From contig CAIOYC010000009.1 of assembly GCA_903862425.1 (NCBI GenBank), forward strand, positions 310,001 to 374,000: a stretch of DNA of 64,000 nt, in the 5' to 3' direction. Source of the stretch: an uncultured Caulobacterales bacterium. Its GTDB lineage: Bacteria; Pseudomonadota; Alphaproteobacteria; Caulobacterales; Caulobacteraceae. A model generated the notes under the pieces. It had not been told where the DNA came from. It worked only from the letters and a program-made list of their open reading frames with translations, and made no database searches. Within the stretch, counting starts at the first letter, position 1; every line of letters starts with the position of its first letter. The translations under genes were made by a program, and so were the position numbers. This document shows, piece by piece, positions 1 to 64,000 of the stretch.

Positions 1-1635
1 GGGATGACCGGCTCGGCCCTGGTCAAGGCCCGCACCGCCGTCACCTCCGGCATCGAGAAGGAGGGCTGCGGCGACGACAAGACTCTACGCTGCCAGGTGG
101 TGCGCCTGTATCAGGGCGGCCAGTATAAGCTCTACAAGTACCGCAAGTATTCGGACGTGCGCCTGGTGTTCTCGCCCGGCGTTCCGGCGGCCTTCTTCGG
201 TGGCGACCCGGACAACTTCAACTTCCCCCGCTACGATCTCGATAGCGCCTTCGTGCGCCTGTATGAGAACGGAAAGCCGGCGATGACGCCGAACCACCTG
301 GTGTGGAACGCCGCCACGCCCAAGGACGGCGACCCGGTGTTCGTGGCCGGCAATCCCGGCGGCACCGACCGGCAGCTGACCATCGCCCAGCTGGAGACCC
401 AGCGCGACCTGACCATCCCGGTGACCATGGTCATGTTGGCCGAACTGCGCGGCCGGCTGATCCGCTTCGGCGAGGAGAGCCCCGAGCACAAGAAGATGGC
501 CGGCGACCTGCTGTTCGGCCTCGAGAACTCCTACAAGGTCTATTTCGGCCGCCTGTTCGCCCTCAACGACAAGACCTTCATGGACGGGCTGAAGGCCAAG
601 GAAGCCGATCTGCGCGCCCACGCCAAGGGCGCCAATCCCTGGGCGACCATCGAGACGGCGCAACTGGCCAGCCGCGAACTCTATCTGCAGAACCGGCTGG
701 TCGAGGGCGGGCCGATGGGCTCCAAGCTGTTTGGCTATGCCAAGACCCTGGTGCGGGCCGCCGAGGAGCGCGAAAAGCCCTCCGCCGAGCGCCTGCCGGG
801 CTATTCCGACAGCCAGCTTCCGCTGCTCGCCAAGCAACTGCTCGACGCCGAGCCGGTGGAGAAGCCCCTGGAGCAGCTGACCTTCGAGTTCTGGCTGACC
901 AAGGTGCGCGAACTGCTGACCGCCGACGATCCGGACACCAAGCTGCTGCTCGGCAAGGAGAGCCCGGAAAGCCTGTCGGCGGCGCTGGTGGAGGGCACGA
1001 CGCTCGGCGATCCGGCGGTGCGCAAGGCCCTGTTCGACGGCGGGCTGAAGGCGATCCAGGCCTCCAAGGATCCTTTGATCCAATTCGCCCTGCGCATAGA
1101 TTCGCGCGGCCGGGCCATCCGCAAGGCGGTGGAGGATCGGGTCACCGGCCCCTCGACCGCGCCCACCGAAGAGATCGCCAAGCTGCGCTTCGCCGCCTAT
1201 GGCGACAGCATCTATCCGGACGCCACCTTCACCCTGCGTCTCTCCTACGGCAAGATCGCCGGCTGGAACGAGCGCGGCCGTCCGGTGCCGAGCTTCACCT
1301 ATTTCGGAGGCCTGTATGAACGCGCCACCGGCCAGGACCCCTTCAAGCTCGACGATCGCTGGGTAGCGGCCAAGGGCAAACTGAACCCGAACACGGTGTT
1401 CGACATCGCCACCACCAACGACATCATCGGCGGCAATTCCGGCTCGCCCCTGATCAACGCCAAGGGCGAAGTGATCGGCGCGGTTTTCGACGGCAACATC
1501 CACTCCCTCGGCGGCGACTACGGCTATGATCCGGTACTGAACCGGTCGGTGGTGGTATCGACCGCCGCGGTGAGCGAGGCGCTGGTCAAGGTCTATGGCC
1601 AGAAGGCGCTGCTGGACGAGCTGATGGCGAAGTAG
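1..1635 (+). CDS. S46 family dipeptidyl peptidase (5' end outside window)
   Basis: This is the C-terminal 544 or so residues of a peptidase S46 (DPP7/DPP11-type) enzyme, a secreted or periplasmic serine exopeptidase that removes dipeptides from peptide N-termini. The nucleophile lies in the motif GGNSGSP (Ser codon at 1438-1440), followed by the family-typical stretch FDGNIHSLGGDYGYD. An upstream motif FNFPRYDLDSAFVRLYE carries the expected catalytic Asp region. The catalytic His and signal peptide would lie before base 1; full S46 proteins are about 700 residues. The frame is open from base 1, so the ATG at 4 is internal. The family call is firm. The DPP7 versus DPP11 substrate preference cannot be decided without alignment. 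Confidence 0.93.
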   Translation, partial: GMTGSALVKARTAVTSGIEKEGCGDDKTLRCQVVRLYQGGQYKLYKYRKYSDVRLVFSPGVPAAFFGGDPDNFNFPRYDLDSAFVRLYENGKPAMTPNHLVWNAATPKDGDPVFVAGNPGGTDRQLTIAQLETQRDLTIPVTMVMLAELRGRLIRFGEESPEHKKMAGDLLFGLENSYKVYFGRLFALNDKTFMDGLKAKEADLRAHAKGANPWATIETAQLASRELYLQNRLVEGGPMGSKLFGYAKTLVRAAEEREKPSAERLPGYSDSQLPLLAKQLLDAEPVEKPLEQLTFEFWLTKVRELLTADDPDTKLLLGKESPESLSAALVEGTTLGDPAVRKALFDGGLKAIQASKDPLIQFALRIDSRGRAIRKAVEDRVTGPSTAPTEEIAKLRFAAYGDSIYPDATFTLRLSYGKIAGWNERGRPVPSFTYFGGLYERATGQDPFKLDDRWVAAKGKLNPNTVFDIATTNDIIGGNSGSPLINAKGEVIGAVFDGNIHSLGGDYGYDPVLNRSVVVSTAAVSEALVKVYGQKALLDELMAK

Positions 1636-1668
1636 GATCGGGGCTTGGCCTGAAGGAGGAGGCGAACC

Positions 1669-2067
1669 ATGAGCGACGAAGCGGCTGACCGGCTGGTCGG
1701 AACATGGCGGTTGGTGTCGGCCCGGTTCGAGCCCGACGGCGCCGCGGCGTTCGACATGTATGGGCCTGACCCTGACGGGCGGCTGGTGGTGGGACCGGTG
1801 CACCTCGCAGTGATCATCACCATGCCAGGCTCGGCGGGGGCGGCTCCGAACCTCATCGCCTATTCCGGCCGGTATCGTGTCGAGGCCGGGCGGCGACTCG
1901 TCACCGCAGTCGACTTGGCTTCGATGCCCGCCTGGGTCGGAACCGAGCAGGCGCGAGAGATCGCCATCGAGGGCGACCACCTGTTGCTGCGGACGCCGGT
2001 AGGGCCTCATCCCGCCTCACCTGGTAAGCCAGGGTCTGGGATCCTGACCTTGCGGCGAGAAGCCTGA
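1669..2067 (+). CDS. Lipocalin-like domain protein
   Basis: A 132-residue cytoplasmic protein beginning with the typical lipocalin-like opening LVGTWRLVSARFE, followed by alternating beta-type segments (GRLVVGP, YSGRYRVEAGRRLVTAV) that resemble the lipocalin-like_5 family (PF13924). Members are small beta-barrels of mostly unknown ligand. The ATG has a strong Shine-Dalgarno sequence (AAGGAGG) ending about 9 bases upstream. It follows the S46 peptidase by 33 bases on the same strand and may be cotranscribed. No catalytic residues can be named. Confidence 0.8.
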   Translation: MSDEAADRLVGTWRLVSARFEPDGAAAFDMYGPDPDGRLVVGPVHLAVIITMPGSAGAAPNLIAYSGRYRVEAGRRLVTAVDLASMPAWVGTEQAREIAIEGDHLLLRTPVGPHPASPGKPGSGILTLRREA

Positions 2068-2140
2068 TCCGCGCGCGTCGCCTCTTCCGCTTCGCGCGTG
2101 AGCCTCTAAGGTCAGGGTTCAGGCATTCAGGGGCGCGGCG

Positions 2141-3418
2141 TTGGAAATCGGGAACGGGCAGAGCCTGATCGGACTGGTCGTGGTGATGGGAATCTGCTGG
2201 CTCTTGTCGGAAGACAAGAAGCGGTTTCCGTGGAAGCTGGCCATCGGCGCCCTGGTGGTTCAGATCGGCCTCGTGCTGCTGCTGTTCGGCGTGCCGCCGG
2301 CGCGCAGTGCGCTGCAAGGCGTGGGCGCGGCGGTGGACGGGCTGTCGAGTTCGACCCAGGCCGGCACCGCCTTCGTGTTCGGCTATCTGGCCGGGGGCGA
2401 CCAGCCCTTCCCCACGGGCATCGCGGGCGCGCCCTTCGTCTTCGCCTTCCGCGTCCTGCCTGTGATCCTGGTGGTGTGCGGGCTGTCGGCCCTGCTCTGG
2501 CACCTGCGGGTGCTGCAGTGGATCACCCGCGCCTTCGGGTTCGCCTTCCAGAAGACCCTTGGCCTGCGGGGCCCGCCCGCCCTGGCCATCGGCGCGACCA
2601 TCTTCATGGGGCAGGTGGAGGGGCCGATCTTCATCCGCGCCTATCTCGACAAGCTGTCACGTTCGGAGCTGTTCATGCTCATGTGCGTGGGGATGAGCTG
2701 CGTCTCCGGCTCCACCATGGTCGCCTACGCCACCATCCTGAAGGCGACCCTGCCCAACGCCGCCGCCCACGTGCTGACCGCTTCGCTGATCTCCGCCCCG
2801 GCGGGGGTGCTGCTGGCGCGGATCATGGTGCCTCCGGGCGAGGTCGAGCAGGGGGGCGACGCGCCCTTCGGCAACGACAACCGCTATGACAGCGCCATCG
2901 ACGCGGTCAGCCACGGCATCGGCGACGGGTTGCAGGTGGTGCTGAACGTGGGCGCGACCCTGATCGTGTTCGTGGCCTTCGTGGCCATCGGCGACAAGCT
3001 GCTCGGCCTGATCCCGCCCATCGGCGGCCAGCCAGTAACCATCGAGCGGGGCCTCGGCATCCTGTTCGCGCCTCTGGCCTTCGTGATCGGCGTGCCATGG
3101 AGCGAGGCCGGAACCGCGGGCGGGTTGCTCGGCACCAAGCTGGTGCTGACCGAGTTCTCCGCCTTCATCAAGCTCGGCGCGATCCCGGCCGGCGGGCTGT
3201 CGGAGCGCACCCGCACCATCATGACCTACGCCCTGTGCGGCTTCGCCAATGTGGGGTCCGTTGGCATCAACGTCTCCGGCTTCTCGGTGCTGGCGCCCGA
3301 GCGTCGCGGCGAGATCCTTGCTCTGGTGTGGAAGGCGCTCATCGCCGGCTTCCTCGCCACCTGCCTCACCGCCTCGATCATCGGCGCTATGCCTCAGGCG
3401 CTTTTTCACGGACACTGA
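2141..3418 (+). CDS. Concentrative nucleoside transporter (NupC/CNT family)
   Basis: A 425-residue inner-membrane protein with many hydrophobic helices. It contains CNT signatures such as FMGQVEGPIFIRAYL and GMSCVSGSTMVAYATIL in the first half, and ALCGFANVGSVGINVSG plus GLLGTKLVLTEF in the second half. Family members import nucleosides with Na+ or H+. The start is a TTG at 2141, chosen because it precedes the first helix and no suitable ATG lies nearer. Length fits bacterial CNTs (about 400-430). It is followed after 29 bases by a glutathione transferase gene on the same strand. Confidence 0.9.
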   Translation: MEIGNGQSLIGLVVVMGICWLLSEDKKRFPWKLAIGALVVQIGLVLLLFGVPPARSALQGVGAAVDGLSSSTQAGTAFVFGYLAGGDQPFPTGIAGAPFVFAFRVLPVILVVCGLSALLWHLRVLQWITRAFGFAFQKTLGLRGPPALAIGATIFMGQVEGPIFIRAYLDKLSRSELFMLMCVGMSCVSGSTMVAYATILKATLPNAAAHVLTASLISAPAGVLLARIMVPPGEVEQGGDAPFGNDNRYDSAIDAVSHGIGDGLQVVLNVGATLIVFVAFVAIGDKLLGLIPPIGGQPVTIERGLGILFAPLAFVIGVPWSEAGTAGGLLGTKLVLTEFSAFIKLGAIPAGGLSERTRTIMTYALCGFANVGSVGINVSGFSVLAPERRGEILALVWKALIAGFLATCLTASIIGAMPQALFHGH

Positions 3419-3447
3419 TCCCAACAAGAACAAGAAGGAGCCGTCCC

Positions 3448-4065
3448 ATGAAGCTTTACGACAGTCGCCTCGCCCCTAATCCGCGCCGCGTACGGTGGTT
3501 CATGGCCGAGAAGGGGGTCGAGGACATCGAAATCGTGCTCGTCGATTTCATGAAGGGCGAGCACAAGACCACCGAATACAGGGCGGAGGTCGGGCTTCCT
3601 GTCGCGCCGGCCCTGATCCTCGATGACGGCACGGCCATTACCGAGAGCCTCGCCATCTGTCGTTATCTCGAACACTTCTATCCCGAGCCGAACCTTTTGG
3701 GCCGCGACCCCAAGGAAACGGCGATCATCGAGATGTGGACCCGCCGGGCGGAGCTTCTTCTGGCCAATCCCCTGATGCTCGGCGTGCGCCACGGTCACCC
3801 GGCGCTGGCGGCGCTGGAAACGCAGGTGCCGGAGGTGTCGCAGAACAACATCCAAGGTGCGGAAAAGGCGCTGAAGCTGTTTGAGCGTCGTCTCAGTGAG
3901 AGCGAGTTTATCGGCGCCGACCGGCTGACCATGGCCGACATCGTCGCCATCGCCAGCCTCGACTTCGCCCGCATCATCAGGTTCCAGGTGCCGGAAACCG
4001 CTCCGAACGTGAAGCGATGGCTCGACGCCATGCGCGCCCGCCCCGCCGCGAAGGCCGGGATGTAG
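3448..4065 (+). CDS. Glutathione S-transferase family protein
   Basis: A 205-residue cytosolic GST. The N-terminal thioredoxin-like domain starts MKLYDSRLAPNPRRVRWFMAEKG, with the glutathione-binding ES pair in TAITESLAICRYLE. The alpha-helical C-terminal domain contains the N-capping motif FIGADRLTMADIVAIA. The ATG at 3448 has an AAGGAG ribosome site 7 bases upstream. It may be cotranscribed with the nucleoside transporter. Substrate unknown; such single GSTs usually detoxify electrophiles. Its stop lies only 7 bases from the stop of convergent pseB. Confidence 0.92.
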   Translation: MKLYDSRLAPNPRRVRWFMAEKGVEDIEIVLVDFMKGEHKTTEYRAEVGLPVAPALILDDGTAITESLAICRYLEHFYPEPNLLGRDPKETAIIEMWTRRAELLLANPLMLGVRHGHPALAALETQVPEVSQNNIQGAEKALKLFERRLSESEFIGADRLTMADIVAIASLDFARIIRFQVPETAPNVKRWLDAMRARPAAKAGM

Positions 4066-4072
4066 GAGCGGC

Positions 4073-5161
4073 CTACGTCCCGAACGCCTGAACCAGAAGC
4101 GCCTGCAGGCCTCGAGCGTCCAGACGTTCGGGGTTCTTGTCGGAGCAGTAGGAGAAGCCGTCAGGCAGGAGCTTGCCGCCTTCCGCCAGATAGGCCTCGC
4201 GCCGGGCCAGGTCATGGCTCGGCAGGATGGCGTAGCGGTCGAGGAGTTCGATGGTTGAGCGGGCATCGTCCTCGCCGATCATGACCTCGTGCAGCTTCTC
4301 GCCGGGGCGGATGCCGACCACGCGATGGGGCAGGTGCGGGGCGATGGCGGTGGCCAGCTCGGTGGTCTTGAGCGACGGGATTTTGGGCACGAAGATTTCC
4401 CCGCCCTTCATCATCTCCATGGACGACAGCACGAAATTCACCCCCTGGGTCAGGGTGATCCAGAATCGCGTCATGCGGTCATCGGTGATCGGCAGGTCCG
4501 CCGCCCCCTCCGCCGCCAGCTTCTGGAAGAAAGGCGCCACCGAACCGCGCGAGCCCATGACGTTGCCGTAGCGCACGACGGAAAAGCGCGTGCCCTCTGC
4601 CCCGCTCATGGCCTCGGCGGCGACGAAGATCTTGTCCGAGGCCAGCTTTGACGCGCCATACAGGTTGATCGGGTTGGCGGCTTTGTCGGTACTGAGCGCG
4701 ACCACGCGCTTCACATTGGCGCGGATGGCGGCGTTGACCACGTTCTCCGCCCCCATGACGTTGGTCTTGATGCACTCGAAGGGGTTGTACTCGGCGATCG
4801 GCACATGCTTCAGCGCCGCCGCGTGGACCACATAGTCCACATCGCGCATGGCGGTTTCGAGCCGGGCCTGGTCGCGCACGTCGCCGATGAACCAGCGCAT
4901 GTGGGGCGCGGTGAACTCCTGCGCCATTTCGTACTGCTTCAGCTCGTCGCGGCTGAAGATGATCACCTTCTTCGGCTGGAACTGTTCACCGACCATGCGG
5001 GCGAAGGCCTTGCCGAAGCTGCCCGTGCCGCCGGTGATCATCACGCTCTTGCCGTTGAGGTCGATGCGGGGCTCGATGAAGTCGCGGGCGGCGACCAGAC
5101 CGTCGAGGGGGCCGTCTAGAACGACGTTCGGGGCGAGCGGGCGGGCGACGGCGGTGGGCAT
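4073..5161 (-). CDS. pseB: UDP-N-acetylglucosamine 4,6-dehydratase (inverting), PseB / FlmA
   Basis: A 362-residue short-chain dehydrogenase/reductase. It would convert UDP-GlcNAc to UDP-2-acetamido-2,6-dideoxy-beta-L-arabino-hexos-4-ulose, step one of pseudaminic-acid-type sugar synthesis used for flagellin glycosylation. The NAD(P) motif GGTGSFG is at residues 44-50. The PseB hallmark VVHAAALKHVPIAEYNPFE and the region NLYGASKLASDK (replacing YxxxK) are present, as is RPGEKLHEVMIGEDD near the end. There are about 36 extra residues before the usual start; ATG at 5161 has GGAGG 11 bases upstream. It is divergent from pseC, its pathway partner, with 78 bases between. FlmA is the Caulobacter name for this enzyme. 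Confidence 0.93.
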   Translation of the reverse strand: MPTAVARPLAPNVVLDGPLDGLVAARDFIEPRIDLNGKSVMITGGTGSFGKAFARMVGEQFQPKKVIIFSRDELKQYEMAQEFTAPHMRWFIGDVRDQARLETAMRDVDYVVHAAALKHVPIAEYNPFECIKTNVMGAENVVNAAIRANVKRVVALSTDKAANPINLYGASKLASDKIFVAAEAMSGAEGTRFSVVRYGNVMGSRGSVAPFFQKLAAEGAADLPITDDRMTRFWITLTQGVNFVLSSMEMMKGGEIFVPKIPSLKTTELATAIAPHLPHRVVGIRPGEKLHEVMIGEDDARSTIELLDRYAILPSHDLARREAYLAEGGKLLPDGFSYCSDKNPERLDARGLQALLVQAFGT

Positions 5162-5197
5162 GGGAATCGAGTCCTCCACGGCAACCCTTGGCCGAAC

Positions 5198-5205
5198 ATG
5201 GTTAA
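5198..5205 (-). promoter_or_regulatory. Possible CtrA half-site (TTAACCAT) between pseB and pseC
   Basis: The minus strand reads TTAACCAT, 36 bases upstream of the pseB start. In Caulobacterales this octamer resembles the half-site recognised by the cell-cycle regulator CtrA in some promoters, and flagellum-related genes are often under CtrA. The match is a single short motif, so this is only a candidate. Confidence 0.25.
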
Positions 5206-5239
5206 CGGGGTGGAAAGGCGCAGCCGCGAAGGTGGGGGC

Positions 5240-6412
5240 ATGACGCCGCTCCCATACGGAAGACAGCTGATCGAGGACGACGATGTGGAGGCCGTGGTCG
5301 CCGCCCTGCGCTCGGACTGGTTGGCCCACGGCCCGCGCGTGACGGCGTTGGAACAGGCCTTTGCGGCGGCGGCCGGGTCGAAGGAGGCGGTGGCCTGCTC
5401 GTCCGGCACCACGGCCTTGCATTTGGCGTTGGCGGGGCTCGATATCGGGCCGGGCGACCTGTGCATCGCGCCGGCGGTCACCTTCCTGTCCACGGCCACC
5501 GCCGCGCTCATGTGCGGCGCGGAGGTGGCGTTCGCCGACGTCGATCCGCAAACCGGCCTGATGACCCCGGAAGCTCTGGCCGCGACGATGGCCGGCCGAA
5601 GGGTGAAGGCGGTGCTGCCGGTCCATCTCGGCGGGCGGCTCTGCGACATGGCCGAGATCGCGCTGTTGGCGCGGGCGGGCGGCGCGATGGTGGTGGAGGA
5701 TGCGGCGCACGCGATCGGCGGCATCGACGAATTCGGCGCGCCGGTGGGAGCCTGCCATTCCAGCGAGGCGGCCTGCTTCTCGCTGCATCCGGTCAAGACG
5801 CTGGCGGCCGGGGAGGGCGGCATGGTCACCCTCAACGATTCCGAGCGCGCCGCGCGTCTGCGCCGCCTGCGCAACCACGGCGTCACCCACGATACGGCGA
5901 TGCTGACCGAGCCCCATTCGCTGGACGCGGCGGGCGGGCGCAAGCCTTGGATCTATGAGCAGATGGAGCTCGGCTTTAACTATCGCATGGACGAGATGTC
6001 CGCCGCCCTCGGCCTCAGCCAACTCGGCAAGCTGAAGCGCTTCGTGGACCGGCGCACGGCCTTGGCGGATCTGTATGACTCGGCGCTAAAGCCGCTCGCG
6101 CCCCTGGTGCGAACACTTCCGCGTGGGCCGGGCCGACCGGGGCTGCATCTCTATCAGGTGCGGGTGGATTTCGAGGCCGTCGGCGTCCCGCGAGAGGCGG
6201 TGATGCGACGCATGACCGAGGCTGACGTGACGACCCAGGTGCATTACGTCCCCCTCTATCGACAGCCCTTCTTCAAGCAGCGCCAGGGCGAGACGCGCCT
6301 GCCCGGCGCCGAAGCCTTCTACGCCCAGGTGCTGGCCCTGCCCCTGTACCCGGCCATGGCGGACGGCGACGTGGCGCGGGTGGTCGAGGCGCTGGCCGCA
6401 GCGCTGCGCTAG
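5240..6412 (+). CDS. pseC: UDP-4-amino-4,6-dideoxy-N-acetyl-beta-L-altrosamine transaminase, PseC / FlmB
   Basis: A 390-residue DegT/DnrJ/EryC1-family PLP aminotransferase that would aminate the PseB product. It opens with LPYGRQLIEDDDVEAVVAALRSDWL, and has the substrate/PLP region CSSGTTALHLAL, the PLP-contacting VVEDAAHAIGG and the Schiff-base lysine in SLHPVKTLAAGEGG. ATG at 5240 is preferred over an upstream GTG-type start at 5198 because family proteins begin here and a purine-rich GAAGGTGG lies just upstream. The remaining pathway genes (pseG, pseF, pseH, pseI) are not in the window. Confidence 0.92.
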   Translation: MTPLPYGRQLIEDDDVEAVVAALRSDWLAHGPRVTALEQAFAAAAGSKEAVACSSGTTALHLALAGLDIGPGDLCIAPAVTFLSTATAALMCGAEVAFADVDPQTGLMTPEALAATMAGRRVKAVLPVHLGGRLCDMAEIALLARAGGAMVVEDAAHAIGGIDEFGAPVGACHSSEAACFSLHPVKTLAAGEGGMVTLNDSERAARLRRLRNHGVTHDTAMLTEPHSLDAAGGRKPWIYEQMELGFNYRMDEMSAALGLSQLGKLKRFVDRRTALADLYDSALKPLAPLVRTLPRGPGRPGLHLYQVRVDFEAVGVPREAVMRRMTEADVTTQVHYVPLYRQPFFKQRQGETRLPGAEAFYAQVLALPLYPAMADGDVARVVEALAAALR

Positions 6413-6468
6413 ACAGGGTTTAGGGCGCACCTGCGCGCTCTACGGCTGCAAACCGGTGTGGGGAGGGT

Positions 6469-6541
6469 GCGGAGCATCCCGGCCCCGTCCGGGACCGTGG
6501 GATAGTGCGCTGTGGGTTTCGACGAAGCCGGGATGCTCCGC
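6469..6541. repeat. Perfect 14-bp inverted repeat downstream of pseC
   Basis: The left arm GCGGAGCATCCCGG (6469-6482) is exactly complementary to the right arm CCGGGATGCTCCGC (6528-6541), with 45 bases between. It could form a long-loop hairpin in the 3' untranslated region of pseC. There is no T-run, so an intrinsic terminator is not supported. Confidence 0.8.
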
Positions 6542-6916
6542 GTGATCCGTTGCGCCTCCGGGGCGCCTGGCGCGACCCAGGTCCCTTCGGCTTCGTGGGC
6601 GTGATCGCGGGCCATTTTCCGACCCCGTCTCTACCATCCCACGCACGGGCCGGACGCATCCACGCGCTCCCGGATAGGCGGGTTGTCTTACCCCGCCCTC
6701 GACGCCCCAGCCGCTCTGCCGTGCATGACGCGCGTCGCAGGTGAAGCGTATTATCCCGCTCGATCACCCCCCGCCGCCTCAACTCGGGCTGGATCCGTGA
6801 GCCCTCCCCGGTGCGACGGGATGGCTACAGAGAACCACGGCTTTCCGGCGCCGGGGACAAATAAAGTTCGGCCGGCGGTCTGTCCGCGCTTCCGACCCGG
6901 TCGGCGCCTCCCCTGC

Positions 6917-7056
6917 CATCCGTCACGCCCGGACTGGTTCCGAGCGCCCATGGCGCGAGGCTGGAGACATAACCTTCTGAAGACGCAAGTCCTTCACCCG
7001 CCTGCCCACCGAACGCCCGGTCGATGGATGCCCGGAACGAGTCCGGGCATGACGGA
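6917..7056. repeat. Imperfect inverted repeat, about 34-bp arms
   Basis: Positions 6917-6951 and 7023-7056 are inverted copies matching at about 28 of 34 positions. The shared core reads CGTCA(C/T)GCCCGGACT, then GTTCCG. The spacer is about 71 bases. The core resembles a dispersed alphaproteobacterial repeat; copy number elsewhere in this genome cannot be judged here. Confidence 0.75.
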
Positions 7057-7143
7057 GGGAGGGGCGTTGGGGAGCGGGGGCTATCCCCGCGCTCTCCCCC
7101 GGATGAACGGCCCGCTATCCTCGCATCCCACCCGCGCAGGACC

Positions 7144-7794
7144 TCACCCGAGCGCGCCGCCGTGCTTGCCGAGGGCGCCGGGCCAGGGCGCTCCGGGCGG
7201 GGGCAGGCCGTCTTCCTGCAGGGCGCGGGCGACTTCGGCCAGGCAGGCGGGATAAAGCCGGTGCTCTTCGGCCAGGACCCGCGCGGCCAGGGTCTCTTCG
7301 GTATCGCCGGGCAGGATCGGTACGCGCGCCTGGCCGAGCGGGGGGCCGGCGTCGAGTTCAGCGGTGACGAGGTGCACGGTTACGCCCGCCTCTGCATCGC
7401 CGGCCTCGATGGCGCGGCGGTGGGTGTGCAGGCCGGGATAGAGGGGCAGCAGGCTGGGGTGGATGTTCAGCATCCGGCCCGACCAGGCACGGACCAGGAA
7501 GGGGGTGAGGATGCGCATGTATCCGGCCAGCACCACCAGTTCCGCGCCGGCCTTCTCCAACGCGGCCTGCAGGGCGTATTCGTGGCGCTCGCGGTCCTTG
7601 CCGAAGGGGCGGTGGTCGATGGCCAGCGCTTCCACGCCCGCCGCGCGCGCCTTGGCGAGTCCGCCCGCGTCCGGGTTGTTGGACAGCACCAGGACGATAT
7701 CGGCCGGATAGTCCGCCGCCTTCGCCGCCTCCACCAGCGCCATCATGTTGGAGCCGGAGCCGGAGACCAGGACCGCCGTTCGCACCCGCCTCAT
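7144..7794 (-). CDS. purN: Phosphoribosylglycinamide formyltransferase PurN
   Basis: A 216-residue cytosolic enzyme that transfers a formyl group from 10-formyltetrahydrofolate to GAR in purine synthesis. The N-terminal phosphate loop is [14 protein letters not shown]. The catalytic Asn and His are in [14 protein letters not shown], and the essential Asp is in [14 protein letters not shown]. Its ATG overlaps the purM stop (ATGA), so the pair is translationally coupled. The ATG at 7794 is chosen over a longer frame because the family begins just before VLVSGSGSN. Confidence 0.96.
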
Positions 7795-8816
7795 GCAGCG
7801 CGCAACTCGCCCACCACCCAGGCCTCCTCGCCGGCCTCGAGCAGGGCGGCCAGGGCCTCGTGCGCCTTGTCGGCGGCGGCGATGACCACAAAGCCGATGC
7901 CGCAGTTGAAGGTACGGCGCAGTTCGTGATCGGAAATCCCGCCGGTCTTCTGCAGCCACTCGAACACCGCGGGCAGGGGCCAGGCGTCCCAGTCGAAGTG
8001 CGGGACGAGGCCCGCGGCGATGGCGCGGGGCGGGTTTTCGATCAGGCCGCCGCCGGTGATATGCGCCCCGCCCTTGATCAGGCCCCGTTTAGCCAGCGGC
8101 AGGACGGAGCGGACATAGATGCGGGTGGGGGCCATCAACGCCTGCGCCAGCGTCATCCCTTCGGCGAAGGGCGCGGGGGCGTCCCAGCCGAGGCCCGACC
8201 GCTCCACCACCTTGCGCACCAGCGAATAGCCGTTGGAATGGGCCCCGCTCGAGCCGACGCCGATCAGCACGTCTCCCGCCTTCTGCGCATCCAGCACCGG
8301 CAGGGTCTGGCCCCGCTCGACCGCGCCGAGGGAGAAGCCGGCGAGGTCGTAGTCGCCCGAACCGTACATGCCGGGCATTTCCGCCGTCTCGCCGCCCGCC
8401 AGCGCGCAGTTGGCCTGGCGACAGCCCTCGGCGATGCCGGCGACCACGCGGCGCGCGACCTCCACCTCCAGCCTGGCGGTGGCGTAGTAGTCGAGGAACA
8501 GCAGCGGCTCGGCGCCCTGAGCCAGGAGGTCGTTCACGCACATGGCCACGAGGTCGATGCCCACCGTGTCGTGCAGGCCGGTCTCAATGGCGATCTTCAG
8601 CTTGGTGCCGACCCCATCGGTGGTGGCGACGATCAGCGGATCGACGAAGCCGGCCGCTTTCAGGTCGAACAGGGCGCCGAAGCCGCCCAGGCCTGCATCG
8701 GAGCCGGGGCGGCGCGTGGACCTGGCCAGTGGCTTGATCGCTTCGACCAGCGCCTCGCCCGCGTCGATATCGACGCCCGCATCACGATAGGTCAGCCCGT
8801 TCGGAAGGTCGGTCAT
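7791..8816 (-). CDS. purM: Phosphoribosylformylglycinamidine cyclo-ligase PurM (AIR synthetase)
   Basis: A 341-residue ATP-dependent enzyme closing the imidazole ring in purine synthesis. It begins with the family opening [17 protein letters not shown]. It has the ATP-loop region [33 protein letters not shown] and [14 protein letters not shown] 8816 is preferred; a TTG at 8828 would add four residues. Neither start has a clear Shine-Dalgarno sequence. It is first in the purM-purN unit. The upstream region to rnd is filled by two palindromic elements, so the purM promoter lies very near or within them. Confidence 0.95.
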
Positions 8817-8873
8817 GTAGGGGTCCAAGAGAATCCGGCGCGGCTCTTTAACACGCGCCGAACACGGTTATAG

Positions 8874-8950
8874 CTAGTGCGGCGATTCAGAAATTCGCCA
8901 GAGCTTTGTGGAGAGTGCGATGCGAATTTCTGAATCAAAAGCCGCACTAG
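8874..8950 (-). repeat. 77-bp palindromic element, copy A (CTAG ends)
   Basis: The element starts and ends with CTAG. On the plus strand it runs: 10-bp outer arm CTAGTGCGGC, 15-bp inner arm GATTCAGAAATTCGC, 23-base loop, inner arm GCGAATTTCTGAATC, AAAA bulge, outer arm GCCGCACTAG. Both stems are perfect. Each inner arm contains a GANTC site (8884-8888 and 8932-8936), the CcrM methylation target. I call the minus orientation so that the 4-base bulge (TTTT) is on the 5' side, as in copy B. Confidence 0.9.
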
Positions 8951-8962
8951 AAATCATAGCTG

Positions 8963-9039
8963 CTAGTGTCCCTTTTGAGCCAGAAGTTCGCTCAACGCGT
9001 GACCCCGGCCACTGGCGAATTTCTGGCTCGGGACACTAG
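8963..9039 (+). repeat. 77-bp palindromic element, copy B (CTAG ends)
   Basis: It is exactly the same length and layout as the reverse complement of copy A: outer arm CTAGTGTCCC, TTTT bulge, inner arm GAGCCAGAAGTTCGC, 23-base loop, inner arm GCGAATTTCTGGCTC, outer arm GGGACACTAG. Five base pairs differ from copy A on both sides of the stem, so pairing is kept; one further A-T pair has become G-T. The GANTC sites of copy A are lost. The element ends at 9039, and the rnd start codon begins at 9040. Confidence 0.9.
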
Positions 9040-10197
9040 ATGATGACTCCAATTACCGACAACGCCGAGCTGGCGGCGTTCTGCAAGCGTATCGAAGACG
9101 CGCCCTTTATCGCCGTCGATACCGAATTCATGCGCGAGACCACCTACTGGCCGAAACTGTGCCTGATCCAGGTGGCGAGCGAGACCGACGCGGCGAACAT
9201 CGACCCGCTGGCGGATCTCGACCTGACGCCGCTGCTGGAGATCTTCGCCGACCAGAAGGTGATGAAGGTGTTTCATGCCGCGCGCCAGGACGTGGAGATA
9301 TTCCACAATCTCGGCGTGATCCCCACCCCGCTGTTCGACACCCAGGTGGCGGGCATGGCGGCGGGTTTCGGCGAGCAGATCGCCTATGACGCCCTGGTGC
9401 GCCAGATGCTGAAGATCGACATCGACAAGTCGAGCCGCTTCACCGATTGGGCGCGGCGGCCCCTGTCGGATGCCCAGCTGAGCTATGCCCTGGCCGACGT
9501 GACCCACCTTGCGGCCCTCTATCCGAAGCTGCGCGAGCGGCTGGACAAGGCCGGACGTCTCGGCTGGGTGACCGAGGAGATGTCGGCGCTGACCGACAAG
9601 TCGGCCTACGACATGGACCCGGAAAAGGCGTGGCGGCGGCTGAAGCCCCGCAAGTTCACGCCGAAGTATCTGGCGACCTTCAAGGCCGTCGCCGCCTGGC
9701 GCGAACGCACCGCCCAGACCCGCGACCAGCCGCGCGGCCGCATCCTGAAGGACGAGGCCATCGACGAGATCGCCACCCAGGCGCCCACCGATGCGGACGC
9801 CATGAACCGGCTGCGTTCGGTGCCGAAGGGCTTTTCCGGCTCCAAATTCGGGCCCGACCTGCTCGACGCCATCCGCGAGGCGCTGAAGGACCCCGAAGCC
9901 TACGCCCCGGTGATCGAGCGCGGCCCGCCGCCGGTGCAGGCGCAAGGCGCGGTGGTGGAACTGCTGAAGGTGCTGCTCAAGGCCCGCTCGGAGGACGCCG
10001 GCGTGGCCTCCAAGCTCCTCGCCACGGTCTCGGACCTGGAGAAGATCGCCGTGGACGACAACGCCCAGGTGGGCGCGCTCACCGGCTGGCGCCGCAAGCT
10101 GTTCGGCGAGGATGCGCTGAAGCTCAAGCGCGGCGAACTGGCCCTGGTGCTCGACGGCGCCAAGGTGCGCGTGGTGGAGCTGGAGCCCGAAGAATAG
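9040..10197 (+). CDS. rnd: Ribonuclease D
   Basis: A 385-residue DEDDy 3'-5' exoribonuclease used in tRNA and stable RNA 3' maturation. The exonuclease motifs are visible: I in FIAVDTEFMRE, II in VFHAARQDVEIF, III in YALADVTHLAALY. HRDC-type helical regions follow (PKFTPKYLATFKAVAAWRERTA and the C-terminal third). Length fits RNase D. The start is ATG 9040 or ATG 9043, directly abutting palindromic copy B, so any ribosome-binding sequence (a weak GGGA) would lie inside its right arm. Confidence 0.95.
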   Translation: MMTPITDNAELAAFCKRIEDAPFIAVDTEFMRETTYWPKLCLIQVASETDAANIDPLADLDLTPLLEIFADQKVMKVFHAARQDVEIFHNLGVIPTPLFDTQVAGMAAGFGEQIAYDALVRQMLKIDIDKSSRFTDWARRPLSDAQLSYALADVTHLAALYPKLRERLDKAGRLGWVTEEMSALTDKSAYDMDPEKAWRRLKPRKFTPKYLATFKAVAAWRERTAQTRDQPRGRILKDEAIDEIATQAPTDADAMNRLRSVPKGFSGSKFGPDLLDAIREALKDPEAYAPVIERGPPPVQAQGAVVELLKVLLKARSEDAGVASKLLATVSDLEKIAVDDNAQVGALTGWRRKLFGEDALKLKRGELALVLDGAKVRVVELEPEE

Positions 10198-10237
10198 GCG
10201 AGCCTGTCGCCTTTGGTGAACGGGTTCGGCGTTGAGC

Positions 10238-10669
10238 ATGAGCGAACATCCGCACGAAACACAGGTCGCTACCGGAGCCTACGACTGCGCATGCCTCTGC
10301 GGCGCGGTTCGGTTCGAGTTGAAGGGGCCGCTGGACGAGGTCGTGCTCTGCCACTGCACCATGTGCCGCCGGGGCAATGGCGGCGCTTTCAACGTGGCCG
10401 TGGTGGTTCGGAGCGATCAGGTCCGCTTCGAGAGCCGTGATCACTTGAAGGAGTATGAGAGCTCGCCGGGTAAATTCCGAGCGTTCTGCGGCGCTTGCGG
10501 CTCGCCCATCTATAGCCGCCGGGACAGCCTGCCGCAGGCGCTGCGTCTGCGGGGCGGTCTGATTATCGATCTTCCCGCGCCGGCCCACATGCGACACATC
10601 CATCGCGACAGCCGCTGGCCATGGGTCGATTCCATCGAAGACGCGCCGAAGATCGCTGGGCAAGGTTGA
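10238..10669 (+). CDS. GFA family (CENP-V/GFA domain) zinc protein
   Basis: A 143-residue protein with the full GFA cysteine pattern: CACLCGAVRFE, then CHCTMCRRGNGGAF, then FCGACGSPIYSR. This matches the glutathione-dependent formaldehyde-activating/CENP-V fold, which binds two zinc ions. Actual substrates of most members are unknown, so a formaldehyde role should not be assumed. ATG 10238 is used; a TTG two codons upstream is possible. It is 40 bases downstream of rnd on the same strand and faces ppx convergently. Confidence 0.9.
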   Translation: MSEHPHETQVATGAYDCACLCGAVRFELKGPLDEVVLCHCTMCRRGNGGAFNVAVVVRSDQVRFESRDHLKEYESSPGKFRAFCGACGSPIYSRRDSLPQALRLRGGLIIDLPAPAHMRHIHRDSRWPWVDSIEDAPKIAGQG

Positions 10670-10682
10670 GCGGCGCCCGGCC

Positions 10683-12218
10683 CTACCTGGACTTCACCTT
10701 GAGCTCCAATCCCAGCGTCTTGGCGAGGGCTTCGGCGCGCTTGTGGGTCTGCTCGCCGAGGAGCAGGTCGGCGGCTTCCTTCTTCACCGCGAAGTGCAGT
10801 TCGTTCCGCACGCGGGCGATGGAGGACTGAGCGAGGAGTTCCGGGCTGCGGCCCGAAAGCTGGCAGCCGAGCCGGATCGCCGAACCGAGCGCCGCCGCGC
10901 GGGCCACGCGCTCGGGGGTGAGCACCCGCTCCACCGTGGCGATGTCCGGCGTGCGATCGCCGCCGTAGCGATGATAGGCGGCGGTAGCGAGGAAGGCGCG
11001 CTCGGCATGCGATTCGCCGGGCGTCGGCGCGCGCAGCACCTGGTTGAAAACGAGCTCCGCCCGGTGATCGGGGTGAAGCCTTGCGCCCATGTCGGCCAGC
11101 CGGCAGGCGGCGGCGAGCAGCGCCCGCTCGCGCTCCGGGGCGAACACCGGCTCCAGCTTCTCCCACATGGGCGACAGCCACTGCTCCAGCGCCGGCCCCA
11201 ACCGATCGGCCACGCCGTGGCGCGCACCGAGCGCCGCGCAACCCTCGACCAGCGGGTCTAGCCGTCGCACTTCGGGCGGCATGGCCTCGTAGAGCAGGCC
11301 CTCCCGCAGACCATAGGCGGAGATGACGATACGCTCGAAGCCCAGCCGCTCCACCAGCGAGCGAAGGACCACGGCGGAGTAGGGCAGGGTGTCGGCGCGC
11401 TTCTTGGAGACGCCGGTCATCTTCTCGAGCGAGCCCTTGGACAGGGAGGCGATGAAGCCGGCGGTCTCGATGGCGTCGGCGGCGCTCATCTCGAATTGAT
11501 GCACCACCTGCAGGGGGTAGTTGATCCGGTTCATGCGCACGATGGCGAGGTTGCGCCAGGCGCCGCCCACCGCGTGAAAGGTCTTGCCGCTGAACCTGCC
11601 CGCCGCGCCGGCCAGCACCGCATCGCAGCGCTGGCCGAGGGCGTAGGGGTCGATGGCGCCGGGCGCGCCGAGGGCGAAGGGGCCGAGCGGCAGGGTGATG
11701 CCTTCCCCGGGCACGCCGTCACGGACGTGGACCAACTCCAGGCTCGATCCGCCGAGATCGCCGACCACGCCGCTGGCGCCCGGCGAACCGGCGACGACTC
11801 CGAGGGCCGAGTAGTGCGCCTCTTCTTCGCCTGACATGACGCGCAGCGGAAAGCCGGTTTCAGCCTCGACCCGTGCTAGAAATTCAGTCCGGTCGCGCGC
11901 CTCGCGCACGGCGGCGGTGGCGGCGGTAAAGACTTCGGCGGGCTTGACCGCGTCCAGCACCGCCCGGAAGCGACGCAGGGCGCCCAGCGCGGCGACCACG
12001 CCGTCCTTGGACAGCTGGCCGGTCCGGGCCATGTCGCGGCCGAGGCCCGCCAGTACCTTCTCGTTGAACACGGTCCAGATCGCGCGCCCCTCGACGCGGT
12101 AGAGCACCAGGCGAACGGAGTTGGAGCCGACGTCGATCACCGCCACGTCGCGACCGGCAGCGTCCGTCTCGTTCGTCAGACGCGGCACGGGGATGGGCTT
12201 ACTCGCGATGGCCCACAT
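10683..12218 (-). CDS. ppx: Exopolyphosphatase (Ppx/GppA family)
   Basis: A 511-residue ASKHA-fold phosphatase that hydrolyses polyphosphate from its ends (or pppGpp, in GppA-type members). The N-terminal phosphate motif is [15 protein letters not shown], a catalytic Glu region is in [15 protein letters not shown], and phosphate motif 2 is [15 protein letters not shown]-terminal HD-like helical region holds H in [14 protein letters not shown]. Its start overlaps the end of ppk by 20 bases, so the two are translated from one message. This pairs synthesis and breakdown of polyphosphate. Confidence 0.93.
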
Positions 12219-14442
12219 CGATCCGGCCCGGAAGCTTCTTCGCGCCCCGGCCGCGGCCGGACAGGCTGGGATTGGTCATGAAGTATTCGTGGGCCGAGAA
12301 GGGCTCGTGCCCCCTGGTCACATGGCGCGTATAAATCCCGTCCGCGTCCAGATACCAGCTGGAGGCCTCGTCCTTCAGGTTGGCGACGATGATCTGGTTC
12401 AACACCTGCTGGTGGACGGTGGGGTTTTCCAACGGCACCAGGGACTCGATGCGTCGATCGAGATTTCGCGGCATCCAGTCGGCCGAGGATATGAACACCT
12501 TGGCGCTGGAACTGGGCATCGCCTTGCCGTTGGCGAAGCAGACCACGCGGGCATGCTCGAGGAAGCGGCCGACGATGGACTTGACCCGGATGTTGTCCGA
12601 CAGGCCCTTCACCCCAGGACGCAGGCAGCAGATACCGCGGATGACAAGGTCGATCTGCACCCCGTCCTGGCTGGCGCGGTAGAGGGCGTCGATGACCACC
12701 GGATCGACCAGGGCGTTCAACTTGGCCCAGACAGCGGCGGGCAGGCCGGCGCGGGCGTTGGCGGCCTCCTGCTCAATCATCTTCAGCAGGTTCGGCTTCA
12801 GGCTGACCGGCGAATAGGACATCTTCTCCAAGGCCTCCGGCTTGGCGTAGCCGGTGATGAAGTTGAAGATTTTCGACGTGTCGCGTCCGAGGGCCGGATC
12901 GCAGGTGAACAGGCTGAGGTCGGTATAGATCTTGGCGGTGACGGGGTGATAGTTGCCCGTGCCGAAGTGGCAGTAGGTCTTCAGCCCCGACCCTTCGCGC
13001 CGAACCACCATCGAGAGCTTGGCGTGCGTCTTGAAGTCGAAGAAGCCGTAGACCACGTGGACGCCTGCGCGCTCCAGATCACGCGCCCATTTCAGGTTCG
13101 CCGCCTCGTCGAAGCGGGCCTTCAGTTCGATCAGGGCGGTGACGCTCTTGCCGTTGTCGGCCGCCTCGATCAGGGCGGCGACGATGGGGCTGTCCTGGCT
13201 GGTGCGATAGAGGGTCTGCTTGATGGCCAGCACATTCGGGTCGCGGGCGGCCTGACGGATGAACTGCACCACCGCATCGAAGCTCTCGAAGGGGTGGTGG
13301 ACCAGGATGTCTTTTTCCGAGATGGCGCCGAAACAGTCGCCTGCATGCTCGCGGATCCGTTCGGGAAAGCGCGGTTCGAAAGGCGGAAACTTCAGGTCGA
13401 CCCGGTCGGACGGGATCAGCGCGCCGAGCTGGGAGACTCCCAGAACGCCGTTGACGAAGACGATGTCCTGCGGCTCGGCGTGCAGGTTCTTGATGATGAA
13501 CTCGCGCAGGTCGCCGGGCATGTCGCCGTCGATGGTCACCCGCACCACCGAGCCGAAGCGGCGCTGTTTCAGCAGCGCCTCGAACTCGCGGACGAGATCC
13601 TCGGCCTCTTCCTCCATCTCCACGTCGCTGTCACGGATGACGCGGAACACGCCCTTGGACTCCACGTCGCAGTCGGGGAACAGGCGCTCGATGAACAGCC
13701 CGATCACATCCTCGACGGCGATGAAGCGCGCGGTCTTGCGGCCGCGTCGGAGCGGGCCGGGCGGCAGGGTCCAAAAGCGCCGCAGCTGGTTGGGGATGGG
13801 GATCAGGGCGTAGAAGGTCTTCACATCCGCCCGCCGCCTCAGCTTCAGGGCCAGGCTGAAAGCCATGTTGGGGATGAAGGGGAAGGGGTGGGCCGGATCG
13901 ATCGCCAGGGGCGTGAGGATCGGGAACAACTCTTCGAGGAAGGTCGGTTCCAGCGCGTCCAGATCGGCGTTTGTGGCCGATTCGGCGGAGATGAGGCTGA
14001 TGCCGGCCACCTTCATCTTGGCCCGAACCGTCTTCCACACAGCCTGCTGACGACGCATCAGCGACTTGGCCCCGTCGACCACCTGTTCGAGTTGCTCGGC
14101 AGGGGTCAGGCCGTCCTGACTGACCACGCGCACGCCCTCGCGCACCTGACCGCGCAGGCCGGCGACGCGAACCATGTAGAATTCGTCGAGATTGTTGGCG
14201 GAGATGGCCAGAAAGCGCAGCCGCTCCAGCAGCGGATGGCGGACGTTCTCCGCCTCGTCGAGCACCCGGTGATTGAAGGCGAGCCACGACATTTCACGAT
14301 TGATGAAGCGCGCGGGCGACTTCAGCAGCTTCTCGTCGAGGATCAGGGTCGGCCCGCCCGTCGGTTCGCCGGCAGGCAGGCGCACCTCGCCCACGGCGTC
14401 GTCGGGCAGGAGGTCGGACGTGGCTTCGTCAGGCATGACCAT
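12199..14442 (-). CDS. ppk: Polyphosphate kinase 1
   Basis: A 747-residue membrane-associated enzyme that reversibly polymerises the ATP gamma-phosphate into polyphosphate. It begins the conserved part with [19 protein letters not shown]. The autophosphorylated His is in [16 protein letters not shown], and a second conserved His region is [12 protein letters not shown]-terminal PLD-like motifs include [17 protein letters not shown]. Two ATGs (14442, 14436) are possible. It is transcribed with ppx downstream and lies 53 bases after hdaA on the same strand. Confidence 0.96.
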
Positions 14443-14495
14443 CCGTCGGGTTGTGGCGCAGAGCGATGATCGTCACAAGCACGGAACCATGACAG

Positions 14496-15200
14496 TTAGA
14501 CATCGGTCTCGTCCGGATCGTCGTCGCGGGCGAGAAGATCGCGGGCCAGGGCGCGATTGATGGGGCGGCCCTGTGTCGCCGCCGCCGCCTCGATCCGCTC
14601 CACCATGGCCGCCGCCGCCGGGACCGACCGCTCGATGCGGGTGACCAGATAGGCGATCAGGTCAGGTGCGGGCCTGATCAGCCGCTCGGCGAACAATCGC
14701 CACAGGGCGCCGCTCAACACGCCGTCATCGGGCTGGTGCAGCTCCACCACGGCCAGCGCGTTCAACCGCGATCGCAGGTCGGGCAGAGCGGTCGGCCAGT
14801 CCGCCGGGCGTGCGCGGCCGGTGAGCACCAGGCCCTGTCGCGGATCGGCGGTGCGGTTCAGGAGATGAAACAGGGCTTCGCCCAGCGGCGCGGCGCCCAC
14901 ATCCTCGATCAGGATCGGCCCTTGCGTATCGGTCTCGATTTCGTCGAGCCGCACCACCCTGGCGCCGGCGCGTTCGGCCCAGGTCTGGGCGAGGTGGCTC
15001 TTGCCCGCCCCCGCCGGGCCGGCCAGGGCCAGGGCGCCCGAGGTCCAGCGCGGCCAGGCGTCGATACGCGCCGCCGCCTCGGCATTGCAGGCCGAGACCA
15101 CGAAGCTGTCGCGCCGGTACGGCTGCGGCTGGCGCAGGTTCAGGCGAAGCTGTTCGCCCAAGGCCTTGATCCCGATGGAGACATGCAGGGAGTCTAGCAT
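14496..15200 (-). CDS. hdaA: DnaA regulatory inactivator HdaA (Hda homologue)
   Basis: A 234-residue AAA+ DnaA-related protein that, with the sliding clamp, promotes DnaA-ATP hydrolysis and limits replication initiation. It has the clamp-binding-type motif QLRLNL near the N-terminus, then YRRDSFVVSACNAEAAARI as in alphaproteobacterial HdaA, the Walker A LAGPAGAGKSHLA, and a weak Walker B ILIEDVG. It lacks the DnaA DNA-binding domain. ATG 15200 is chosen; a TTG 14 codons on, directly before GEQLRLNL, is an alternative, and the longer frame to 15290 looks like upstream sequence. It heads hdaA-ppk-ppx and diverges from aspS. Confidence 0.88.
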   Translation of the reverse strand: MLDSLHVSIGIKALGEQLRLNLRQPQPYRRDSFVVSACNAEAAARIDAWPRWTSGALALAGPAGAGKSHLAQTWAERAGARVVRLDEIETDTQGPILIEDVGAAPLGEALFHLLNRTADPRQGLVLTGRARPADWPTALPDLRSRLNALAVVELHQPDDGVLSGALWRLFAERLIRPAPDLIAYLVTRIERSVPAAAAMVERIEAAAATQGRPINRALARDLLARDDDPDETDV

Positions 15201-15248
15201 GCGTGGCGTCACGGGGTCGAGGAAGAGCGGTCTTTGGGTGGCGAATCC

Positions 15249-15277
15249 TTGACATCCGGGCGGTCGCATGCGCCCTT
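15249..15277 (+). promoter_or_regulatory. aspS: Candidate aspS promoter (-35 TTGACA)
   Basis: TTGACA at 15249-15254 is a perfect -35 hexamer, the better conserved element in alphaproteobacterial sigma-70 promoters. The -10 region 17 bases on is not a clear match. It lies about 80 bases before the aspS start codon. Confidence 0.35.
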
Positions 15278-15292
15278 CCGCCCCCTTCAAAA

Positions 15293-15309
15293 GTCACCGT
15301 TTAGGTGAC
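15293..15309. promoter_or_regulatory. Perfect 6-bp inverted repeat upstream of aspS
   Basis: GTCACC, five bases, GGTGAC forms a perfect palindrome 25 bases before the aspS start codon. It could be an operator or a small hairpin in the leader; no regulator can be named. Confidence 0.4.
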
Positions 15310-15333
15310 GTCCCAACGACCAAGTTGAACTCC

Positions 15334-17130
15334 ATGCACGCCTATCGCTCCCACACCTGCGGCGCTCTTCGCGCGACCGATGCGGGGTCTTCGGTCCGCC
15401 TTTCCGGCTGGATCCACCGCAAGCGCGACCACGGCGGGCTGATGTTCATCGACCTGCGCGACAATTTCGGCCTGACCCAGCTTGTCCTGCACCCGGAAAC
15501 GCCCGGCTTCGCCATCGCCGAGCGCGCCCGCGCCGAGACGGTGATCCGCATCGACGGCGAGGTGGTGGCCCGCGACGCCGCCGCCATCAATCCCAACCTG
15601 CCCACCGGCGAGGTCGAGATACAGGTCCGCGAGATCGAGGTGCTGGGCGAGGCGATGGAGCTGCCCGTGCCGGTGTTCGGCGAGCCCGATTACCCCGAAG
15701 ACCTGCGCCTTAAGTACCGCTATCTCGACCTGCGCCGCGACAGCCTGCACAAGAACATCCTGCTGCGCTCGCAGGTGATCGCCTCGATCCGCAAGCGCAT
15801 GGTCGATCAGGGTTTCACCGAATTCCAGACCCCGATCCTGACCGCCTCCTCGCCTGAAGGCGCGCGGGATTACCTCGTGCCCTCAAGGCTTTATCCCGGT
15901 CAGTTCTATGCGTTGCCGCAGGCGCCGCAGATGTTCAAGCAGCTGCTCATGGTGTCCGGCTTTGACCGCTATTTCCAGATCGCGCCCTGTTTCCGCGACG
16001 AGGACGCCCGCGCCGACCGCTCCCCCGGCGAGTTCTACCAGCTCGATCTGGAGATGAGCTTCGTCACCCAGGACGACGTGTTCAACGCCATCGAACCGGT
16101 GATGCGCGGCGTGTTCGAGGAGTTCGCCGACTGGCAGGGCAAGGGCCGCAAGGTGGCCGAGGGCGCCTTCCCGCGCATTCCCTACCGCACCTCCATCGCC
16201 AAATACGGCTCAGACAAGCCGGACCTGCGCAACCCGATCGAGATGCAGGACGTGTCCGAGCATTTCCGCGGCGGCGGCTTCGGCGTGTTCGACCGCATTC
16301 TCGGCGCCAATCCCAAGCACCAGATCTGGGCCATTCCGGCGCCGGGCGGCGGCTCGCGCGCCTTCTGCGACCGGATGGATTCCTGGGCCAAGGGCGAAGG
16401 CCAGCCGGGCCTCGCCTACATCTTCTGGCGCGAGGGGGAGGCCGAGGGGGCGGGGCCGGTGGCCAAGAACCTTGGCGCGGAACGCACCGAAGCCATGCGC
16501 GCCCAACTCGGCCTCAAAGCCGGCGATGCGGTGTTCTTCGCGGCGGGCGATCCCGCAGCCTTCTACAAGTTCGCCGGTTCGGCGCGCACCCGTGTCGGCC
16601 AAGAACTGAACCTGATCGCCGAGGGCGACTTCCGCCTGTGCTGGATCGTCGACTTCCCCATGTACGAGTGGGCCGAGGAAGAGAAGAAGATCGACTTCTC
16701 GCACAACCCGTTCTCCATGCCCCAAGGCGGGATGGAGGCTCTGAACACCATGGATCCGCTGGATATCCTGGCCTTCCAGTACGATATCGTCTGCAACGGT
16801 GTGGAGCTGTCGTCGGGTGCGATCCGCAACCACCGCCCGGACATCATGATGCGGGCGTTCGAGATCGCCGGCTACAAGCCCGAGGAAGTCGAGGTCGAGT
16901 TCGCGGGCCTGCTCAACGCCCTGCGCTTCGGCGCCCCGCCCCACGGCGGCATCGCGCCGGGGATCGACCGTATCGTCATGCTGCTGGCGGGTGTGGACAA
17001 TATCCGCGAGGTCATCGCCTTCCCGTTCAACCAGCAGGCCCGCGACCTGATGATGAACGCCCCGGCCGAGGTGCGCGACAAGCAGCTCAAGGAACTGCAC
17101 ATCCGCGTCGTCCCGCCGGTGAAGGTCTAA
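15334..17130 (+). CDS. aspS: Aspartyl-tRNA synthetase
   Basis: A 598-residue class IIb synthetase that charges tRNA-Asp. It starts with [18 protein letters not shown] and an OB-fold ([23 protein letters not shown]). Class II motif 2 is [24 protein letters not shown]. The bacterial insertion (GAD) domain occupies the middle, and motif 3 is [22 protein letters not shown] 15334 is chosen because AspRS proteins begin with this Tyr-Arg-(S/T)-His-Thr-Cys segment. Many alphaproteobacterial AspRSs are non-discriminating and also charge tRNA-Asn; this cannot be settled here without asnS data. Confidence 0.97.
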
Positions 17131-17139
17131 GCTTCGGGT

Positions 17140-18102
17140 CTAGTCGTCGTCGCGGTCGCGGCGACGGGCGGCCTCTATCGCCTTGCGGGCGGCCTCGCTG
17201 GCGTGGGCGATGGCCTCGCGCGAATGGGCCAGGGCCTGCCTGACCTCCGCCTGCACCGAGGGCGGCATCGGGGGCATGGGCGGCATCGGCGGCACGGGCG
17301 CGGCGGGCGACGCGACGCGGTGACAGCCGTTGGCCCGCAGACCCGAGGGCAATCGCGTGGAGCTATCGGTGCAGGCGGAGTCGATCTGGTCCTGGGTCAG
17401 TCCGCGCGCGCCGACCAGATCCGTTCCGTGCAGGTTGGCCCCCGCCAGCTCGGCGCTGTGGAAGGACGCGCCGCCGAAGGAGCCGCCCGACAAGGTGGCG
17501 CGCGACAGGTCGGCGCTGTTGAAATTGGCCTTGTCGAAATGCCCACCCGACAGGTTGGAGTCCACTAGGTCGGCATTGGCGAAATTGGTATCCTGGGCGT
17601 TCACGTCGTTCAGCACGGCGTGGGTCAGATCGGCGGAGGTGAAGCGGGCCCTGATCATCGTCGCGCCACGGAAGTCGCACACGGAGATTTGCGCCGACAT
17701 CGCCTGCGCTCCGGTCAGATCGGCGCCGGAGAAGTTGGCGGCCTTGGCGTCGAGGCCGGACATCGAGGCGCCGACGAAGATCGCGCCCTTGAAGTTGGAC
17801 CCGACCAACTGGGCGCCGCGCAGGTCGGCCCGGCTGAAATCCGCTCCGGCGAAGTTGGAGCCGATCAGCTTGGCGCCGCGCAGGTCCGCGCGCACCAGGA
17901 TGGCGCTGGGGAACTGGGCGCCCATGAACGAGGCGTCCATCAGCTTGCGGCCCGAGAACTCGCACCGGGCGCACGAGCCGCCGAACGAGACGGTGCGCGC
18001 CACGTCCGGATCGCTCGCCATGTCGCGCGCATAGGCTGGCGAAGCGGCGAGCGCGAGGGCGGCGAGGGCCAGTCCAGAGAGGGTGCGGAGCATACGCGAC
18101 AT
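17140..18102 (-). CDS. Secreted pentapeptide-repeat protein with Cys signature
   Basis: A 320-residue exported protein. A signal peptide (MSRMLRTLSGLALAALALA, then ASPAYA) precedes a long run of A(D/N)Lxx/NF pentapeptide repeats (about residues 45-215) that should form a right-handed quadrilateral beta-helix. The N-terminal CARCEFSG and a C-terminal block GARGLTQDQIDSACTDSSTRLPSGL are shared in pattern with the neighbouring gene. A proline-methionine linker and a charged helical tail end the protein. The start is uncertain (ATG 18120, 18102 or 18093). Function unknown. It lies downstream of its paralogue on the same strand. Confidence 0.82.
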   Translation of the reverse strand: MSRMLRTLSGLALAALALAASPAYARDMASDPDVARTVSFGGSCARCEFSGRKLMDASFMGAQFPSAILVRADLRGAKLIGSNFAGADFSRADLRGAQLVGSNFKGAIFVGASMSGLDAKAANFSGADLTGAQAMSAQISVCDFRGATMIRARFTSADLTHAVLNDVNAQDTNFANADLVDSNLSGGHFDKANFNSADLSRATLSGGSFGGASFHSAELAGANLHGTDLVGARGLTQDQIDSACTDSSTRLPSGLRANGCHRVASPAAPVPPMPPMPPMPPSVQAEVRQALAHSREAIAHASEAARKAIEAARRRDRDDD

Positions 18103-18182
18103 ACGAACCGTGTCGCCCATGGTTGCGGTTTTCACCACTTAATTCGGCGTAACGCGGATGACCCGCCGATGAACGGCGCGCG

Positions 18183-18671
18183 TCAGGCGCAGGGTTTCAG
18201 GTGCAGGCCCCGGGGCAGGGTGGTGGAGGGGTCGCCGCAGGCCCCGGCCAGCTGAGCCTGGGTCAGACCGCGGGCCCGCCCCATCTCCGCGCCGGAGAAG
18301 TTCACACCGCCGAGCTTGGCCCCGGCGAAGTTGGCGCCCTCCAGATAGGCCCCGACAAACGTGGCGTTCGTCAGGTCCGAACGGGCGAAGTCGGCCGAGC
18401 CCATCACCGCGCCATAGGCGTTGAGGTCACGCAGATCGCTACCGGACATCCGCACATGCCCGGCGACGGCGGCGGAGAGGTCGGCCTGGCGCAGGCGAGC
18501 GCCGGCCAGATTGCGTCCCTTGAGGTTCAGTCCGCCGAAGTCAGCCTGGAACAGGTTGCAGCGTGGGCAGGCCGCCCCCGCCTTCACGTGGGCGATCTGT
18601 CCGGCGTTCTGCGCCGCGGCCGGGACGGCGAGGGCGGCGAGGGCGGTGACGATCAGGGTCAGGCGGCGCAT
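18183..18671 (-). CDS. Small secreted pentapeptide-repeat protein (paralogue)
   Basis: A 162-residue exported protein with a signal peptide (MRRLTLIVTALAALAVPAAAQ), a CPRCNLFQADFGGLNLKG motif and about 15 pentapeptide repeats. Its C-terminal block ARGLTQAQLAGACGDPSTTLPRGLHLKPC has the same pattern as the gene at 17140. ATG 18671 is set by AAGGAG 7 bases upstream. The shared N-terminal CxRC and C-terminal cysteines suggest periplasmic disulfides or a ligand site. Likely a tandem duplication and one operon. No role can be assigned. Confidence 0.82.
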   Translation of the reverse strand: MRRLTLIVTALAALAVPAAAQNAGQIAHVKAGAACPRCNLFQADFGGLNLKGRNLAGARLRQADLSAAVAGHVRMSGSDLRDLNAYGAVMGSADFARSDLTNATFVGAYLEGANFAGAKLGGVNFSGAEMGRARGLTQAQLAGACGDPSTTLPRGLHLKPCA

Positions 18672-18790
18672 GGGAGGCTCCTTCATGCGCGCCACCTTGG
18701 CGCACGCGGGTTAAGGCCAGGTTTGACTCCCCGGGCGGCTGGACGCCCGGCGTGCGCTCCACCATGCTGGTGCGAACCTGGGAGAGGATC

Positions 18791-19405
18791 ATGCGACGTT
18801 CGATGGCTGTAGGCGGCGCGGCGGCCGCGCTGGCGCTTCTGGTGGTGGGTAGTGCGCGCGCCGAACCGACTCCGGCCCCCGTCGCCGCGCCTGCCCATGC
18901 GCCGGACACCAAATTGGCCCTGGCGGAGCAGATCATCACCGCCACCGATGCGGCCGGAACCATGCGGCGCATGGTCAGCGCCATGTCAGCGGGTATGACC
19001 CGCGGCCTCAGCGCCATGCCGAACACCGGGGACATGGACAAGTACCTGCCCAGGCTCCTCGACGAGGAGCTGGACCGGATGACCAAGGCGATTCTCCCGC
19101 AACTGGCGCAGGTCTATGCCGACACCTTCGACGAGGCCGAGCTTCGCGACGTGCTGGCCTTCTACACCTCGCCAGCAGGCCGTAAGCTGATCGAGAAGCA
19201 ACCTGAACTGGCCCGTCGCGGCCAGGCCCTGACCGCGCCGCTGATCCCCGGTATGCAGGCCGACATGCTGGTGAAAATCTTCGACCATGTCTGCGCCGTA
19301 CAGAAGTGTACGCCCCAGCAGCAGCAGGTGATGGAGAACGTGAAGAAGCAACTGCTCGACCGCATCAAGGCCCAGGCCCTGGCGGCGGCGAAAGAAGCGG
19401 TCTAG
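18791..19405 (+). CDS. Secreted DUF2059 domain protein
   Basis: A 204-residue exported protein: a signal peptide (MRRSMAVGGAAAALALLVV, SARA) then a helical domain with the DUF2059 signature ADTFDEAELRDVLAFYTSPAGRKLIEKQPEL. Domain members are periplasmic and poorly characterised. ATG 18791 has GAGAGG 3 bases upstream and starts the signal peptide. It diverges from the small pentapeptide gene. Its stop shares CTAG with the convergent GNAT gene. Confidence 0.85.
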   Translation: MRRSMAVGGAAAALALLVVGSARAEPTPAPVAAPAHAPDTKLALAEQIITATDAAGTMRRMVSAMSAGMTRGLSAMPNTGDMDKYLPRLLDEELDRMTKAILPQLAQVYADTFDEAELRDVLAFYTSPAGRKLIEKQPELARRGQALTAPLIPGMQADMLVKIFDHVCAVQKCTPQQQQVMENVKKQLLDRIKAQALAAAKEAV

Positions 19406-19839
19406 CCGGGCCGCTCGACCAGCCAGCGGCTGAACACCTTCACCGGCTCGACGGTGTATCCGAGCGACACATAGAATCCGGAGGCCGCGGCGTTGGTCTC
19501 GCGCACCATCAGTTCGATCTTCGGTGCGCCGAGGTCCGCGACCCACGCTTCTGCGGCGGCCATCAGCGCCCGGCCGAGACCGACTCCGCGCCGCGCCTCC
19601 GCCACAGCCAAATAATAGACCCAGGCCCGGTGACCATCGAAGCCGACCATCACCGTGCCGATAACTTCGTCGCCGTCGCGGGCGGCAAGTATGGTGGAGG
19701 TCGGCGTCGATAGCGCGAGCCGCGCGTCGGCCTCCGGATCGTTCCAGGGGCGGGTCAGTCCGGCGGCGCGCCACAGCTCAGCGGCGGCGACGACCTGGTC
19801 CGACGCTAGGGGTCTGATCGGCAGGCTCACCTGCCTCAC
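19402..19839 (-). CDS. GNAT family N-acetyltransferase
   Basis: A 145-residue cytosolic acetyltransferase. The acetyl-CoA binding motif A is AVAEARRGVGLGRALMAAAEAWV. Preceding strands GTVMVGFDGHRAWVYYLAV and the terminal NAAASGFYVSLGYTVEPVKVFSRWL resemble YpeA-type GNATs. The start is GTG 19839, immediately after the TGA of the upstream TSCPD gene (TGAGTG), so translation is probably coupled. Substrate unknown. Confidence 0.88.
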   Translation of the reverse strand: MRQVSLPIRPLASDQVVAAAELWRAAGLTRPWNDPEADARLALSTPTSTILAARDGDEVIGTVMVGFDGHRAWVYYLAVAEARRGVGLGRALMAAAEAWVADLGAPKIELMVRETNAAASGFYVSLGYTVEPVKVFSRWLVERPG

Positions 19840-22284
19840 TCAGCCTGCAAGGCCAGGCGCTGCGCCGCACTTTTCGCACACCAGGCGCCCGCCCATGCGG
19901 GTGACGGCGAAGTCCCCGCAGCTGGGGCACAGGTCCGGCACGTGCGCCCCGTCCGCGTCCTCCATGGGGCGTCGCGCGCCGGGCAGGAACAGCAGGTTGT
20001 CGGGCGCGGCGCCGCGGGAGAAGCCCTTGGAGATGAAGTGGGCCATGGAGAGCGGTTCGCTCCCGCCCTCGTCGCCGTCCTCTTCGTCGGCCTTGCCGCG
20101 GCCGAGCCCGTCGGCGTTCAACGCATCCGGGTCGCGATTGGCCAGGTCGTCGCGGCCGAGATAGCTGATGCCCAGTTCGCGGAACAGGTAGTCGAGGATG
20201 GAGGTGGCCGAGCGGACCTGGTCGTTGCCGTCCACCTTCCCGGCCGGTTCGAAGCGGGTGAAGACAAAGGCGTCCACGAACTCGTCCAGCGGCACGCCGT
20301 ATTGCAGGCCGATGGAGATGGCGATGGCGAAGTTGTTCATCAGACTGCGGAAGGCGGCGCCCTCCTTGTGCATGTCGATGAAGATTTCGCCGAGTTCGCC
20401 GTCGTCGTACTCGCCGGTGTGCAGATAGACCTTGTGGCCCCCGACCGCGGCCTTCTGGATATAGCCCTTGCGCCGGTCCGGCAGTTTGCGCCGGGTTCGG
20501 TCGCGTTCGACAATCCGCTCCACGATGCGTTCGGGCTGGAGCGGTGGAGGCGCGCGCTCCACCTTCGGCTCCTCCAGCGGCGGCAGGATCAGCATCGGAA
20601 CGGCGCCCGCCGGACGGACGGGGTGAAGGGCGCGGACGCCCCGGCGATGCGCTTCGCCGATGAGGGTCGTCATGGCGGCGGGCGTTTCGCCGCCGACGAT
20701 GCGATGAAGCGATGGGCCGGCGCAGGCGGCTTCCAGCGCCGCGGTCATGACCAGCCGGGCTGAAACATCGAGATCCGCGCCGGGCAGGAAAGCGTCGCCG
20801 CTGACCCGTCCTGCGCCGCACAGGTGGCGCTCCGCGGCGGCGATGACATCGGCGCTGAAGCCGGCGGCGGAGAGGGTGTCGAAGTTTGCGAGGTCCTCCG
20901 CCGGGGCGCCCAGAACGTCGCGCACGAAGCCCTCGCCGAGTACGGCGGCGGAGAAGGCGCTCGCCATGGATGCGCCGACGCCAAGGGCGATCTCCGCCTG
21001 GCCGATCTCGTGGTCGGTGAAACCGGCGGCATGCAGGGCGGCGCGGTCGATACCGGGGCAACCATAGACGAAGCGGGCGCCGAGGGCCTCGACACGCGCC
21101 GCATCCAGGTCGCGGCCGAGCGTCTCCAGCCCGGCCAGCGTCGCGCTGTGTAGCGTGGCGAGCGTCTCGCCGTCGCAGGTTTCGGACACCGACAACGGCC
21201 CTCGCCAGGGCTGGGCGCCGAGGCTGACGCCGCCGAGGCGAAGCGATAGTTCGGCGTCATCCACCAAGGCCAGAGGCGCGCCGGAGCCGGCCAGCTCCGC
21301 GACCAGTTCACCCGCCGCGGTGCGCGCCTCGGCCGAGCCATAGGCTAAGCCCTGCGCCACCAAGGTTTCGTGGATGCCGGCCGGAACAAGCGCCGCGCCC
21401 GCAATAGCGGCGGTTTCGCCGACCAGCTTGATGGCGAAGAGGCGCTCGGCTGGGGCCATGGCGGCCAGGGCGGACAGATCGATGCCGATGAGCGGGCGTC
21501 CGGCCAGGGCGGCGATCTCCGTCGCGGCCTTGGGATCGAGGGCGAGCACGAGCCGCCCCGTCTCCCACGCGGCGCCGGCCAGAGCAGCTTTGGCCTCATC
21601 GGCGACGACGAGGACCGGGTTCGTGGCGGCCGCCGGGAGGTCCGCGACGGCGTATTCGGCGTCGCTTGCGGCCAGGGCGATGGCGTCGAGGATAAGGGCG
21701 TCGCCGGCGCCCGCGTCACGCGCGGCGCGGACGGCGCGGGCCAGCGCGGGATTGGCGAGGGGATCGGCGCAGGCGGCGCGGTCGCCTTCGCAACGCACAA
21801 CGGCGGAGACGACCTCGGCCAGCCGCGCGGCGATGGCGGCCTGACCTTGCCGCGCCAGCGCATCGGCGCGCTGGCGGGCGAGCCAGGCGGGGAGGGCGGC
21901 GGCGTCGACCGTCCCGATGGAGCTCACGGCGGCGGCCGGCGCCAGCCAGCCGGCGAGCACCGCTTCGACCAAGGCGTCGCGGAAGATGGACGCCGGCTTG
22001 GCCTTGGCGAACCGGCCTGCGGCGCGTCCCTGCGCCGACAGCCCGGCCGCCCAGCGGAACGGCCCGCCATCCAGAGCCTCGGCGCGTTCGCCGCCCCGCA
22101 TCAGGTCGGGCGGAAGCTTGCCAGACGAAGGTTGCGCGTCCGTCCAGTCGAGCCACGCTTCGACACGTGCACTCGACCAGTTCACCGGGGCGAGAACTTC
22201 GGCCAGGCTGTCGGCGCGCTCGATCTGACGGTGGCTGAGCGACGCGACGGCCGCACTTCCGGTGCTCTGCGGCCGACCCGCCAT
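19840..22284 (-). CDS. NrdJ-like TSCPD-domain protein lacking the reductase core
   Basis: An 814-residue protein related to class II (B12-dependent) ribonucleotide reductase. The part from about residue 600 is closely NrdJ-like: [15 protein letters not shown], the TSCPD segment [40 protein letters not shown] and [21 protein letters not shown]. It ends with a zinc-ribbon-like CPSC...CEKC. The first 560 residues are Ala-rich and only faintly resemble NrdJ (for example [17 protein letters not shown]). I do not see the conserved NPCxE and radical-site cysteine motifs, and NrdJ is normally about 1200 residues. A catalytic reductase is therefore unlikely; a regulatory or nucleotide-binding role is an inference. 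ATG 22284 has AGAAGG 8 bases upstream. Confidence 0.8.
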
Positions 22285-22491
22285 CCGCATCACCTTCTAT
22301 TGTACGGCGCGAAGCTATCGAGCGTCGGCTCCGTACGCAACGGATTGCGGCAATCGGTCCACAGACCACAACATCTGGATATCGAAGGCGCGCGTTCCGA
22401 GCTGGCGTGGCCGCTGGACGGCGCGGGGCGGCCTGCCTATAGTCCGGCGCGATTTCGCACGCCGCTCCCTCGGCGCGCCAAGGAGTTTCCG

Positions 22492-22890
22492 GTGTTCATC
22501 AAGCGCATCTTCACCTGGTGGAACGGGGCGACCTTTGGGGCGCTGCTCACCATCGCCCAGCGCGGCCGCTATGTGGGCGAGGACGATTTCGGCTCCAAAT
22601 ACTATGAGGCCAAGACGATCCGCGACGGCGATGCGGGGCGTCGGCGTCGTTGGGTGATCTACAAGGGCTATGCCGAGCCCTCCAAGGTGCCCGCCGAATG
22701 GCACGGCTGGCTGCACCACACCTTCGTGGAGCCGCCGACGGTGGCCCCGCTGAAGGTCCGCGCCTTCGAGACCGAGCACCTGCCCAACCTCACCGGCACG
22801 CGCTTCGCCTGGCGTCCGCGCGGTTCGCTGACCCGCGGGGGGCATCGTCCCGCCGCGACGGGCGACTACGAAGCCTGGAAGCCCGAATAG
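22492..22890 (+). CDS. NDUFA12-family complex I accessory subunit
   Basis: A 132-residue protein of the NADH:ubiquinone oxidoreductase 17.2 kDa (NDUFA12/B17.2) family, an accessory subunit of alphaproteobacterial and mitochondrial complex I. Signature residues: FTWWNGATFGALLTIAQRGRYVGEDDFGSKYYE and RRWVIYKGYAEPSKVPAEWHGWLHHTF. The start is GTG 22492, with AAGGAG 6 bases upstream. Its stop overlaps the GTG start of mlaD by one base, so it begins the NDUFA12-mlaD-DUF2155 unit. Confidence 0.93.
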   Translation: MFIKRIFTWWNGATFGALLTIAQRGRYVGEDDFGSKYYEAKTIRDGDAGRRRRWVIYKGYAEPSKVPAEWHGWLHHTFVEPPTVAPLKVRAFETEHLPNLTGTRFAWRPRGSLTRGGHRPAATGDYEAWKPE

Positions 22891-23420
22891 TGGCTGGCAA
22901 GGGCGAGCGGTGGGCGGAGACTGGTGTCGGGGCGGTGGTGCTGGCGGCGGCGGCGGGGTTCCTGATCTATGCGGTCGGCCATGCCAACGGCGTGGGCGGC
23001 GGCGCGGGCGGCTATGACCTCGTGGCGCGTTTCGGCGATGTCGGATCGCTGACGGCCGGCGCCGATGTGCGTGTGGCGGGGGTGAAGGTCGGTTCGGTCT
23101 CGTCCATCGAGCTCGACCCCAAAAGCTATCTGGCCAAGGCGCACTTCCAGATCCAGCCGCAGATCAAGGTGCCGTCCGATTCGACGGTGAAGATCACCTC
23201 CGATGGGTTGCTCGGCGGGCAGCACGTGGTGATCGCCCCCGGCGGCGCGCCCGACGACATGAAGCCCGGCGCGGAGTTCCAGAACGTGCAGGGCGCGGTG
23301 GATCTGTTCGGGCTGATCGGCCAGGTGATCCGGCCGCAGGGGGGAAGCGCTCCGGCGGCGACGGCCCCGGCCGCAACGCCCGCCGCGCCGGCCGCCGATC
23401 CCTATCCGGGCGGACACTGA
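22890..23420 (+). CDS. mlaD: Outer-membrane lipid asymmetry protein MlaD (MCE domain)
   Basis: A 176-residue MCE-domain protein with one N-terminal membrane anchor (VVLAAAAGFLIYAVG). The MCE domain shows YDLVARFGDVGSLTAGADVRVAGVKVGSV, then TVKITSDGLLGGQHVVIAPGG. MlaD hexamers hold phospholipid in the periplasm for the MlaFEDB transporter. A Pro/Ala-rich tail ends the protein. The GTG start overlaps the preceding stop (TAGTG). mlaF and mlaE are not in the window, which is usual in this order. Confidence 0.92.
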   Translation: MAGKGERWAETGVGAVVLAAAAGFLIYAVGHANGVGGGAGGYDLVARFGDVGSLTAGADVRVAGVKVGSVSSIELDPKSYLAKAHFQIQPQIKVPSDSTVKITSDGLLGGQHVVIAPGGAPDDMKPGAEFQNVQGAVDLFGLIGQVIRPQGGSAPAATAPAATPAAPAADPYPGGH

Positions 23421-23423
23421 CCG

Positions 23424-24167
23424 ATGCGGGGCGTGCGGATCGCGGTGAGCCTGATGGCGTTGGCCGGGGGGCTGGCGGTCGCCGGTCTTGTCGCGGCGCA
23501 GGACGCCAACAGGAGCGCCACACCGCCGGTCGCGCCCGCGCCAAGAACAGCGGCTACGCCCATCGCTCCGGCCTCGCCGACCGCGCCCGCTGCTGCGGGG
23601 CCCGTCGCGCCGCCGGTAGTCACCAGCGTGCCGACCACCCCCGCCGCCAAGGCCATCGCCGATGCGGTGACGCCGGAGGAGGGGCCGCCTCCGCCCAAGG
23701 CCGAGGCGACCGCCAAGCCGGTGGTCAAGCCGGATGAACCACCCAAGCCGCCGCCCGAACCCCTCAAGCGCCCGCGCTATGTGGGCGCGGTGATGCAGGC
23801 GGTGGACAAGCTGACCGCCGAGACCCTGCGCTTCGAGACCAAGGTCGGCGAGCCGGTGCGGTTCAAGGGCCTGATCCTCACCGTGCGCGCCTGCGAGACT
23901 ACGGCGGCGGATGAGGTCACGCCCGACAATGTCGCCTATCTGGAAGTGCAGTCGCAGCCGATGAACGGCCCGGGCCATGCCGCCGCGCCGCCGCGCCAGG
24001 TGTTCAAGGGCTGGATGTTCGCCAGCTCGCCCGGACTGCATCCGTTCGAGCACCCGATCTATGACGTGTGGCTGATCGCCTGCAAGACCGCCGCGCCCGT
24101 GGTCGAGGCGCCGGCGGCGGTGAAGTCGCCCTCCGTCCCGGCCAAGGCGGCCGCCAAACGCACCTGA
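23424..24167 (+). CDS. DUF2155 domain protein (exported)
   Basis: A 247-residue exported protein with a signal peptide ([21 protein letters not shown]), a long Pro/Ala-rich linker, then the DUF2155 domain (about residues 115-220) containing [25 protein letters not shown] and [27 protein letters not shown]. The family sits beside mlaD and aat in many alphaproteobacteria, suggesting an envelope role (inference). Its last 109 bases overlap the convergent aat gene. Confidence 0.85.
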
Positions 24168-24712
24168 TACTCGGCGCGGGGGATTTCCTCGATCCCGAAC
24201 TGGGCCAGGTGGTCGGTGTGGAACTGGGCGTCGAGCAGGCGGTAGCCGCCGATGAGCAGTCGCCCTACCAGATGCACCAGCGCCACCTTAGAGGCGTCGG
24301 TCTCGCGGCTGAACATGCTTTCGCCGAAGAAGGCCGCGCCAATATCGACGCCGTAGAGGCCGCCGACCAAATCACCATCTCGCCAGCACTCGACGCTGTG
24401 CGCCGCGCCCCGAGCGTGAAGTTCGCCATACAGCCGCTCGATATCGGCATTGATCCAGGTCTCGTCGCGATATTCGCCCTCGGGTTCGGCGCATTCGGCC
24501 ACCACGCGGGCGAAGGCGGTGTCGATGCGCACCTCGAACGGATCGCGGCGGACGGTGCGCGCCAGTCGCCTGGGAACGTGAAAATCGTCGAGCGGGAAGA
24601 CGCCGCGCAGGTGCGGGTCGACCAGGTTCATCTCGTCGGACTCGCGCCCTTCCGCCATAGGAAAGACCCCATGGCGGTAGCATTCGATCAGGTCATCGGC
24701 GGTGAACAGCAT
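24059..24712 (-). CDS. aat: Leucyl/phenylalanyl-tRNA--protein transferase
   Basis: A 217-residue cytosolic enzyme of the N-degron pathway; it adds Leu or Phe to proteins with N-terminal Arg or Lys, marking them for ClpS/ClpAP. Motifs: [67 protein letters not shown] and [15 protein letters not shown]. It converges on the DUF2155 gene and overlaps it by 109 bases at the 3' ends. The overlap covers the poorly conserved tails of both proteins. Confidence 0.95.
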
Positions 24713-24752
24713 TCAGCCGGTCATCGCCGAGCCTGATCTCGGGTGCAAGAAC

Positions 24753-25286
24753 CTAGGTGCAGGCGCCGGGCTGCCAGCTATACTTGTTCTGGTCGGCCTT
24801 CCACACCCACTGGCCGCAGGCCGTTCCAGCGCCCGGCGCGGCGCTTGACGCCGGCGGCGCATAGCTGGACGAACGCGGCGGGGGCTGGCTGTCGTAATCC
24901 TCGTCCCACACGTCCGATGGCGCGTCGTAGTAGCCGCCATAGGGCGCGTAATAGGCGCCCGGATAATAATAGCCCGAGTACCACGGGTCATAGGCCGCGC
25001 CGAGCGCCAGGCCGAGCCCGAAGGCGCCCCAGCCATAGCCATATCCATAGCCGCGATAGCCATAGCCGCCACGGTATCCGTATCCGCCGCGATAGCCGCC
25101 GTAGCCGCCGCCACGATACCCACCGCCTCCGCCGTGGAAGCCGCCGCCTCCGCCATGGAAGCTTCCGCCGCCTCCGCCGTGGAATCCGCCGCCGCCGCCG
25201 CCATGACCGCCACCGTGCTGGGCGAGAGCCGCCGTGGGGGCCGCGATCAACGCGCCCGCCATCAGAACCGCTTTCAGCGCTTTCAT
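24753..25286 (-). CDS. Secreted Gly/Tyr-rich protein
   Basis: A 177-residue exported protein with a signal peptide (MKALKAVLMAGALIAAPTAALA), then HGGGGG/FHGGGGG and GYRGGYGYRG repeats (about residues 24-85), a short hydrophobic stretch, and a C-terminal segment ACGQWVWKADQNKYSWQPGAC. The two end cysteines flank a conserved-looking Trp motif. ATG 25286 has GGAG 8 bases upstream. Such glycine-rich exported proteins are common in Caulobacterales; their role is unknown. It diverges from the next gene. Confidence 0.8.
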   Translation of the reverse strand: MKALKAVLMAGALIAAPTAALAQHGGGHGGGGGGFHGGGGGSFHGGGGGFHGGGGGYRGGGYGGYRGGYGYRGGYGYRGYGYGYGWGAFGLGLALGAAYDPWYSGYYYPGAYYAPYGGYYDAPSDVWDEDYDSQPPPRSSSYAPPASSAAPGAGTACGQWVWKADQNKYSWQPGACT

Positions 25287-25402
25287 CACTACGCTCCTAC
25301 TCAAAACCACCCACAACAGATGTTATGTGTTAACTCCCAACGCAAGGCGGCCCCGGCTGGATGCGTCGGTCCAGGTGTTTGTTTTTACAGGTGCGTGCGT
25401 CC

Positions 25403-25861
25403 ATGATGCTTCGATCGATCGCCTTCTCCGCTTTGGCGGGGCTGCTGCTCGCCAGCGGGGCCCAGGCCCAGACCACCCAGCTCTCCAGCCTGCACGATGC
25501 TCTGCACCTTACCAACGCGCAGGAAGGCGGCTGGCGGGCCTATGTGGCGGCGATCCGGCCCGACGCCGGCGCCGAGGCGCGTCACCGCGAGGCGGCTCGG
25601 TTGATGGCTACGCTCCCCACGCCACGCCGCGTGGACCTGATCAACGCCGAGATGGAGGAGGATGCCGCCGCCGTCCGTCATCAAGGCGAAGCGGTGAAGG
25701 CCTTTTACGTCAGCCTGTCGCCCGACCAGCAGCGGGCCTTCGACCGCCAGACCGTCCCGTCGTCCGGCGCGGCCAAAAGTCAGGGCTCCGGCGCATCGCA
25801 ACCGAGCCCGAACCGCCTGCGTCAGCCGTCTGGCGACACCCTGCCGCCGCCTCAGCCATAG
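25403..25861 (+). CDS. Exported LTXXQ-like (Spy/CpxP-related) protein
   Basis: A 152-residue exported helical protein. Its signal peptide MMLRSIAFSALAGLLLASG ends at AQA. The mature part has LHLTNAQEGGW near the start and SLSPDQQRAFDR near the end, matching the LTxxQ repeats of Spy/CpxP-type periplasmic chaperones. A Pro/Ser/Gln-rich tail follows. The chaperone role is inferred from the motif only. It converges on the DUF805 gene 16 bases away. Confidence 0.75.
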   Translation: MMLRSIAFSALAGLLLASGAQAQTTQLSSLHDALHLTNAQEGGWRAYVAAIRPDAGAEARHREAARLMATLPTPRRVDLINAEMEEDAAAVRHQGEAVKAFYVSLSPDQQRAFDRQTVPSSGAAKSQGSGASQPSPNRLRQPSGDTLPPPQP

Positions 25862-25877
25862 GCCGTTCGGTCTCGGT

Positions 25878-26336
25878 TCAGGGCAAGGTTCGTCCGGGGC
25901 CCGGGCCGTACTTGTTGGGTTCCGCCTGTCCCGGGATCAGGCTGATCACCAGGGCGAACAGGCCGCCCACATAGGGCACGAACTCCAGCAGCAGAAACCA
26001 GCCGGACATGCCGACGTCGTGCAGACGCCGGATCAGTACGGTAAGGTTCGGCAGCAGGAAGCCAAAAATGGCCAGACAGGTGAAGATCGGCAGGAAATGA
26101 CTGTTGGTCTGCGCGCCGTAGACAGCGAGTGTGACGATGACGTCGATGATGATCGCGGCGAACAGGAACAGCACCTCGAACAGGACGAAGGACCAGTATT
26201 CGGCCCGGCTGGCCCGGCCCTTGCCGTTGGCGTAGTTCTTCATGCAGTAGACGAAATGGCCCCATAGGCCACGCCGCGGCGCGGCTGGTACGACCGCGCT
26301 GGCGCCCGGATCGTCCTGCAAGAATTCACTGCTCAT
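25878..26336 (-). CDS. DUF805 family membrane protein
   Basis: A 152-residue inner-membrane protein. The DUF805 signature KNYANGKGRASRAEYWSFVLFEVLF is followed by about four hydrophobic helices, with RRLHDVGMSGWFLLLEFVP between helices. Function of the family is unknown. A GGGGGA stretch lies upstream of the ATG. It is 65 bases downstream of mrp on the same strand. Confidence 0.9.
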   Translation of the reverse strand: MSSEFLQDDPGASAVVPAAPRRGLWGHFVYCMKNYANGKGRASRAEYWSFVLFEVLFLFAAIIIDVIVTLAVYGAQTNSHFLPIFTCLAIFGFLLPNLTVLIRRLHDVGMSGWFLLLEFVPYVGGLFALVISLIPGQAEPNKYGPGPGRTLP

Positions 26337-26401
26337 GTTCGATTTTCCCCCGAGACAGGATTAGGCCGAACATCACGCACGGCCAACCGCGAAGCGCGAC
26401 G

Positions 26402-27508
26402 CTAGCTGATCTTCCGGGCGAGCTCCATAAACGCCTTCGCGACCGAGCTGTCCGGGTGGCTGGCGACGAGGGGCGCGCCGATGTCTCCACCCTGGCGCAG
26501 GGCGATATCGATGGGCAGTTCGCCCAGAAAGGGCAGGCCGATCTCCGCCGCCATGGCCCTGGCTCCACCGCGACCGAAAATCTCGATCGGCGCGCCGGTG
26601 GAGGGGTCGGGGAAATAGGCCATGTTCTCGATCACGCCGAGCACTTCGACGCCCACCTTGCGGAACATGGCCGCGCCGCGCCGCACGTCCGCCAGGGCCA
26701 CCGCCTGAGGCGTGGAGACGATCACCGCCCCATCCATGGCGATCTTCTGCGACAGAGTCAGCAGGATGTCGCCGGTGCCAGGCGGCAGGTCGAGCACCAG
26801 CACGTCCATCGGCGCCTGCGCGCTCGCCCAGGCCACCTCGTTGATCAGCTGCACCACGGCGGAGGAGGCCATAGGGCCGCGCCAGATCATGGCGTTGTCC
26901 GGCTCCACGATCAGGCCGATGGAGGTGACCTTCACCCCATGCGCCTCGGCCGGGATCATCTTCTTGTCGGCCGTCATGCGCGGCTGGCCGAAGACGCCCA
27001 TCATGGTCGGCATGGAGGGGCCGTAGATGTCGGCGTCCATCAGCCCGACATTGAGGCCGAGCCGGGCGAAGGCGCAGGCCAGGTTGGCGGCGACGGTGGA
27101 CTTGCCGACCCCGCCCTTGGCCGAGGCCACGGCGATGATCCGCTTTACATGGTCGGGCCGGGTGGCGGTGGGCGTGGGCCGAAGCTCCCCCTTGGGATCG
27201 GGCGCGACGGCGGCCTTGCGCGGCGTGGGCCCTGCGCTGGGCGATGGCGGCCCGGCGTCCTCGGTGGTCAACACCACCTGCGCCTGCTTCACGCCGGGCA
27301 GGGCGGCCAGCGCGGCCTGCGCCGAATCGCGCACAGGGGCGTAGAGGGCGGTATCGGCGACGGCGACCTCCAGCATGAAGCCGGCCCGTCCCTCGCGCAG
27401 GATCAGCCCGCGCACCAGTCCCGCGGCGCTGAGGCCTTGCCCGGTCTTCGGGTCCTTGATCGCATCGAGCGCCTGCAACACGGCGGCGCGGCTGGGAGTA
27501 ATGTCCAT
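26402..27508 (-). CDS. mrp: Iron-sulfur cluster carrier ATPase Mrp/ApbC
   Basis: A 368-residue P-loop protein of the Mrp/NBP35 group, a cytosolic Fe-S cluster carrier. It has an N-terminal DUF59-like domain (VLQALDAIKDPKTGQGL), a linker, Walker A VASAKGGVGKSTVAANLA (deviant P-loop) and the motif VLDLPPGTGDILLTL. The CxxC usually found after IENM(S/A)YF is absent: this protein reads IENMAYFPDPSTGAPIEIFG. Cluster binding must use other residues or be lost. It starts 5 bases after serB and forms one unit with it. Confidence 0.92.
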   Translation of the reverse strand: MDITPSRAAVLQALDAIKDPKTGQGLSAAGLVRGLILREGRAGFMLEVAVADTALYAPVRDSAQAALAALPGVKQAQVVLTTEDAGPPSPSAGPTPRKAAVAPDPKGELRPTPTATRPDHVKRIIAVASAKGGVGKSTVAANLACAFARLGLNVGLMDADIYGPSMPTMMGVFGQPRMTADKKMIPAEAHGVKVTSIGLIVEPDNAMIWRGPMASSAVVQLINEVAWASAQAPMDVLVLDLPPGTGDILLTLSQKIAMDGAVIVSTPQAVALADVRRGAAMFRKVGVEVLGVIENMAYFPDPSTGAPIEIFGRGGARAMAAEIGLPFLGELPIDIALRQGGDIGAPLVASHPDSSVAKAFMELARKIS

Positions 27509-27513
27509 GGCTG

Positions 27514-28422
27514 CTATCTAATGGTCCCGGACTCGGTTGCGAACTCCCTGGCCGCATAGCCCTGGAAATAGAGCAGGGCGGTGAGGTCGGCGTGCTCGAG
27601 GCGCGCATCGGCTTCGGCGGCGACCACCGGCTTGGCGCGATAGGCCACGCCCAGACCGGCGGCATGGATCATGGCGAGGTCGTTGGCCCCGTCCCCCACC
27701 GCCAGCGCGCTGGACAGTTCGATGCCGAGCCCCGCCGCCTCGCGCTCCAGCGTCGCCAGCTTGGCTTCGCGGCCGAGGATCGGTTCGCCCACCGCGCCGA
27801 GAAGGCGCGCTCCGTCGTCGATCAGGGTATTGGCGTGGTCGATGTGGAAACCGGCCGCGCGCGCCACCCGCCCCGTGAAGTTCTTGAACCCGCCGGAGAC
27901 CAGCACGCAACGCGCGCCATGCGCCGCCATGGTGGTCACGAGCGTCCGCGCCCCCGGGTTCAGCCGCACCCGCTCGTGATAACAGGTCTCAATGGCGGCG
28001 AGGGGCAGGTCGGCCAGCATGGCCACCCTCTCGCGGAGGGCGCCCTCGAAGCCGATCTCGCCGCGCATGGCCCGCTCGGTGATGGCGGCGACCTCGGCCT
28101 TGCGACCGGCGAAATCGGCCAGTTCGTCCAGGCACTCGCAGCCGATGATGGTGGAATCCATGTCGGCCAGCAGCAGGCGCTTACGGCGGCCCTCTACAAG
28201 CTGAACGCACACGTCCACCGGCATGCCGCCGACCGCCAGCTGGGCGCCTTCGCGCAGGGCCCGAAGACTGGCGCCCTCGACGATCCAGTCCGTGGCGCCG
28301 GGGCCGAGGTCCGCTCGCGCCTTGACGTGGCCGCCCGCCGCCGCCACCGCTCCTTCCAGCCGGTCGCGCGCCGCGAGGACGATGTCGGCGACCGGCGTGA
28401 CGAAGGTGAGTGCGAGGTCCAT
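27514..28422 (-). CDS. serB: Phosphoserine phosphatase
   Basis: A 302-residue HAD-family enzyme for the last step of serine synthesis. The HAD nucleophile is in [21 protein letters not shown] (Asp87, Asp89), motif II is CVLVSGGF, and motif III/IV is [23 protein letters not shown]. About 80 residues precede the catalytic domain, a short ACT-like region as in other SerB proteins. ATG 28422 shares two bases with the ATG of divergent miaA (CCATGG). It is followed by mrp after 5 bases. Confidence 0.95.
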
Positions 28423-29362
28423 GGGCCCAAATCTTGAAGTCGGAGATCGTGAAGCTGGGGAGGCGAGCGTCTGGCTGATCGCAGGCCCGACCGCAAGCGG
28501 CAAGTCCGGCCTCGCCGTGGCCCTTGCCAAGACGATCGGTGCGGAGATCGTCAACGCCGACTCCATGCAGATCTATGCCGACCTCGAGGTCCTGACCGCT
28601 CGACCCGCCGCCGCCGACCTCGCCGCTGCGCCCCACCACCTCTACGGCGTGGCCGATGGGGGGAAGGCCTGGTCGGCGGGGCGCTGGCTGCGCGCAGCTG
28701 AAGTCGCGCTGGGGGAGATTGCCGGAAGAGGAAGGCGCGTCATCGTGGTCGGCGGAACCGGGCTCTATTTCCGCGCCCTCACCCAGGGCCTCGCCGACAT
28801 CCCGCCTGTGTCCGACACCGTACGCGACGCGGTGGAGGCGCGCTATCTGGAGGAGGGCGAGGTAGCGATCCGCGAGGCCTTGCGCGCCGTGGATCCTGCC
28901 GCGGCGACGCGGATCGAGGTCGGTGATCGCCAGCGCCTAGTGCGCGCGCTCAGCGTCCACGCCGCCACCGGGCGGGCGCTGAGCGATTGGCACGGCGAGG
29001 GCAGCGCGCCTTTGCTGGTGCGATGGCGTGGCCTAGTGCTCGATCCGCCGCGCGAGCAGCTTTACGCAAGCTGCGACGCCCGCCTCGGCGGCATGATCGA
29101 GCGCGGCGCGCTGGAGGAGGTAAGGGGGCTTATGGCCCGTAATCTGTCGCCTGACCTGCCGGTGATGAAGGCGCTCGGCGTGCCGGAATTCGCCGCCCAC
29201 CTGCGCGGCGAACTGACCGTCGAAGAGGCCCTGGCCGCCGCGCGCCAGTCCACCCGCCGTTACGCTAAGCGCCAGACCACCTGGTTCCGTAACCAGACGC
29301 CCGACTGGCCGCGCCTCGCCGCACCAGACTTCGACACCGCTCTGGCCAAGCTTGGCGCTTGA
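28421..29362 (+). CDS. miaA: tRNA dimethylallyltransferase
   Basis: A 313-residue enzyme that prenylates A37 of tRNAs reading UNN codons. P-loop [15 protein letters not shown] (residues 22-36), then [37 protein letters not shown] and the C-terminal [21 protein letters not shown] 28421 is the only ATG, GTG or TTG in frame shortly before the P-loop. It overlaps the start codon of divergent serB, so promoters for each gene must lie inside the other's coding sequence, or the true miaA start is unusual. Confidence 0.94.
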
Positions 29363-29395
29363 GCGCTTAATCGTCGGCCTGCACGGGAGGGCGAG

Positions 29396-29848
29396 ATGCG
29401 GTGGATGATGGGCGCCTTGGCGCTGGCGGCGGTGACCACAAGCGCGCGAGCGGAGGTGGTGTTGCACGGCCCGCCCGCCAAGGCGGAGGCGCTCCTGAGG
29501 GCGGAGCGCGCCTTCGACGCTATGTCCGTCGCCGAGGGCTCGGCCAAGGCGTTCCGCGCCTTCATGGACCCGGTGGACGGGCGCGAATTCGCCGGCGGCG
29601 AGCCCGCCCGCGGCGCCGACGCCATCTACAAGGCCCAGGGCGGCGACGCGCCGGTCAGGACCCGGCTGCACTGGACGCCGGACGAGGTGTTCGCTTCCAC
29701 CGGCGACATGGGCGTCGCCTGGGGCCACTGGACGTTCAGCGCTATCGACAGCGGCAAAGTGCTGGTGAAGGGCCGCTACGTCACCGTCTGGCGCCAGGAC
29801 GCCAAGGGCGAGTGGAAGGGCCTCATCGACATCGGCGATCACGACTAG
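29396..29848 (+). CDS. Exported SnoaL/DUF4440-like protein
   Basis: A 150-residue protein with a signal peptide (MRWMMGALALAAVTTSARA) and an NTF2/DUF4440-like core: LLRAERAFDAMSVAEGSAKAFRAFMDPVD, then TPDEVFASTGDMGVAWGHWTF and GRYVTVWRQDAKGEWKGLIDIGDHD. This fold often serves as a small-ligand pocket; the ligand is unknown. GGGAGG lies just upstream of the ATG. Confidence 0.8.
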   Translation: MRWMMGALALAAVTTSARAEVVLHGPPAKAEALLRAERAFDAMSVAEGSAKAFRAFMDPVDGREFAGGEPARGADAIYKAQGGDAPVRTRLHWTPDEVFASTGDMGVAWGHWTFSAIDSGKVLVKGRYVTVWRQDAKGEWKGLIDIGDHD

Positions 29849-29920
29849 GGCGCCCACCAACGCTGACTTCTGAGCCTTCGCCGGGTTGACGGGCGGGGCC
29901 TGGTGCGGCCTTGCTCGGCC

Positions 29921-30484
29921 ATGCGGCGCATCACCTCCGTCTACCTGTCGGGACCCGAGCGCTGGGCGCCGGGCGCCGCCGACCTCATGGCGCGCCAACG
30001 CCGGCTTTGCGAAGCGGCGGGGATCAAGGCGGTGTTCGCCGTCGATACGCCGCTGGTGGAGGAGGAGGGCACGGACGCCCACGCCCGCGAATTCTATGTC
30101 TCCGCCCTCGCCAGCCTGCGCGGGGCCGACGCGGTGATCGTCAACCTGACGCCGTGGCGCGGTCCTTCGGCTCATCCCGGCGCGGCTTTCGAGGCGGGCT
30201 TCGCCTCCGCCCTCGGCAAGCCGGTGTTCGCCTATATGAACGTCGCTGACGAAGAGGAGGCGGAGTATGGCGCGCGGGTGGACGCCCTGATCGGCTCGAC
30301 CCTCGACGAGGACGGCCTGTGGCGCGACGTGGAGGGGGCTGAGATCGAGGACTTCGGCCTGCCCGAGACCGTGATGCTGTGGGCGGAGGCGCGCAAGTTC
30401 TTCTGCATCGTCACCCCCGACCCGCAGGGCGATGTGAGCGGGGTCGAGCTCTGCCTGGAAGCCATGAAGGCCTACGCGGACTAG
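29921..30484 (+). CDS. Nucleoside 2-deoxyribosyltransferase family protein
   Basis: A 187-residue cytosolic protein. It has the family opening ITSVYLSGPERWAPGA, a central AREFYVSALASLRGADAVIVNLTPWRG and the motif SAHPGAAFEAGFASALGKPVFAYMN, where the Glu is the likely nucleophile. Members swap bases between deoxynucleosides or hydrolyse N-glycosidic bonds. ATG 29921 is preferred over an upstream GTG-type start. Its TAG shares CTAG with the stop of the convergent methyltransferase. Confidence 0.85.
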   Translation: MRRITSVYLSGPERWAPGAADLMARQRRLCEAAGIKAVFAVDTPLVEEEGTDAHAREFYVSALASLRGADAVIVNLTPWRGPSAHPGAAFEAGFASALGKPVFAYMNVADEEEAEYGARVDALIGSTLDEDGLWRDVEGAEIEDFGLPETVMLWAEARKFFCIVTPDPQGDVSGVELCLEAMKAYAD

Positions 30485-31248
30485 TCCCAGCCCAGGGCCG
30501 CCTCGCCGCGCAGGATCGCGTCGGCTTCGGCTGTGTGCTTGGCGCCCGAACGATCGTGCAGGACCAGGGGCGGCAGCATTACCAGCGGCGCCCTGCCGCC
30601 GCGCTGGGCGCGCACGATCACCCGCTTGGCCGGCTCGTCCGCACGGGGCTGGATCGGGCGTATGCGGATCGAGCCCGCGCGAGGGGACAGGCCGGCGAGG
30701 ATGTCGCCCAGCCGGTCGGCGCGGTGGATCATCAGCACCTGGCCGCCGTCCTTCACCGCGTCGATCAGGAAGGCCAGCCACGCCGCCAGCCCGTCCTCAG
30801 CCATCCACGCGCCCGCCCGCTCCGGGGCGGGAGCCCGCAGGGCGCCGGGATCGTCGAAGAAGGGCGGGTTGGCGAAGGCGAGATCGAACCGCTCCAACTC
30901 CAGCGCGCGAAAGCCGTCCGCCACTGCCCCCCCACGCACGCAGACCCGCTCGGCCAGGCCGTTCAGCTCCACATTCTGCTCCGCCAGGGCCAGGGCCGCC
31001 GCATCGCGCTCCACGCCCACGAGGGCGACGTGCGGATGGCGCGCCGCCGTCTGCAGCAGAGCCGCGCCCGGCCCGCAGCCCAGTTCCATCGCCCGCGCGC
31101 CTGACTTCAGCGCCACCGCCGCCGCCAGCAGCGCCGCATCCATTCCCGCGCGATAGCCGCGCACCGGCTGGATCAGCCTGAGGCGTCCACCCAGCAGCCG
31201 GCTCTCCCGCGTCTCCACCGCCACACCGGCCTCGCCTAATCCCCGCAT
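30481..31248 (-). CDS. tRNA1(Val) (adenine(37)-N6)-methyltransferase-like protein
   Basis: A 255-residue SAM-dependent methyltransferase. It has RLLGGRLRLIQPVRGYRAGMDAALLAAA, the SAM loop AMELGCGPGAALL, VGVERDAAALALAEQN and the base-methylating motif FANPPFFDD (NPPF). These match the TrmN6/YfiC group that modifies A37 of tRNA1-Val. Starts at 31278, 31272 and 31248 are possible; the last fits the family best. It diverges from the polyprenyl synthase. Confidence 0.88.
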   Translation of the reverse strand: MRGLGEAGVAVETRESRLLGGRLRLIQPVRGYRAGMDAALLAAAVALKSGARAMELGCGPGAALLQTAARHPHVALVGVERDAAALALAEQNVELNGLAERVCVRGGAVADGFRALELERFDLAFANPPFFDDPGALRAPAPERAGAWMAEDGLAAWLAFLIDAVKDGGQVLMIHRADRLGDILAGLSPRAGSIRIRPIQPRADEPAKRVIVRAQRGGRAPLVMLPPLVLHDRSGAKHTAEADAILRGEAALGWD

Positions 31249-31328
31249 TCCCTTGACCCTGTGAGGCCCCATCACCATTGTGCGCCACGCGTGGGCATCC
31301 GCGCCATAGAGTTAGCAAGGCCCGTATT

Positions 31329-32339
31329 TTGGAAGCAGCCGCAGCCTCCCTGGCGCCGCCCAAGCCCTCCGTCGAGCGCCTTCTGGCGCTGGCCGAGCGC
31401 GACATGGCGGGCGTGGACGCCCTGATCCTGGAGCACATGGAATCGAGCGTGCCGGTGATCCCGGCCCTGGCCGAGCACCTGATCGCGGCGGGCGGCAAGC
31501 GTCTGCGTCCCCTGATGGCTGTGGCCGCGGCGCGGGCGGCGGGCGCCAAGACGGTGGAGTTCCGCAAGCTGGCCGCGGCCGTGGAGTTCATCCATACCGC
31601 CACCCTGCTGCACGACGATGTGGTCGACAGCTCCTCTCTGCGCCGCGGCAAGGTCGCCGCGCACCTGATCTGGGGCGCACCGTCGAGCGTGCTGGTGGGC
31701 GACTTCCTGTTCGCCCGCGCCTTCGAGCTGATGGTCTCCGCCGGCTCGATGAGGGCGCTGGATATCCTCGCCCGCGCCTCCCGCGTGATCTCCGAAGGCG
31801 AGGTGCTTCAGCTTACCCGCGCCCACGAGATCGGCCTGACCGAGGCCATGTACCTGGAGATCATCTCCGCCAAGACCGCCGAACTGTTCGCCGCCGCGGC
31901 TGAGGCCGGGGCCGTGTCCGCCGGGGCGAGCGACGCGTCCGTGCGGGCGTTCCGCAGCTTCGGCATGAATGTGGGCATCGCCTTCCAGTTGGTGGACGAC
32001 GCCCTCGACTATTCGGGCGCCTCGGGCGAACTCGGCAAGAACCCCGGCGACGACTTCCGCGAAGGTAAGGCGACGCTGCCGCTGCTGCTCGCCGTGGCGC
32101 GCACAGGGGCGAGCGAGGCGGCGTTCTGGGACCGCACCGTGGAGCGCCTGCAGCAGGACGAGGCCGATTTCGCTCGCGCCCAGGCCCTGGTGCTGTCCAC
32201 CGGCGCCCTCGATGCGACCATGGACCTGGCCTATGACTATGCCGACCGCGCCAAGCTGGCGCTCAAGGGCGTGGGCGACCCCGCCTGGCGCGTCGCCCTG
32301 TGCGACCTCGCCGACGTGGCCGTGAGCCGCAGCGCCTAG
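31329..32339 (+). CDS. ispB: Polyprenyl diphosphate synthase (octaprenyl-type, ubiquinone side chain)
   Basis: A 336-residue trans-prenyltransferase that builds the long isoprenoid tail of ubiquinone. First Asp-rich motif in TATLLHDDVVDSSSLRRG, second in FQLVDDALDYSG, plus AAGGKRLRPLM. There is no ATG before the conserved part, so the start must be non-ATG: TTG 31329 with AAGG 8 bases upstream is preferred, TTG 31278 is the alternative. Chain length cannot be read from sequence alone. Confidence 0.9.
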   Translation: MEAAAASLAPPKPSVERLLALAERDMAGVDALILEHMESSVPVIPALAEHLIAAGGKRLRPLMAVAAARAAGAKTVEFRKLAAAVEFIHTATLLHDDVVDSSSLRRGKVAAHLIWGAPSSVLVGDFLFARAFELMVSAGSMRALDILARASRVISEGEVLQLTRAHEIGLTEAMYLEIISAKTAELFAAAAEAGAVSAGASDASVRAFRSFGMNVGIAFQLVDDALDYSGASGELGKNPGDDFREGKATLPLLLAVARTGASEAAFWDRTVERLQQDEADFARAQALVLSTGALDATMDLAYDYADRAKLALKGVGDPAWRVALCDLADVAVSRSA

Positions 32340-32609
32340 TTTCCGGACAGCAGACCCACCCATTACGGTCATGGGTGTCGCCATATCCTCTCCGTTTTCA
32401 TGAAAAACGCCGGACAGCCCGGACATCCGGACACTTCCACCTCTCCTGCACATGCGGCGGACGCGAGCGTGTACGTTCGACTTTGCGGTCGGTCTGGTCG
32501 GAGCGGCGACGGGCGCGGCGGCGGATATCATGGTCGCCAGCCTAACCCGGTCCTTCATGCTGCGGCTAACTTAGCCGATCATTCCGCCAAGCCGTTGAGG
32601 CGCAAGGGT
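32340..32609. other. Intergenic region with four CCGGACA repeats
   Basis: No gene is seen in these 270 bases. CCGGACA occurs at 32343, 32410, 32419 and 32427, the last three spaced 9 and 8 bases apart. A weak hairpin (ACCCAT / ATGGGT) lies just after the ispB stop and could help end transcription, though no T-run follows. Confidence 0.4.
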
Positions 32610-33731
32610 TCAGAAAGCCGCGCCCGGGGGGAAAGCCGGGTCGCTATCCCCGCTTCGTAACCGCCTGCGCACGGAGCGGTCGATCCATAGCCAGCCGCAA
32701 ACGGCGATGATCACGCCGCCGACGAGCGCCAGACTGGCCCAATGGGCTGAACCCCTGGCGACTATCGCGCCCAGCAGGGTGTAGACCGCCATGATGGTCC
32801 ACACACGCCGCGCCAGCGCTGCATGGTCGCCGCCATGGGTGGCCAGCCAGCGCTGGTAGAGATGATCACGATGGGCGTCGAACAGGCGTTCGCGTCGCCG
32901 CGCCCGTAGGATCAGGGTCAGGAAGACGTCGGTGAGGAACGGCGCCAGCGCGATCGGCATGGCCAGCAGGTTCAGACGCGGCGAGGGCCAAGCCTGCTCC
33001 CCCACATAGACCCAGGCGCTGGCGGCGATGGCTCCGAGGAAGAGCGCGCCCGCATCGCCTTGAAACAGTCGAGCCTTCGGGAAGTTGAACGGCAGAAAGC
33101 CGACGGCGGCGGCGGCGGCGGCCAGTAGAAGCCAGCCGAAGCTCGCCGACCCGGCGCCGAGTGTTTGTAGACCTAGTCCACCAAGCACGATGGCCATGGA
33201 GCCGGCCACCAGTCCGTTCGATCCATCCATGAAGTTGACGGCGTTCAGCACCACCACGATCCACAAGGTAATGCCGGGCCAGCCGATCCACATTCTGAGA
33301 TCCAGGCCGAAGGTATCGGTGACCGGGATGGTGAAGTTGGAAGGCGTGAAGAGGGCGAACAGAGCGGCGAGGCCGACCTGCACCAGCAGCTTGGTTCTTG
33401 CCGGCATGTCGAATACATCGTCGAGCCCGCCGATCGCGGCGATCAGGCTGGCGAAGGCCAGAACGACGCCGGCTTCTCTCAAGGAGAGGTCAGGAAGGAG
33501 AGCGCCGTCCGGGAAGCGCGGCCAGCGGTCAGGCAGGTTGCCGCCCAGCAAGGCGAACACCAGCAGCGCCGCCGCCGTGCCGCCGAGGATGGCGAGACCG
33601 CCCGAGGTCGGGGTAGGGGCCCTGTGCATGCCCCGTTCACGCGGCCGGTCCACCGGACCGGACCAGGCGAGCAGGCCGGATAGGCCGGCCGAAACGGCAA
33701 CCGCGACCAGGACGCCCGGCCAGGGGAGCAT
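32610..33731 (-). CDS. WecA/MraY-like undecaprenyl-phosphate sugar-1-phosphate transferase
   Basis: A 373-residue polytopic membrane enzyme of glycosyltransferase family 4 (PNPT). It would transfer a sugar-1-phosphate from a UDP-sugar to undecaprenyl phosphate, starting O-antigen or exopolysaccharide units. Motifs: IGGLDDVFDMPARTKLLVQ, NAVNFMDGSNGL, FQGDAGALFLG and the cytoplasmic loop RRRERLFDAHRDHLYQR. It has about ten hydrophobic helices. It differs from MraY at 50819. Substrate sugar unknown. It is 15 bases downstream of the aminotransferase gene on the same strand. Confidence 0.9.
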   Translation of the reverse strand: MLPWPGVLVAVAVSAGLSGLLAWSGPVDRPRERGMHRAPTPTSGGLAILGGTAAALLVFALLGGNLPDRWPRFPDGALLPDLSLREAGVVLAFASLIAAIGGLDDVFDMPARTKLLVQVGLAALFALFTPSNFTIPVTDTFGLDLRMWIGWPGITLWIVVVLNAVNFMDGSNGLVAGSMAIVLGGLGLQTLGAGSASFGWLLLAAAAAAVGFLPFNFPKARLFQGDAGALFLGAIAASAWVYVGEQAWPSPRLNLLAMPIALAPFLTDVFLTLILRARRRERLFDAHRDHLYQRWLATHGGDHAALARRVWTIMAVYTLLGAIVARGSAHWASLALVGGVIIAVCGWLWIDRSVRRRLRSGDSDPAFPPGAAF

Positions 33732-33746
33732 GGGCGTCGTCTCCGC

Positions 33747-34976
<1,230 letters not shown>

Positions 34977-35055
34977 CTAGGCGGGCTGGACGGCCAAGTC
35001 TATCGGCGAGGGTGCTTCGCGGGGCCGATTTCCGGGCCGTGTGAAGGCGTCTGGC

Positions 35056-36042
35056 CTATTGCGGTCCGCGCAGGCCGGGGTCGGCGGTGGGCGGCGTGGC
35101 TGTGGGGGCGGTCGTGGCGGGCGAGGCTTCGGTCTCCGCCTTGCCCTTGGCGATGGCGTCGCGGATGGCTTCGGCGGAGGTGTCCGCCGGCTTTGTCCTG
35201 GCGACCTTGGCCTTTTTAGGCGCGGCCTTGGCAGGAGCGGCCGGTGTTTCAGCGGGATTGGCGCTCGCGGTGGTGTCGGTCGGCGCCGACGCTGGTGTCG
35301 GCGCCGATTCGGCGGCCGGCTCAGGCGCGCCGGACGCGGCCTTGGTCTTGACCATCTTTGTGGTCTTGCGGGTGACGGTCCTGGTCGACTTCACCGGCGC
35401 CGCGGCGGGCGCCTCTGAGGCCTGCGCCGTGGCGGGCTCGGGCGCCGCCAGCGGGGCGGCGGGCGCCTCGGGCCTGGCGTCGTTCTTGACCGAGGCGGCG
35501 GCATCGGTCTTCCCATCGTCGCCCGAACCCTTCAGCGCCTCGCCAAACAGGCTGGCCTTGCCGTAGAGGCGTTTGGCGGCGTCGTTGCAGCCCGCATCGT
35601 TGGGGTCCCACATGCCCCAGTCGAGCATGCGCCAGATCGGCGCCTTGTTGCGGGTCTCGTTCCACATGCGAAAGCCGCGCAGTTCCGCGTCCACGCCCTT
35701 TTGGTGGATGGCGACCGGGCTGGCGGCCTCGGCGGCGGCCAGGGCGTGTTCATAGTCCTTCAGGAAGGCGCGGCGTTCCTTCACCATCTCCGCATCCTCC
35801 TTGGCGCGGGCGGCGACCTTGGCCTTGCCCTCGATCTGCTCCATGTCCTTGTGGGCGATGGGGTCGAGCTCCAGCTGACCCGCCAGGGCGCCGTGGCACC
35901 AGGCGACGAGGCCGTAATCGTCCTTGGGCAGGCCGTTGTCGCGGGGGGGCTCGGCCGCCTCGAGGGAACCGGGGGCGGGCGCTGCGGCGGCGGCGGAGGG
36001 AGCGGCCTGCAGAAGCGCGGCGGCGAGCAGAATAGACAGCAT
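35056..36042 (-). CDS. Exported Ala/Pro-rich hypothetical protein
   Basis: A 328-residue protein I do not recognise. It has a short signal-like N-terminus (MLSILLAAALLQAAPSAAAA), a more ordered region (about residues 35-175) with CHGALAGQLELD, a charged helix and RMLDWGMWDPNDAGCNDAAKRLYG, and then a low-complexity Ala/Pro/Thr/Lys-rich tail. Two cysteines in the ordered part could pair in the periplasm. It starts 17 bases after the 5-oxoprolinase stop on the same strand and may be cotranscribed. Confidence 0.7.
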   Translation of the reverse strand: MLSILLAAALLQAAPSAAAAAPAPGSLEAAEPPRDNGLPKDDYGLVAWCHGALAGQLELDPIAHKDMEQIEGKAKVAARAKEDAEMVKERRAFLKDYEHALAAAEAASPVAIHQKGVDAELRGFRMWNETRNKAPIWRMLDWGMWDPNDAGCNDAAKRLYGKASLFGEALKGSGDDGKTDAAASVKNDARPEAPAAPLAAPEPATAQASEAPAAAPVKSTRTVTRKTTKMVKTKAASGAPEPAAESAPTPASAPTDTTASANPAETPAAPAKAAPKKAKVARTKPADTSAEAIRDAIAKGKAETEASPATTAPTATPPTADPGLRGPQ

Positions 36043-36059
36043 TCGTCGAACAGTCCTGG

Positions 36060-39000
36060 TTAAGTCTGGGCCTTGCGGCCGTATCCCCCGCCGCCGGGCG
36101 TCTCGATCTCTATGGCTTCGCCGACGGCGAGGTCGAGCGAGAAACAGCCGGGGATGGCTTTTGCGTGACCACGCGTGTCGATCAAGCTTTGCCGTCCGCC
36201 CAACGCATCACCGCCGCCTTCGATCCCGCGCGGTGCATTTTCCCGTCGGGTGGAGAGCAGGGCCGCCTGCATCGGCTCCAGGAAGCGGATGCGGCGGATG
36301 AGGCCGTCGCCACCCCTGTGCGCCCCATCGCCGCCCGAGCCGTGGCGGATGCCGAACCGCTCCACCCGCACCGGAAAGCGCCGCTCCAGGATCTCCGGGT
36401 CGGTGAGGCGGGAGTTCGTCATGTGGGTGTGGATGGCCGAGGCGCCGTCCGCCCGCGCACTGGCGCCCGCCCCGCCGCACAGGGTCTCATAGTACTGCCG
36501 CTGCGCGTCGCCGAAGGTGAAGTTGTTCATCGAACCCTCTGAATTGGCGAGAACTCCCAGCGCCATGTAGAGCGCATCGACGATATGCTGGCTGGTCTCC
36601 ACATTGCCCGCCACCACCGCCGCGCCGGGGCTGGGCGCGAGCATCGACGGCTCCGGCACGATGATCTTCAGCGGTTTCAGGCACCCGGCGTTCAGGGGAA
36701 TCTCGTCATCCACGAGGGTGCGGAAGACGTACAGAACCGCCGCATGGACCACGGCGGTCGGGGCGTTGAAGTTGGAGTGGAGCGTCGGGCTTGTGCCGGT
36801 GAAGTCGATGGTCGCCTCGCCGACACGTTGATCAACCTTAATCCTGACGACGATCTCGCCTCCGGCCACGCCGGGGTCTGGACCATCCAGGGGTACACGC
36901 GCCTCGCCGTCCTGCAGGGCGCCCACCGCACGGCGGACGGCGGCTTCTGCATTGTCCTGCACGAAGGTCATGTAGGCGGCGACGGTGTGCGAGCCATAGG
37001 CCGCGATCATGCCGGTGACCGAGGCGGCGCCGGCCTGGCAGGCGGCGATCTGGGCCTTGAGGTCGCCGATGTTGCGCTCCACCGCGCGCGACGGGTGCGG
37101 CCCGGCCAGAAAGGCGGCGCGGGTCTCGTCCTCCAGGAACGCCCCGCCGCGCATCACCGGCAAGGCGTCGAGCATTACCCCCTCCTGCGCGATTGTGGTG
37201 GAGAAGGGCGGCATGGAGCCCGGCTGCACGCCGCCCACATCCGCATGGTGTCCCCGCGCGGCGACGTAGAAGGACGGGTGGGGCGCGGTGGAGTCCATGA
37301 ACACCGGCATGACCACGGTGATGTCGGGCAGGTGGGTGCCGCCGGCATAGGGATTGTTGAGGGCGAAGGCGTCTCCGGGCTTCAGCTCCGGGTGGCGGTC
37401 ACGCACGGCCCGCACGCTGGCGCCCATGGAGCCGAGGTGGACCGGCATGTGCGGGGCGTTGGCGACCAGGCCTCCATCGGTGTCGAACAGAGCGCAGGAG
37501 AAGTCGAGCCGCTCCTTGATGTTGACCGACTGCGCCGTCCGCTCCAGCGCCGCGCCCATGGCCTCCGCCACGCCCATGAAGCGGCGGTTGAACAGCTCCA
37601 GCGTCACCGGATCGGCCCTGGCAGGGGCGGCGTCATAGGCGGCGGGCGCGGCGGCGTGCTCGCGCCGGAGCCGGATCAGGCCGGACGGTTCGGCGGTGGC
37701 CCGCCAGCCGGGAGCCAGCGCGATCTGGGTATCGCCGCGCACGATCAGGGCGGGGCCGGTGGCTTGGCTCAAGCTCTCCGCGTCTATCAGCGCGGCGCTC
37801 GCTGTCCTTCCGTGCGCGAACATCTCAATCCGCTCATCCCCGCGGAGGCGGGGACCCGGGCTTTTTTCTTCGCGGGCCGCCGCTCCGCTCAAACCTGGGT
37901 CCCCGCCTCCGCGGGAATGAGCGGTGTAAGGAGAGGTGCATTCCGCCTCAACGCTGGCGATTAGGATGGTGCGCTCGGGCTCGATGAAGCCGAACAGGCG
38001 GCGGTGCGCGGTCTCGAAGGCGGCGCGGATGGTGTCGAGCGACCCCGGTATGACGGGCAGGGCGGCGTCGGAGCCGTCATAACGCAGGTTGAGGCGCAGG
38101 ATGCTTTCGCCCGCTGCCGCGCCCTGGTCGGTAAGGGCGGTGGCGGCCTCGGCGGCGAGGCGCTCGGCCAGCCGTTCGGCCCGGTCGAGGCCGGCGATAT
38201 CCAGTGGGATTTCCAGGCCGGCCTGTCGCAGTGCGCCCACCCGCGCCTGGCCGATCCCCCAGGCCGAGAGCAGGGAGCCGTACCGAGGGCACAACACCTC
38301 GCTGACCCCCAGGGCCTCCGCCACCCAGCAGGCGATCTGGCCCGCCGCGCCGCCAAAGGCCACCAGGGCATGGCCGCGCGGATCGAAGCCGCGCTCGGTG
38401 GAGATGCGCCGCACCGCCTGGGCCGTCTCCTCCACCGCCACGGCGATGAAACCCTCCGCCGCCGCCTCCACGCTCGCCGCGCCCATGGCTTCGGCCAGTT
38501 CAGCCAGGCGCGCGCGGGCGCGGGTGGCGTCAAGCGGTTGGTCGCCGTTCGGTCCGAAGATGGCCGGGAAGGCGCGCGGGTCGAGGCGGCCGAGCACCAG
38601 CTGCGCATCCGTCACCGTGGCGGGGCCGCCGAGACCATAGGCGGCGGGACCGGGGCGGGCGCCGGCGCTTTCCGGTCCGGCGCGGGCGCGCAGGCCGTCA
38701 AAGCGCAGCACCGAGCCGCCGCCCGCCGCCACCGTCTCCACGTCCAGCATCGGCGCGCGGATCTTAGCTCCCGCCACCGCCGCCGTGTCACGTCGCTCCA
38801 GCGCCCCTGCATAGCGGCAGACATCGGTTGAGGTGCCGCCCATGTCGAAGCCCAGGGCGGGGGAAGCGCCCGCTTCATCCGCAGTGATCGCCACACCCAC
38901 CACGCCGCCTGCCGGGCCCGAGACCACCGCGTCGCGCCCACGGAAGCGTTCAGCCTGCACCAGCGCTCCGGCCGAGGTCATGAACCACAGCGGCGCGCCG

Positions 39001-39731
39001 TTCACCGCGCCCGCCACCCGTCGCACATAGGCCTGCAGGATCGGGGTGAGGTAGGCGTCCGCCACCGCGGTCTCGGCGCGAGGAATGAAGCGGGGCAGGG
39101 GAGAGGCCTCAAAGCTCAGCACCACGGTGGCGAACCCCGCCGTCTCGGCAAGCCGCCCGGCGGCGACCTCGTGCGCGGGGTTCAGGTCAGAGTGCAGGAA
39201 GGCGATGGCGACAGCTTCATAACCCTCAGCCTTGGCGGCTGTGAGCCTGATCGCCAGCGCCGCCTCGTCCAGTGGCGAGACCACCGAACCGTCCGCCGCC
39301 AGCCGTTCATCGGCCTCAATCACCCCGGCGAACAGCGGCGCGGGCTTGTCGATATCGAGGGCGAACAGGTCCGGCCGCGCCTGGTCGCCGATCAGCAAGG
39401 CGTCGGCGAAGCCGGCGGTGGTGACCAGCAGCACCCGCGCGCCCTTGCGTTCGAGCAGGGCGTTGGTGGCCACCGTGGTGCCCATCTTGATCGCCTCCAC
39501 CCGTTCTGCGGGGAACGGCTCGCCCATCGGGACGCTAAGCAGGCGGCGCATGCCTTCGACGGCGGCGTCCTCATACTGACGGGACGCTGACAGCAGCTTG
39601 GCCGTATGAACCCTGCCGGAAGGATCGCGGCCGAGCACATCGGTGAAGGTGCCGCCTCGATCAATCCAGAACGACCAGAGCCGGCCGATATCTGAACCGT
39701 GATTAACACTGTTGCTGAGACTGGTTGTCAT
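36060..39731 (-). CDS. 5-oxoprolinase / hydantoinase A-B fusion
   Basis: A 1223-residue ATP-dependent hydrolase. The HyuA half has DRGGTFTDVLGRDPSG and GFDMGGTSTDVCRYAG. The HyuB half starts near DPVTLELFNRRFMGVAEAMG and ends with GSGGDGAHRGGDGLIRRIRF and ETPGGGGYGRK. Single-chain enzymes of this length are usually 5-oxoprolinases (5-oxo-L-proline plus ATP to glutamate). Residues about 603-634 (TAHSRGGGDPGL to GPRLRGDERI) are not native: they translate an inserted palindromic repeat (37830-37925) that keeps the frame. ATG 39731; no clear ribosome site. Confidence 0.92.
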   Translation of the reverse strand: MTTSLSNSVNHGSDIGRLWSFWIDRGGTFTDVLGRDPSGRVHTAKLLSASRQYEDAAVEGMRRLLSVPMGEPFPAERVEAIKMGTTVATNALLERKGARVLLVTTAGFADALLIGDQARPDLFALDIDKPAPLFAGVIEADERLAADGSVVSPLDEAALAIRLTAAKAEGYEAVAIAFLHSDLNPAHEVAAGRLAETAGFATVVLSFEASPLPRFIPRAETAVADAYLTPILQAYVRRVAGAVNGAPLWFMTSAGALVQAERFRGRDAVVSGPAGGVVGVAITADEAGASPALGFDMGGTSTDVCRYAGALERRDTAAVAGAKIRAPMLDVETVAAGGGSVLRFDGLRARAGPESAGARPGPAAYGLGGPATVTDAQLVLGRLDPRAFPAIFGPNGDQPLDATRARARLAELAEAMGAASVEAAAEGFIAVAVEETAQAVRRISTERGFDPRGHALVAFGGAAGQIACWVAEALGVSEVLCPRYGSLLSAWGIGQARVGALRQAGLEIPLDIAGLDRAERLAERLAAEAATALTDQGAAAGESILRLNLRYDGSDAALPVIPGSLDTIRAAFETAHRRLFGFIEPERTILIASVEAECTSPYTAHSRGGGDPGLSGAAAREEKSPGPRLRGDERIEMFAHGRTASAALIDAESLSQATGPALIVRGDTQIALAPGWRATAEPSGLIRLRREHAAAPAAYDAAPARADPVTLELFNRRFMGVAEAMGAALERTAQSVNIKERLDFSCALFDTDGGLVANAPHMPVHLGSMGASVRAVRDRHPELKPGDAFALNNPYAGGTHLPDITVVMPVFMDSTAPHPSFYVAARGHHADVGGVQPGSMPPFSTTIAQEGVMLDALPVMRGGAFLEDETRAAFLAGPHPSRAVERNIGDLKAQIAACQAGAASVTGMIAAYGSHTVAAYMTFVQDNAEAAVRRAVGALQDGEARVPLDGPDPGVAGGEIVVRIKVDQRVGEATIDFTGTSPTLHSNFNAPTAVVHAAVLYVFRTLVDDEIPLNAGCLKPLKIIVPEPSMLAPSPGAAVVAGNVETSQHIVDALYMALGVLANSEGSMNNFTFGDAQRQYYETLCGGAGASARADGASAIHTHMTNSRLTDPEILERRFPVRVERFGIRHGSGGDGAHRGGDGLIRRIRFLEPMQAALLSTRRENAPRGIEGGGDALGGRQSLIDTRGHAKAIPGCFSLDLAVGEAIEIETPGGGGYGRKAQT
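37830..37925. repeat. 96-bp palindromic repeat inserted in frame in the 5-oxoprolinase gene
   Basis: The arms (about 37830-37862 and 37892-37925) are inverted copies matching at about 30 of 34 positions, each containing CCGCGGAGGCGGGGACCC (or its complement). The middle is CTTTTTTCTTCGCGGG-like. The length is a multiple of three and no stop codon arises, so the gene stays open and gains about 32 residues. The translated phrases SRGGGDPG and GPRLRGDE are typical of translated dispersed repeats in alphaproteobacteria. Confidence 0.88.
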
Positions 39732-39761
39732 CTGGCCCGGGTCGAGATAGAGAGGATGTCG

Positions 39762-40475
39762 ATGGCCTTCTTGCGCAAAATTGCAAGCCTGCTCGCCCAC
39801 CGCCAGCCCGCTCGCCCGCCAGAGCGGCCGACGACGAAGGCCGACTGCGGCTGCCCCGAGACCTTGCCCGAGAAGGATCCGGACTTCACCACCTCCATCA
39901 CCGCCTTGGGCGCCAAGCTGCTGCGCCAGGATCGGCGCGGCGCTGGCGCGGCGTTCGAGTCGTTCGCCGAGGTGTTTCCGCCCGCGCCCGAATCGGGCTG
40001 GCAGGTGCGCAGGTTCTTCGGCCTTGCGGGCAGGTCCACCCTGGGCGTCGATGGCTATGCCGAGCAGCTGGCCCGGCGCTATCGCTATTGCCCCAAGGTG
40101 CTGGAGCGGTCTCTGGACGGTCTCTTCCGCGTGGCCAAGTCCGATGGCGTGGTGACGGGCGAGGAGATGGCGATCCTGGAGCGGGTCTCCACCTTGTTCG
40201 GCATCACCCCGCTCAGCTTCCGCCGGCTGAAGGCGCGTCACCTCGGCAAGGCGGATGATCCCTACAGCGTGCTGCACGTCGAGCCGTTCGTCACCGACGA
40301 CGAGGTGCATGCGGCCTGGAAGTCGGCCGTGGTCGCTCTGCATCCGGATCGTCTGGCCGGGCGCGGCGAGTCGGCGCAGGCCGTGGCCGAGGCCGAGGAA
40401 GCGACCAAATCCCTCAACGCCGCCTATGAGGAAGTGATGCGCGAACGGGCGTCGCTCGCCCAACAGGCGGCCTGA
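39762..40475 (+). CDS. TerB-DnaJ (DjlA-like) co-chaperone
   Basis: A 237-residue protein. A central TerB-like helical domain (SLDGLFRVAKSDGVVTGEEMAILERVSTLFGI) is followed by a C-terminal J domain (DDPYSVLHVEPFVTDDEVHAAWKSAVVALHPDRL) carrying the HPD motif needed to stimulate DnaK. The arrangement resembles DjlA without its membrane anchor. ATG 39762 has GAGAGG 6 bases upstream; ATG 39756 lies on top of that site. It is divergent from the 5-oxoprolinase gene with only 30 bases between. Confidence 0.88.
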   Translation: MAFLRKIASLLAHRQPARPPERPTTKADCGCPETLPEKDPDFTTSITALGAKLLRQDRRGAGAAFESFAEVFPPAPESGWQVRRFFGLAGRSTLGVDGYAEQLARRYRYCPKVLERSLDGLFRVAKSDGVVTGEEMAILERVSTLFGITPLSFRRLKARHLGKADDPYSVLHVEPFVTDDEVHAAWKSAVVALHPDRLAGRGESAQAVAEAEEATKSLNAAYEEVMRERASLAQQAA

Positions 40476-40513
40476 CATCGCCGAAAAGCGGGTCGGATTG
40501 TCTGTTTGCCGCG

Positions 40514-40550
40514 CGACAGGCGGCGAAACCGCTCACACTTTCGCCTGTCG
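40514..40550 (+). terminator. Hairpin downstream of the TerB-DnaJ gene
   Basis: CGACAGGCG (40514-40522) pairs perfectly with CGCCTGTCG (40542-40550), and the stem can be extended inward by GCGAAA/TTT. It lies 39 bases after the stop. No T-run follows, so termination is only likely. Confidence 0.45.
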
Positions 40551-40559
40551 TGCGGCCCG

Positions 40560-40577
40560 GTAACATAAACGTGTTAC
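40560..40577. promoter_or_regulatory. Inverted repeat GTAACA-N6-TGTTAC
   Basis: A perfect 6-bp palindrome in a locally AT-rich stretch, about 95 bases before the start of the next gene. It could be an operator in that gene's promoter region; the regulator is unknown. Confidence 0.35.
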
Positions 40578-40671
40578 TGATTACGCGATGCGAGTTGACG
40601 AACCGCGTGCGGTCTCCAAGATTAATGGAAGGTTTCCAATGCCGGTCGGTTGGCCGGTCTGGAGGAGCACT

Positions 40672-40983
40672 ATGGCCGTCAATCCCGCCCGGCATGGGCC
40701 CGTTCGTTACGATCGACGCAACCCCGCCCTTACCGGCGCGCATTGGCTGATGGGCGTGGCCGTGACGCTAAGCGCCGCGGTGGTGGCGACGGTGCTCACA
40801 GTGGTGTTCGCCGCGACCCTGGCGGTTGTCGCCGTGCTCGTCGGCGGTGCGCTCGCGGTGTGGGCTGTCGCCTTCCGCGTCAGCCGCCCCAAGCTGCAGC
40901 CCGCCCTGGCCCGCACACAGGTGCTTGAAGCGCGCAAGGTCGGCCATTCCTGGGTCGCCTACGGCTGGAACCAGGGACGCTAA
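40672..40983 (+). CDS. Small membrane protein, unknown function
   Basis: A 103-residue protein with two closely spaced hydrophobic helices (about residues 24-70: LMGVAVTLSAAVVATVLTVV and AVVAVLVGGALAVWAVAF) between polar ends. ATG 40672 is decided by a strong GGAGGAG 4 bases upstream; a longer frame from 40588 has no ribosome site. I recognise no domain. It is followed 37 bases later by an amidase gene. Confidence 0.7.
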   Translation: MAVNPARHGPVRYDRRNPALTGAHWLMGVAVTLSAAVVATVLTVVFAATLAVVAVLVGGALAVWAVAFRVSRPKLQPALARTQVLEARKVGHSWVAYGWNQGR

Positions 40984-41020
40984 GCTTTCCTAGGGCGGCG
41001 TCGCGCGTTAGGTCGGGGCC

Positions 41021-41770
41021 ATGAGCGCCCCCGTCTATATCGCCGCCCCGTCGCCCAATTTCGACACCCGCACCGCCCCGCCGGACATGATCGTCCTGCA
41101 CTATACCGGCATGCCCACAGGTGAGGCCGCCCTGGCGCGGCTGCGCGATCCCGACGCCAAGGTCTCGGCCCACTATCTGGTGGAGGAGGACGGGCGCGTG
41201 TTCCGCCTGGTGGAGGAGGAACGCCGCGCCTGGCATGCGGGCGTGTCGTTCTGGAAGGGCGATACCGACATCAACGCCCGCTCCATCGGTGTCGAGATCG
41301 TCAATCCGGGCCACGAGCATGGCTATCGCGCCTTTCCAGAGGCGCAGATCATGGCCGTCACAGACCTGCTGACCGACATCCGCACCCGCTGGACCGTGCC
41401 GGACGCCTTCATCCTCGGCCATTCCGACGTGGCTCCGGAGCGTAAGGAGGATCCGGGCGAACGCTTTCCCTGGAAGGCGCTGCACGGGGCTGGACATGGC
41501 CTGTGGGTCGAACCCGCCGCCGCCCCGGGTGAAGCGCTGGGGGAGGGCGACGAGGGCGTCGGCGTCTTCGCTCTTCAAGCCGCCCTGACCCGCCTGGGTT
41601 ATGACAGTGCGCCCTCGGGCCGCTACAACGCCAAGACCCGAACCATCGTCACCGCCTTTCAGCGCCACTGGGCCCCCCACCGGCTCGACGGTGTCGCCGA
41701 CGGCCAGACCCGCGCCCGCCTGATGGCCGTGCTGCGCGCCGCGGCGGGATACGATCTGGGCCTCGCTTAG
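41021..41770 (+). CDS. N-acetylmuramoyl-L-alanine amidase (Amidase_2 with peptidoglycan-binding domain)
   Basis: A 249-residue zinc amidase of the AmiD/AmpD group. Zinc ligands are expected in MIVLHYTG (His), and in ILGHSDVAPERKEDPGERFPW (His and Asp side). SIGVEIVNPGHE carries the conserved Glu region. A C-terminal peptidoglycan-binding domain (FALQAALTRLGYDSAPSGRYNAKTRTIVTAFQRHW) follows. No signal peptide is visible, which suggests cytosolic recycling of anhydro-muropeptides, although the extra binding domain is more usual in envelope enzymes. Confidence 0.92.
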   Translation: MSAPVYIAAPSPNFDTRTAPPDMIVLHYTGMPTGEAALARLRDPDAKVSAHYLVEEDGRVFRLVEEERRAWHAGVSFWKGDTDINARSIGVEIVNPGHEHGYRAFPEAQIMAVTDLLTDIRTRWTVPDAFILGHSDVAPERKEDPGERFPWKALHGAGHGLWVEPAAAPGEALGEGDEGVGVFALQAALTRLGYDSAPSGRYNAKTRTIVTAFQRHWAPHRLDGVADGQTRARLMAVLRAAAGYDLGLA

Positions 41771-41798
41771 ATAGCGCCGCCGATGGAGCCGCGAGTAG

Positions 41799-42032
41799 TT
41801 AAGCGGCTCGGTGAAGTTTCATCTGAACATCCGCTACCAGTCGATCGCGTGCGATCGTGGGTTCATCGACCTTGATAGCCTTCATGCGAGATCGTTCAAC
41901 TTGAACGGCAGCCCGCATGGCGCGTTCTAAGGCCCGGATCACGGTGATTCCATCTTCTGCGTTTCCAGAATCCTGGATGGACTCCACCATATCCGTCAAT
42001 TCATCTACCAGATGGCCGAAGTAATCCATGTG
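41799..42032 (-). CDS. Small hypothetical protein
   Basis: A 77-residue, mostly helical, charged protein (MDYFGHLVDELTDMVESIQD ... VIRALERAMRAAVQVERSRM). I recognise no family. The start is uncertain: ATG 42032 has GGAGA about 10 bases upstream; ATG 42071 and GTG 42122 would lengthen it. It diverges from the Phd-PAS gene and shares its AT-rich upstream region, so the two may be regulated together. Confidence 0.5.
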   Translation of the reverse strand, partial: HMDYFGHLVDELTDMVESIQDSGNAEDGITVIRALERAMRAAVQVERSRMKAIKVDEPTIARDRLVADVQMKLHRAA

Positions 42033-42163
42033 CCAAGTCTCCGAGGGTTGCCCATTTTGGGTCGTGCCCATAAGAGAGCTTAAGCACCCTTGGTTTACCT
42101 GACGTTGTTTATGATTTTCCACTGATCTTGTAATTTACGGATTTGTTTTCGACTAAAGTCTAT

Positions 42164-42176
42164 ATTGCAATGCAAT
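42164..42176. promoter_or_regulatory. Palindrome ATTGCA-A-TGCAAT in AT-rich intergenic region
   Basis: A perfect 13-base palindrome about 90 bases upstream of the Phd-PAS start, inside the only clearly AT-rich stretch of the window (about 42095-42260). Phd/YefM-type domains normally bind palindromes upstream of their own gene, so this is a reasonable operator candidate. No binding evidence is available from sequence. Confidence 0.4.
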
Positions 42177-42267
42177 AATTAGTCTGGCCTTCCCTTTAGG
42201 AACACGGCCTTGAATTATTATGGATTCGGAGCCATCCTGAATTTGCGTATTTCTGGGATATCTCCAG

Positions 42268-43197
42268 ATGGCTAGGTTTAATAATACGGAGACGGCCAGC
42301 GCGGCCGAGGTCAGTCGCAACTTTGGCGATTGGCAGAGCCGGGCCATGCACACGCCCGTGACGATCACGCATCACGGCAGGCCGCGCCTGATGTTGCTGT
42401 CCGTGGAGCTATTCAACGAGCACGCCCATGACGAGTTCGCGGGCGCGAGCGAGCCGGGCTCTTCCAGCATCCATGCCCAGCTCCGCGCGGTGCTCAACCA
42501 GATTCACGACGGCTTTATCGCCTTCGACAAGGATCTGCGCGTCATCGATATGAACCCCGCCGCAGAGTCCTTTATCGGCGTGGCCAAGGAAGAGGTGATC
42601 GGGCGGGATCTGCGTGACGTTCAACCGCAGACGCAGGGGTCCATCGCGTGGGATTTCTACCGGCGCGTGCTGCGCACCGGCGAGTCGGTGGAGTTCAGGG
42701 TCAAGTCGACCGTCAGGAACCAGCCGCCGCTAAAGGTGCAGGCGTTCCCGTATGATGATGTCGGCGTCGGCGTCCTGTTCACGAACCTCTCAGCCGTCGA
42801 GGAGGTCCAAGTGCTCAAGGCACGCGATCAAGCGGCGAAGTCGGCTCTGCAAGCCGAGGCGGATGTCGGCCTTCTTCGCCTGAATGCACGCGGTGTGATC
42901 GAAGAGGTCGATGCGCGGTTTTGCCTTATCAGCGGCTTTTCGGCGCAGCAGCTGAGCGGCATCATGTTGGTTGAGTTGGTGGCGCCCAAGGATCGAGCCC
43001 TGGTGCAGCGGACCTTGAACGCCGCCATTCGCGACGAAACGCCCAAGGCGGTATCGGCGACGATCCTGCTTCGCGATGGTCGGGAGCGGCGACTGAAATT
43101 GAGCCTGTGCATCGCGACGCATGACGTTCTCGCCGAGGACATCATTGTGTGGGCCCTGGATGAAGGCGGGGCCGCGTCGATGTCCCAACCGGGCTGA
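42268..43197 (+). CDS. Phd/YefM antitoxin-like domain fused to two PAS domains
   Basis: A 309-residue protein. Residues 1-52 resemble the Phd/YefM DNA-binding antitoxin fold (SAAEVSRNFGDWQSRAMHTPVTITHHGRPRLMLLSVELF). A PAS domain follows at about 68-185 (LNQIHDGFIAFDKDLRVIDMNPAAESFIGVAKEEVIGRDL) and a second at about 200-300 (GLLRLNARGVIEEVDARFCLISGFSAQQLSG). No kinase, GGDEF or other output domain is present, and no toxin gene lies beside it. The simplest reading is a one-component transcription factor whose DNA binding is tuned by PAS sensing (inference). The Phd part starts at the ATG. It lies after an AT-rich region. Confidence 0.8.
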   Translation: MARFNNTETASAAEVSRNFGDWQSRAMHTPVTITHHGRPRLMLLSVELFNEHAHDEFAGASEPGSSSIHAQLRAVLNQIHDGFIAFDKDLRVIDMNPAAESFIGVAKEEVIGRDLRDVQPQTQGSIAWDFYRRVLRTGESVEFRVKSTVRNQPPLKVQAFPYDDVGVGVLFTNLSAVEEVQVLKARDQAAKSALQAEADVGLLRLNARGVIEEVDARFCLISGFSAQQLSGIMLVELVAPKDRALVQRTLNAAIRDETPKAVSATILLRDGRERRLKLSLCIATHDVLAEDIIVWALDEGGAASMSQPG

Positions 43198-43308
43198 GTA
43201 GAGCCTACCCGCGCGGGAACATCGCGCTGAGCCCGCCGTTGATCCAGAGCGACGCTCCAATCCGGAGTTCGCAGACGGCGCGCACTGCGCCGCTAGGTTT
43301 TTTCCCAA

Positions 43309-43650
43309 ATGAACAAGTTGCTGATCGGGGCGCTCGCCCTGTCTCTCGTCGCGGGCTCCGCAGCGGTCGCCCAGCCGCGCGGCTATAACGAAGCTTGGCA
43401 CGGCGGCCAGAACGACAACAGCCCGCACCGCGGCTGGGGTCAAGATCGGGGCGCCAACTACCAATGGCGTCGTGGGCAGCGCATGGGCTACAACGACTGG
43501 AACAGCGCCCGCCCCGTGGGCGATTATCGCGCGCACAATCTGCGCCGCCCCGGTCGCGGCTATGAGTGGCGCGAATCCAACGGCCAGTATGTGCTGGGGG
43601 CCGTCGCCACCGGCCTGATCGTCTCGACCATCATCAACAGTGGTCGATAA
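43309..43650 (+). CDS. RcnB-family exported protein
   Basis: A 113-residue exported protein: a signal peptide MNKLLIGALALSLVAGSAAVA and a C-terminal RcnB motif RRPGRGYEWRESNGQYVLGAVATGLIVSTII. RcnB in E. coli helps keep nickel and cobalt balance; most alphaproteobacterial members are uncharacterised, so a metal role is uncertain. A strong hairpin follows 7 bases after the stop. Confidence 0.85.
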   Translation: MNKLLIGALALSLVAGSAAVAQPRGYNEAWHGGQNDNSPHRGWGQDRGANYQWRRGQRMGYNDWNSARPVGDYRAHNLRRPGRGYEWRESNGQYVLGAVATGLIVSTIINSGR

Positions 43651-43657
43651 TCCCGAG

Positions 43658-43697
43658 GCGACACCCCACCCCGGCTTCGGTCGGGGTGGGGCGTCGC
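43658..43697 (+). terminator. Strong GC-rich hairpin after the RcnB gene
   Basis: GCGAC, then CCCCACCCCG (43664-43673), pairs with CGGGGTGGGG (43682-43691), then GTCGC: 15 pairs with an 8-base loop. No T-run follows. It separates the RcnB gene from rnpB and probably ends the former's transcript. Confidence 0.6.
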
Positions 43698-43703
43698 TGT
43701 GTA

Positions 43704-43734
43704 TTGACGCTGGCGTCCGCCCGGCGCACTTACC
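43704..43734 (+). promoter_or_regulatory. rnpB: Candidate rnpB promoter
   Basis: TTGACG at 43704-43709 is a good alphaproteobacterial -35 hexamer. The -10 region about 17-19 bases on (around ACTTAC, 43728-43733) is weaker. Transcription would then begin near 43740, where RNase P RNA helix P1 starts. Confidence 0.5.
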
Positions 43735-43740
43735 GCTCCA

Positions 43741-44131
43741 GGCCAGACGGCCGGGCGGTCGCGGCTTTCGCAAGAGGGTCGAGGAAAGTCCGGGCTCCAC
43801 GGTGATATGGCGGCGGGTAACGCCCGCCGGGGGCGACCCCAGGGATAGCGCCACAGAAAGCAAACCGCCTTCCGCTTCGGTGGTCGGTAAGGGTGAAAGG
43901 GTGGGGTAAGAGCCCACCGCGGACCGGGTGACCGGGACGGCATGGCAAGCCCCGCCAGGAGCAAGACCGAATAGGGACGACGCGCCGGAGGCTCGCCTCC
44001 GGTAGGACCATCGCCGGTCCGAGCCGTCCGGGTTGGTCGCGAGAACCGTTCCGCAAGGGGCGGTCCAGAGGAATGACCGTCTCGCGCTCTTCAGAGCGTA
44101 GACAGAACCCGGCTTACAGGCCGTCTGGCTC
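43741..44131 (+). ncRNA. rnpB: RNase P RNA (M1 RNA), bacterial type A
   Basis: The catalytic RNA of RNase P, which trims tRNA 5' leaders. The universally conserved P4 strand GAGGAAAGTCCGGGCTCC starts at 43781, and its partner region ACAGAACCCGGCTTACAG is at 44103-44120. The interior GGTAAGGGTGAAAGGGTG and GAGCCCACCG elements are in the right order. Helix P1 is closed by GGCCAGACGGCC (43741-43752) and GGCCGTCTGGCT (44119-44130), which set the ends to within a few bases. A short CTAG hairpin and TTTTT follow. Confidence 0.95.
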
Positions 44132-44284
44132 CTCTAGACTCTAGTTTTTCCGGTCCACCCATGAATGACGAGTCTTCGCCAATATTTCGTTCTGTGTATG
44201 TTCCTGTTCATAACCTGTTAAGACTTGGCTGCGCCCATGCGACTGCTTTGAACCCAGGTAAAAACGACCGTCGGTGTCATTGCG

Positions 44285-44310
44285 TCCCAATTGATCCCAT
44301 GTTAACCCAA
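44285..44310. promoter_or_regulatory. MraZ operator: three CCCA boxes at 10-bp spacing
   Basis: CCCA occurs at 44286-44289, 44296-44299 and 44306-44309, that is TGGG repeats on the minus strand with one helical turn between them. Arrays of TGGGN boxes separated by 5 bases are the known binding site of MraZ upstream of its own gene. They lie 77-101 bases before the mraZ start, fitting autoregulation of the dcw cluster. Confidence 0.75.
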
Positions 44311-44386
44311 TCATCGCGGGGTGGCGGTGTTTTGGGCAATCGCGTCTGGCCGGAAGGTCCGGGCGCGCTGGGGCGAAAGGGTCGTT

Positions 44387-44848
44387 GTGTTCCTCTCGAC
44401 GTTCGAGAAGCAGCTGGACGCTAAGCGGCGCATCGTCGTGCCGCAGGAGTTCCGCGCCGCTGCATCCTCGGGCCCGTTCGAAGGGATCATGTGCTTTCCG
44501 TCCTTCGAGGCGGACTGCCTGGAGGGCGGCGGCCAGGCCCTGTTCAACCGCTACGAAGCGCTGATCGAGGAGCTGCCGTTCGGCGACCCGCTTCGCACCT
44601 CCATCGAGTTTTCCGTCCGCGGCGGCCTGTCGCGCATGTCCTTCGACAGCGCCGGGCGCATCACCCTGCCCGAAACCCTGTGCGAACAGTTCAACCTCAC
44701 CGACTGGGTGGTGGTGGTCGGCCTCGGCGAGCGGTTCCAGATCTGGGAGCGCGAGGCGTTCCGCGTCTATCGCGAGGCGCAGCGTCTCGCCGCCCGCGCC
44801 GGCCTGGCCGAGCATCGGGCGCAGCAACGGGCGGCGAAGGTCGCATGA
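44387..44848 (+). CDS. mraZ: Transcriptional regulator MraZ
   Basis: A 153-residue protein with two AbrB-like SpoVT domains: [23 protein letters not shown] and [25 protein letters not shown]. MraZ forms a ring and represses the dcw operon by binding TGGGN repeats. GTG 44387 is chosen: AAAGG ends 6 bases before it and MraZ proteins begin at this Phe-Leu-Ser. Its stop overlaps the rsmH start by 4 bases (ATGA). Confidence 0.95.
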
Positions 44849-45792
44849 CTGAAGCCCCGCATACCTCCGTCCTGCTCGGCGAGGTGCTCGACGTTCTCGA
44901 GCCTGCGCCCGGCAAGACCGTGATCGACGCCACCTTCGGCGCCGGCGGCTATGCGCGCGCCATCCTGGACCAGGGGGCGGAAGTCATCGCCTTCGACCGG
45001 GATCCCACTGCGCGCCGGTTCGCCGCGCCGCTGGAGGCTGGCGGTCATTTCCACCTGATCGGTCGGCGCTTCTCCGAGCTGGAGGACGGTCTGGCCGAAC
45101 TCGGCCGCGAGAACTGCGACGGCGTGGCCTTCGATCTCGGGGTCAGCTCCATGCAGCTTGACGAGGCCGAGCGCGGGTTTTCCTTCATGCGCGACGGTCC
45201 CCTCGATATGCGAATGGGATCGGATGGGATGACCGCCGCCGATCTGGTCAATTCCGCCGAAACCGCCGAGCTCGCCCGCATCTTCTGGCTCTATGGCGAG
45301 GAGAAGAAGTCACGCCATATCGCCAATGTGCTGGTGCGCCGCCGCGAAGCGCAGCCCTTCACCCGGACGCTCGACCTTGCCGAGGCGGTGGAGAAGGCGC
45401 TGGGCGGGCGTCGCGGCGCACCGACCCATCCCGCCACCCGCGTGTTCCAGGCCCTGCGCATCGCCGTCAATGACGAGCTCGGCGAGATCGAGGCCGGCCT
45501 CGCCGCCGCCGAGCGCGTGCTGGTCCCCGGCGGGCGGCTGGCCGTGGTGACCTTCCACTCGCTGGAGGACCGGATCGTGAAGGGCTTCTTCACCGAGCGG
45601 GCGGGGCGGCTGCCCTCCGGATCGCGCCATCTGCCGCCCACCGAGAAGGGGCCCGAGCCCACCTTCGACCTCTTGTTCAAGAACGCGCGCGCCCCGTCCG
45701 AAGCGGAAACGGCGGGCAATCCGCGCGCCCGCTCGGCCAAGCTGCGCGCCGGGATCCGTACGACCGCTCAAGCCTGGAGGCGCGCCGCATGA
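44845..45792 (+). CDS. rsmH: 16S rRNA (cytosine(1402)-N4)-methyltransferase RsmH
   Basis: A 315-residue SAM-dependent enzyme (formerly MraW) that methylates C1402 in the ribosomal P site. It shows [13 protein letters not shown], the SAM loop [48 protein letters not shown] and [13 protein letters not shown]. It overlaps mraZ and ftsL by 4 bases each (ATGA), so all three are translated in series. Confidence 0.97.
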
Positions 45793-46184
45793 CCCGTATC
45801 CACTCGATGCTGATGCGCAAGGTGCGCGGCGTGCGCGTGCTCGATCTCGCGGGGGGCGCCTGTCTGGTGCTGATCGTGCTGGTGGTCTACGCCTCCAAGG
45901 CGGGAGCAGGGGCCGAAGGCGCCAAGATCGCCGACACCAACCGCCAGATTGCCGCCGAGGAGCAGCAGGTACGCGTACTGCGCGCCCAGCAGGCGGCCCT
46001 GACTCGTCCCGAGCGCCTGCGCAGCCTCGCCGCCCAGTACCTCAACATGGCGCCCACCGCGCCGAGCCGCGAGGTGACGCCCGAGGGCCTGCTGCAGATC
46101 CGGCAGATGACGCCCGCCCCGAACGCCCTAAATCATGCCGCCGCGCTGGCCCCGCCCGCGCCGGCCGCGGAGGTGGTGCGATGA
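45789..46184 (+). CDS. ftsL: Cell division protein FtsL
   Basis: A 131-residue bitopic membrane protein with one transmembrane helix ([19 protein letters not shown]) and a periplasmic coiled coil ([25 protein letters not shown]) followed by [15 protein letters not shown]. FtsL links FtsB/FtsQ to FtsW-FtsI at the septum. The identification rests on position between rsmH and ftsI as well as on topology, since FtsL sequences diverge. Overlaps both neighbours by 4 bases. Confidence 0.9.
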
Positions 46185-47968
46185 GTCCGATCGACCTTTC
46201 CGCCCCCTATCGCGCCCGGCCGACGGCCAGCCAGCTGTGGCGCTGGCTGGTGGAGGTGGTCTGGCGCATCGAGCATGCGTTCGAACGCTCGCGCGCCAAG
46301 GACCGGCCGGTGGACGACGCCCGCCTGCGCATCTTCCTGCTGCTGGCCCTGTTCACCCTGGCCTTCACCGGCGTCGCGCTCTCGGCGGGCAAGGTGGCCC
46401 TGTTTGCGAAGGGTCATGCGGCCTATGCGGCGGTCGAGCCGGCGGGGGCGCGCGCCACGCTGGAGGATCGCAACGGCATGCTTCTGGCGGCGGACCTGCC
46501 GAGCTTCGACCTCTATCTCGATCCGCGCGACGTGCTGGCTACCCACCGCGACGAGACCGGCGCAGCCCTGCTCGGCGTCCTGCCCAATATCCCCCGCGAG
46601 AAGATCGACGCGGCCTTCATCTCCGGCCGCCGCACCTTCCTGATCGGCGGGCTGACCCCGGCCGAAAGGGCCATGGTGCACGACCTCGGCCGTCCGGGAG
46701 TCGAGTTCGAGGAAACCCCCAAGCGCGTCTATCCGCTGGGCACGAGCGCGGCGCACCTGATCGGCTATGTGGAGCCGCGCGGCGCGGGCCTCGCCGGCGC
46801 GGAGCGGGCGCTGAACGATCAGATCGTCGCCGGTGGCGCGGCCGCCCAGCCGGTCCAGCTTTCCGTCGACCTCAAGGTCCAGGCAGCTCTGGAGGATGAA
46901 CTTGGCAAGGCCGTGTCGCGCTTCCAGGCCCTCGGCGGCGCGGGCATCGTGGTCGATGTGCATACCGGCGAGATCCTCGGCCTCGCCTCCAATCCCACCT
47001 TCGATCCGGGCGATATCGGCGCCTCCACGGCCGAGGGGCGGCGCAATCGCGTGGCCGGCTCGGTGTTCGAGGCCGGTTCGGTGTTCAAGGTCTTCACCCT
47101 CGCCGCCGGCCTCGATGCGGGCGCGGTGACCCCGGCCTCGGTGTTCGACGTGTCGCACCCGCTGGTGATCGGCAAGAACCGCCCCATCCACGATTTCGAC
47201 AAGGGCGACACCAGCCTGACCCTGGCCCAGGTCTTCACCCACTCCTCCAACATCGGCGCCAGCCACGTGGCGATGATGACCGGCGCGGACCGGATCGACC
47301 GCTACATGAAGGCGTTCGGCATATACGCCGCCGCGCCGAGCGAACTGGCGGAATCCACACGTCCCCTCGTGCCGCGCCGGGGCGCGGATGGGCGGCTGGA
47401 CGAGGGTGTGCTGGCCTATATGTCGTTCGGCCAGGGCCTGTCGGTGACGCCGCTGCAGATCGCCACGGGCATGACCTCGATCTTCAACGGTGGGACCTAT
47501 ATCCCCCTCACCATCCTCAAGCGCGACGCCCCGCCGGCCGGACGCCGGGTGCTGACCGAGAAGACAGCCCAGACCATGCTCGATTTCATGCGCCTGAACG
47601 TCACCGACCCCAAGGGTTCGGGCAAGAGCGCCGAGGTCCCCGGCCTGTTCGTCGGCGGCAAGACCGGCACGGCGCAGAAGGCCTCGGGCGGTCGATATAT
47701 GGAGAACGCCCGCGTCGCCTCGTTCGCCGCCGTCTTCCCGGCCACCGGCGCCCTCTCCGACAAGCGTTACTTCGTCTACATCCTGCTCGACGAGCCGCAC
47801 CCGGCGCCGGGTACGGGCGGATTCGCCACCGCCGGCTTCACCGCCGCCCCCACCGCCGGCGCCGTGATCAACCGTATCGCGCCCTTCCTCGGCGTGAAGC
47901 GCGCGCCCCTGGCGGTGACGCCGCCGAGCGCTTCCGCGGCGGTCTCCGCCGCCATGGGCGCGGACTGA
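46181..47968 (+). CDS. ftsI: Septal peptidoglycan transpeptidase FtsI (PBP3)
   Basis: A 595-residue bitopic class B penicillin-binding protein. It has an N-terminal anchor (about residues 51-67), a pedestal domain (RATLEDRNGMLLAADLPS), and a transpeptidase domain with SVFK (Ser300, Lys303), SSN in FTHSSNIGAS and KTG in VGGKTGTAQK. It crosslinks septal peptidoglycan with FtsW. Its TGA overlaps the ATG of murE by one base. Confidence 0.97.
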   Translation: MSPIDLSAPYRARPTASQLWRWLVEVVWRIEHAFERSRAKDRPVDDARLRIFLLLALFTLAFTGVALSAGKVALFAKGHAAYAAVEPAGARATLEDRNGMLLAADLPSFDLYLDPRDVLATHRDETGAALLGVLPNIPREKIDAAFISGRRTFLIGGLTPAERAMVHDLGRPGVEFEETPKRVYPLGTSAAHLIGYVEPRGAGLAGAERALNDQIVAGGAAAQPVQLSVDLKVQAALEDELGKAVSRFQALGGAGIVVDVHTGEILGLASNPTFDPGDIGASTAEGRRNRVAGSVFEAGSVFKVFTLAAGLDAGAVTPASVFDVSHPLVIGKNRPIHDFDKGDTSLTLAQVFTHSSNIGASHVAMMTGADRIDRYMKAFGIYAAAPSELAESTRPLVPRRGADGRLDEGVLAYMSFGQGLSVTPLQIATGMTSIFNGGTYIPLTILKRDAPPAGRRVLTEKTAQTMLDFMRLNVTDPKGSGKSAEVPGLFVGGKTGTAQKASGGRYMENARVASFAAVFPATGALSDKRYFVYILLDEPHPAPGTGGFATAGFTAAPTAGAVINRIAPFLGVKRAPLAVTPPSASAAVSAAMGAD

Positions 47969-49413
47969 TGGTCCAGCGGCTGTCCGACATCCTCAAGCGC
48001 CCGGTCGGAGACAGCGATCCGGAGATCGTGGGCGTGACGGCGGACAGCCGCAAGGTGGGGCCGGGCTTCCTGTTCGCCGCCCTGCCGGGCTCGGCCGCCG
48101 ACGGTCGCAAGTTCATCCCTCAGGCCGTGGCCGCCGGCGCCGCCGCCGTGCTCGCGCCCCTGCACACCCCCAGGGCGGAAGCCCCGGTGGTGCGCGCTCA
48201 TGACGTGAAGCGCGCCTATGCCCTGGCCGCACGCGCCTTCTATGGCTCCGAACCGGCGACCGTGGTGGCGGTGACTGGCACCAACGGCAAGACCTCCGTC
48301 GCCACCTTCTGCCGCCAGATCTTCGCCCGCTGCGGTCGTCAGGCCGCCAGCCTCGGCACCTTGGGCCTGCAGCTCGAAGGCGAGGACCTGACCGGGCCGG
48401 GCCTGACCACCCCGGACGCCGCCGACGTGGCGCGCCATGCCGCCGAACTGGCCGGGCGGGGCGTGACCCACCTGGCCATGGAAGCCTCCTCGCACGGCCT
48501 GGATCAGCGGCGTCTCGACGGGCTGACCCTGAAGGCGGCGGGGTTCACCAATCTCAGCCAGGACCACCTCGACTATCACGAGACCATGACCGCCTATCGC
48601 GAGGCCAAGCTTCGCCTGTTCACCACCCTGATGCCGCGCGGCGGCACTGCGGTGCTGAACGCCGATGCGGACGATTTCGGCGCCTTCGCCGCCGCCTCGG
48701 TGATGCACGGCCAGAGCGTGATGTCGGTGGGCGAGAGCGGGATGGGCCTGCGCCTCGTCTCGCGCACCGCCGAGCCCTCGGGCCAACGCCTGCACCTGCT
48801 GGCCGATGGTCGCGACTACGACGTTCTCCTGCCGCTGGCGGGTGACTTCCAGGCCTCCAACGTTCTGGTCGCGGCCGGTCTCTGCATCGCGGCGGGCGAG
48901 ACGGTCGAGGCCGTGCTGGCGGCGCTGGAGACCCTGAAGGGCGCGCCGGGACGCCTGCAGAGCGTCGGCTCCGGTCCGAACGGCGGCTAGGCCTATGTGG
49001 ACTACGCCCATACGCCGGACGGGCTCGTCACCGTGCTGAAGGCGCTGCGTCCGCACGCGACGGGGCGGCTGATCGTGGTGTTCGGCGCCGGTGGGGATCG
49101 CGACCGCGCTAAGCGTCCGCTCATGGGTAGGGCCGCCGCCGAACTGGCCGACATCGCCATCGTCACCGACGACAATCCCCGCAGCGAGGACCCCGCCGAC
49201 ATCCGTCGCGCGGTGCTGGAAGGCGCGCCGGACGCGCTGGAGCTCGGCGACCGCCGCGCCGCCATCCGCGCCGCCGCCGGTCAGTTGCGCGAAGGCGACG
49301 TGCTGGTGGTGGCCGGCAAGGGTCACGAGCAGGGCCAGATGATCGCCGGAGTGAACCATCCCTTCGACGACGTCACCGAGACGCGCGCGGCGCTGGGGGC
49401 CATCGGTGGCTGA
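47968..49413 (+). pseudogene. murE: MurE (UDP-MurNAc-tripeptide synthetase) with an in-frame amber codon
   Basis: A complete murE reading frame of 482 codons, except that codon 341 (48988-48990) is TAG. Before it are the N-terminal domain and ATP domain with GTNGKTS (residues 104-110), ending GRLQSVGSGPNGG. After it, in the same frame, the sequence continues at once with AYVDYAHTPDGLVTVLKAL and the meso-diaminopimelate motif DNPRSEDP, ending GKGHEQGQ. The usual residue at this spot is Glu or similar, so one base change (GAG to TAG) explains it. A GTG at 48997 could restart translation and give a separate 138-residue C-terminal domain. MurE is essential, so a sequencing error, readthrough or a working split protein must be considered. 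Overlaps ftsI by 1 base and murF by 8. Confidence 0.85.
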
Positions 49414-50818
49414 CCATACCCAAAATACCTCCGAGGAACGCGCCCCCTTGTGGACCGCCGCCGAGATCGCCGCCGCCACCGGTGGACAGGTCGAGGGGCC
49501 GCCTTTCGACGTCTATGGCGTCTCCATCGACAGCCGCGACATCACGCCGGGCGATCTGTTTGTCGCCCTGGCCGGGGAGCGCGACGGGCATGACTTCGCC
49601 GAGGGCGCCCTGGCCAGGGGCGCGGCGGCTGCTCTGGTCACCCGCACCATCCAGGGACCGGATATCCGGGTGGACGACACGTTGCGCGCGCTGGAGCGGC
49701 TGGGCGAGGCCGCCCGCGACCGCGCACCCCTGTGCCGCCGCGCCGCCGTTACCGGCTCGGTCGGCAAGACCAGCGTCACCCAGGCCATCGCCGCCGCCCT
49801 GAGGCTGGCCGGGCCGAGCCACAACTCGGTGAAGAGCTATAACAACCACCTCGGCGTGCCGCTGACCCTGGCGCGGATGCCGCGCGAGACCCGGCGGGCC
49901 GTGTTCGAAATCGGCATGAACCACGCGAACGAGATCACGCCCCTGTCCGGGTTCGTCCGCCCGCACGTGGCCGTGGTGACCGTGGTCGGCCCCGTTCACG
50001 TGGAGAACTTCCCGGACGGTGAAGCGGGCGTAGCCGGGGCCAAGGCGGAGATCTTCGACGGACTGGAAGGCGGCGGCGTCGCCATCCTCAACGCCGACGA
50101 CAAGTGGTTCGACCTGCTCCGCGCCGCCGCTCTGGCCAGGGGCGCCGAGGTACGCACTTTCGGGCGCGCGAGCGGCTCCACCGCCCGCCTGATCGACTTC
50201 GACGCGGGGGAGGGTGGCGCCACGGTGGTCGCCGAGGTGCATGGTCGCGCCCTCCGCTTCCCCCTGGCCCAGACCGGCGCGCACTGGGGGCTGAACGCCC
50301 TCGCCACCATCCTGGCCGTCGAGGCGCTCGGCGCACCGGTGGAGACCGCGCTCGAGGCCCTCGCCGTCTTCGCGCCGCTGGCCGGGCGGGGGGCTGAAAC
50401 ACGGCTGCAACTTCCCGCTGGCGTGATCACCGTCATCGACGAGAGCTACAACGCCAACCCCATCTCCATGCGCGCCGCCCTGCATACCCTTGGGGGACGA
50501 AGGGCGCGGCGGAAGATCGCGGTGTTGACGGACATGCTGGAGCTCGGACCCGACTCGGGCGAGGTCCATGCAGCGCTGGCCGGTCCGGTGGCCGAGGCGA
50601 GGGTGGACCTGCTGTTCGCCGCCGGTTCGGACATGCGCGCCTTGTTCGGCGCCGTGCCGGCCGCCCAGCGTGGCGGCTGGGCCAGGACGGCGTCCGAACT
50701 CGCGCCCGAAGTGGTCGCCGCGCTGCAGGATGGCGACGTGGTGATGGTGAAGGGCTCCAACGGCTCCAGGGCTTCGGCCGTGGTCGCCGCCATCAAGGCC
50801 GCCGGGGAAGGGTGCTAG
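49406..50818 (+). CDS. murF: UDP-MurNAc-tripeptide--D-alanyl-D-alanine ligase MurF
   Basis: A 470-residue cytosolic ATP ligase that adds D-Ala-D-Ala to complete the peptidoglycan stem pentapeptide. N-terminal GVSIDSRDITPGDLFVALAGERDGHDF, the ATP loop GSVGKTS (residues 117-123), SYNNHLGVPLTL, FEIGMNHANEI and VIDESYNANPISM are all present. The start is GTG 49406, inside the end of murE (8-base overlap). Its TAG directly precedes the mraY ATG. Confidence 0.96.
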   Translation: MADHTQNTSEERAPLWTAAEIAAATGGQVEGPPFDVYGVSIDSRDITPGDLFVALAGERDGHDFAEGALARGAAAALVTRTIQGPDIRVDDTLRALERLGEAARDRAPLCRRAAVTGSVGKTSVTQAIAAALRLAGPSHNSVKSYNNHLGVPLTLARMPRETRRAVFEIGMNHANEITPLSGFVRPHVAVVTVVGPVHVENFPDGEAGVAGAKAEIFDGLEGGGVAILNADDKWFDLLRAAALARGAEVRTFGRASGSTARLIDFDAGEGGATVVAEVHGRALRFPLAQTGAHWGLNALATILAVEALGAPVETALEALAVFAPLAGRGAETRLQLPAGVITVIDESYNANPISMRAALHTLGGRRARRKIAVLTDMLELGPDSGEVHAALAGPVAEARVDLLFAAGSDMRALFGAVPAAQRGGWARTASELAPEVVAALQDGDVVMVKGSNGSRASAVVAAIKAAGEGC

Positions 50819-51931
50819 ATGTTCTACTGGCTCTACCAGACGCTGGACCCGCACCAGCACTACATGCCGCTCCTGAACCTGATGCGGTATCTGACCTTCC
50901 GCACCGGTCTGGCGCTGTTCACCGCCCAGATCGTGGTCGGCTTGATGGGCAACCGCTTCATCGACTGGATGCGCACGAAGCAGGGCCGGGGCCAGCCGAT
51001 CCGCACCGACGGCATCGCCCGCCACGTGATCGAAAAGGCCGGCACGCCCACCATGGGCGGGGTGATGATCCTGGCCGGACTTCTGGTGGGCACCCTGCTT
51101 TGGGCGGACCTGTCCAACGTCTATGTATGGATGGTGCTGCTGGTGACCGTGGCTTTCGGCCTGCTCGGCTTCATGGACGACTACGCCAAGGTCACCAAGC
51201 AAACCACGGCGGGCGTCTCCTCCACCGTACGGCTGATCATCGAGTTCGCCGTCGCTGTAGGCGCGGTGCTGCTGATCATGCACTTTGCGCCCAAACCGCC
51301 GGACACTGGCCTGTCAACCTCCGTCGCCTTCCCGGTGGCCAAGAAGTTCCTGCTGAACCTCGGTTGGTTCTACGCCGCCTTCGGCGCCCTGGTGATCGTC
51401 GGCGCGGGCAATGCGGTGAACTTCACTGACGGTCTGGACGGGCTCGCCATCGTGCCGGTGATGATCGCCGCGGCCGCGTTCGGCTTCATCGCCTACGTGG
51501 TCGGCAACATCAAATTCGCCGACTACCTGCAGGTCCACTTCGTGCCGGACATCGGCGAGATCGCGCCCTTCTGCGGGGCCATCATCGGCGCCGGGATGGG
51601 CTTCTTATGGTTCAACGCCCCGCCCGCCCGCATCTTCATGGGCGACACCGGCTCTCTCGCCCTGGGTGGGGCCCTCGGCGCGGTGGCTGTGGCGGCCAAG
51701 CACGAGATCGTGCTGGCCATCGTCGGCGGCCTGTTCGTGATCGAGGCGCTCTCGGTCATCATCCAGGTCGGGTATTTCCGCATCTCCGGCGGCAAGCGCA
51801 TCTTCTTGATGGCGCCGATCCACCATCATTTCGAGAAGCTCGGCTGGAAGGAATCCACCGTGGTGGTGCGCTTCTGGATCATCGCCGCCGTGCTGGCCAT
51901 GCTTGGCCTCGCCACGCTCAAGTTGAGATAG
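50819..51931 (+). CDS. mraY: Phospho-N-acetylmuramoyl-pentapeptide transferase MraY
   Basis: A 370-residue polytopic membrane enzyme that makes lipid I by moving phospho-MurNAc-pentapeptide to undecaprenyl phosphate. Motifs: [54 protein letters not shown] and [17 protein letters not shown]. About ten hydrophobic helices. Starts immediately at the end of murF with no gap. Confidence 0.97.
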
Positions 51932-51947
51932 GGGAGGGAACCGGCCA

Positions 51948-53360
51948 GTGATCTCCGTCCGTGGCTTTCAGGGCAAGCGCATCGCGGTGTTCGGGCTCGC
52001 CCGTACCGGGCTGACGGCGGCGCGCGCCCTCGTGGCCGGCGGAGCGGAGGTCGCCTGCTGGGACGAGAAGGCGCCCGCCCAGGACGCCGCCCGCGCCGAA
52101 GGCCTTACCGTCACGGACCTGAACACCGCCGACTGGTCGGGCTTCGACGCCCTTCTGCTCTCGCCCGGCGTGCCGCTGACCCATCCCAAGCCGCACTGGA
52201 CCGTGGAGCGGGCCAAGGCCGCGGGGGTGGAGATCATCGGCGACGTAGAGGTTTTCGCCCGCACCGTCGCGGGCACCGATCCGGGCGGACGGCCGAAGGT
52301 CGTCGCCATCACCGGCACCAACGGCAAGTCCACCACCACCGCCCTGCTCGGCCACATCTGTCGCGAGGCGGGCAAGGACGCGCAGGTCGGCGGCAATATC
52401 GGCCTCGGCGTGCTCGGCCTCGAGGAGATGCACGGCGGCTCGATCTATGTGCTGGAGCTGTCGTCCTACCAGCTCGACCTGACCCGCAGCCTGAAGGCGG
52501 ACGCGGCGGCCCTGCTCAACATCACCCCCGACCATCTGGATCGGCACGGCGGCATGGACGGCTATGTGGCCGCCAAACGCCGGGTGTTCCAGAACCAGGG
52601 CAAGGGCGACACGGCGGTCATCAGCGTCGACGATCCGCACTGCCAGGCGATCTGCACCGAGCTGCTGGCCGCCAACCGCCGCACCATCCGCCCCATCTCC
52701 GCCGGGCGCGCCATCTCCAAGGGCGTCTACGCCCTGAACGGCATGCTCTATGACGCCACCGCCGAGCGCACCATGGAGGTCGCCGACCTCGCCCGCGCCG
52801 CCTCGCTGCCCGGCCGTCACAACTGGCAGAACGCCGCCGCCGCCTATGCCGCCGCCGTGGCGCTGGGTATCGACAGCGCCATGGTCGCCGATGCGTTGAT
52901 GAGCTTCCCTGGTCTTGCGCACCGGATGGAGAATATCGGCGCCATCGGCAAGGTGCGGTTCGTCAACGACTCCAAGGCCACCAATGCCGACGCCGCGCGC
53001 CAGGCCATGGCCGCCACGCCGCGCTTTCGCTGGATCGCCGGCGGGGTTTCCAAGGCGGGCGGGATCGAGCCCCTTGGCGACCTGTTCGGCCGGGTGGCCA
53101 AAGCCTATCTGATCGGCGAGGCAGCGGGTGATTTCGCCCGCACGCTGGACGGCAAGGCGCCCTACGCCCTGTGCGGCGACCTCGAAGCCGCCACCGCCCT
53201 GGCCTTCCAAGACGCCCTGGCCTCGGGCGAGGACGAGGTGATCCTGCTCAGCCCCGCCTGCGCCTCCTTCGACCAGTTCGCCGACTTCGAACAACGCGGC
53301 GACGCGTTCAGGGCCATCGTGGCGGCGCTGGGCGGCAGGGTCCAGCGCGCGGCGAGTTAG
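51948..53360 (+). CDS. murD: UDP-MurNAc-L-alanine--D-glutamate ligase MurD
   Basis: A 470-residue cytosolic ATP ligase adding D-Glu to UDP-MurNAc-L-Ala. N-terminal GKRIAVFGLARTGLTAARAL, ATP loop GTNGKST (residues 123-129), ELSSYQLDLT, NITPDHLDRHGGMDGY, FVNDSKATNADAARQAM and a final LLSPACASFDQFADFEQRGDAF. The start is GTG 51948 with GGGGAGGG upstream. The next expected dcw genes (ftsW, murG, murC) do not follow: the next gene is on the opposite strand and its stop overlaps the murD stop by 4 bases. Confidence 0.96.
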   Translation: MISVRGFQGKRIAVFGLARTGLTAARALVAGGAEVACWDEKAPAQDAARAEGLTVTDLNTADWSGFDALLLSPGVPLTHPKPHWTVERAKAAGVEIIGDVEVFARTVAGTDPGGRPKVVAITGTNGKSTTTALLGHICREAGKDAQVGGNIGLGVLGLEEMHGGSIYVLELSSYQLDLTRSLKADAAALLNITPDHLDRHGGMDGYVAAKRRVFQNQGKGDTAVISVDDPHCQAICTELLAANRRTIRPISAGRAISKGVYALNGMLYDATAERTMEVADLARAASLPGRHNWQNAAAAYAAAVALGIDSAMVADALMSFPGLAHRMENIGAIGKVRFVNDSKATNADAARQAMAATPRFRWIAGGVSKAGGIEPLGDLFGRVAKAYLIGEAAGDFARTLDGKAPYALCGDLEAATALAFQDALASGEDEVILLSPACASFDQFADFEQRGDAFRAIVAALGGRVQRAAS

Positions 53361-54433
53361 TCCTTCAGCCTAAAGCGGATTCTCGTCCGGAATGTCTTCT
53401 CGCCTGGCTTTGGACTCAGCTTGAGATGGCCGCTCTGCAGCATCCGTACGGCGGCTTCACCAAAGCCGTAGCCGGCTGGCGTTTCGGTCAAGGGACGACA
53501 TTGGCCTAGCGCAAGGCTGTCTGAGACCTGACACTCCACCTCCGCAGACCCCTCGACCTCCATGCGTTGGGCGCGCTCCGGATAATAGCGCGCTAGCCTG
53601 TCGGTGAAGTCGTCATGCGACGTGGACGCCTGGGCTGGCGACGGCAGGGCGGCAGCCGGACAGGCGCTAATTTCGAACCACGCAAGGGCGAAGGCCCCCC
53701 GATGGTCATGCGCGCAAACATAGCTTCCGACGGGGGTCTGATACATATCGTCGTCGACGGCAAAGTCGCCGGTCGGACGACCTGGCCATCCGGCGAGGTC
53801 CAGATAGTCTGCGGCAGCCCTGCCGTGGGTTTCGTGCTTGTCCAACACCTGGACGACATAGGTCTTGGAGGGCGCTTCGTCGAACGTCTGATCTAGGAGC
53901 GAGCCGAAGCCAAAGATGGCGGCTGCGGTCGATAGGCCACCGATTATGGCGTAGCTTTGCCGGAGGGATGTATCCAAGCGGGTGGTGTAGATGACCGTTC
54001 CGACGATCACGCCTAGTAGTCCGGCGGCGATGCCTAGGGTGAAAGGATCGTACAGCCGGTTCTTAGTCATGGCACCGATGGCGATTCCCAGCAGCGGCGA
54101 CATGGAAACGAGTCCGACCTGCGGCTGTACCTTGCTCGTCCCCATCCACAGGACCAGTCCGTTGAACAAGCGGATGACGGTAAGCCCGGCCAACGGCGCC
54201 AGCACTGCGGCGGCAGCGCCTACCCAATAGGGCTGCGGGAACATGGCCGCCCAGTAGGCGAGGGGAAGACAGATAGACGTGAAGCCGATGGTCACGGCCT
54301 TGGCGCGTGAAAGGTTGGCGTCGCGGGCCGCCGCGGTAGCGCCGAAGCGAGGGTCGTTTAGCACAGCAGCACGGTCGGCGGCGCGTTGTTCAGCGTCAGG
54401 GTCGGGGGCGCCCCTCAACCATGCCGCCACCAC
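53357..54433 (-). CDS. Membrane protein with C-terminal TonB-like domain
   Basis: A 358-residue protein. Several hydrophobic helices lie between residues about 45 and 185, then a soluble region and a C-terminal TonB-like domain (about 275-358): RYYPERAQRMEVEGSAEVECQV, then GYGFGEAAVRMLQSGHLKLSP. True TonB has one helix and a proline-rich linker, so this is not a standard energy transducer. The GTG start (54433 or 54430) has AAGGA just upstream and overlaps the preceding gene by 19 bases. Function unknown. Confidence 0.75.
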   Translation of the reverse strand: MVAAWLRGAPDPDAEQRAADRAAVLNDPRFGATAAARDANLSRAKAVTIGFTSICLPLAYWAAMFPQPYWVGAAAAVLAPLAGLTVIRLFNGLVLWMGTSKVQPQVGLVSMSPLLGIAIGAMTKNRLYDPFTLGIAAGLLGVIVGTVIYTTRLDTSLRQSYAIIGGLSTAAAIFGFGSLLDQTFDEAPSKTYVVQVLDKHETHGRAAADYLDLAGWPGRPTGDFAVDDDMYQTPVGSYVCAHDHRGAFALAWFEISACPAAALPSPAQASTSHDDFTDRLARYYPERAQRMEVEGSAEVECQVSDSLALGQCRPLTETPAGYGFGEAAVRMLQSGHLKLSPKPGEKTFRTRIRFRLKD

Positions 54434-54924
54434 GGGTCCTTGCGGGCGCTGGAAGGCAGACGGATGGGTCCTCCATCGAGCAAAGATAGAACCTCGAAAT
54501 AGGCGCTGTAGCGGGTGGAGATATCAGGCCCGACGCCCTTGATCTCGTTCCGGTGGAGCACTCGCGGTGCTCCAAACAAACCGCGCCTCTCGATCCGGTC
54601 AGCATAGAGAGTGACGGCGGGGCGATACAGTAGCCAGAGTTGGCGGCCGAAGATGAGCGCGATCACGCCGGGGCCGAGAAGGGCAATATAACGCCCGACG
54701 TCTGGTTTGCCGGGCGCCAGGACGAAGAAGGCCGCGAAAGCCAGCCCGGCCAAAAGAATGACGGCGCTTACAATTGCCGTCAGATAAAGCGAGGCGCCCC
54801 GCGGTCGGACCGCATATGGCAGCTCAAACGCGTTGGGCGCCAAAGCCGGAAATTTGCCGCCGTCGATCATTCGAGCAACCTCATGCACACAACCCAGTGG
54901 TGCACGATCCAGCGATTGCGGCAT
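54415..54924 (-). CDS. Membrane protein, unknown (PH-like tail)
   Basis: A 169-residue protein with two hydrophobic helices (LYLTAIVSAVILLAGLAFAA and YIALLGPGVIALIFGRQLWL) followed by a beta-type segment (VTLYADRIERRGLFGAPRVLHRNEIKGVG ... YFEVLSLLDGGPIRLPSS) that resembles bacterial PH-like domains. ATG 54924 is used; ATG 54870 is possible. It is coupled by a 19-base overlap with the TonB-like gene, so the two probably act together. Confidence 0.7.
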   Translation of the reverse strand: MPQSLDRAPLGCVHEVARMIDGGKFPALAPNAFELPYAVRPRGASLYLTAIVSAVILLAGLAFAAFFVLAPGKPDVGRYIALLGPGVIALIFGRQLWLLYRPAVTLYADRIERRGLFGAPRVLHRNEIKGVGPDISTRYSAYFEVLSLLDGGPIRLPSSARKDPWWRHG

Positions 54925-54943
54925 GCCGTAAAGGTCTTAACGC

Positions 54944-56557
54944 TCAGCTATTCGGCAGCATGTCCAGTGCCACCGCCTCCGCCACCTTGATGCCGTCCAC
55001 AGCCGCCGAGAGGATGCCGCCGGCGTAGCCGGCGCCTTCGCCGGCGGGGTAGAGGCCGGGGGTGTTGAGGCTTTGATAGGTCGCGTCCCGGCGGATGCGG
55101 ATGGGGGAGGAGGTGCGGGTCTCCACCCCGGTCAGCATCGCGTCCGGGTGGTCGTAGCCGGGGATCTGGCGGCCGAACACGGGCAGAGCCTCGCGGATGG
55201 CGGCGATGGCGTAGTCGGGCAGGCAGCGCGCCAGATCGGTCAGGTGAACGCCGGGTTTGTAGGAGGGCGACACCGCGCCGAACTCCGCCGAGGGCCGTCC
55301 AGCCAGGAAGTCGCCAAGCTTCTGTCCCGGCGCGGCGTAAGTCCCGCCGCCTGCCGCGAAGGCTGCCTTCTCCCACTGGCGTTGCAGGGCGACGCCGGCC
55401 AGCGGGCCGCCTGGATAGTCGTCGGGCATGATGCCCACCACGATGCCGGAATTGGCGTTCCGCTCGTTGCGCGAATACTGGCTCATGCCGTTGGTGACCA
55501 CCTGGCCGACCTCCGAGGTGGCGGCGACCACGGTCCCGCCCGGACACATGCAGAAGCTGTAGACCGTGCGTCCGTTGGCGGCGTGGTGCGACAGGGCGTA
55601 GTCCGCCGCGCCGAGGTCCGGGTGCCCCGCGCAGGGGCCGAAGCGGGCGCGGTCGATCAGCGACTGTGGGTGCTCGATGCGAAAGCCGATGGAGAAGGGC
55701 TTGGCCTCGATATGCACGCCCCGATCGTGCAGCACCTGGAAGGTGTCGCGCGCGCTGTGGCCGATGGCCAGCACCACATGGTCCGCCGCGATCCGCTCGC
55801 CATCGGCCAGGACCAGGGCGCGCAGGCGGCGCTCGCCCCCCGCCGTGGTCTCGATTTCGAAGTCGTCCACCCGGGCGCCGAAGCGGTACTCGCCGCCGAG
55901 CGCCTCGATCTGCGCCCGCAGGCTCTCCACCATGGTGACGAGGCGGAAGGTGCCGATGTGCGGGTGCGCTTCGGTGAGGATCTCGCCCGGCGCGCCGGCC
56001 GTGACGAACTCGGTCAGCACCTTGCGGCCCAGATGGCGGGGGTCCTTGATCTGACTGTAGAGCTTGCCGTCGGAAAAGGTGCCGGCGCCGCCCTCGCCGA
56101 ACTGGACGTTGCTCTCCGGGTTCAGTTCGCCGCGCCGCCACAGGCCCCAGGTGTCCTTGGTGCGTTCGCGCACGACCTTGCCGCGGTCGAGGATGAGGGG
56201 GCGAAACCCCATCTGGGCCAGGATCAGCCCCGCGAACAGACCGCACGGACCCGTGCCGATCACCACCGGACGGTTGGTGAATCCCTCCGGCGCGCGAGCG
56301 ACGAAGCGATACGCCGTGTCGGGCGCTATCCCCACGCGCGGCAGGCCCCTAGCCAGGATCGCGGCCTCGTCGCGGACCGCTACGTCCACCGAATAGACCA
56401 TCAGGATGGCGGATTTCTTGCGCGCATCGTGGGCGCGGCGGGCCACATGCAGGTCGATCAGCTCGGCGTCGGCCACGCCCAGCCGCTCCAGCACCGCGGC
56501 GCGCAGCGCTTCAGGCGGATGGCCGAGTGGCAGCTTCAATTCGGTCAGACGCAACAT
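54944..56557 (-). CDS. FAD-dependent oxidoreductase (COG2509 type)
   Basis: A 537-residue flavoprotein. An N-terminal domain of about 95 residues precedes the dinucleotide fold (VVIGTGPCGLFAGLILAQMGFRPLILDRG). The group signature NVQFGEGGAGTFSDGKLYSQIKD and the later VYSFCMCPGGTVVAATSE are typical of uncharacterised FAD-dependent dehydrogenases (COG2509). A C-terminal FAD motif is GLYPAGEGAGYAGGILSAAVDGI. Substrate unknown. Stop lies 19 bases from the neighbouring gene on the same strand. Confidence 0.9.
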   Translation of the reverse strand: MLRLTELKLPLGHPPEALRAAVLERLGVADAELIDLHVARRAHDARKKSAILMVYSVDVAVRDEAAILARGLPRVGIAPDTAYRFVARAPEGFTNRPVVIGTGPCGLFAGLILAQMGFRPLILDRGKVVRERTKDTWGLWRRGELNPESNVQFGEGGAGTFSDGKLYSQIKDPRHLGRKVLTEFVTAGAPGEILTEAHPHIGTFRLVTMVESLRAQIEALGGEYRFGARVDDFEIETTAGGERRLRALVLADGERIAADHVVLAIGHSARDTFQVLHDRGVHIEAKPFSIGFRIEHPQSLIDRARFGPCAGHPDLGAADYALSHHAANGRTVYSFCMCPGGTVVAATSEVGQVVTNGMSQYSRNERNANSGIVVGIMPDDYPGGPLAGVALQRQWEKAAFAAGGGTYAAPGQKLGDFLAGRPSAEFGAVSPSYKPGVHLTDLARCLPDYAIAAIREALPVFGRQIPGYDHPDAMLTGVETRTSSPIRIRRDATYQSLNTPGLYPAGEGAGYAGGILSAAVDGIKVAEAVALDMLPNS

Positions 56558-56609
56558 AATTGGGGTCTTAGCCGCTGTTCACGCCACGGTCGATGCAACC
56601 CCCAAGTCC

Positions 56610-56704
56610 CTCATCCTGAGGCGCCCGCGAAAGCGGGCCTTGAAGGACGCACGAGCGACAATGCGTCCTTCGAGGCTTGGCTACGCCAAGCACCTCAGGA
56701 TGAG
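56610..56704. repeat. 95-bp cruciform-type repeat with a mini-hairpin in each arm
   Basis: The outer arms CTCATCCTGAGG (56610-56621) and CCTCAGGATGAG (56693-56704) pair perfectly, as do the inner arms GAAGGACGCA (56642-56651) and TGCGTCCTTC (56662-56671). Between them each side carries its own hairpin of different sequence: GCCCGC-GAAA-GCGGGC on the left (56623-56638) and CTTGGC-TAC-GCCAAG on the right (56676-56690). It lies between two divergent genes. Such repeats are widely dispersed in alphaproteobacteria. Confidence 0.88.
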
Positions 56705-56772
56705 GAGCGTGGAGACGTGAGTGGCGTGGCGGCATGCCAGGGCCTAGAACATTCGCAAAATCGGAGCATCCC

Positions 56773-58242
<1,470 letters not shown>

Positions 58243-58247
58243 GAGGC

Positions 58248-58454
58248 ATGAGCATTCGCGTAAGGAAGATCGGCCCTTTGTATAAGGCCAGCGCGTCGCC
58301 GCCCCACTCATTGAGTCGATGGACTAATCTACTGCCTCTCGTACGCGAGGAACTCGTCAGGCAACTTACTGAGAACGGGGTTCATGTTCAGGATGCGTGG
58401 GACGCCGTTCTCATGGCCGAGGCGAATCCCCGGAATCTTGGCGAGATCGACTAG
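58248..58454 (+). CDS. Small hypothetical protein
   Basis: A 68-residue protein (MSIRVRKIGPLYKASASPPH ... VREELVRQLTENGVHVQDAWDAVLMAEANPRNLGEID). I recognise no family. It starts 5 bases after the peptidase stop with AAGAGG upstream, so it could be its last cistron. The helical C-terminal half looks protein-like. Its reality is moderately supported. Confidence 0.5.
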   Translation: MSIRVRKIGPLYKASASPPHSLSRWTNLLPLVREELVRQLTENGVHVQDAWDAVLMAEANPRNLGEID

Positions 58455-58475
58455 GCTCACCAAGCACGGCCATGC

Positions 58476-59630
58476 TTAGCTGAACAGCCGCCTCGCCCGC
58501 GCCAACCGCTCGATCCCGGCGTCCAGCGTCTCGTCCTTCTTAGCGAAGCAGAGGCGGGCGATGGCGGTGACCGGCGCCTGCTCGTAGAAGGCGGAGACGG
58601 GGATGGCGGCCACTCCCGCCTCTTGCACCGCGCGCAGGCAGAAGGTGCGGTCGTCGAGCGCAATCCCCGAGGCCGGCAGGTCGATGTTGAGGAAGTAGGT
58701 GCCCTGGCTCGGCAGCACCGCGAATCCCTCCGCCTTGAGCCCCGCCGCCAGGCGATCGCGCGAGCGGGCGTAACCGGCGCGCATGTCCTCGAAATAGGCG
58801 TCGTCCTTGCCAAGGCCGTAGGCCACCGCCGCCTGCGTTCCCGGCGCGACGGTGAAGGTGAGGAACTGGTGCGCCTTGGCGATGGCGGCCGTCAGGTGCG
58901 GCGCGGCGCAGGTCCAGCCCACCTTCCAGCCGGTGAGGGAGAATATCTTGCCCGCCGAGCCGATCTTCACCGTCCGCTCGCGCATGCCCGGCATAGCGAT
59001 CAGCGGTGTGTGGACGAGCCCGCCGAAAACCACATGCTCCCACACCTCGTCGGAGATCACCGTAACGTCGTGCTGAATGCAGAGCGCCGCCAGACGGGCG
59101 AGTTGTTCGCGCGAATAGACCACCGCGCCGGGGTTGAGCGGGCTGTTCAGGATCACCAGCCGCGTCTGCGGCCCGATCACCGACAGCGCCTCGTCCGACA
59201 GGTCCCAGTGCGGCGGCTTAAGCGTAATGAACCTTGGCGCGCCGCCCGCCAGCCGCACCATGGGCAGGTAGCTGTCATAGAGGGGCTGGAGCATCACCAC
59301 CTCGTCGCCCGGCGCGACCAGGGCCAGGATGGCGGCGCTGATCGCTTCGGTCGCCCCGGCGGTGACCAGCGTCTCGGTCCGCCAATCGAGCTCCAGCCCA
59401 TGGAAGCGGGCGTAATGGACGGCGATCGTCTGTCTCAGCGCCGGCAAACCCTGCATGGGCGGATACTGGTTCGGGCCATCGAAAATGGCGCGGGCGGCGG
59501 CCTCACGCACGTCCTGCGGCCCCTCGCTGTCGGGGAAGCCCTGGCCGAGGTTCACCGCCCGGTGCTGGAGCGCCAGCGCCGACATCTCGGTGAAGACCGT
59601 GGTCTTCAGCGCCCCAAAAATCGGGTTCAT
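58476..59630 (-). CDS. Class I/II aminotransferase (YbdL/kynurenine aminotransferase-like)
   Basis: A 384-residue PLP enzyme. N-terminal AVNLGQGFPDSEGPQDVREAA, YPPMQGLPALRQTIA, VTAGATEAISAAILAL, LNSPLNPGAVVYSREQL, ISDEVWEHVVF and the Schiff-base lysine in KIGSAGKIFSLTGWKVGW. The GQGFPD opening is typical of methionine/glutamine-type YbdL and kynurenine aminotransferases, so the amino donor may be Met, Gln or an aromatic residue. It is followed upstream by a glycosyltransferase in the same direction. Confidence 0.9.
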   Translation of the reverse strand: MNPIFGALKTTVFTEMSALALQHRAVNLGQGFPDSEGPQDVREAAARAIFDGPNQYPPMQGLPALRQTIAVHYARFHGLELDWRTETLVTAGATEAISAAILALVAPGDEVVMLQPLYDSYLPMVRLAGGAPRFITLKPPHWDLSDEALSVIGPQTRLVILNSPLNPGAVVYSREQLARLAALCIQHDVTVISDEVWEHVVFGGLVHTPLIAMPGMRERTVKIGSAGKIFSLTGWKVGWTCAAPHLTAAIAKAHQFLTFTVAPGTQAAVAYGLGKDDAYFEDMRAGYARSRDRLAAGLKAEGFAVLPSQGTYFLNIDLPASGIALDDRTFCLRAVQEAGVAAIPVSAFYEQAPVTAIARLCFAKKDETLDAGIERLARARRLFS

Positions 59631-59654
59631 GGGATCGGATTCATGGGATCGCGT

Positions 59655-60860
59655 TCACGCCCGACCGATGACGAGGTTAAGGTGCGGCGGCGGGGCGGGA
59701 GCCAGGGCAGGCGCGGGTTTCGGCGCGCCGCAGAGTTCTCCATAGAGGCCGGTCAGCCCTTCGAACGTGCGTCCCCAGTCGTGCCGTTCCACCGCGCGCT
59801 GGCGGGCCGATCGGCCGACGGCTTCGAGGTCGCGGGCGAACAGGGCCTCGACCGCTTCGGCCATGGCGGCGGCGTTGGCGCGCTCGGCGAGTTGCCCGAC
59901 CTGCTCATCGACGATCTCCGCCAGACCGCCTGCCCGGACGCACACCATGGGAAGGCCCGAGGCCAGGGCCTCAAGCGCGATCAGGCCGAAGGGCTCCTTG
60001 TCGTTGGCGTGAACGAAGGCGTCGGCGGAGGCGAGCAGGCGCGCCACCACCGCCGTGTCGCTCTGGAAGTCGATGAAGGTGGCGTTTGCCTGCGGCTGGG
60101 CCAGGGCCCCGGCGCCGACCAGGACGAGATGATAGGGCGCCCCGAGCTTGGCGACGGTTTCAAGCAGCACGTCGATATTCTTCTCCCGCGCCGCGCGCCC
60201 GGCGAAGATCAGCAGGCGCGTGTCGGGCGACAGGCCGAGTTCGCGGCGCAGGCCAGCCTTGTCCGCGTTGCCCGGATGGAAACGCTCCGTATCCACGCCC
60301 AGCGCCTGCACCCTCACCCCCGGCACGCCCGCATAGGCCAACCGCTCGGCGATGTGCCGGCTCGGCGCCACCACCTGGTCGAAACGGCGGAAGAAGGCGG
60401 CCCAGCGGCGGCGCACGGGCGGTTCGGCCCACTCGCCGATATGCAGAGCGGCCAGGGCGGCGGGATCGGTGTGGCAGAAGCCCACCACGGGGATGCCCAG
60501 CCGCTCCCCGGCCTCCAGCGCCGCATGGCCGGGTCCGAAAGGGTCTCCGGCCTCGATCACGTCGGGTTGCAGCGCCACCAGCTTGTCGGCCCATTTGCGG
60601 ATGGACACCGGATAGCGATAGCCGTTGGCGAAGGGGAGCCGGGCGGCGGCGATGGTGACCTTGCCGTGATTGTCCGCGCCGTTCTCCTCGCCGGGCGCGA
60701 CCAGGGTGTGGCGCACGCCGGGTCGAGCCTTCGCCAGCCAGGCCTGCTTGGCCAGCAGGTACCGTTTCACTCCGCCGCTTCTTGGGGCGAACAACATGGT
60801 GGTATCGACCAGGTGGGGCCGGGCGTCGCCCTCCACGGATCCGCCGGACCACGCGCCCAT
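59655..60860 (-). CDS. Glycosyltransferase family 4 (GT-B) protein
   Basis: A 401-residue GT-B enzyme. N-terminal acceptor domain with FAPRSGGVKRYLLAKQAWL and VIEAGDPFGPGHAALEAG; C-terminal donor domain with LLIFAGRAAREKNIDVLLE and the EX7E motif in HANDKEPFGLIALEALASGLPMVCV. It resembles mannosyl/glucosyl transferases of the mgtA type. ATG 60860 is used; the frame extends to a TTG at 60938. Acceptor unknown. Ends 24 bases before the aminotransferase start. Confidence 0.9.
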   Translation of the reverse strand: MGAWSGGSVEGDARPHLVDTTMLFAPRSGGVKRYLLAKQAWLAKARPGVRHTLVAPGEENGADNHGKVTIAAARLPFANGYRYPVSIRKWADKLVALQPDVIEAGDPFGPGHAALEAGERLGIPVVGFCHTDPAALAALHIGEWAEPPVRRRWAAFFRRFDQVVAPSRHIAERLAYAGVPGVRVQALGVDTERFHPGNADKAGLRRELGLSPDTRLLIFAGRAAREKNIDVLLETVAKLGAPYHLVLVGAGALAQPQANATFIDFQSDTAVVARLLASADAFVHANDKEPFGLIALEALASGLPMVCVRAGGLAEIVDEQVGQLAERANAAAMAEAVEALFARDLEAVGRSARQRAVERHDWGRTFEGLTGLYGELCGAPKPAPALAPAPPPHLNLVIGRA

Positions 60861-61050
60861 CGCCCTCGCCGGTCGACGTGCATGGCCTTCTCGGCGGACT
60901 TCAAGGTCGAACACCAATGGCGCCCCCTTTCCACTCAAGCTTTAGGACTTTACGTCCAAACCCCAGGATGCGTTCCGTTCCCCGAACCCACACAGTCGTG
61001 AAGCTCATGCGAACGGTCAAGCTTGTCGAAAACGGGGCGGGTCTGATCTC

Positions 61051-62208
61051 ATGGTGGTGATGATCGCGGGAGGCGGCATCGGCGGACTGAGCCTGGCCGT
61101 GGCTCTTGCGCGTCAGGGACTGACTTCGGTCGTGATCGAGCAGGCGGCGGCGATCGACGAGGTCGGCGCAGGTATCCAGATCGGGCCGAACGCCACGCGG
61201 GTGCTGCGCGGCTGGGGCCTTGGTGAGGCGTTGGACCGGGTAGCCGTCACGCCGGTTGCGGCCGAGGTGCGCGATGCGGCGACGGGGCGCCTGCTGGTCG
61301 CCAACCGGCTGGGCCCGGCGGCGCAGGGGCGCTGGGGCGATAGCTATCTCACCATCACCCGCGCCGCTCTGCAGGGATTGCTGCTGGCGGCGGCGCAGAC
61401 CAGCGGACGGGTCGAGATCAGGCTAGGGCATAGCGTGATCGGGGCGACGAGCGACGGCGGCCGCGCGGGCGCCGCCCTGTCGAACGGCGAGACCTTATCC
61501 GGCGAAGCCCTGATCGGCTGCGACGGCCTGCATTCAGTGATGCAGGGCGCGGTGCTGACCGCCTCTCCACCGCGCTTCACTCGGCAGACGGCCTGGCGGG
61601 GCCTCGCGCGCATGCCGACCGAGGGCGAAACCCGGGTACAGGTCTGGACGGGGCCTAGCCGCCATTTCGTCCGCTATCCGGTGGGGCCGGGGCTGGTGAA
61701 CATGGTCGGCGTGGTCGAGGCGCGGGCGGACGAGGTCGAATCCTGGACCGCGATGGGGCAGGGCGCTGACCTCGCCGCCGCGTTTGCCGATTGGCCCGAG
61801 CCCGTGCGCGCCACTATCGCAGCGGTGGACCGGCCCTGGCGCAGCGCCCTCCATGACCGCGCGCCGCTGACGTGCTGGAGCCGGGGGCGGATCAGCCTGC
61901 TCGGCGACGCGGCCCATCCGATGCTGCCCTTCCTGGCGCAGGGCGCGGCCATGGCCATCGAAGATGCCGAGGTGCTGGCCCGTCTCCTCGGCGCGGGTGG
62001 AGCGGTGGACGCGGCGCTGGCGGCCTATGAACACGCTCGTCTTCCACGCACGGCAAAGGTCCAGGCCTGGGCCAGCCGCAACGCGACCCTTTTCCATCTG
62101 CCCCCGCTGGTTTCCACCGGTGTATTCGGCGCTGCCAGGTTGCTCGACCGGGTGCGGAGCGTGGAGCCTGAAGCGCGGTTCGACTGGCTCTATGGCTGGA
62201 CGCCCTGA
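61051..62208 (+). CDS. FAD-dependent monooxygenase (aromatic hydroxylase type)
   Basis: A 385-residue class A flavoprotein monooxygenase. FAD dinucleotide motif MIAGGGIGGLSLAVALARQGL, then IDEVGAGIQIGPNATRVL, the DG motif LIGCDGLHSVM, and the GD motif ISLLGDAAHPMLPFLAQGAAMAIEDAEVLA. It resembles salicylate or 3-hydroxybenzoate hydroxylases, but substrate cannot be assigned. Starts at 61051 or 61060. Its 3' end overlaps the convergent antiporter gene by 19 bases. Confidence 0.9.
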   Translation: MVVMIAGGGIGGLSLAVALARQGLTSVVIEQAAAIDEVGAGIQIGPNATRVLRGWGLGEALDRVAVTPVAAEVRDAATGRLLVANRLGPAAQGRWGDSYLTITRAALQGLLLAAAQTSGRVEIRLGHSVIGATSDGGRAGAALSNGETLSGEALIGCDGLHSVMQGAVLTASPPRFTRQTAWRGLARMPTEGETRVQVWTGPSRHFVRYPVGPGLVNMVGVVEARADEVESWTAMGQGADLAAAFADWPEPVRATIAAVDRPWRSALHDRAPLTCWSRGRISLLGDAAHPMLPFLAQGAAMAIEDAEVLARLLGAGGAVDAALAAYEHARLPRTAKVQAWASRNATLFHLPPLVSTGVFGAARLLDRVRSVEPEARFDWLYGWTP

Positions 62209-63416
62209 AAACGTTTCACCAGGGCCGGGAAGCTCAGCCCCTGCACCACCACCGAGAAGGCCACCACGGCGTAGGTGATTGATAGGATAAGCCCCTTGGA
62301 TGGACCCGGCGGTAGTGTCTGGGCCAAGGCCAGGGACAAGGCGCCGTGCAGGCCGCCCCAGACCAGTAAGGGTATCGCCCCGCGCTCGGCGCGTTTCAGA
62401 GCGAAGAAGGCGCCCCACGGCGCCACGACGATCAGCCGCGCCACGACCACCAGTATGATCGCCGCAACCCACAGCCCGATGTCGCGGACGTGGAGTTTCA
62501 CGACCAGAAGCTCGAGTCCGAGGAGGAGGAACAGGAGGGCGTTCAGTATTTCGTCAACGAGGGTCCAGAACCCGGTCACATAGCGATGAGTGACCTCGCT
62601 CATGGCCGAGGCGGCTTTCCGGTCGCCGATCAGCAGGCCCGCGGCCACGGCGGCGATGGGGCCGGACAGATGCAGCGCCTGGGCCAGGGCGTAGACGCCG
62701 GCCGCGAGCGCCAGGGTCAGCGTCACCTCCACCGCATAGTCGTCGATGGTCCGCATCAGCCGGATCACGCTCCACCCACCCGCAAGTCCGATGGCGAGAC
62801 CGCCCACCGCCTCCAGCACCACCAGCCCCCCCGTCTGCCAGACGTTGGGCGCCTGGCCCTCCGTGATCAGCGCCGCTATGGCGGTGAAAACGACGATGCC
62901 GACGCCATCGTTGAACAGGGCCTCTCCTTGCAACACCGTGCGCAAGGTGACGGACAGGCCCTCGCCCTTCACCGTCGCCAGAACGGCGATGGGGTCGGTC
63001 GGGCTGACCAGGGCGCCGAAGGCCAAAGCCCAGACGAGCGGCAACTCCAGCCCCAGCGCTCGCGCCGCCAACCAGAGACCGCCGCCGACCAGTACGGTCG
63101 AGACGAGCACTCCGAGCGTCGCCAGGGTCCATACCGATAACCTTCGCCGTCGCATCTCCGCCAGATCCACCTGCGTCGCCCCGGCGAACAGCAGAAAGGC
63201 CAGCATGTAGCCCATGACCGTCTCGGAGAAGTCGACCTGCCGCGCCAACGCGACCAGGTTCTCGCTGTAGGCGCCGAGCAGCGGCGTCGCCGCTGGAAGG
63301 GCCGCTCCGGCCAAAAGCATGGCGACGCCGCTCGGCAGCTTCAGCCAGCGCGCATTGATCCAGCCCACGCAGGCCACGAGGGTCAGGAAGACGGCGGCGA
63401 GCTGGAAGGGGGTCAT
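62190..63416 (-). CDS. Na+/H+ antiporter (CPA1 family)
   Basis: A 408-residue inner-membrane antiporter with about 12 hydrophobic helices. The transport signature is FGALVSPTDPIAVLATVKGEGL, followed by LQGEALFNDGVGIVVF, both typical of CPA1 (NhaP/NHE) exchangers. LLFLLLGLELLVVKL and VWGGLHGALSLALAQTLP are also family-typical. ATG 63416 is chosen; upstream sequence to 63473 does not look like part of the protein. Ion choice (Na+ or K+) cannot be told. Confidence 0.92.
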   Translation of the reverse strand: MTPFQLAAVFLTLVACVGWINARWLKLPSGVAMLLAGAALPAATPLLGAYSENLVALARQVDFSETVMGYMLAFLLFAGATQVDLAEMRRRRLSVWTLATLGVLVSTVLVGGGLWLAARALGLELPLVWALAFGALVSPTDPIAVLATVKGEGLSVTLRTVLQGEALFNDGVGIVVFTAIAALITEGQAPNVWQTGGLVVLEAVGGLAIGLAGGWSVIRLMRTIDDYAVEVTLTLALAAGVYALAQALHLSGPIAAVAAGLLIGDRKAASAMSEVTHRYVTGFWTLVDEILNALLFLLLGLELLVVKLHVRDIGLWVAAIILVVVARLIVVAPWGAFFALKRAERGAIPLLVWGGLHGALSLALAQTLPPGPSKGLILSITYAVVAFSVVVQGLSFPALVKRFQGVQP

Positions 63417-63578
63417 GAAGCGGCATCCGGCGAGGCAGGGGTCATCTGCCAAGGTGTGACGGGACCCGGCCACAAGTGCGGTTTACGAACAAGCCTCGAC
63501 GAAATCTGACGCCCGCTTTTTCCCCCGCAGTCCGCCGACCCGGTTGGAAAACGCGGTTGGCCTGTGCAAGCTTGGGCT

Positions 63579-64000
63579 ATGAGCCGTTACATCGCCGCCA
63601 TCGACCAGGGCACCACCTCGTCCCGCTGCATCGTCTTCGACAAGGACGGGACGATCGCCGCCTCCGCCCAGAAGGAGCACCGCCAGATCTATCCCCGCCC
63701 TGGCTGGGTTGAGCACGATGCGGAGGAGATCTGGGCCAACACCGAGACGGTGATCGCCGGCGCGCTGGCCAAGCTGGACCTAAAGCCCGGCGACCTCGCC
63801 GCCGTGGGCGTCACCAACCAGCGCGAAACCACGGTGATCTGGCGCAAGGCCGACGGCAAGCCGATCCACAACGCCATCGTCTGGCAGGACGCCCGCACCG
63901 CCACCATGGTCGCCAAGCTGGCGGAGGAGGGCGGTCAGGATCGATTCCGCGCCAAGACCGGCCTGCCGCTCGCCACCTATTTCTCCGGGCCGAAGATCGC
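63579..64000 (+). CDS. glpK: Glycerol kinase (3' end outside window)
   Basis: The first 140 or so residues of a FGGY-family kinase that phosphorylates glycerol to glycerol 3-phosphate. It shows [19 protein letters not shown] (ATP-binding phosphate loop), [17 protein letters not shown] and [28 protein letters not shown], which are diagnostic for GlpK. ATG 63579 is chosen from family starts. The gene runs off the end of the window at 64000. Confidence 0.95.

Follow-up and report, generated by a model that had tools for sequence, protein, structure and literature searches.

The window, a 64,000-nucleotide stretch of DNA from an uncultured Caulobacterales bacterium, carries two divergent neighbouring genes, purM (AIR synthase; 7791–8828, minus strand) and rnd (RNase D, with 3'-5' exonuclease and HRDC domains; 9043–10197, plus strand). 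Between them lies a complete paired-hairpin element of 166 bp that runs from CTAG to CTAG (8874–9039, no strand assigned). Hairpin 1 (copy A; 8874–8950, minus strand) and hairpin 2 (copy B; 8963–9039, plus strand) are 77 nt long, and each consists of a 10-bp outer stem, a 4-nt TTTT bulge, a 15-bp inner stem and a 23-nt loop. In hairpin 1, the outer stem is formed by 8874–8883 and 8941–8950 and the inner stem by 8884–8898 and 8922–8936, which enclose the loop at 8899–8921; its bulge, on the inner arm, occupies 8937–8940 and reads AAAA on the plus strand. The corresponding parts of hairpin 2 are an outer stem of 8963–8972 and 9030–9039, an inner stem of 8977–8991 and 9015–9029, a loop at 8992–9014 and a TTTT bulge on the inner arm at 8973–8976. 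The spacer AAATCATAGCTG (8951–8962) separates the two hairpins. The left CTAG (8874–8877) is the CTAG of the target site, which is present once at this position in the empty allele of a congener (G001), and the right CTAG (9036–9039) is surplus over that empty site. Between copies A and B, five base pairs have changed on both sides of the stem with pairing intact, and one A-T pair has become G-T. The loops of A and B are unrelated in sequence, whereas recent copies within one genome have conserved loops in their equivalent hairpins. Folding of A and B as single-stranded DNA gave z-scores of −7.9 and −6.9, respectively, and none of 200 shuffled sequences folded equally well. The original prediction had described these features as two 77-bp palindromes in opposite orientation with five two-sided changes and one G-T pair, and it was correct to the base.

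The same prediction treated the 77-bp palindrome as the element. Its mobility and CTAG ends stood up, but the element proved to be the hairpin pair together with its spacer. BLAST located the whole 166-bp stretch once more in its own genome (G000:C2:91070-91235), as well as copies in other genera, and we rejected the idea of two independent 77-bp elements because the 166-bp unit recurs intact. A covariance model built from ten units (R1), which the window copy matches over model positions 1–166 with 161 bits, found exactly two units in the own genome even at a loose threshold and none in the two congeners searched. R1 matches were present in 19 of 119 relatives and were nearly always full length (163–170 bp). 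The second copy in the own genome (L004, about 2998–3163) is flanked by an efflux adaptor-like gene and by an outer-membrane efflux-like gene whose reading frame enters the unit and ends there.

Wider samples, searched with stricter filters so that the counts are lower bounds, contained the unit in 20 of 385 alphaproteobacterial genomes (~5%), with copy numbers reaching >20, and in 15 of 398 genomes across the phylum. All 15 of the latter are Alphaproteobacteria, and no unit was seen outside that class in the phylum sample. A pattern scan of named genomes for the paired-hairpin unit included, among the matches listed, Phenylobacterium, Caulobacter, Hyphomicrobium, Bradyrhizobium, Devosia, Chelatococcus, Magnetospira, Paramagnetospirillum, Acidiphilium, Parvularculaceae and others. 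Viral sequences yielded the unit in one contig out of 2.9 million and phage records in none, while plasmids yielded one family of resident copies on Roseibium/Labrenzia replicons and a partial match in Ochrobactrum. On the Roseibium/Labrenzia replicons the unit sits between convergent genes, one of which, for an SDR oxidoreductase, takes its TAG stop codon from the CTAG of the unit (L268, 3001–3004). Draft genomes understate the copy number because contigs break inside the unit, as seen in one draft (G119) whose contigs repeatedly end there (C15, C37, C72, C100, C105, C106 and C132).

The own allele reads ...GGTTATAG CTAG[element]CTAG ATGATGACTCC, and the empty allele of the congener G001 reads ...GGCTATAG CTAG CCCATGACTCC. 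The sequence preceding the rnd start codon, GGCTATAGCTAG, is identical in three relatives (G007, G019 and G010) and occurs as close variants in three more (G002, G020 and G021). A single CTAG likewise marks precise empty sites in G091, at a locus filled in G083 (L026; 98% identity across the junction), and in G020, at a locus filled in G032 (L017); two of the five comparisons (L025 and L037) were consistent with empty sites, but the junction sequence had diverged. In one case (L074), the internal CTAG of a resident unit is the exact insertion point of a unit from another subfamily. Where units stand in tandem, in either direct or inverted order, neighbours have a single CTAG in common. Among 90 clean units we observed neither duplicated sequence nor target preference beyond CTAG, and a weak test revealed no replication-strand bias of insertion, a bias that transposition of single strands might be expected to leave. 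Identity between copies of the same genome reached 98–99% in Parvularculaceae OFTM380, 92–99% in G093 and 90–98% in G065, and the copies in G010 and G067 are older than these. We conclude that the unit travels whole and inserts precisely at CTAG, leaving a CTAG on each side, and that movement has been recent in some genomes. Two further flanks were noted: one unit (L204, left flank, query 921–1013) lies in or beside an intergenic repeat of an unrelated kind that is present many times over in G083, G091 and G029, and another (L185, left flank, query 2394–2487) was inserted at a multi-copy motif ending in ...GAAAACCGGTTCCCGCTTTTCGGAACGCACTCTAG that occurs in many relatives.

These results bear out the proposal of a small, CTAG-ended, non-autonomous mobile element, which is supported by the many copies, the precise empty sites and the patchy distribution. 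The covariance-model search of the own genome and relatives that had been put forward with the proposal returned many CTAG-ended copies, and empty sites are present in relatives. We regard the window unit as belonging to a widespread mobile element of Alphaproteobacteria that is non-autonomous and MITE/REP-like, with a probability of about 0.8. Strong folding, covariation and an intergenic position could also be expected of a non-mobile structured RNA or DNA element that benefits the host as a leader, terminator or insulator. We consider this very improbable, given that the unit occurs patchily and in arrays, has empty sites and has recently expanded. None of 89 units lies inside a long open reading frame. 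Units showed no preference for gene orientation or gene ends (16 convergent, 14 divergent and 49 tandem neighbours), and an Rfam search of the element gave nothing above gathering score, the only hit being a chance match to mir-434 (20 bits, where the gathering score is 100).

The 136 full units examined most often consist of a 77-nt hairpin, a 13-nt spacer and a 75-nt hairpin. Units of the main form are 160–172 bp long, with spacers of 12–15 nt. CTAG is present at the outer feet in 108 and 109 of the 136 units and at the inner feet in 104 and 100. The bulge is usually 4 nt, occasionally 3 or 5, and is found throughout on the spacer-side (inner) arm, i.e., 3' of hairpin 1 and 5' of hairpin 2. 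Since the bulge is confined to the inner arms, the two ends of the unit form uninterrupted inverted repeats over their outermost 25 bp, and the 136 units are, like MITEs, short, non-coding, multi-copy sequences with terminal inverted repeats. A short variant of 121–133 bp (L280–L288), found in at least four genomes, has tiny loops with outer stems, bulges and spacer unchanged, indicating that the loops are dispensable. CcrM sites (GANTC) are enriched about fourfold (2.4 per unit vs. 0.6 in shuffled sequences), mainly in the stem arms; we did not retain GANTC as a defining site, as it is not strictly conserved. Five single-hairpin derivatives were also recovered (L260, L261, L262, L263 and L265), of which two have lost the bulge and two are chimeras of both outer arms, as expected for deletion between repeated GAAGTTCGC segments.

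The spacers resemble binding sites for IHF, whose consensus is WATCAANNNNTTR (PMC5896051). Common spacers contain AATCATAAACTTG or AAACATATACTTG, in several orders, and are close to this consensus. Two or fewer mismatches of nine were found in 84% of units, compared with 12% of shuffled spacers and 0.7% of loops. When each spacer was counted once, the figure was 79% of 101 (12% of shuffles), and in 31 units that had not been used in spotting the motif it was 71% (14% of shuffles). Several spacers match perfectly, e.g., AATCAACACCTTG and AATCAATATCTTG, but most units match imperfectly, commonly with AATCAT in place of AATCAA. The window copy is a poor example, its spacer being degenerate at four of nine consensus positions. 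From sequence resemblance, then, the spacer appears to be an IHF-like site in the family as a whole and a weak one in the window copy.

We also examined how the stems change. In the alignment of the ten units, 95.6% of cells pair and 17 pairs have undergone two-sided change; the cells with two-sided change number 45, whereas shuffles gave 17 and slid controls no more than 11. Single copies from seven genomes differ from their own-genome consensus by 91 one-sided changes, 60 of them unpaired, and 18 two-sided changes. Between the seven genome consensus sequences there were only 10 one-sided and 166 two-sided changes, 164 of the latter paired on both sides, in comparisons that are not independent of one another. 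Each of the seven subfamily consensus sequences has 49–50 of 50 positions paired, while an orthologous resident copy on the Roseibium/Labrenzia replicons has accumulated one-sided stem changes only. Resident copies thus decay one-sidedly, whereas spreading lineages keep all or nearly all stem pairs by two-sided changes and must keep or regenerate their hairpins. Either the mover requires the hairpin or movement restores it. The two-sided excess and the difference between changes within and between subfamilies support the earlier suggestion that the structure is under selection or subject to a copying mechanism.

Compensatory changes could alternatively stem from mutation, through template switching from arm to arm or repair of a hairpin intermediate, without selection on function. 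Quasipalindromes are known sites of template switching. The almost complete pairing of the subfamily consensus sequences would fit such a process, as would old units with degenerate CTAG that are still able to pair (G133). Correction would, however, erase the bulge, which persists, and the changes in resident copies (91 one-sided against 18 two-sided) show that correction at rest is slow. We find the mutational account improbable as a whole, although hairpins may be corrected during each transposition.

None of the transposase families tested (Y1/RAYT, IS630-type and IS4/IS5-type) co-occurred consistently with the unit in the 19 carriers, and none of them is supported as a general mover, as each is missing from several carriers. 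The original prediction had pointed to a RAYT or IS200/605 transposase. This suggestion found no support: Y1_Tnp (PF01797) was detected in five of the 19 carriers and was absent from the other 14, including all high-copy genomes searched in the family (G010, G065, G067, G092 and G093) and the recent pair G083/G091. A REP/REPIN-like element moved by a Y1 HUH transposase of the RAYT kind, with CTAG in place of GTAG, would explain the inverted hairpin doublets, the foot tetranucleotide, the bulge and the IHF-like centre, all reminiscent of BIMEs, and also the arrays that share ends and the lack of a longer target duplication. The distribution of Y1_Tnp counts against it, as do hairpins of 77 nt rather than 20–40 nt and feet of CTAG rather than 5'-GTAG, and we judge this origin to be quite improbable.

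A conventional MITE of a CTAG-cutting DDE transposase would use the outer 25-bp arms as terminal inverted repeats, with the hairpins being incidental. IS630-type transposases duplicate the TA inside CTAG and IS5-type enzymes duplicate CTAG itself. Because the empty sites contain one CTAG with nothing duplicated outside it, the two outcomes are indistinguishable, and the CTAG target suits either type. The uninterrupted outer arms and their retention in both chimeric derivatives are likewise in keeping with a DDE mechanism. Against it, IS630-type DDE_3 occurred in eight of 19 carriers and 26 of 100 non-carriers, an association that is not significant (p = 0.17), and was absent from 11 carriers, while DDE_Tnp_1 (IS4/IS5-type), found in several other carriers, was missing from G006, G091 and G133. 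Carriers thus do not consistently hold the transposase that an IS630- or IS4/IS5-derived MITE calls for, and the recent unit differences between G083 and G091 are found in two genomes that both lack Y1 and DDE_3. Recognition of terminal repeats would also leave unexplained why changes between the outer and the inner arm of a hairpin preserve pairing. We consider a conventional DDE-driven MITE unlikely. R1 matches in four genomes (G010, G065, G091 and G119) included no autonomous relative with matching ends, and candidates for one, partial matches at OFTM380 contig ends, proved to be ordinary units cut by assembly. The mover may have been lost since, may reside on another replicon or may belong to another family.

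In the mechanism that we propose for the element, a transposase acting in trans would recognise either the hairpins in their folded state, whether extruded or single-stranded, or the outer arms, which are free of bulges. Binding of IHF or a similar bending protein to the spacer would fold the unit so that its two outer ends meet, and the bulge may distinguish inner from outer arms, directing cleavage to the outer CTAGs. The cut element would then be joined to a new CTAG. A bolder reading, which we hold to be less likely than not, is that of a class-wide family recognised as a folded hairpin pair held by an IHF bend, in which pairing rather than sequence is selected and the mover is a kind of transposase not yet linked to such repeats.

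Among known repeats, the nearest kinds are the CIR repeats, the REP/BIME/RIB elements and MITEs, although the unit is a proven member of none. Architecturally it is closest to the CIR repeats of Caulobacter and Brucella (Chen and Shapiro 2003), as summarised in PMC2229807: both are alphaproteobacterial and intergenic, with two long inverted-repeat arms joined by a linker, TA termini and GANTC sites. As described there, CIR repeats are ~110 bp long with GANTC at the terminal loop, whereas the present unit measures 160–172 bp (121–133 bp in the short-loop variant) and its GANTC sites are in the stem arms and merely enriched. The CTAG feet, inner-arm bulges and IHF-like linker also set the unit apart, and we do not assign it to the CIR repeats. 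With REP/BIME and REPIN-RAYT systems it has in common inverted hairpin doublets, a foot tetranucleotide and clusters sharing ends; its putative IHF site recalls the one between the hairpins of RIB/RIP (BIME-1) elements of Escherichia coli. Its hairpins are, however, two to three times longer, its feet are CTAG rather than GTAG, its carriers mostly lack RAYTs, and it was specific to Alphaproteobacteria in the samples searched. In operation it appears to resemble MITEs as well as RIB-type BIMEs, in which inverted hairpins flank an IHF site. The RIME elements of Rhizobium, compared here by general description only, are also alphaproteobacterial and intergenic with two large palindromes, but they are ~108 bp long. 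Correia/NEMIS, RUP and QMITE elements are likewise small and non-autonomous, but they fold as a whole from end to end, not into two separate hairpins with bulges, and differ in host taxa and sequence. Correia and RUP elements have TA termini and target duplications, and Correia and QMITE1 elements carry IHF sites (PMC2229807, PMC5896051). We found no published description of this paired-hairpin family in a search mainly of the open literature, so its novelty is not established.

At the locus in the window, insertion may have had consequences for the adjacent gene. In relatives, the rnd ATG is located a few bases 3' of the CTAG, and seven of them have a TATAGC-like box a few bases upstream of the rnd start codon (region 8869–9045 in the window). 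A simple promoter scan did not find a sigma-70 consensus; judged by its conservation and position, the TATAGC looks like the −10 box of a leaderless rnd mRNA. Because the element was inserted between this box and the ATG, the mRNA would begin with the element and carry a two-hairpin leader of ~160 nt. The element would thus rewire genes, here by splitting a putative rnd promoter from its start codon.

Small palindromic repeats are common in bacteria, and to our knowledge their movement is mostly unexplained outside the REP-RAYT systems. In the present family the unit is sharply defined, its ends and its target are known, empty sites are exact and there are hosts with recent activity. With such a unit and its signature of spread and decay, whether a mover reads structure or sequence becomes directly testable.
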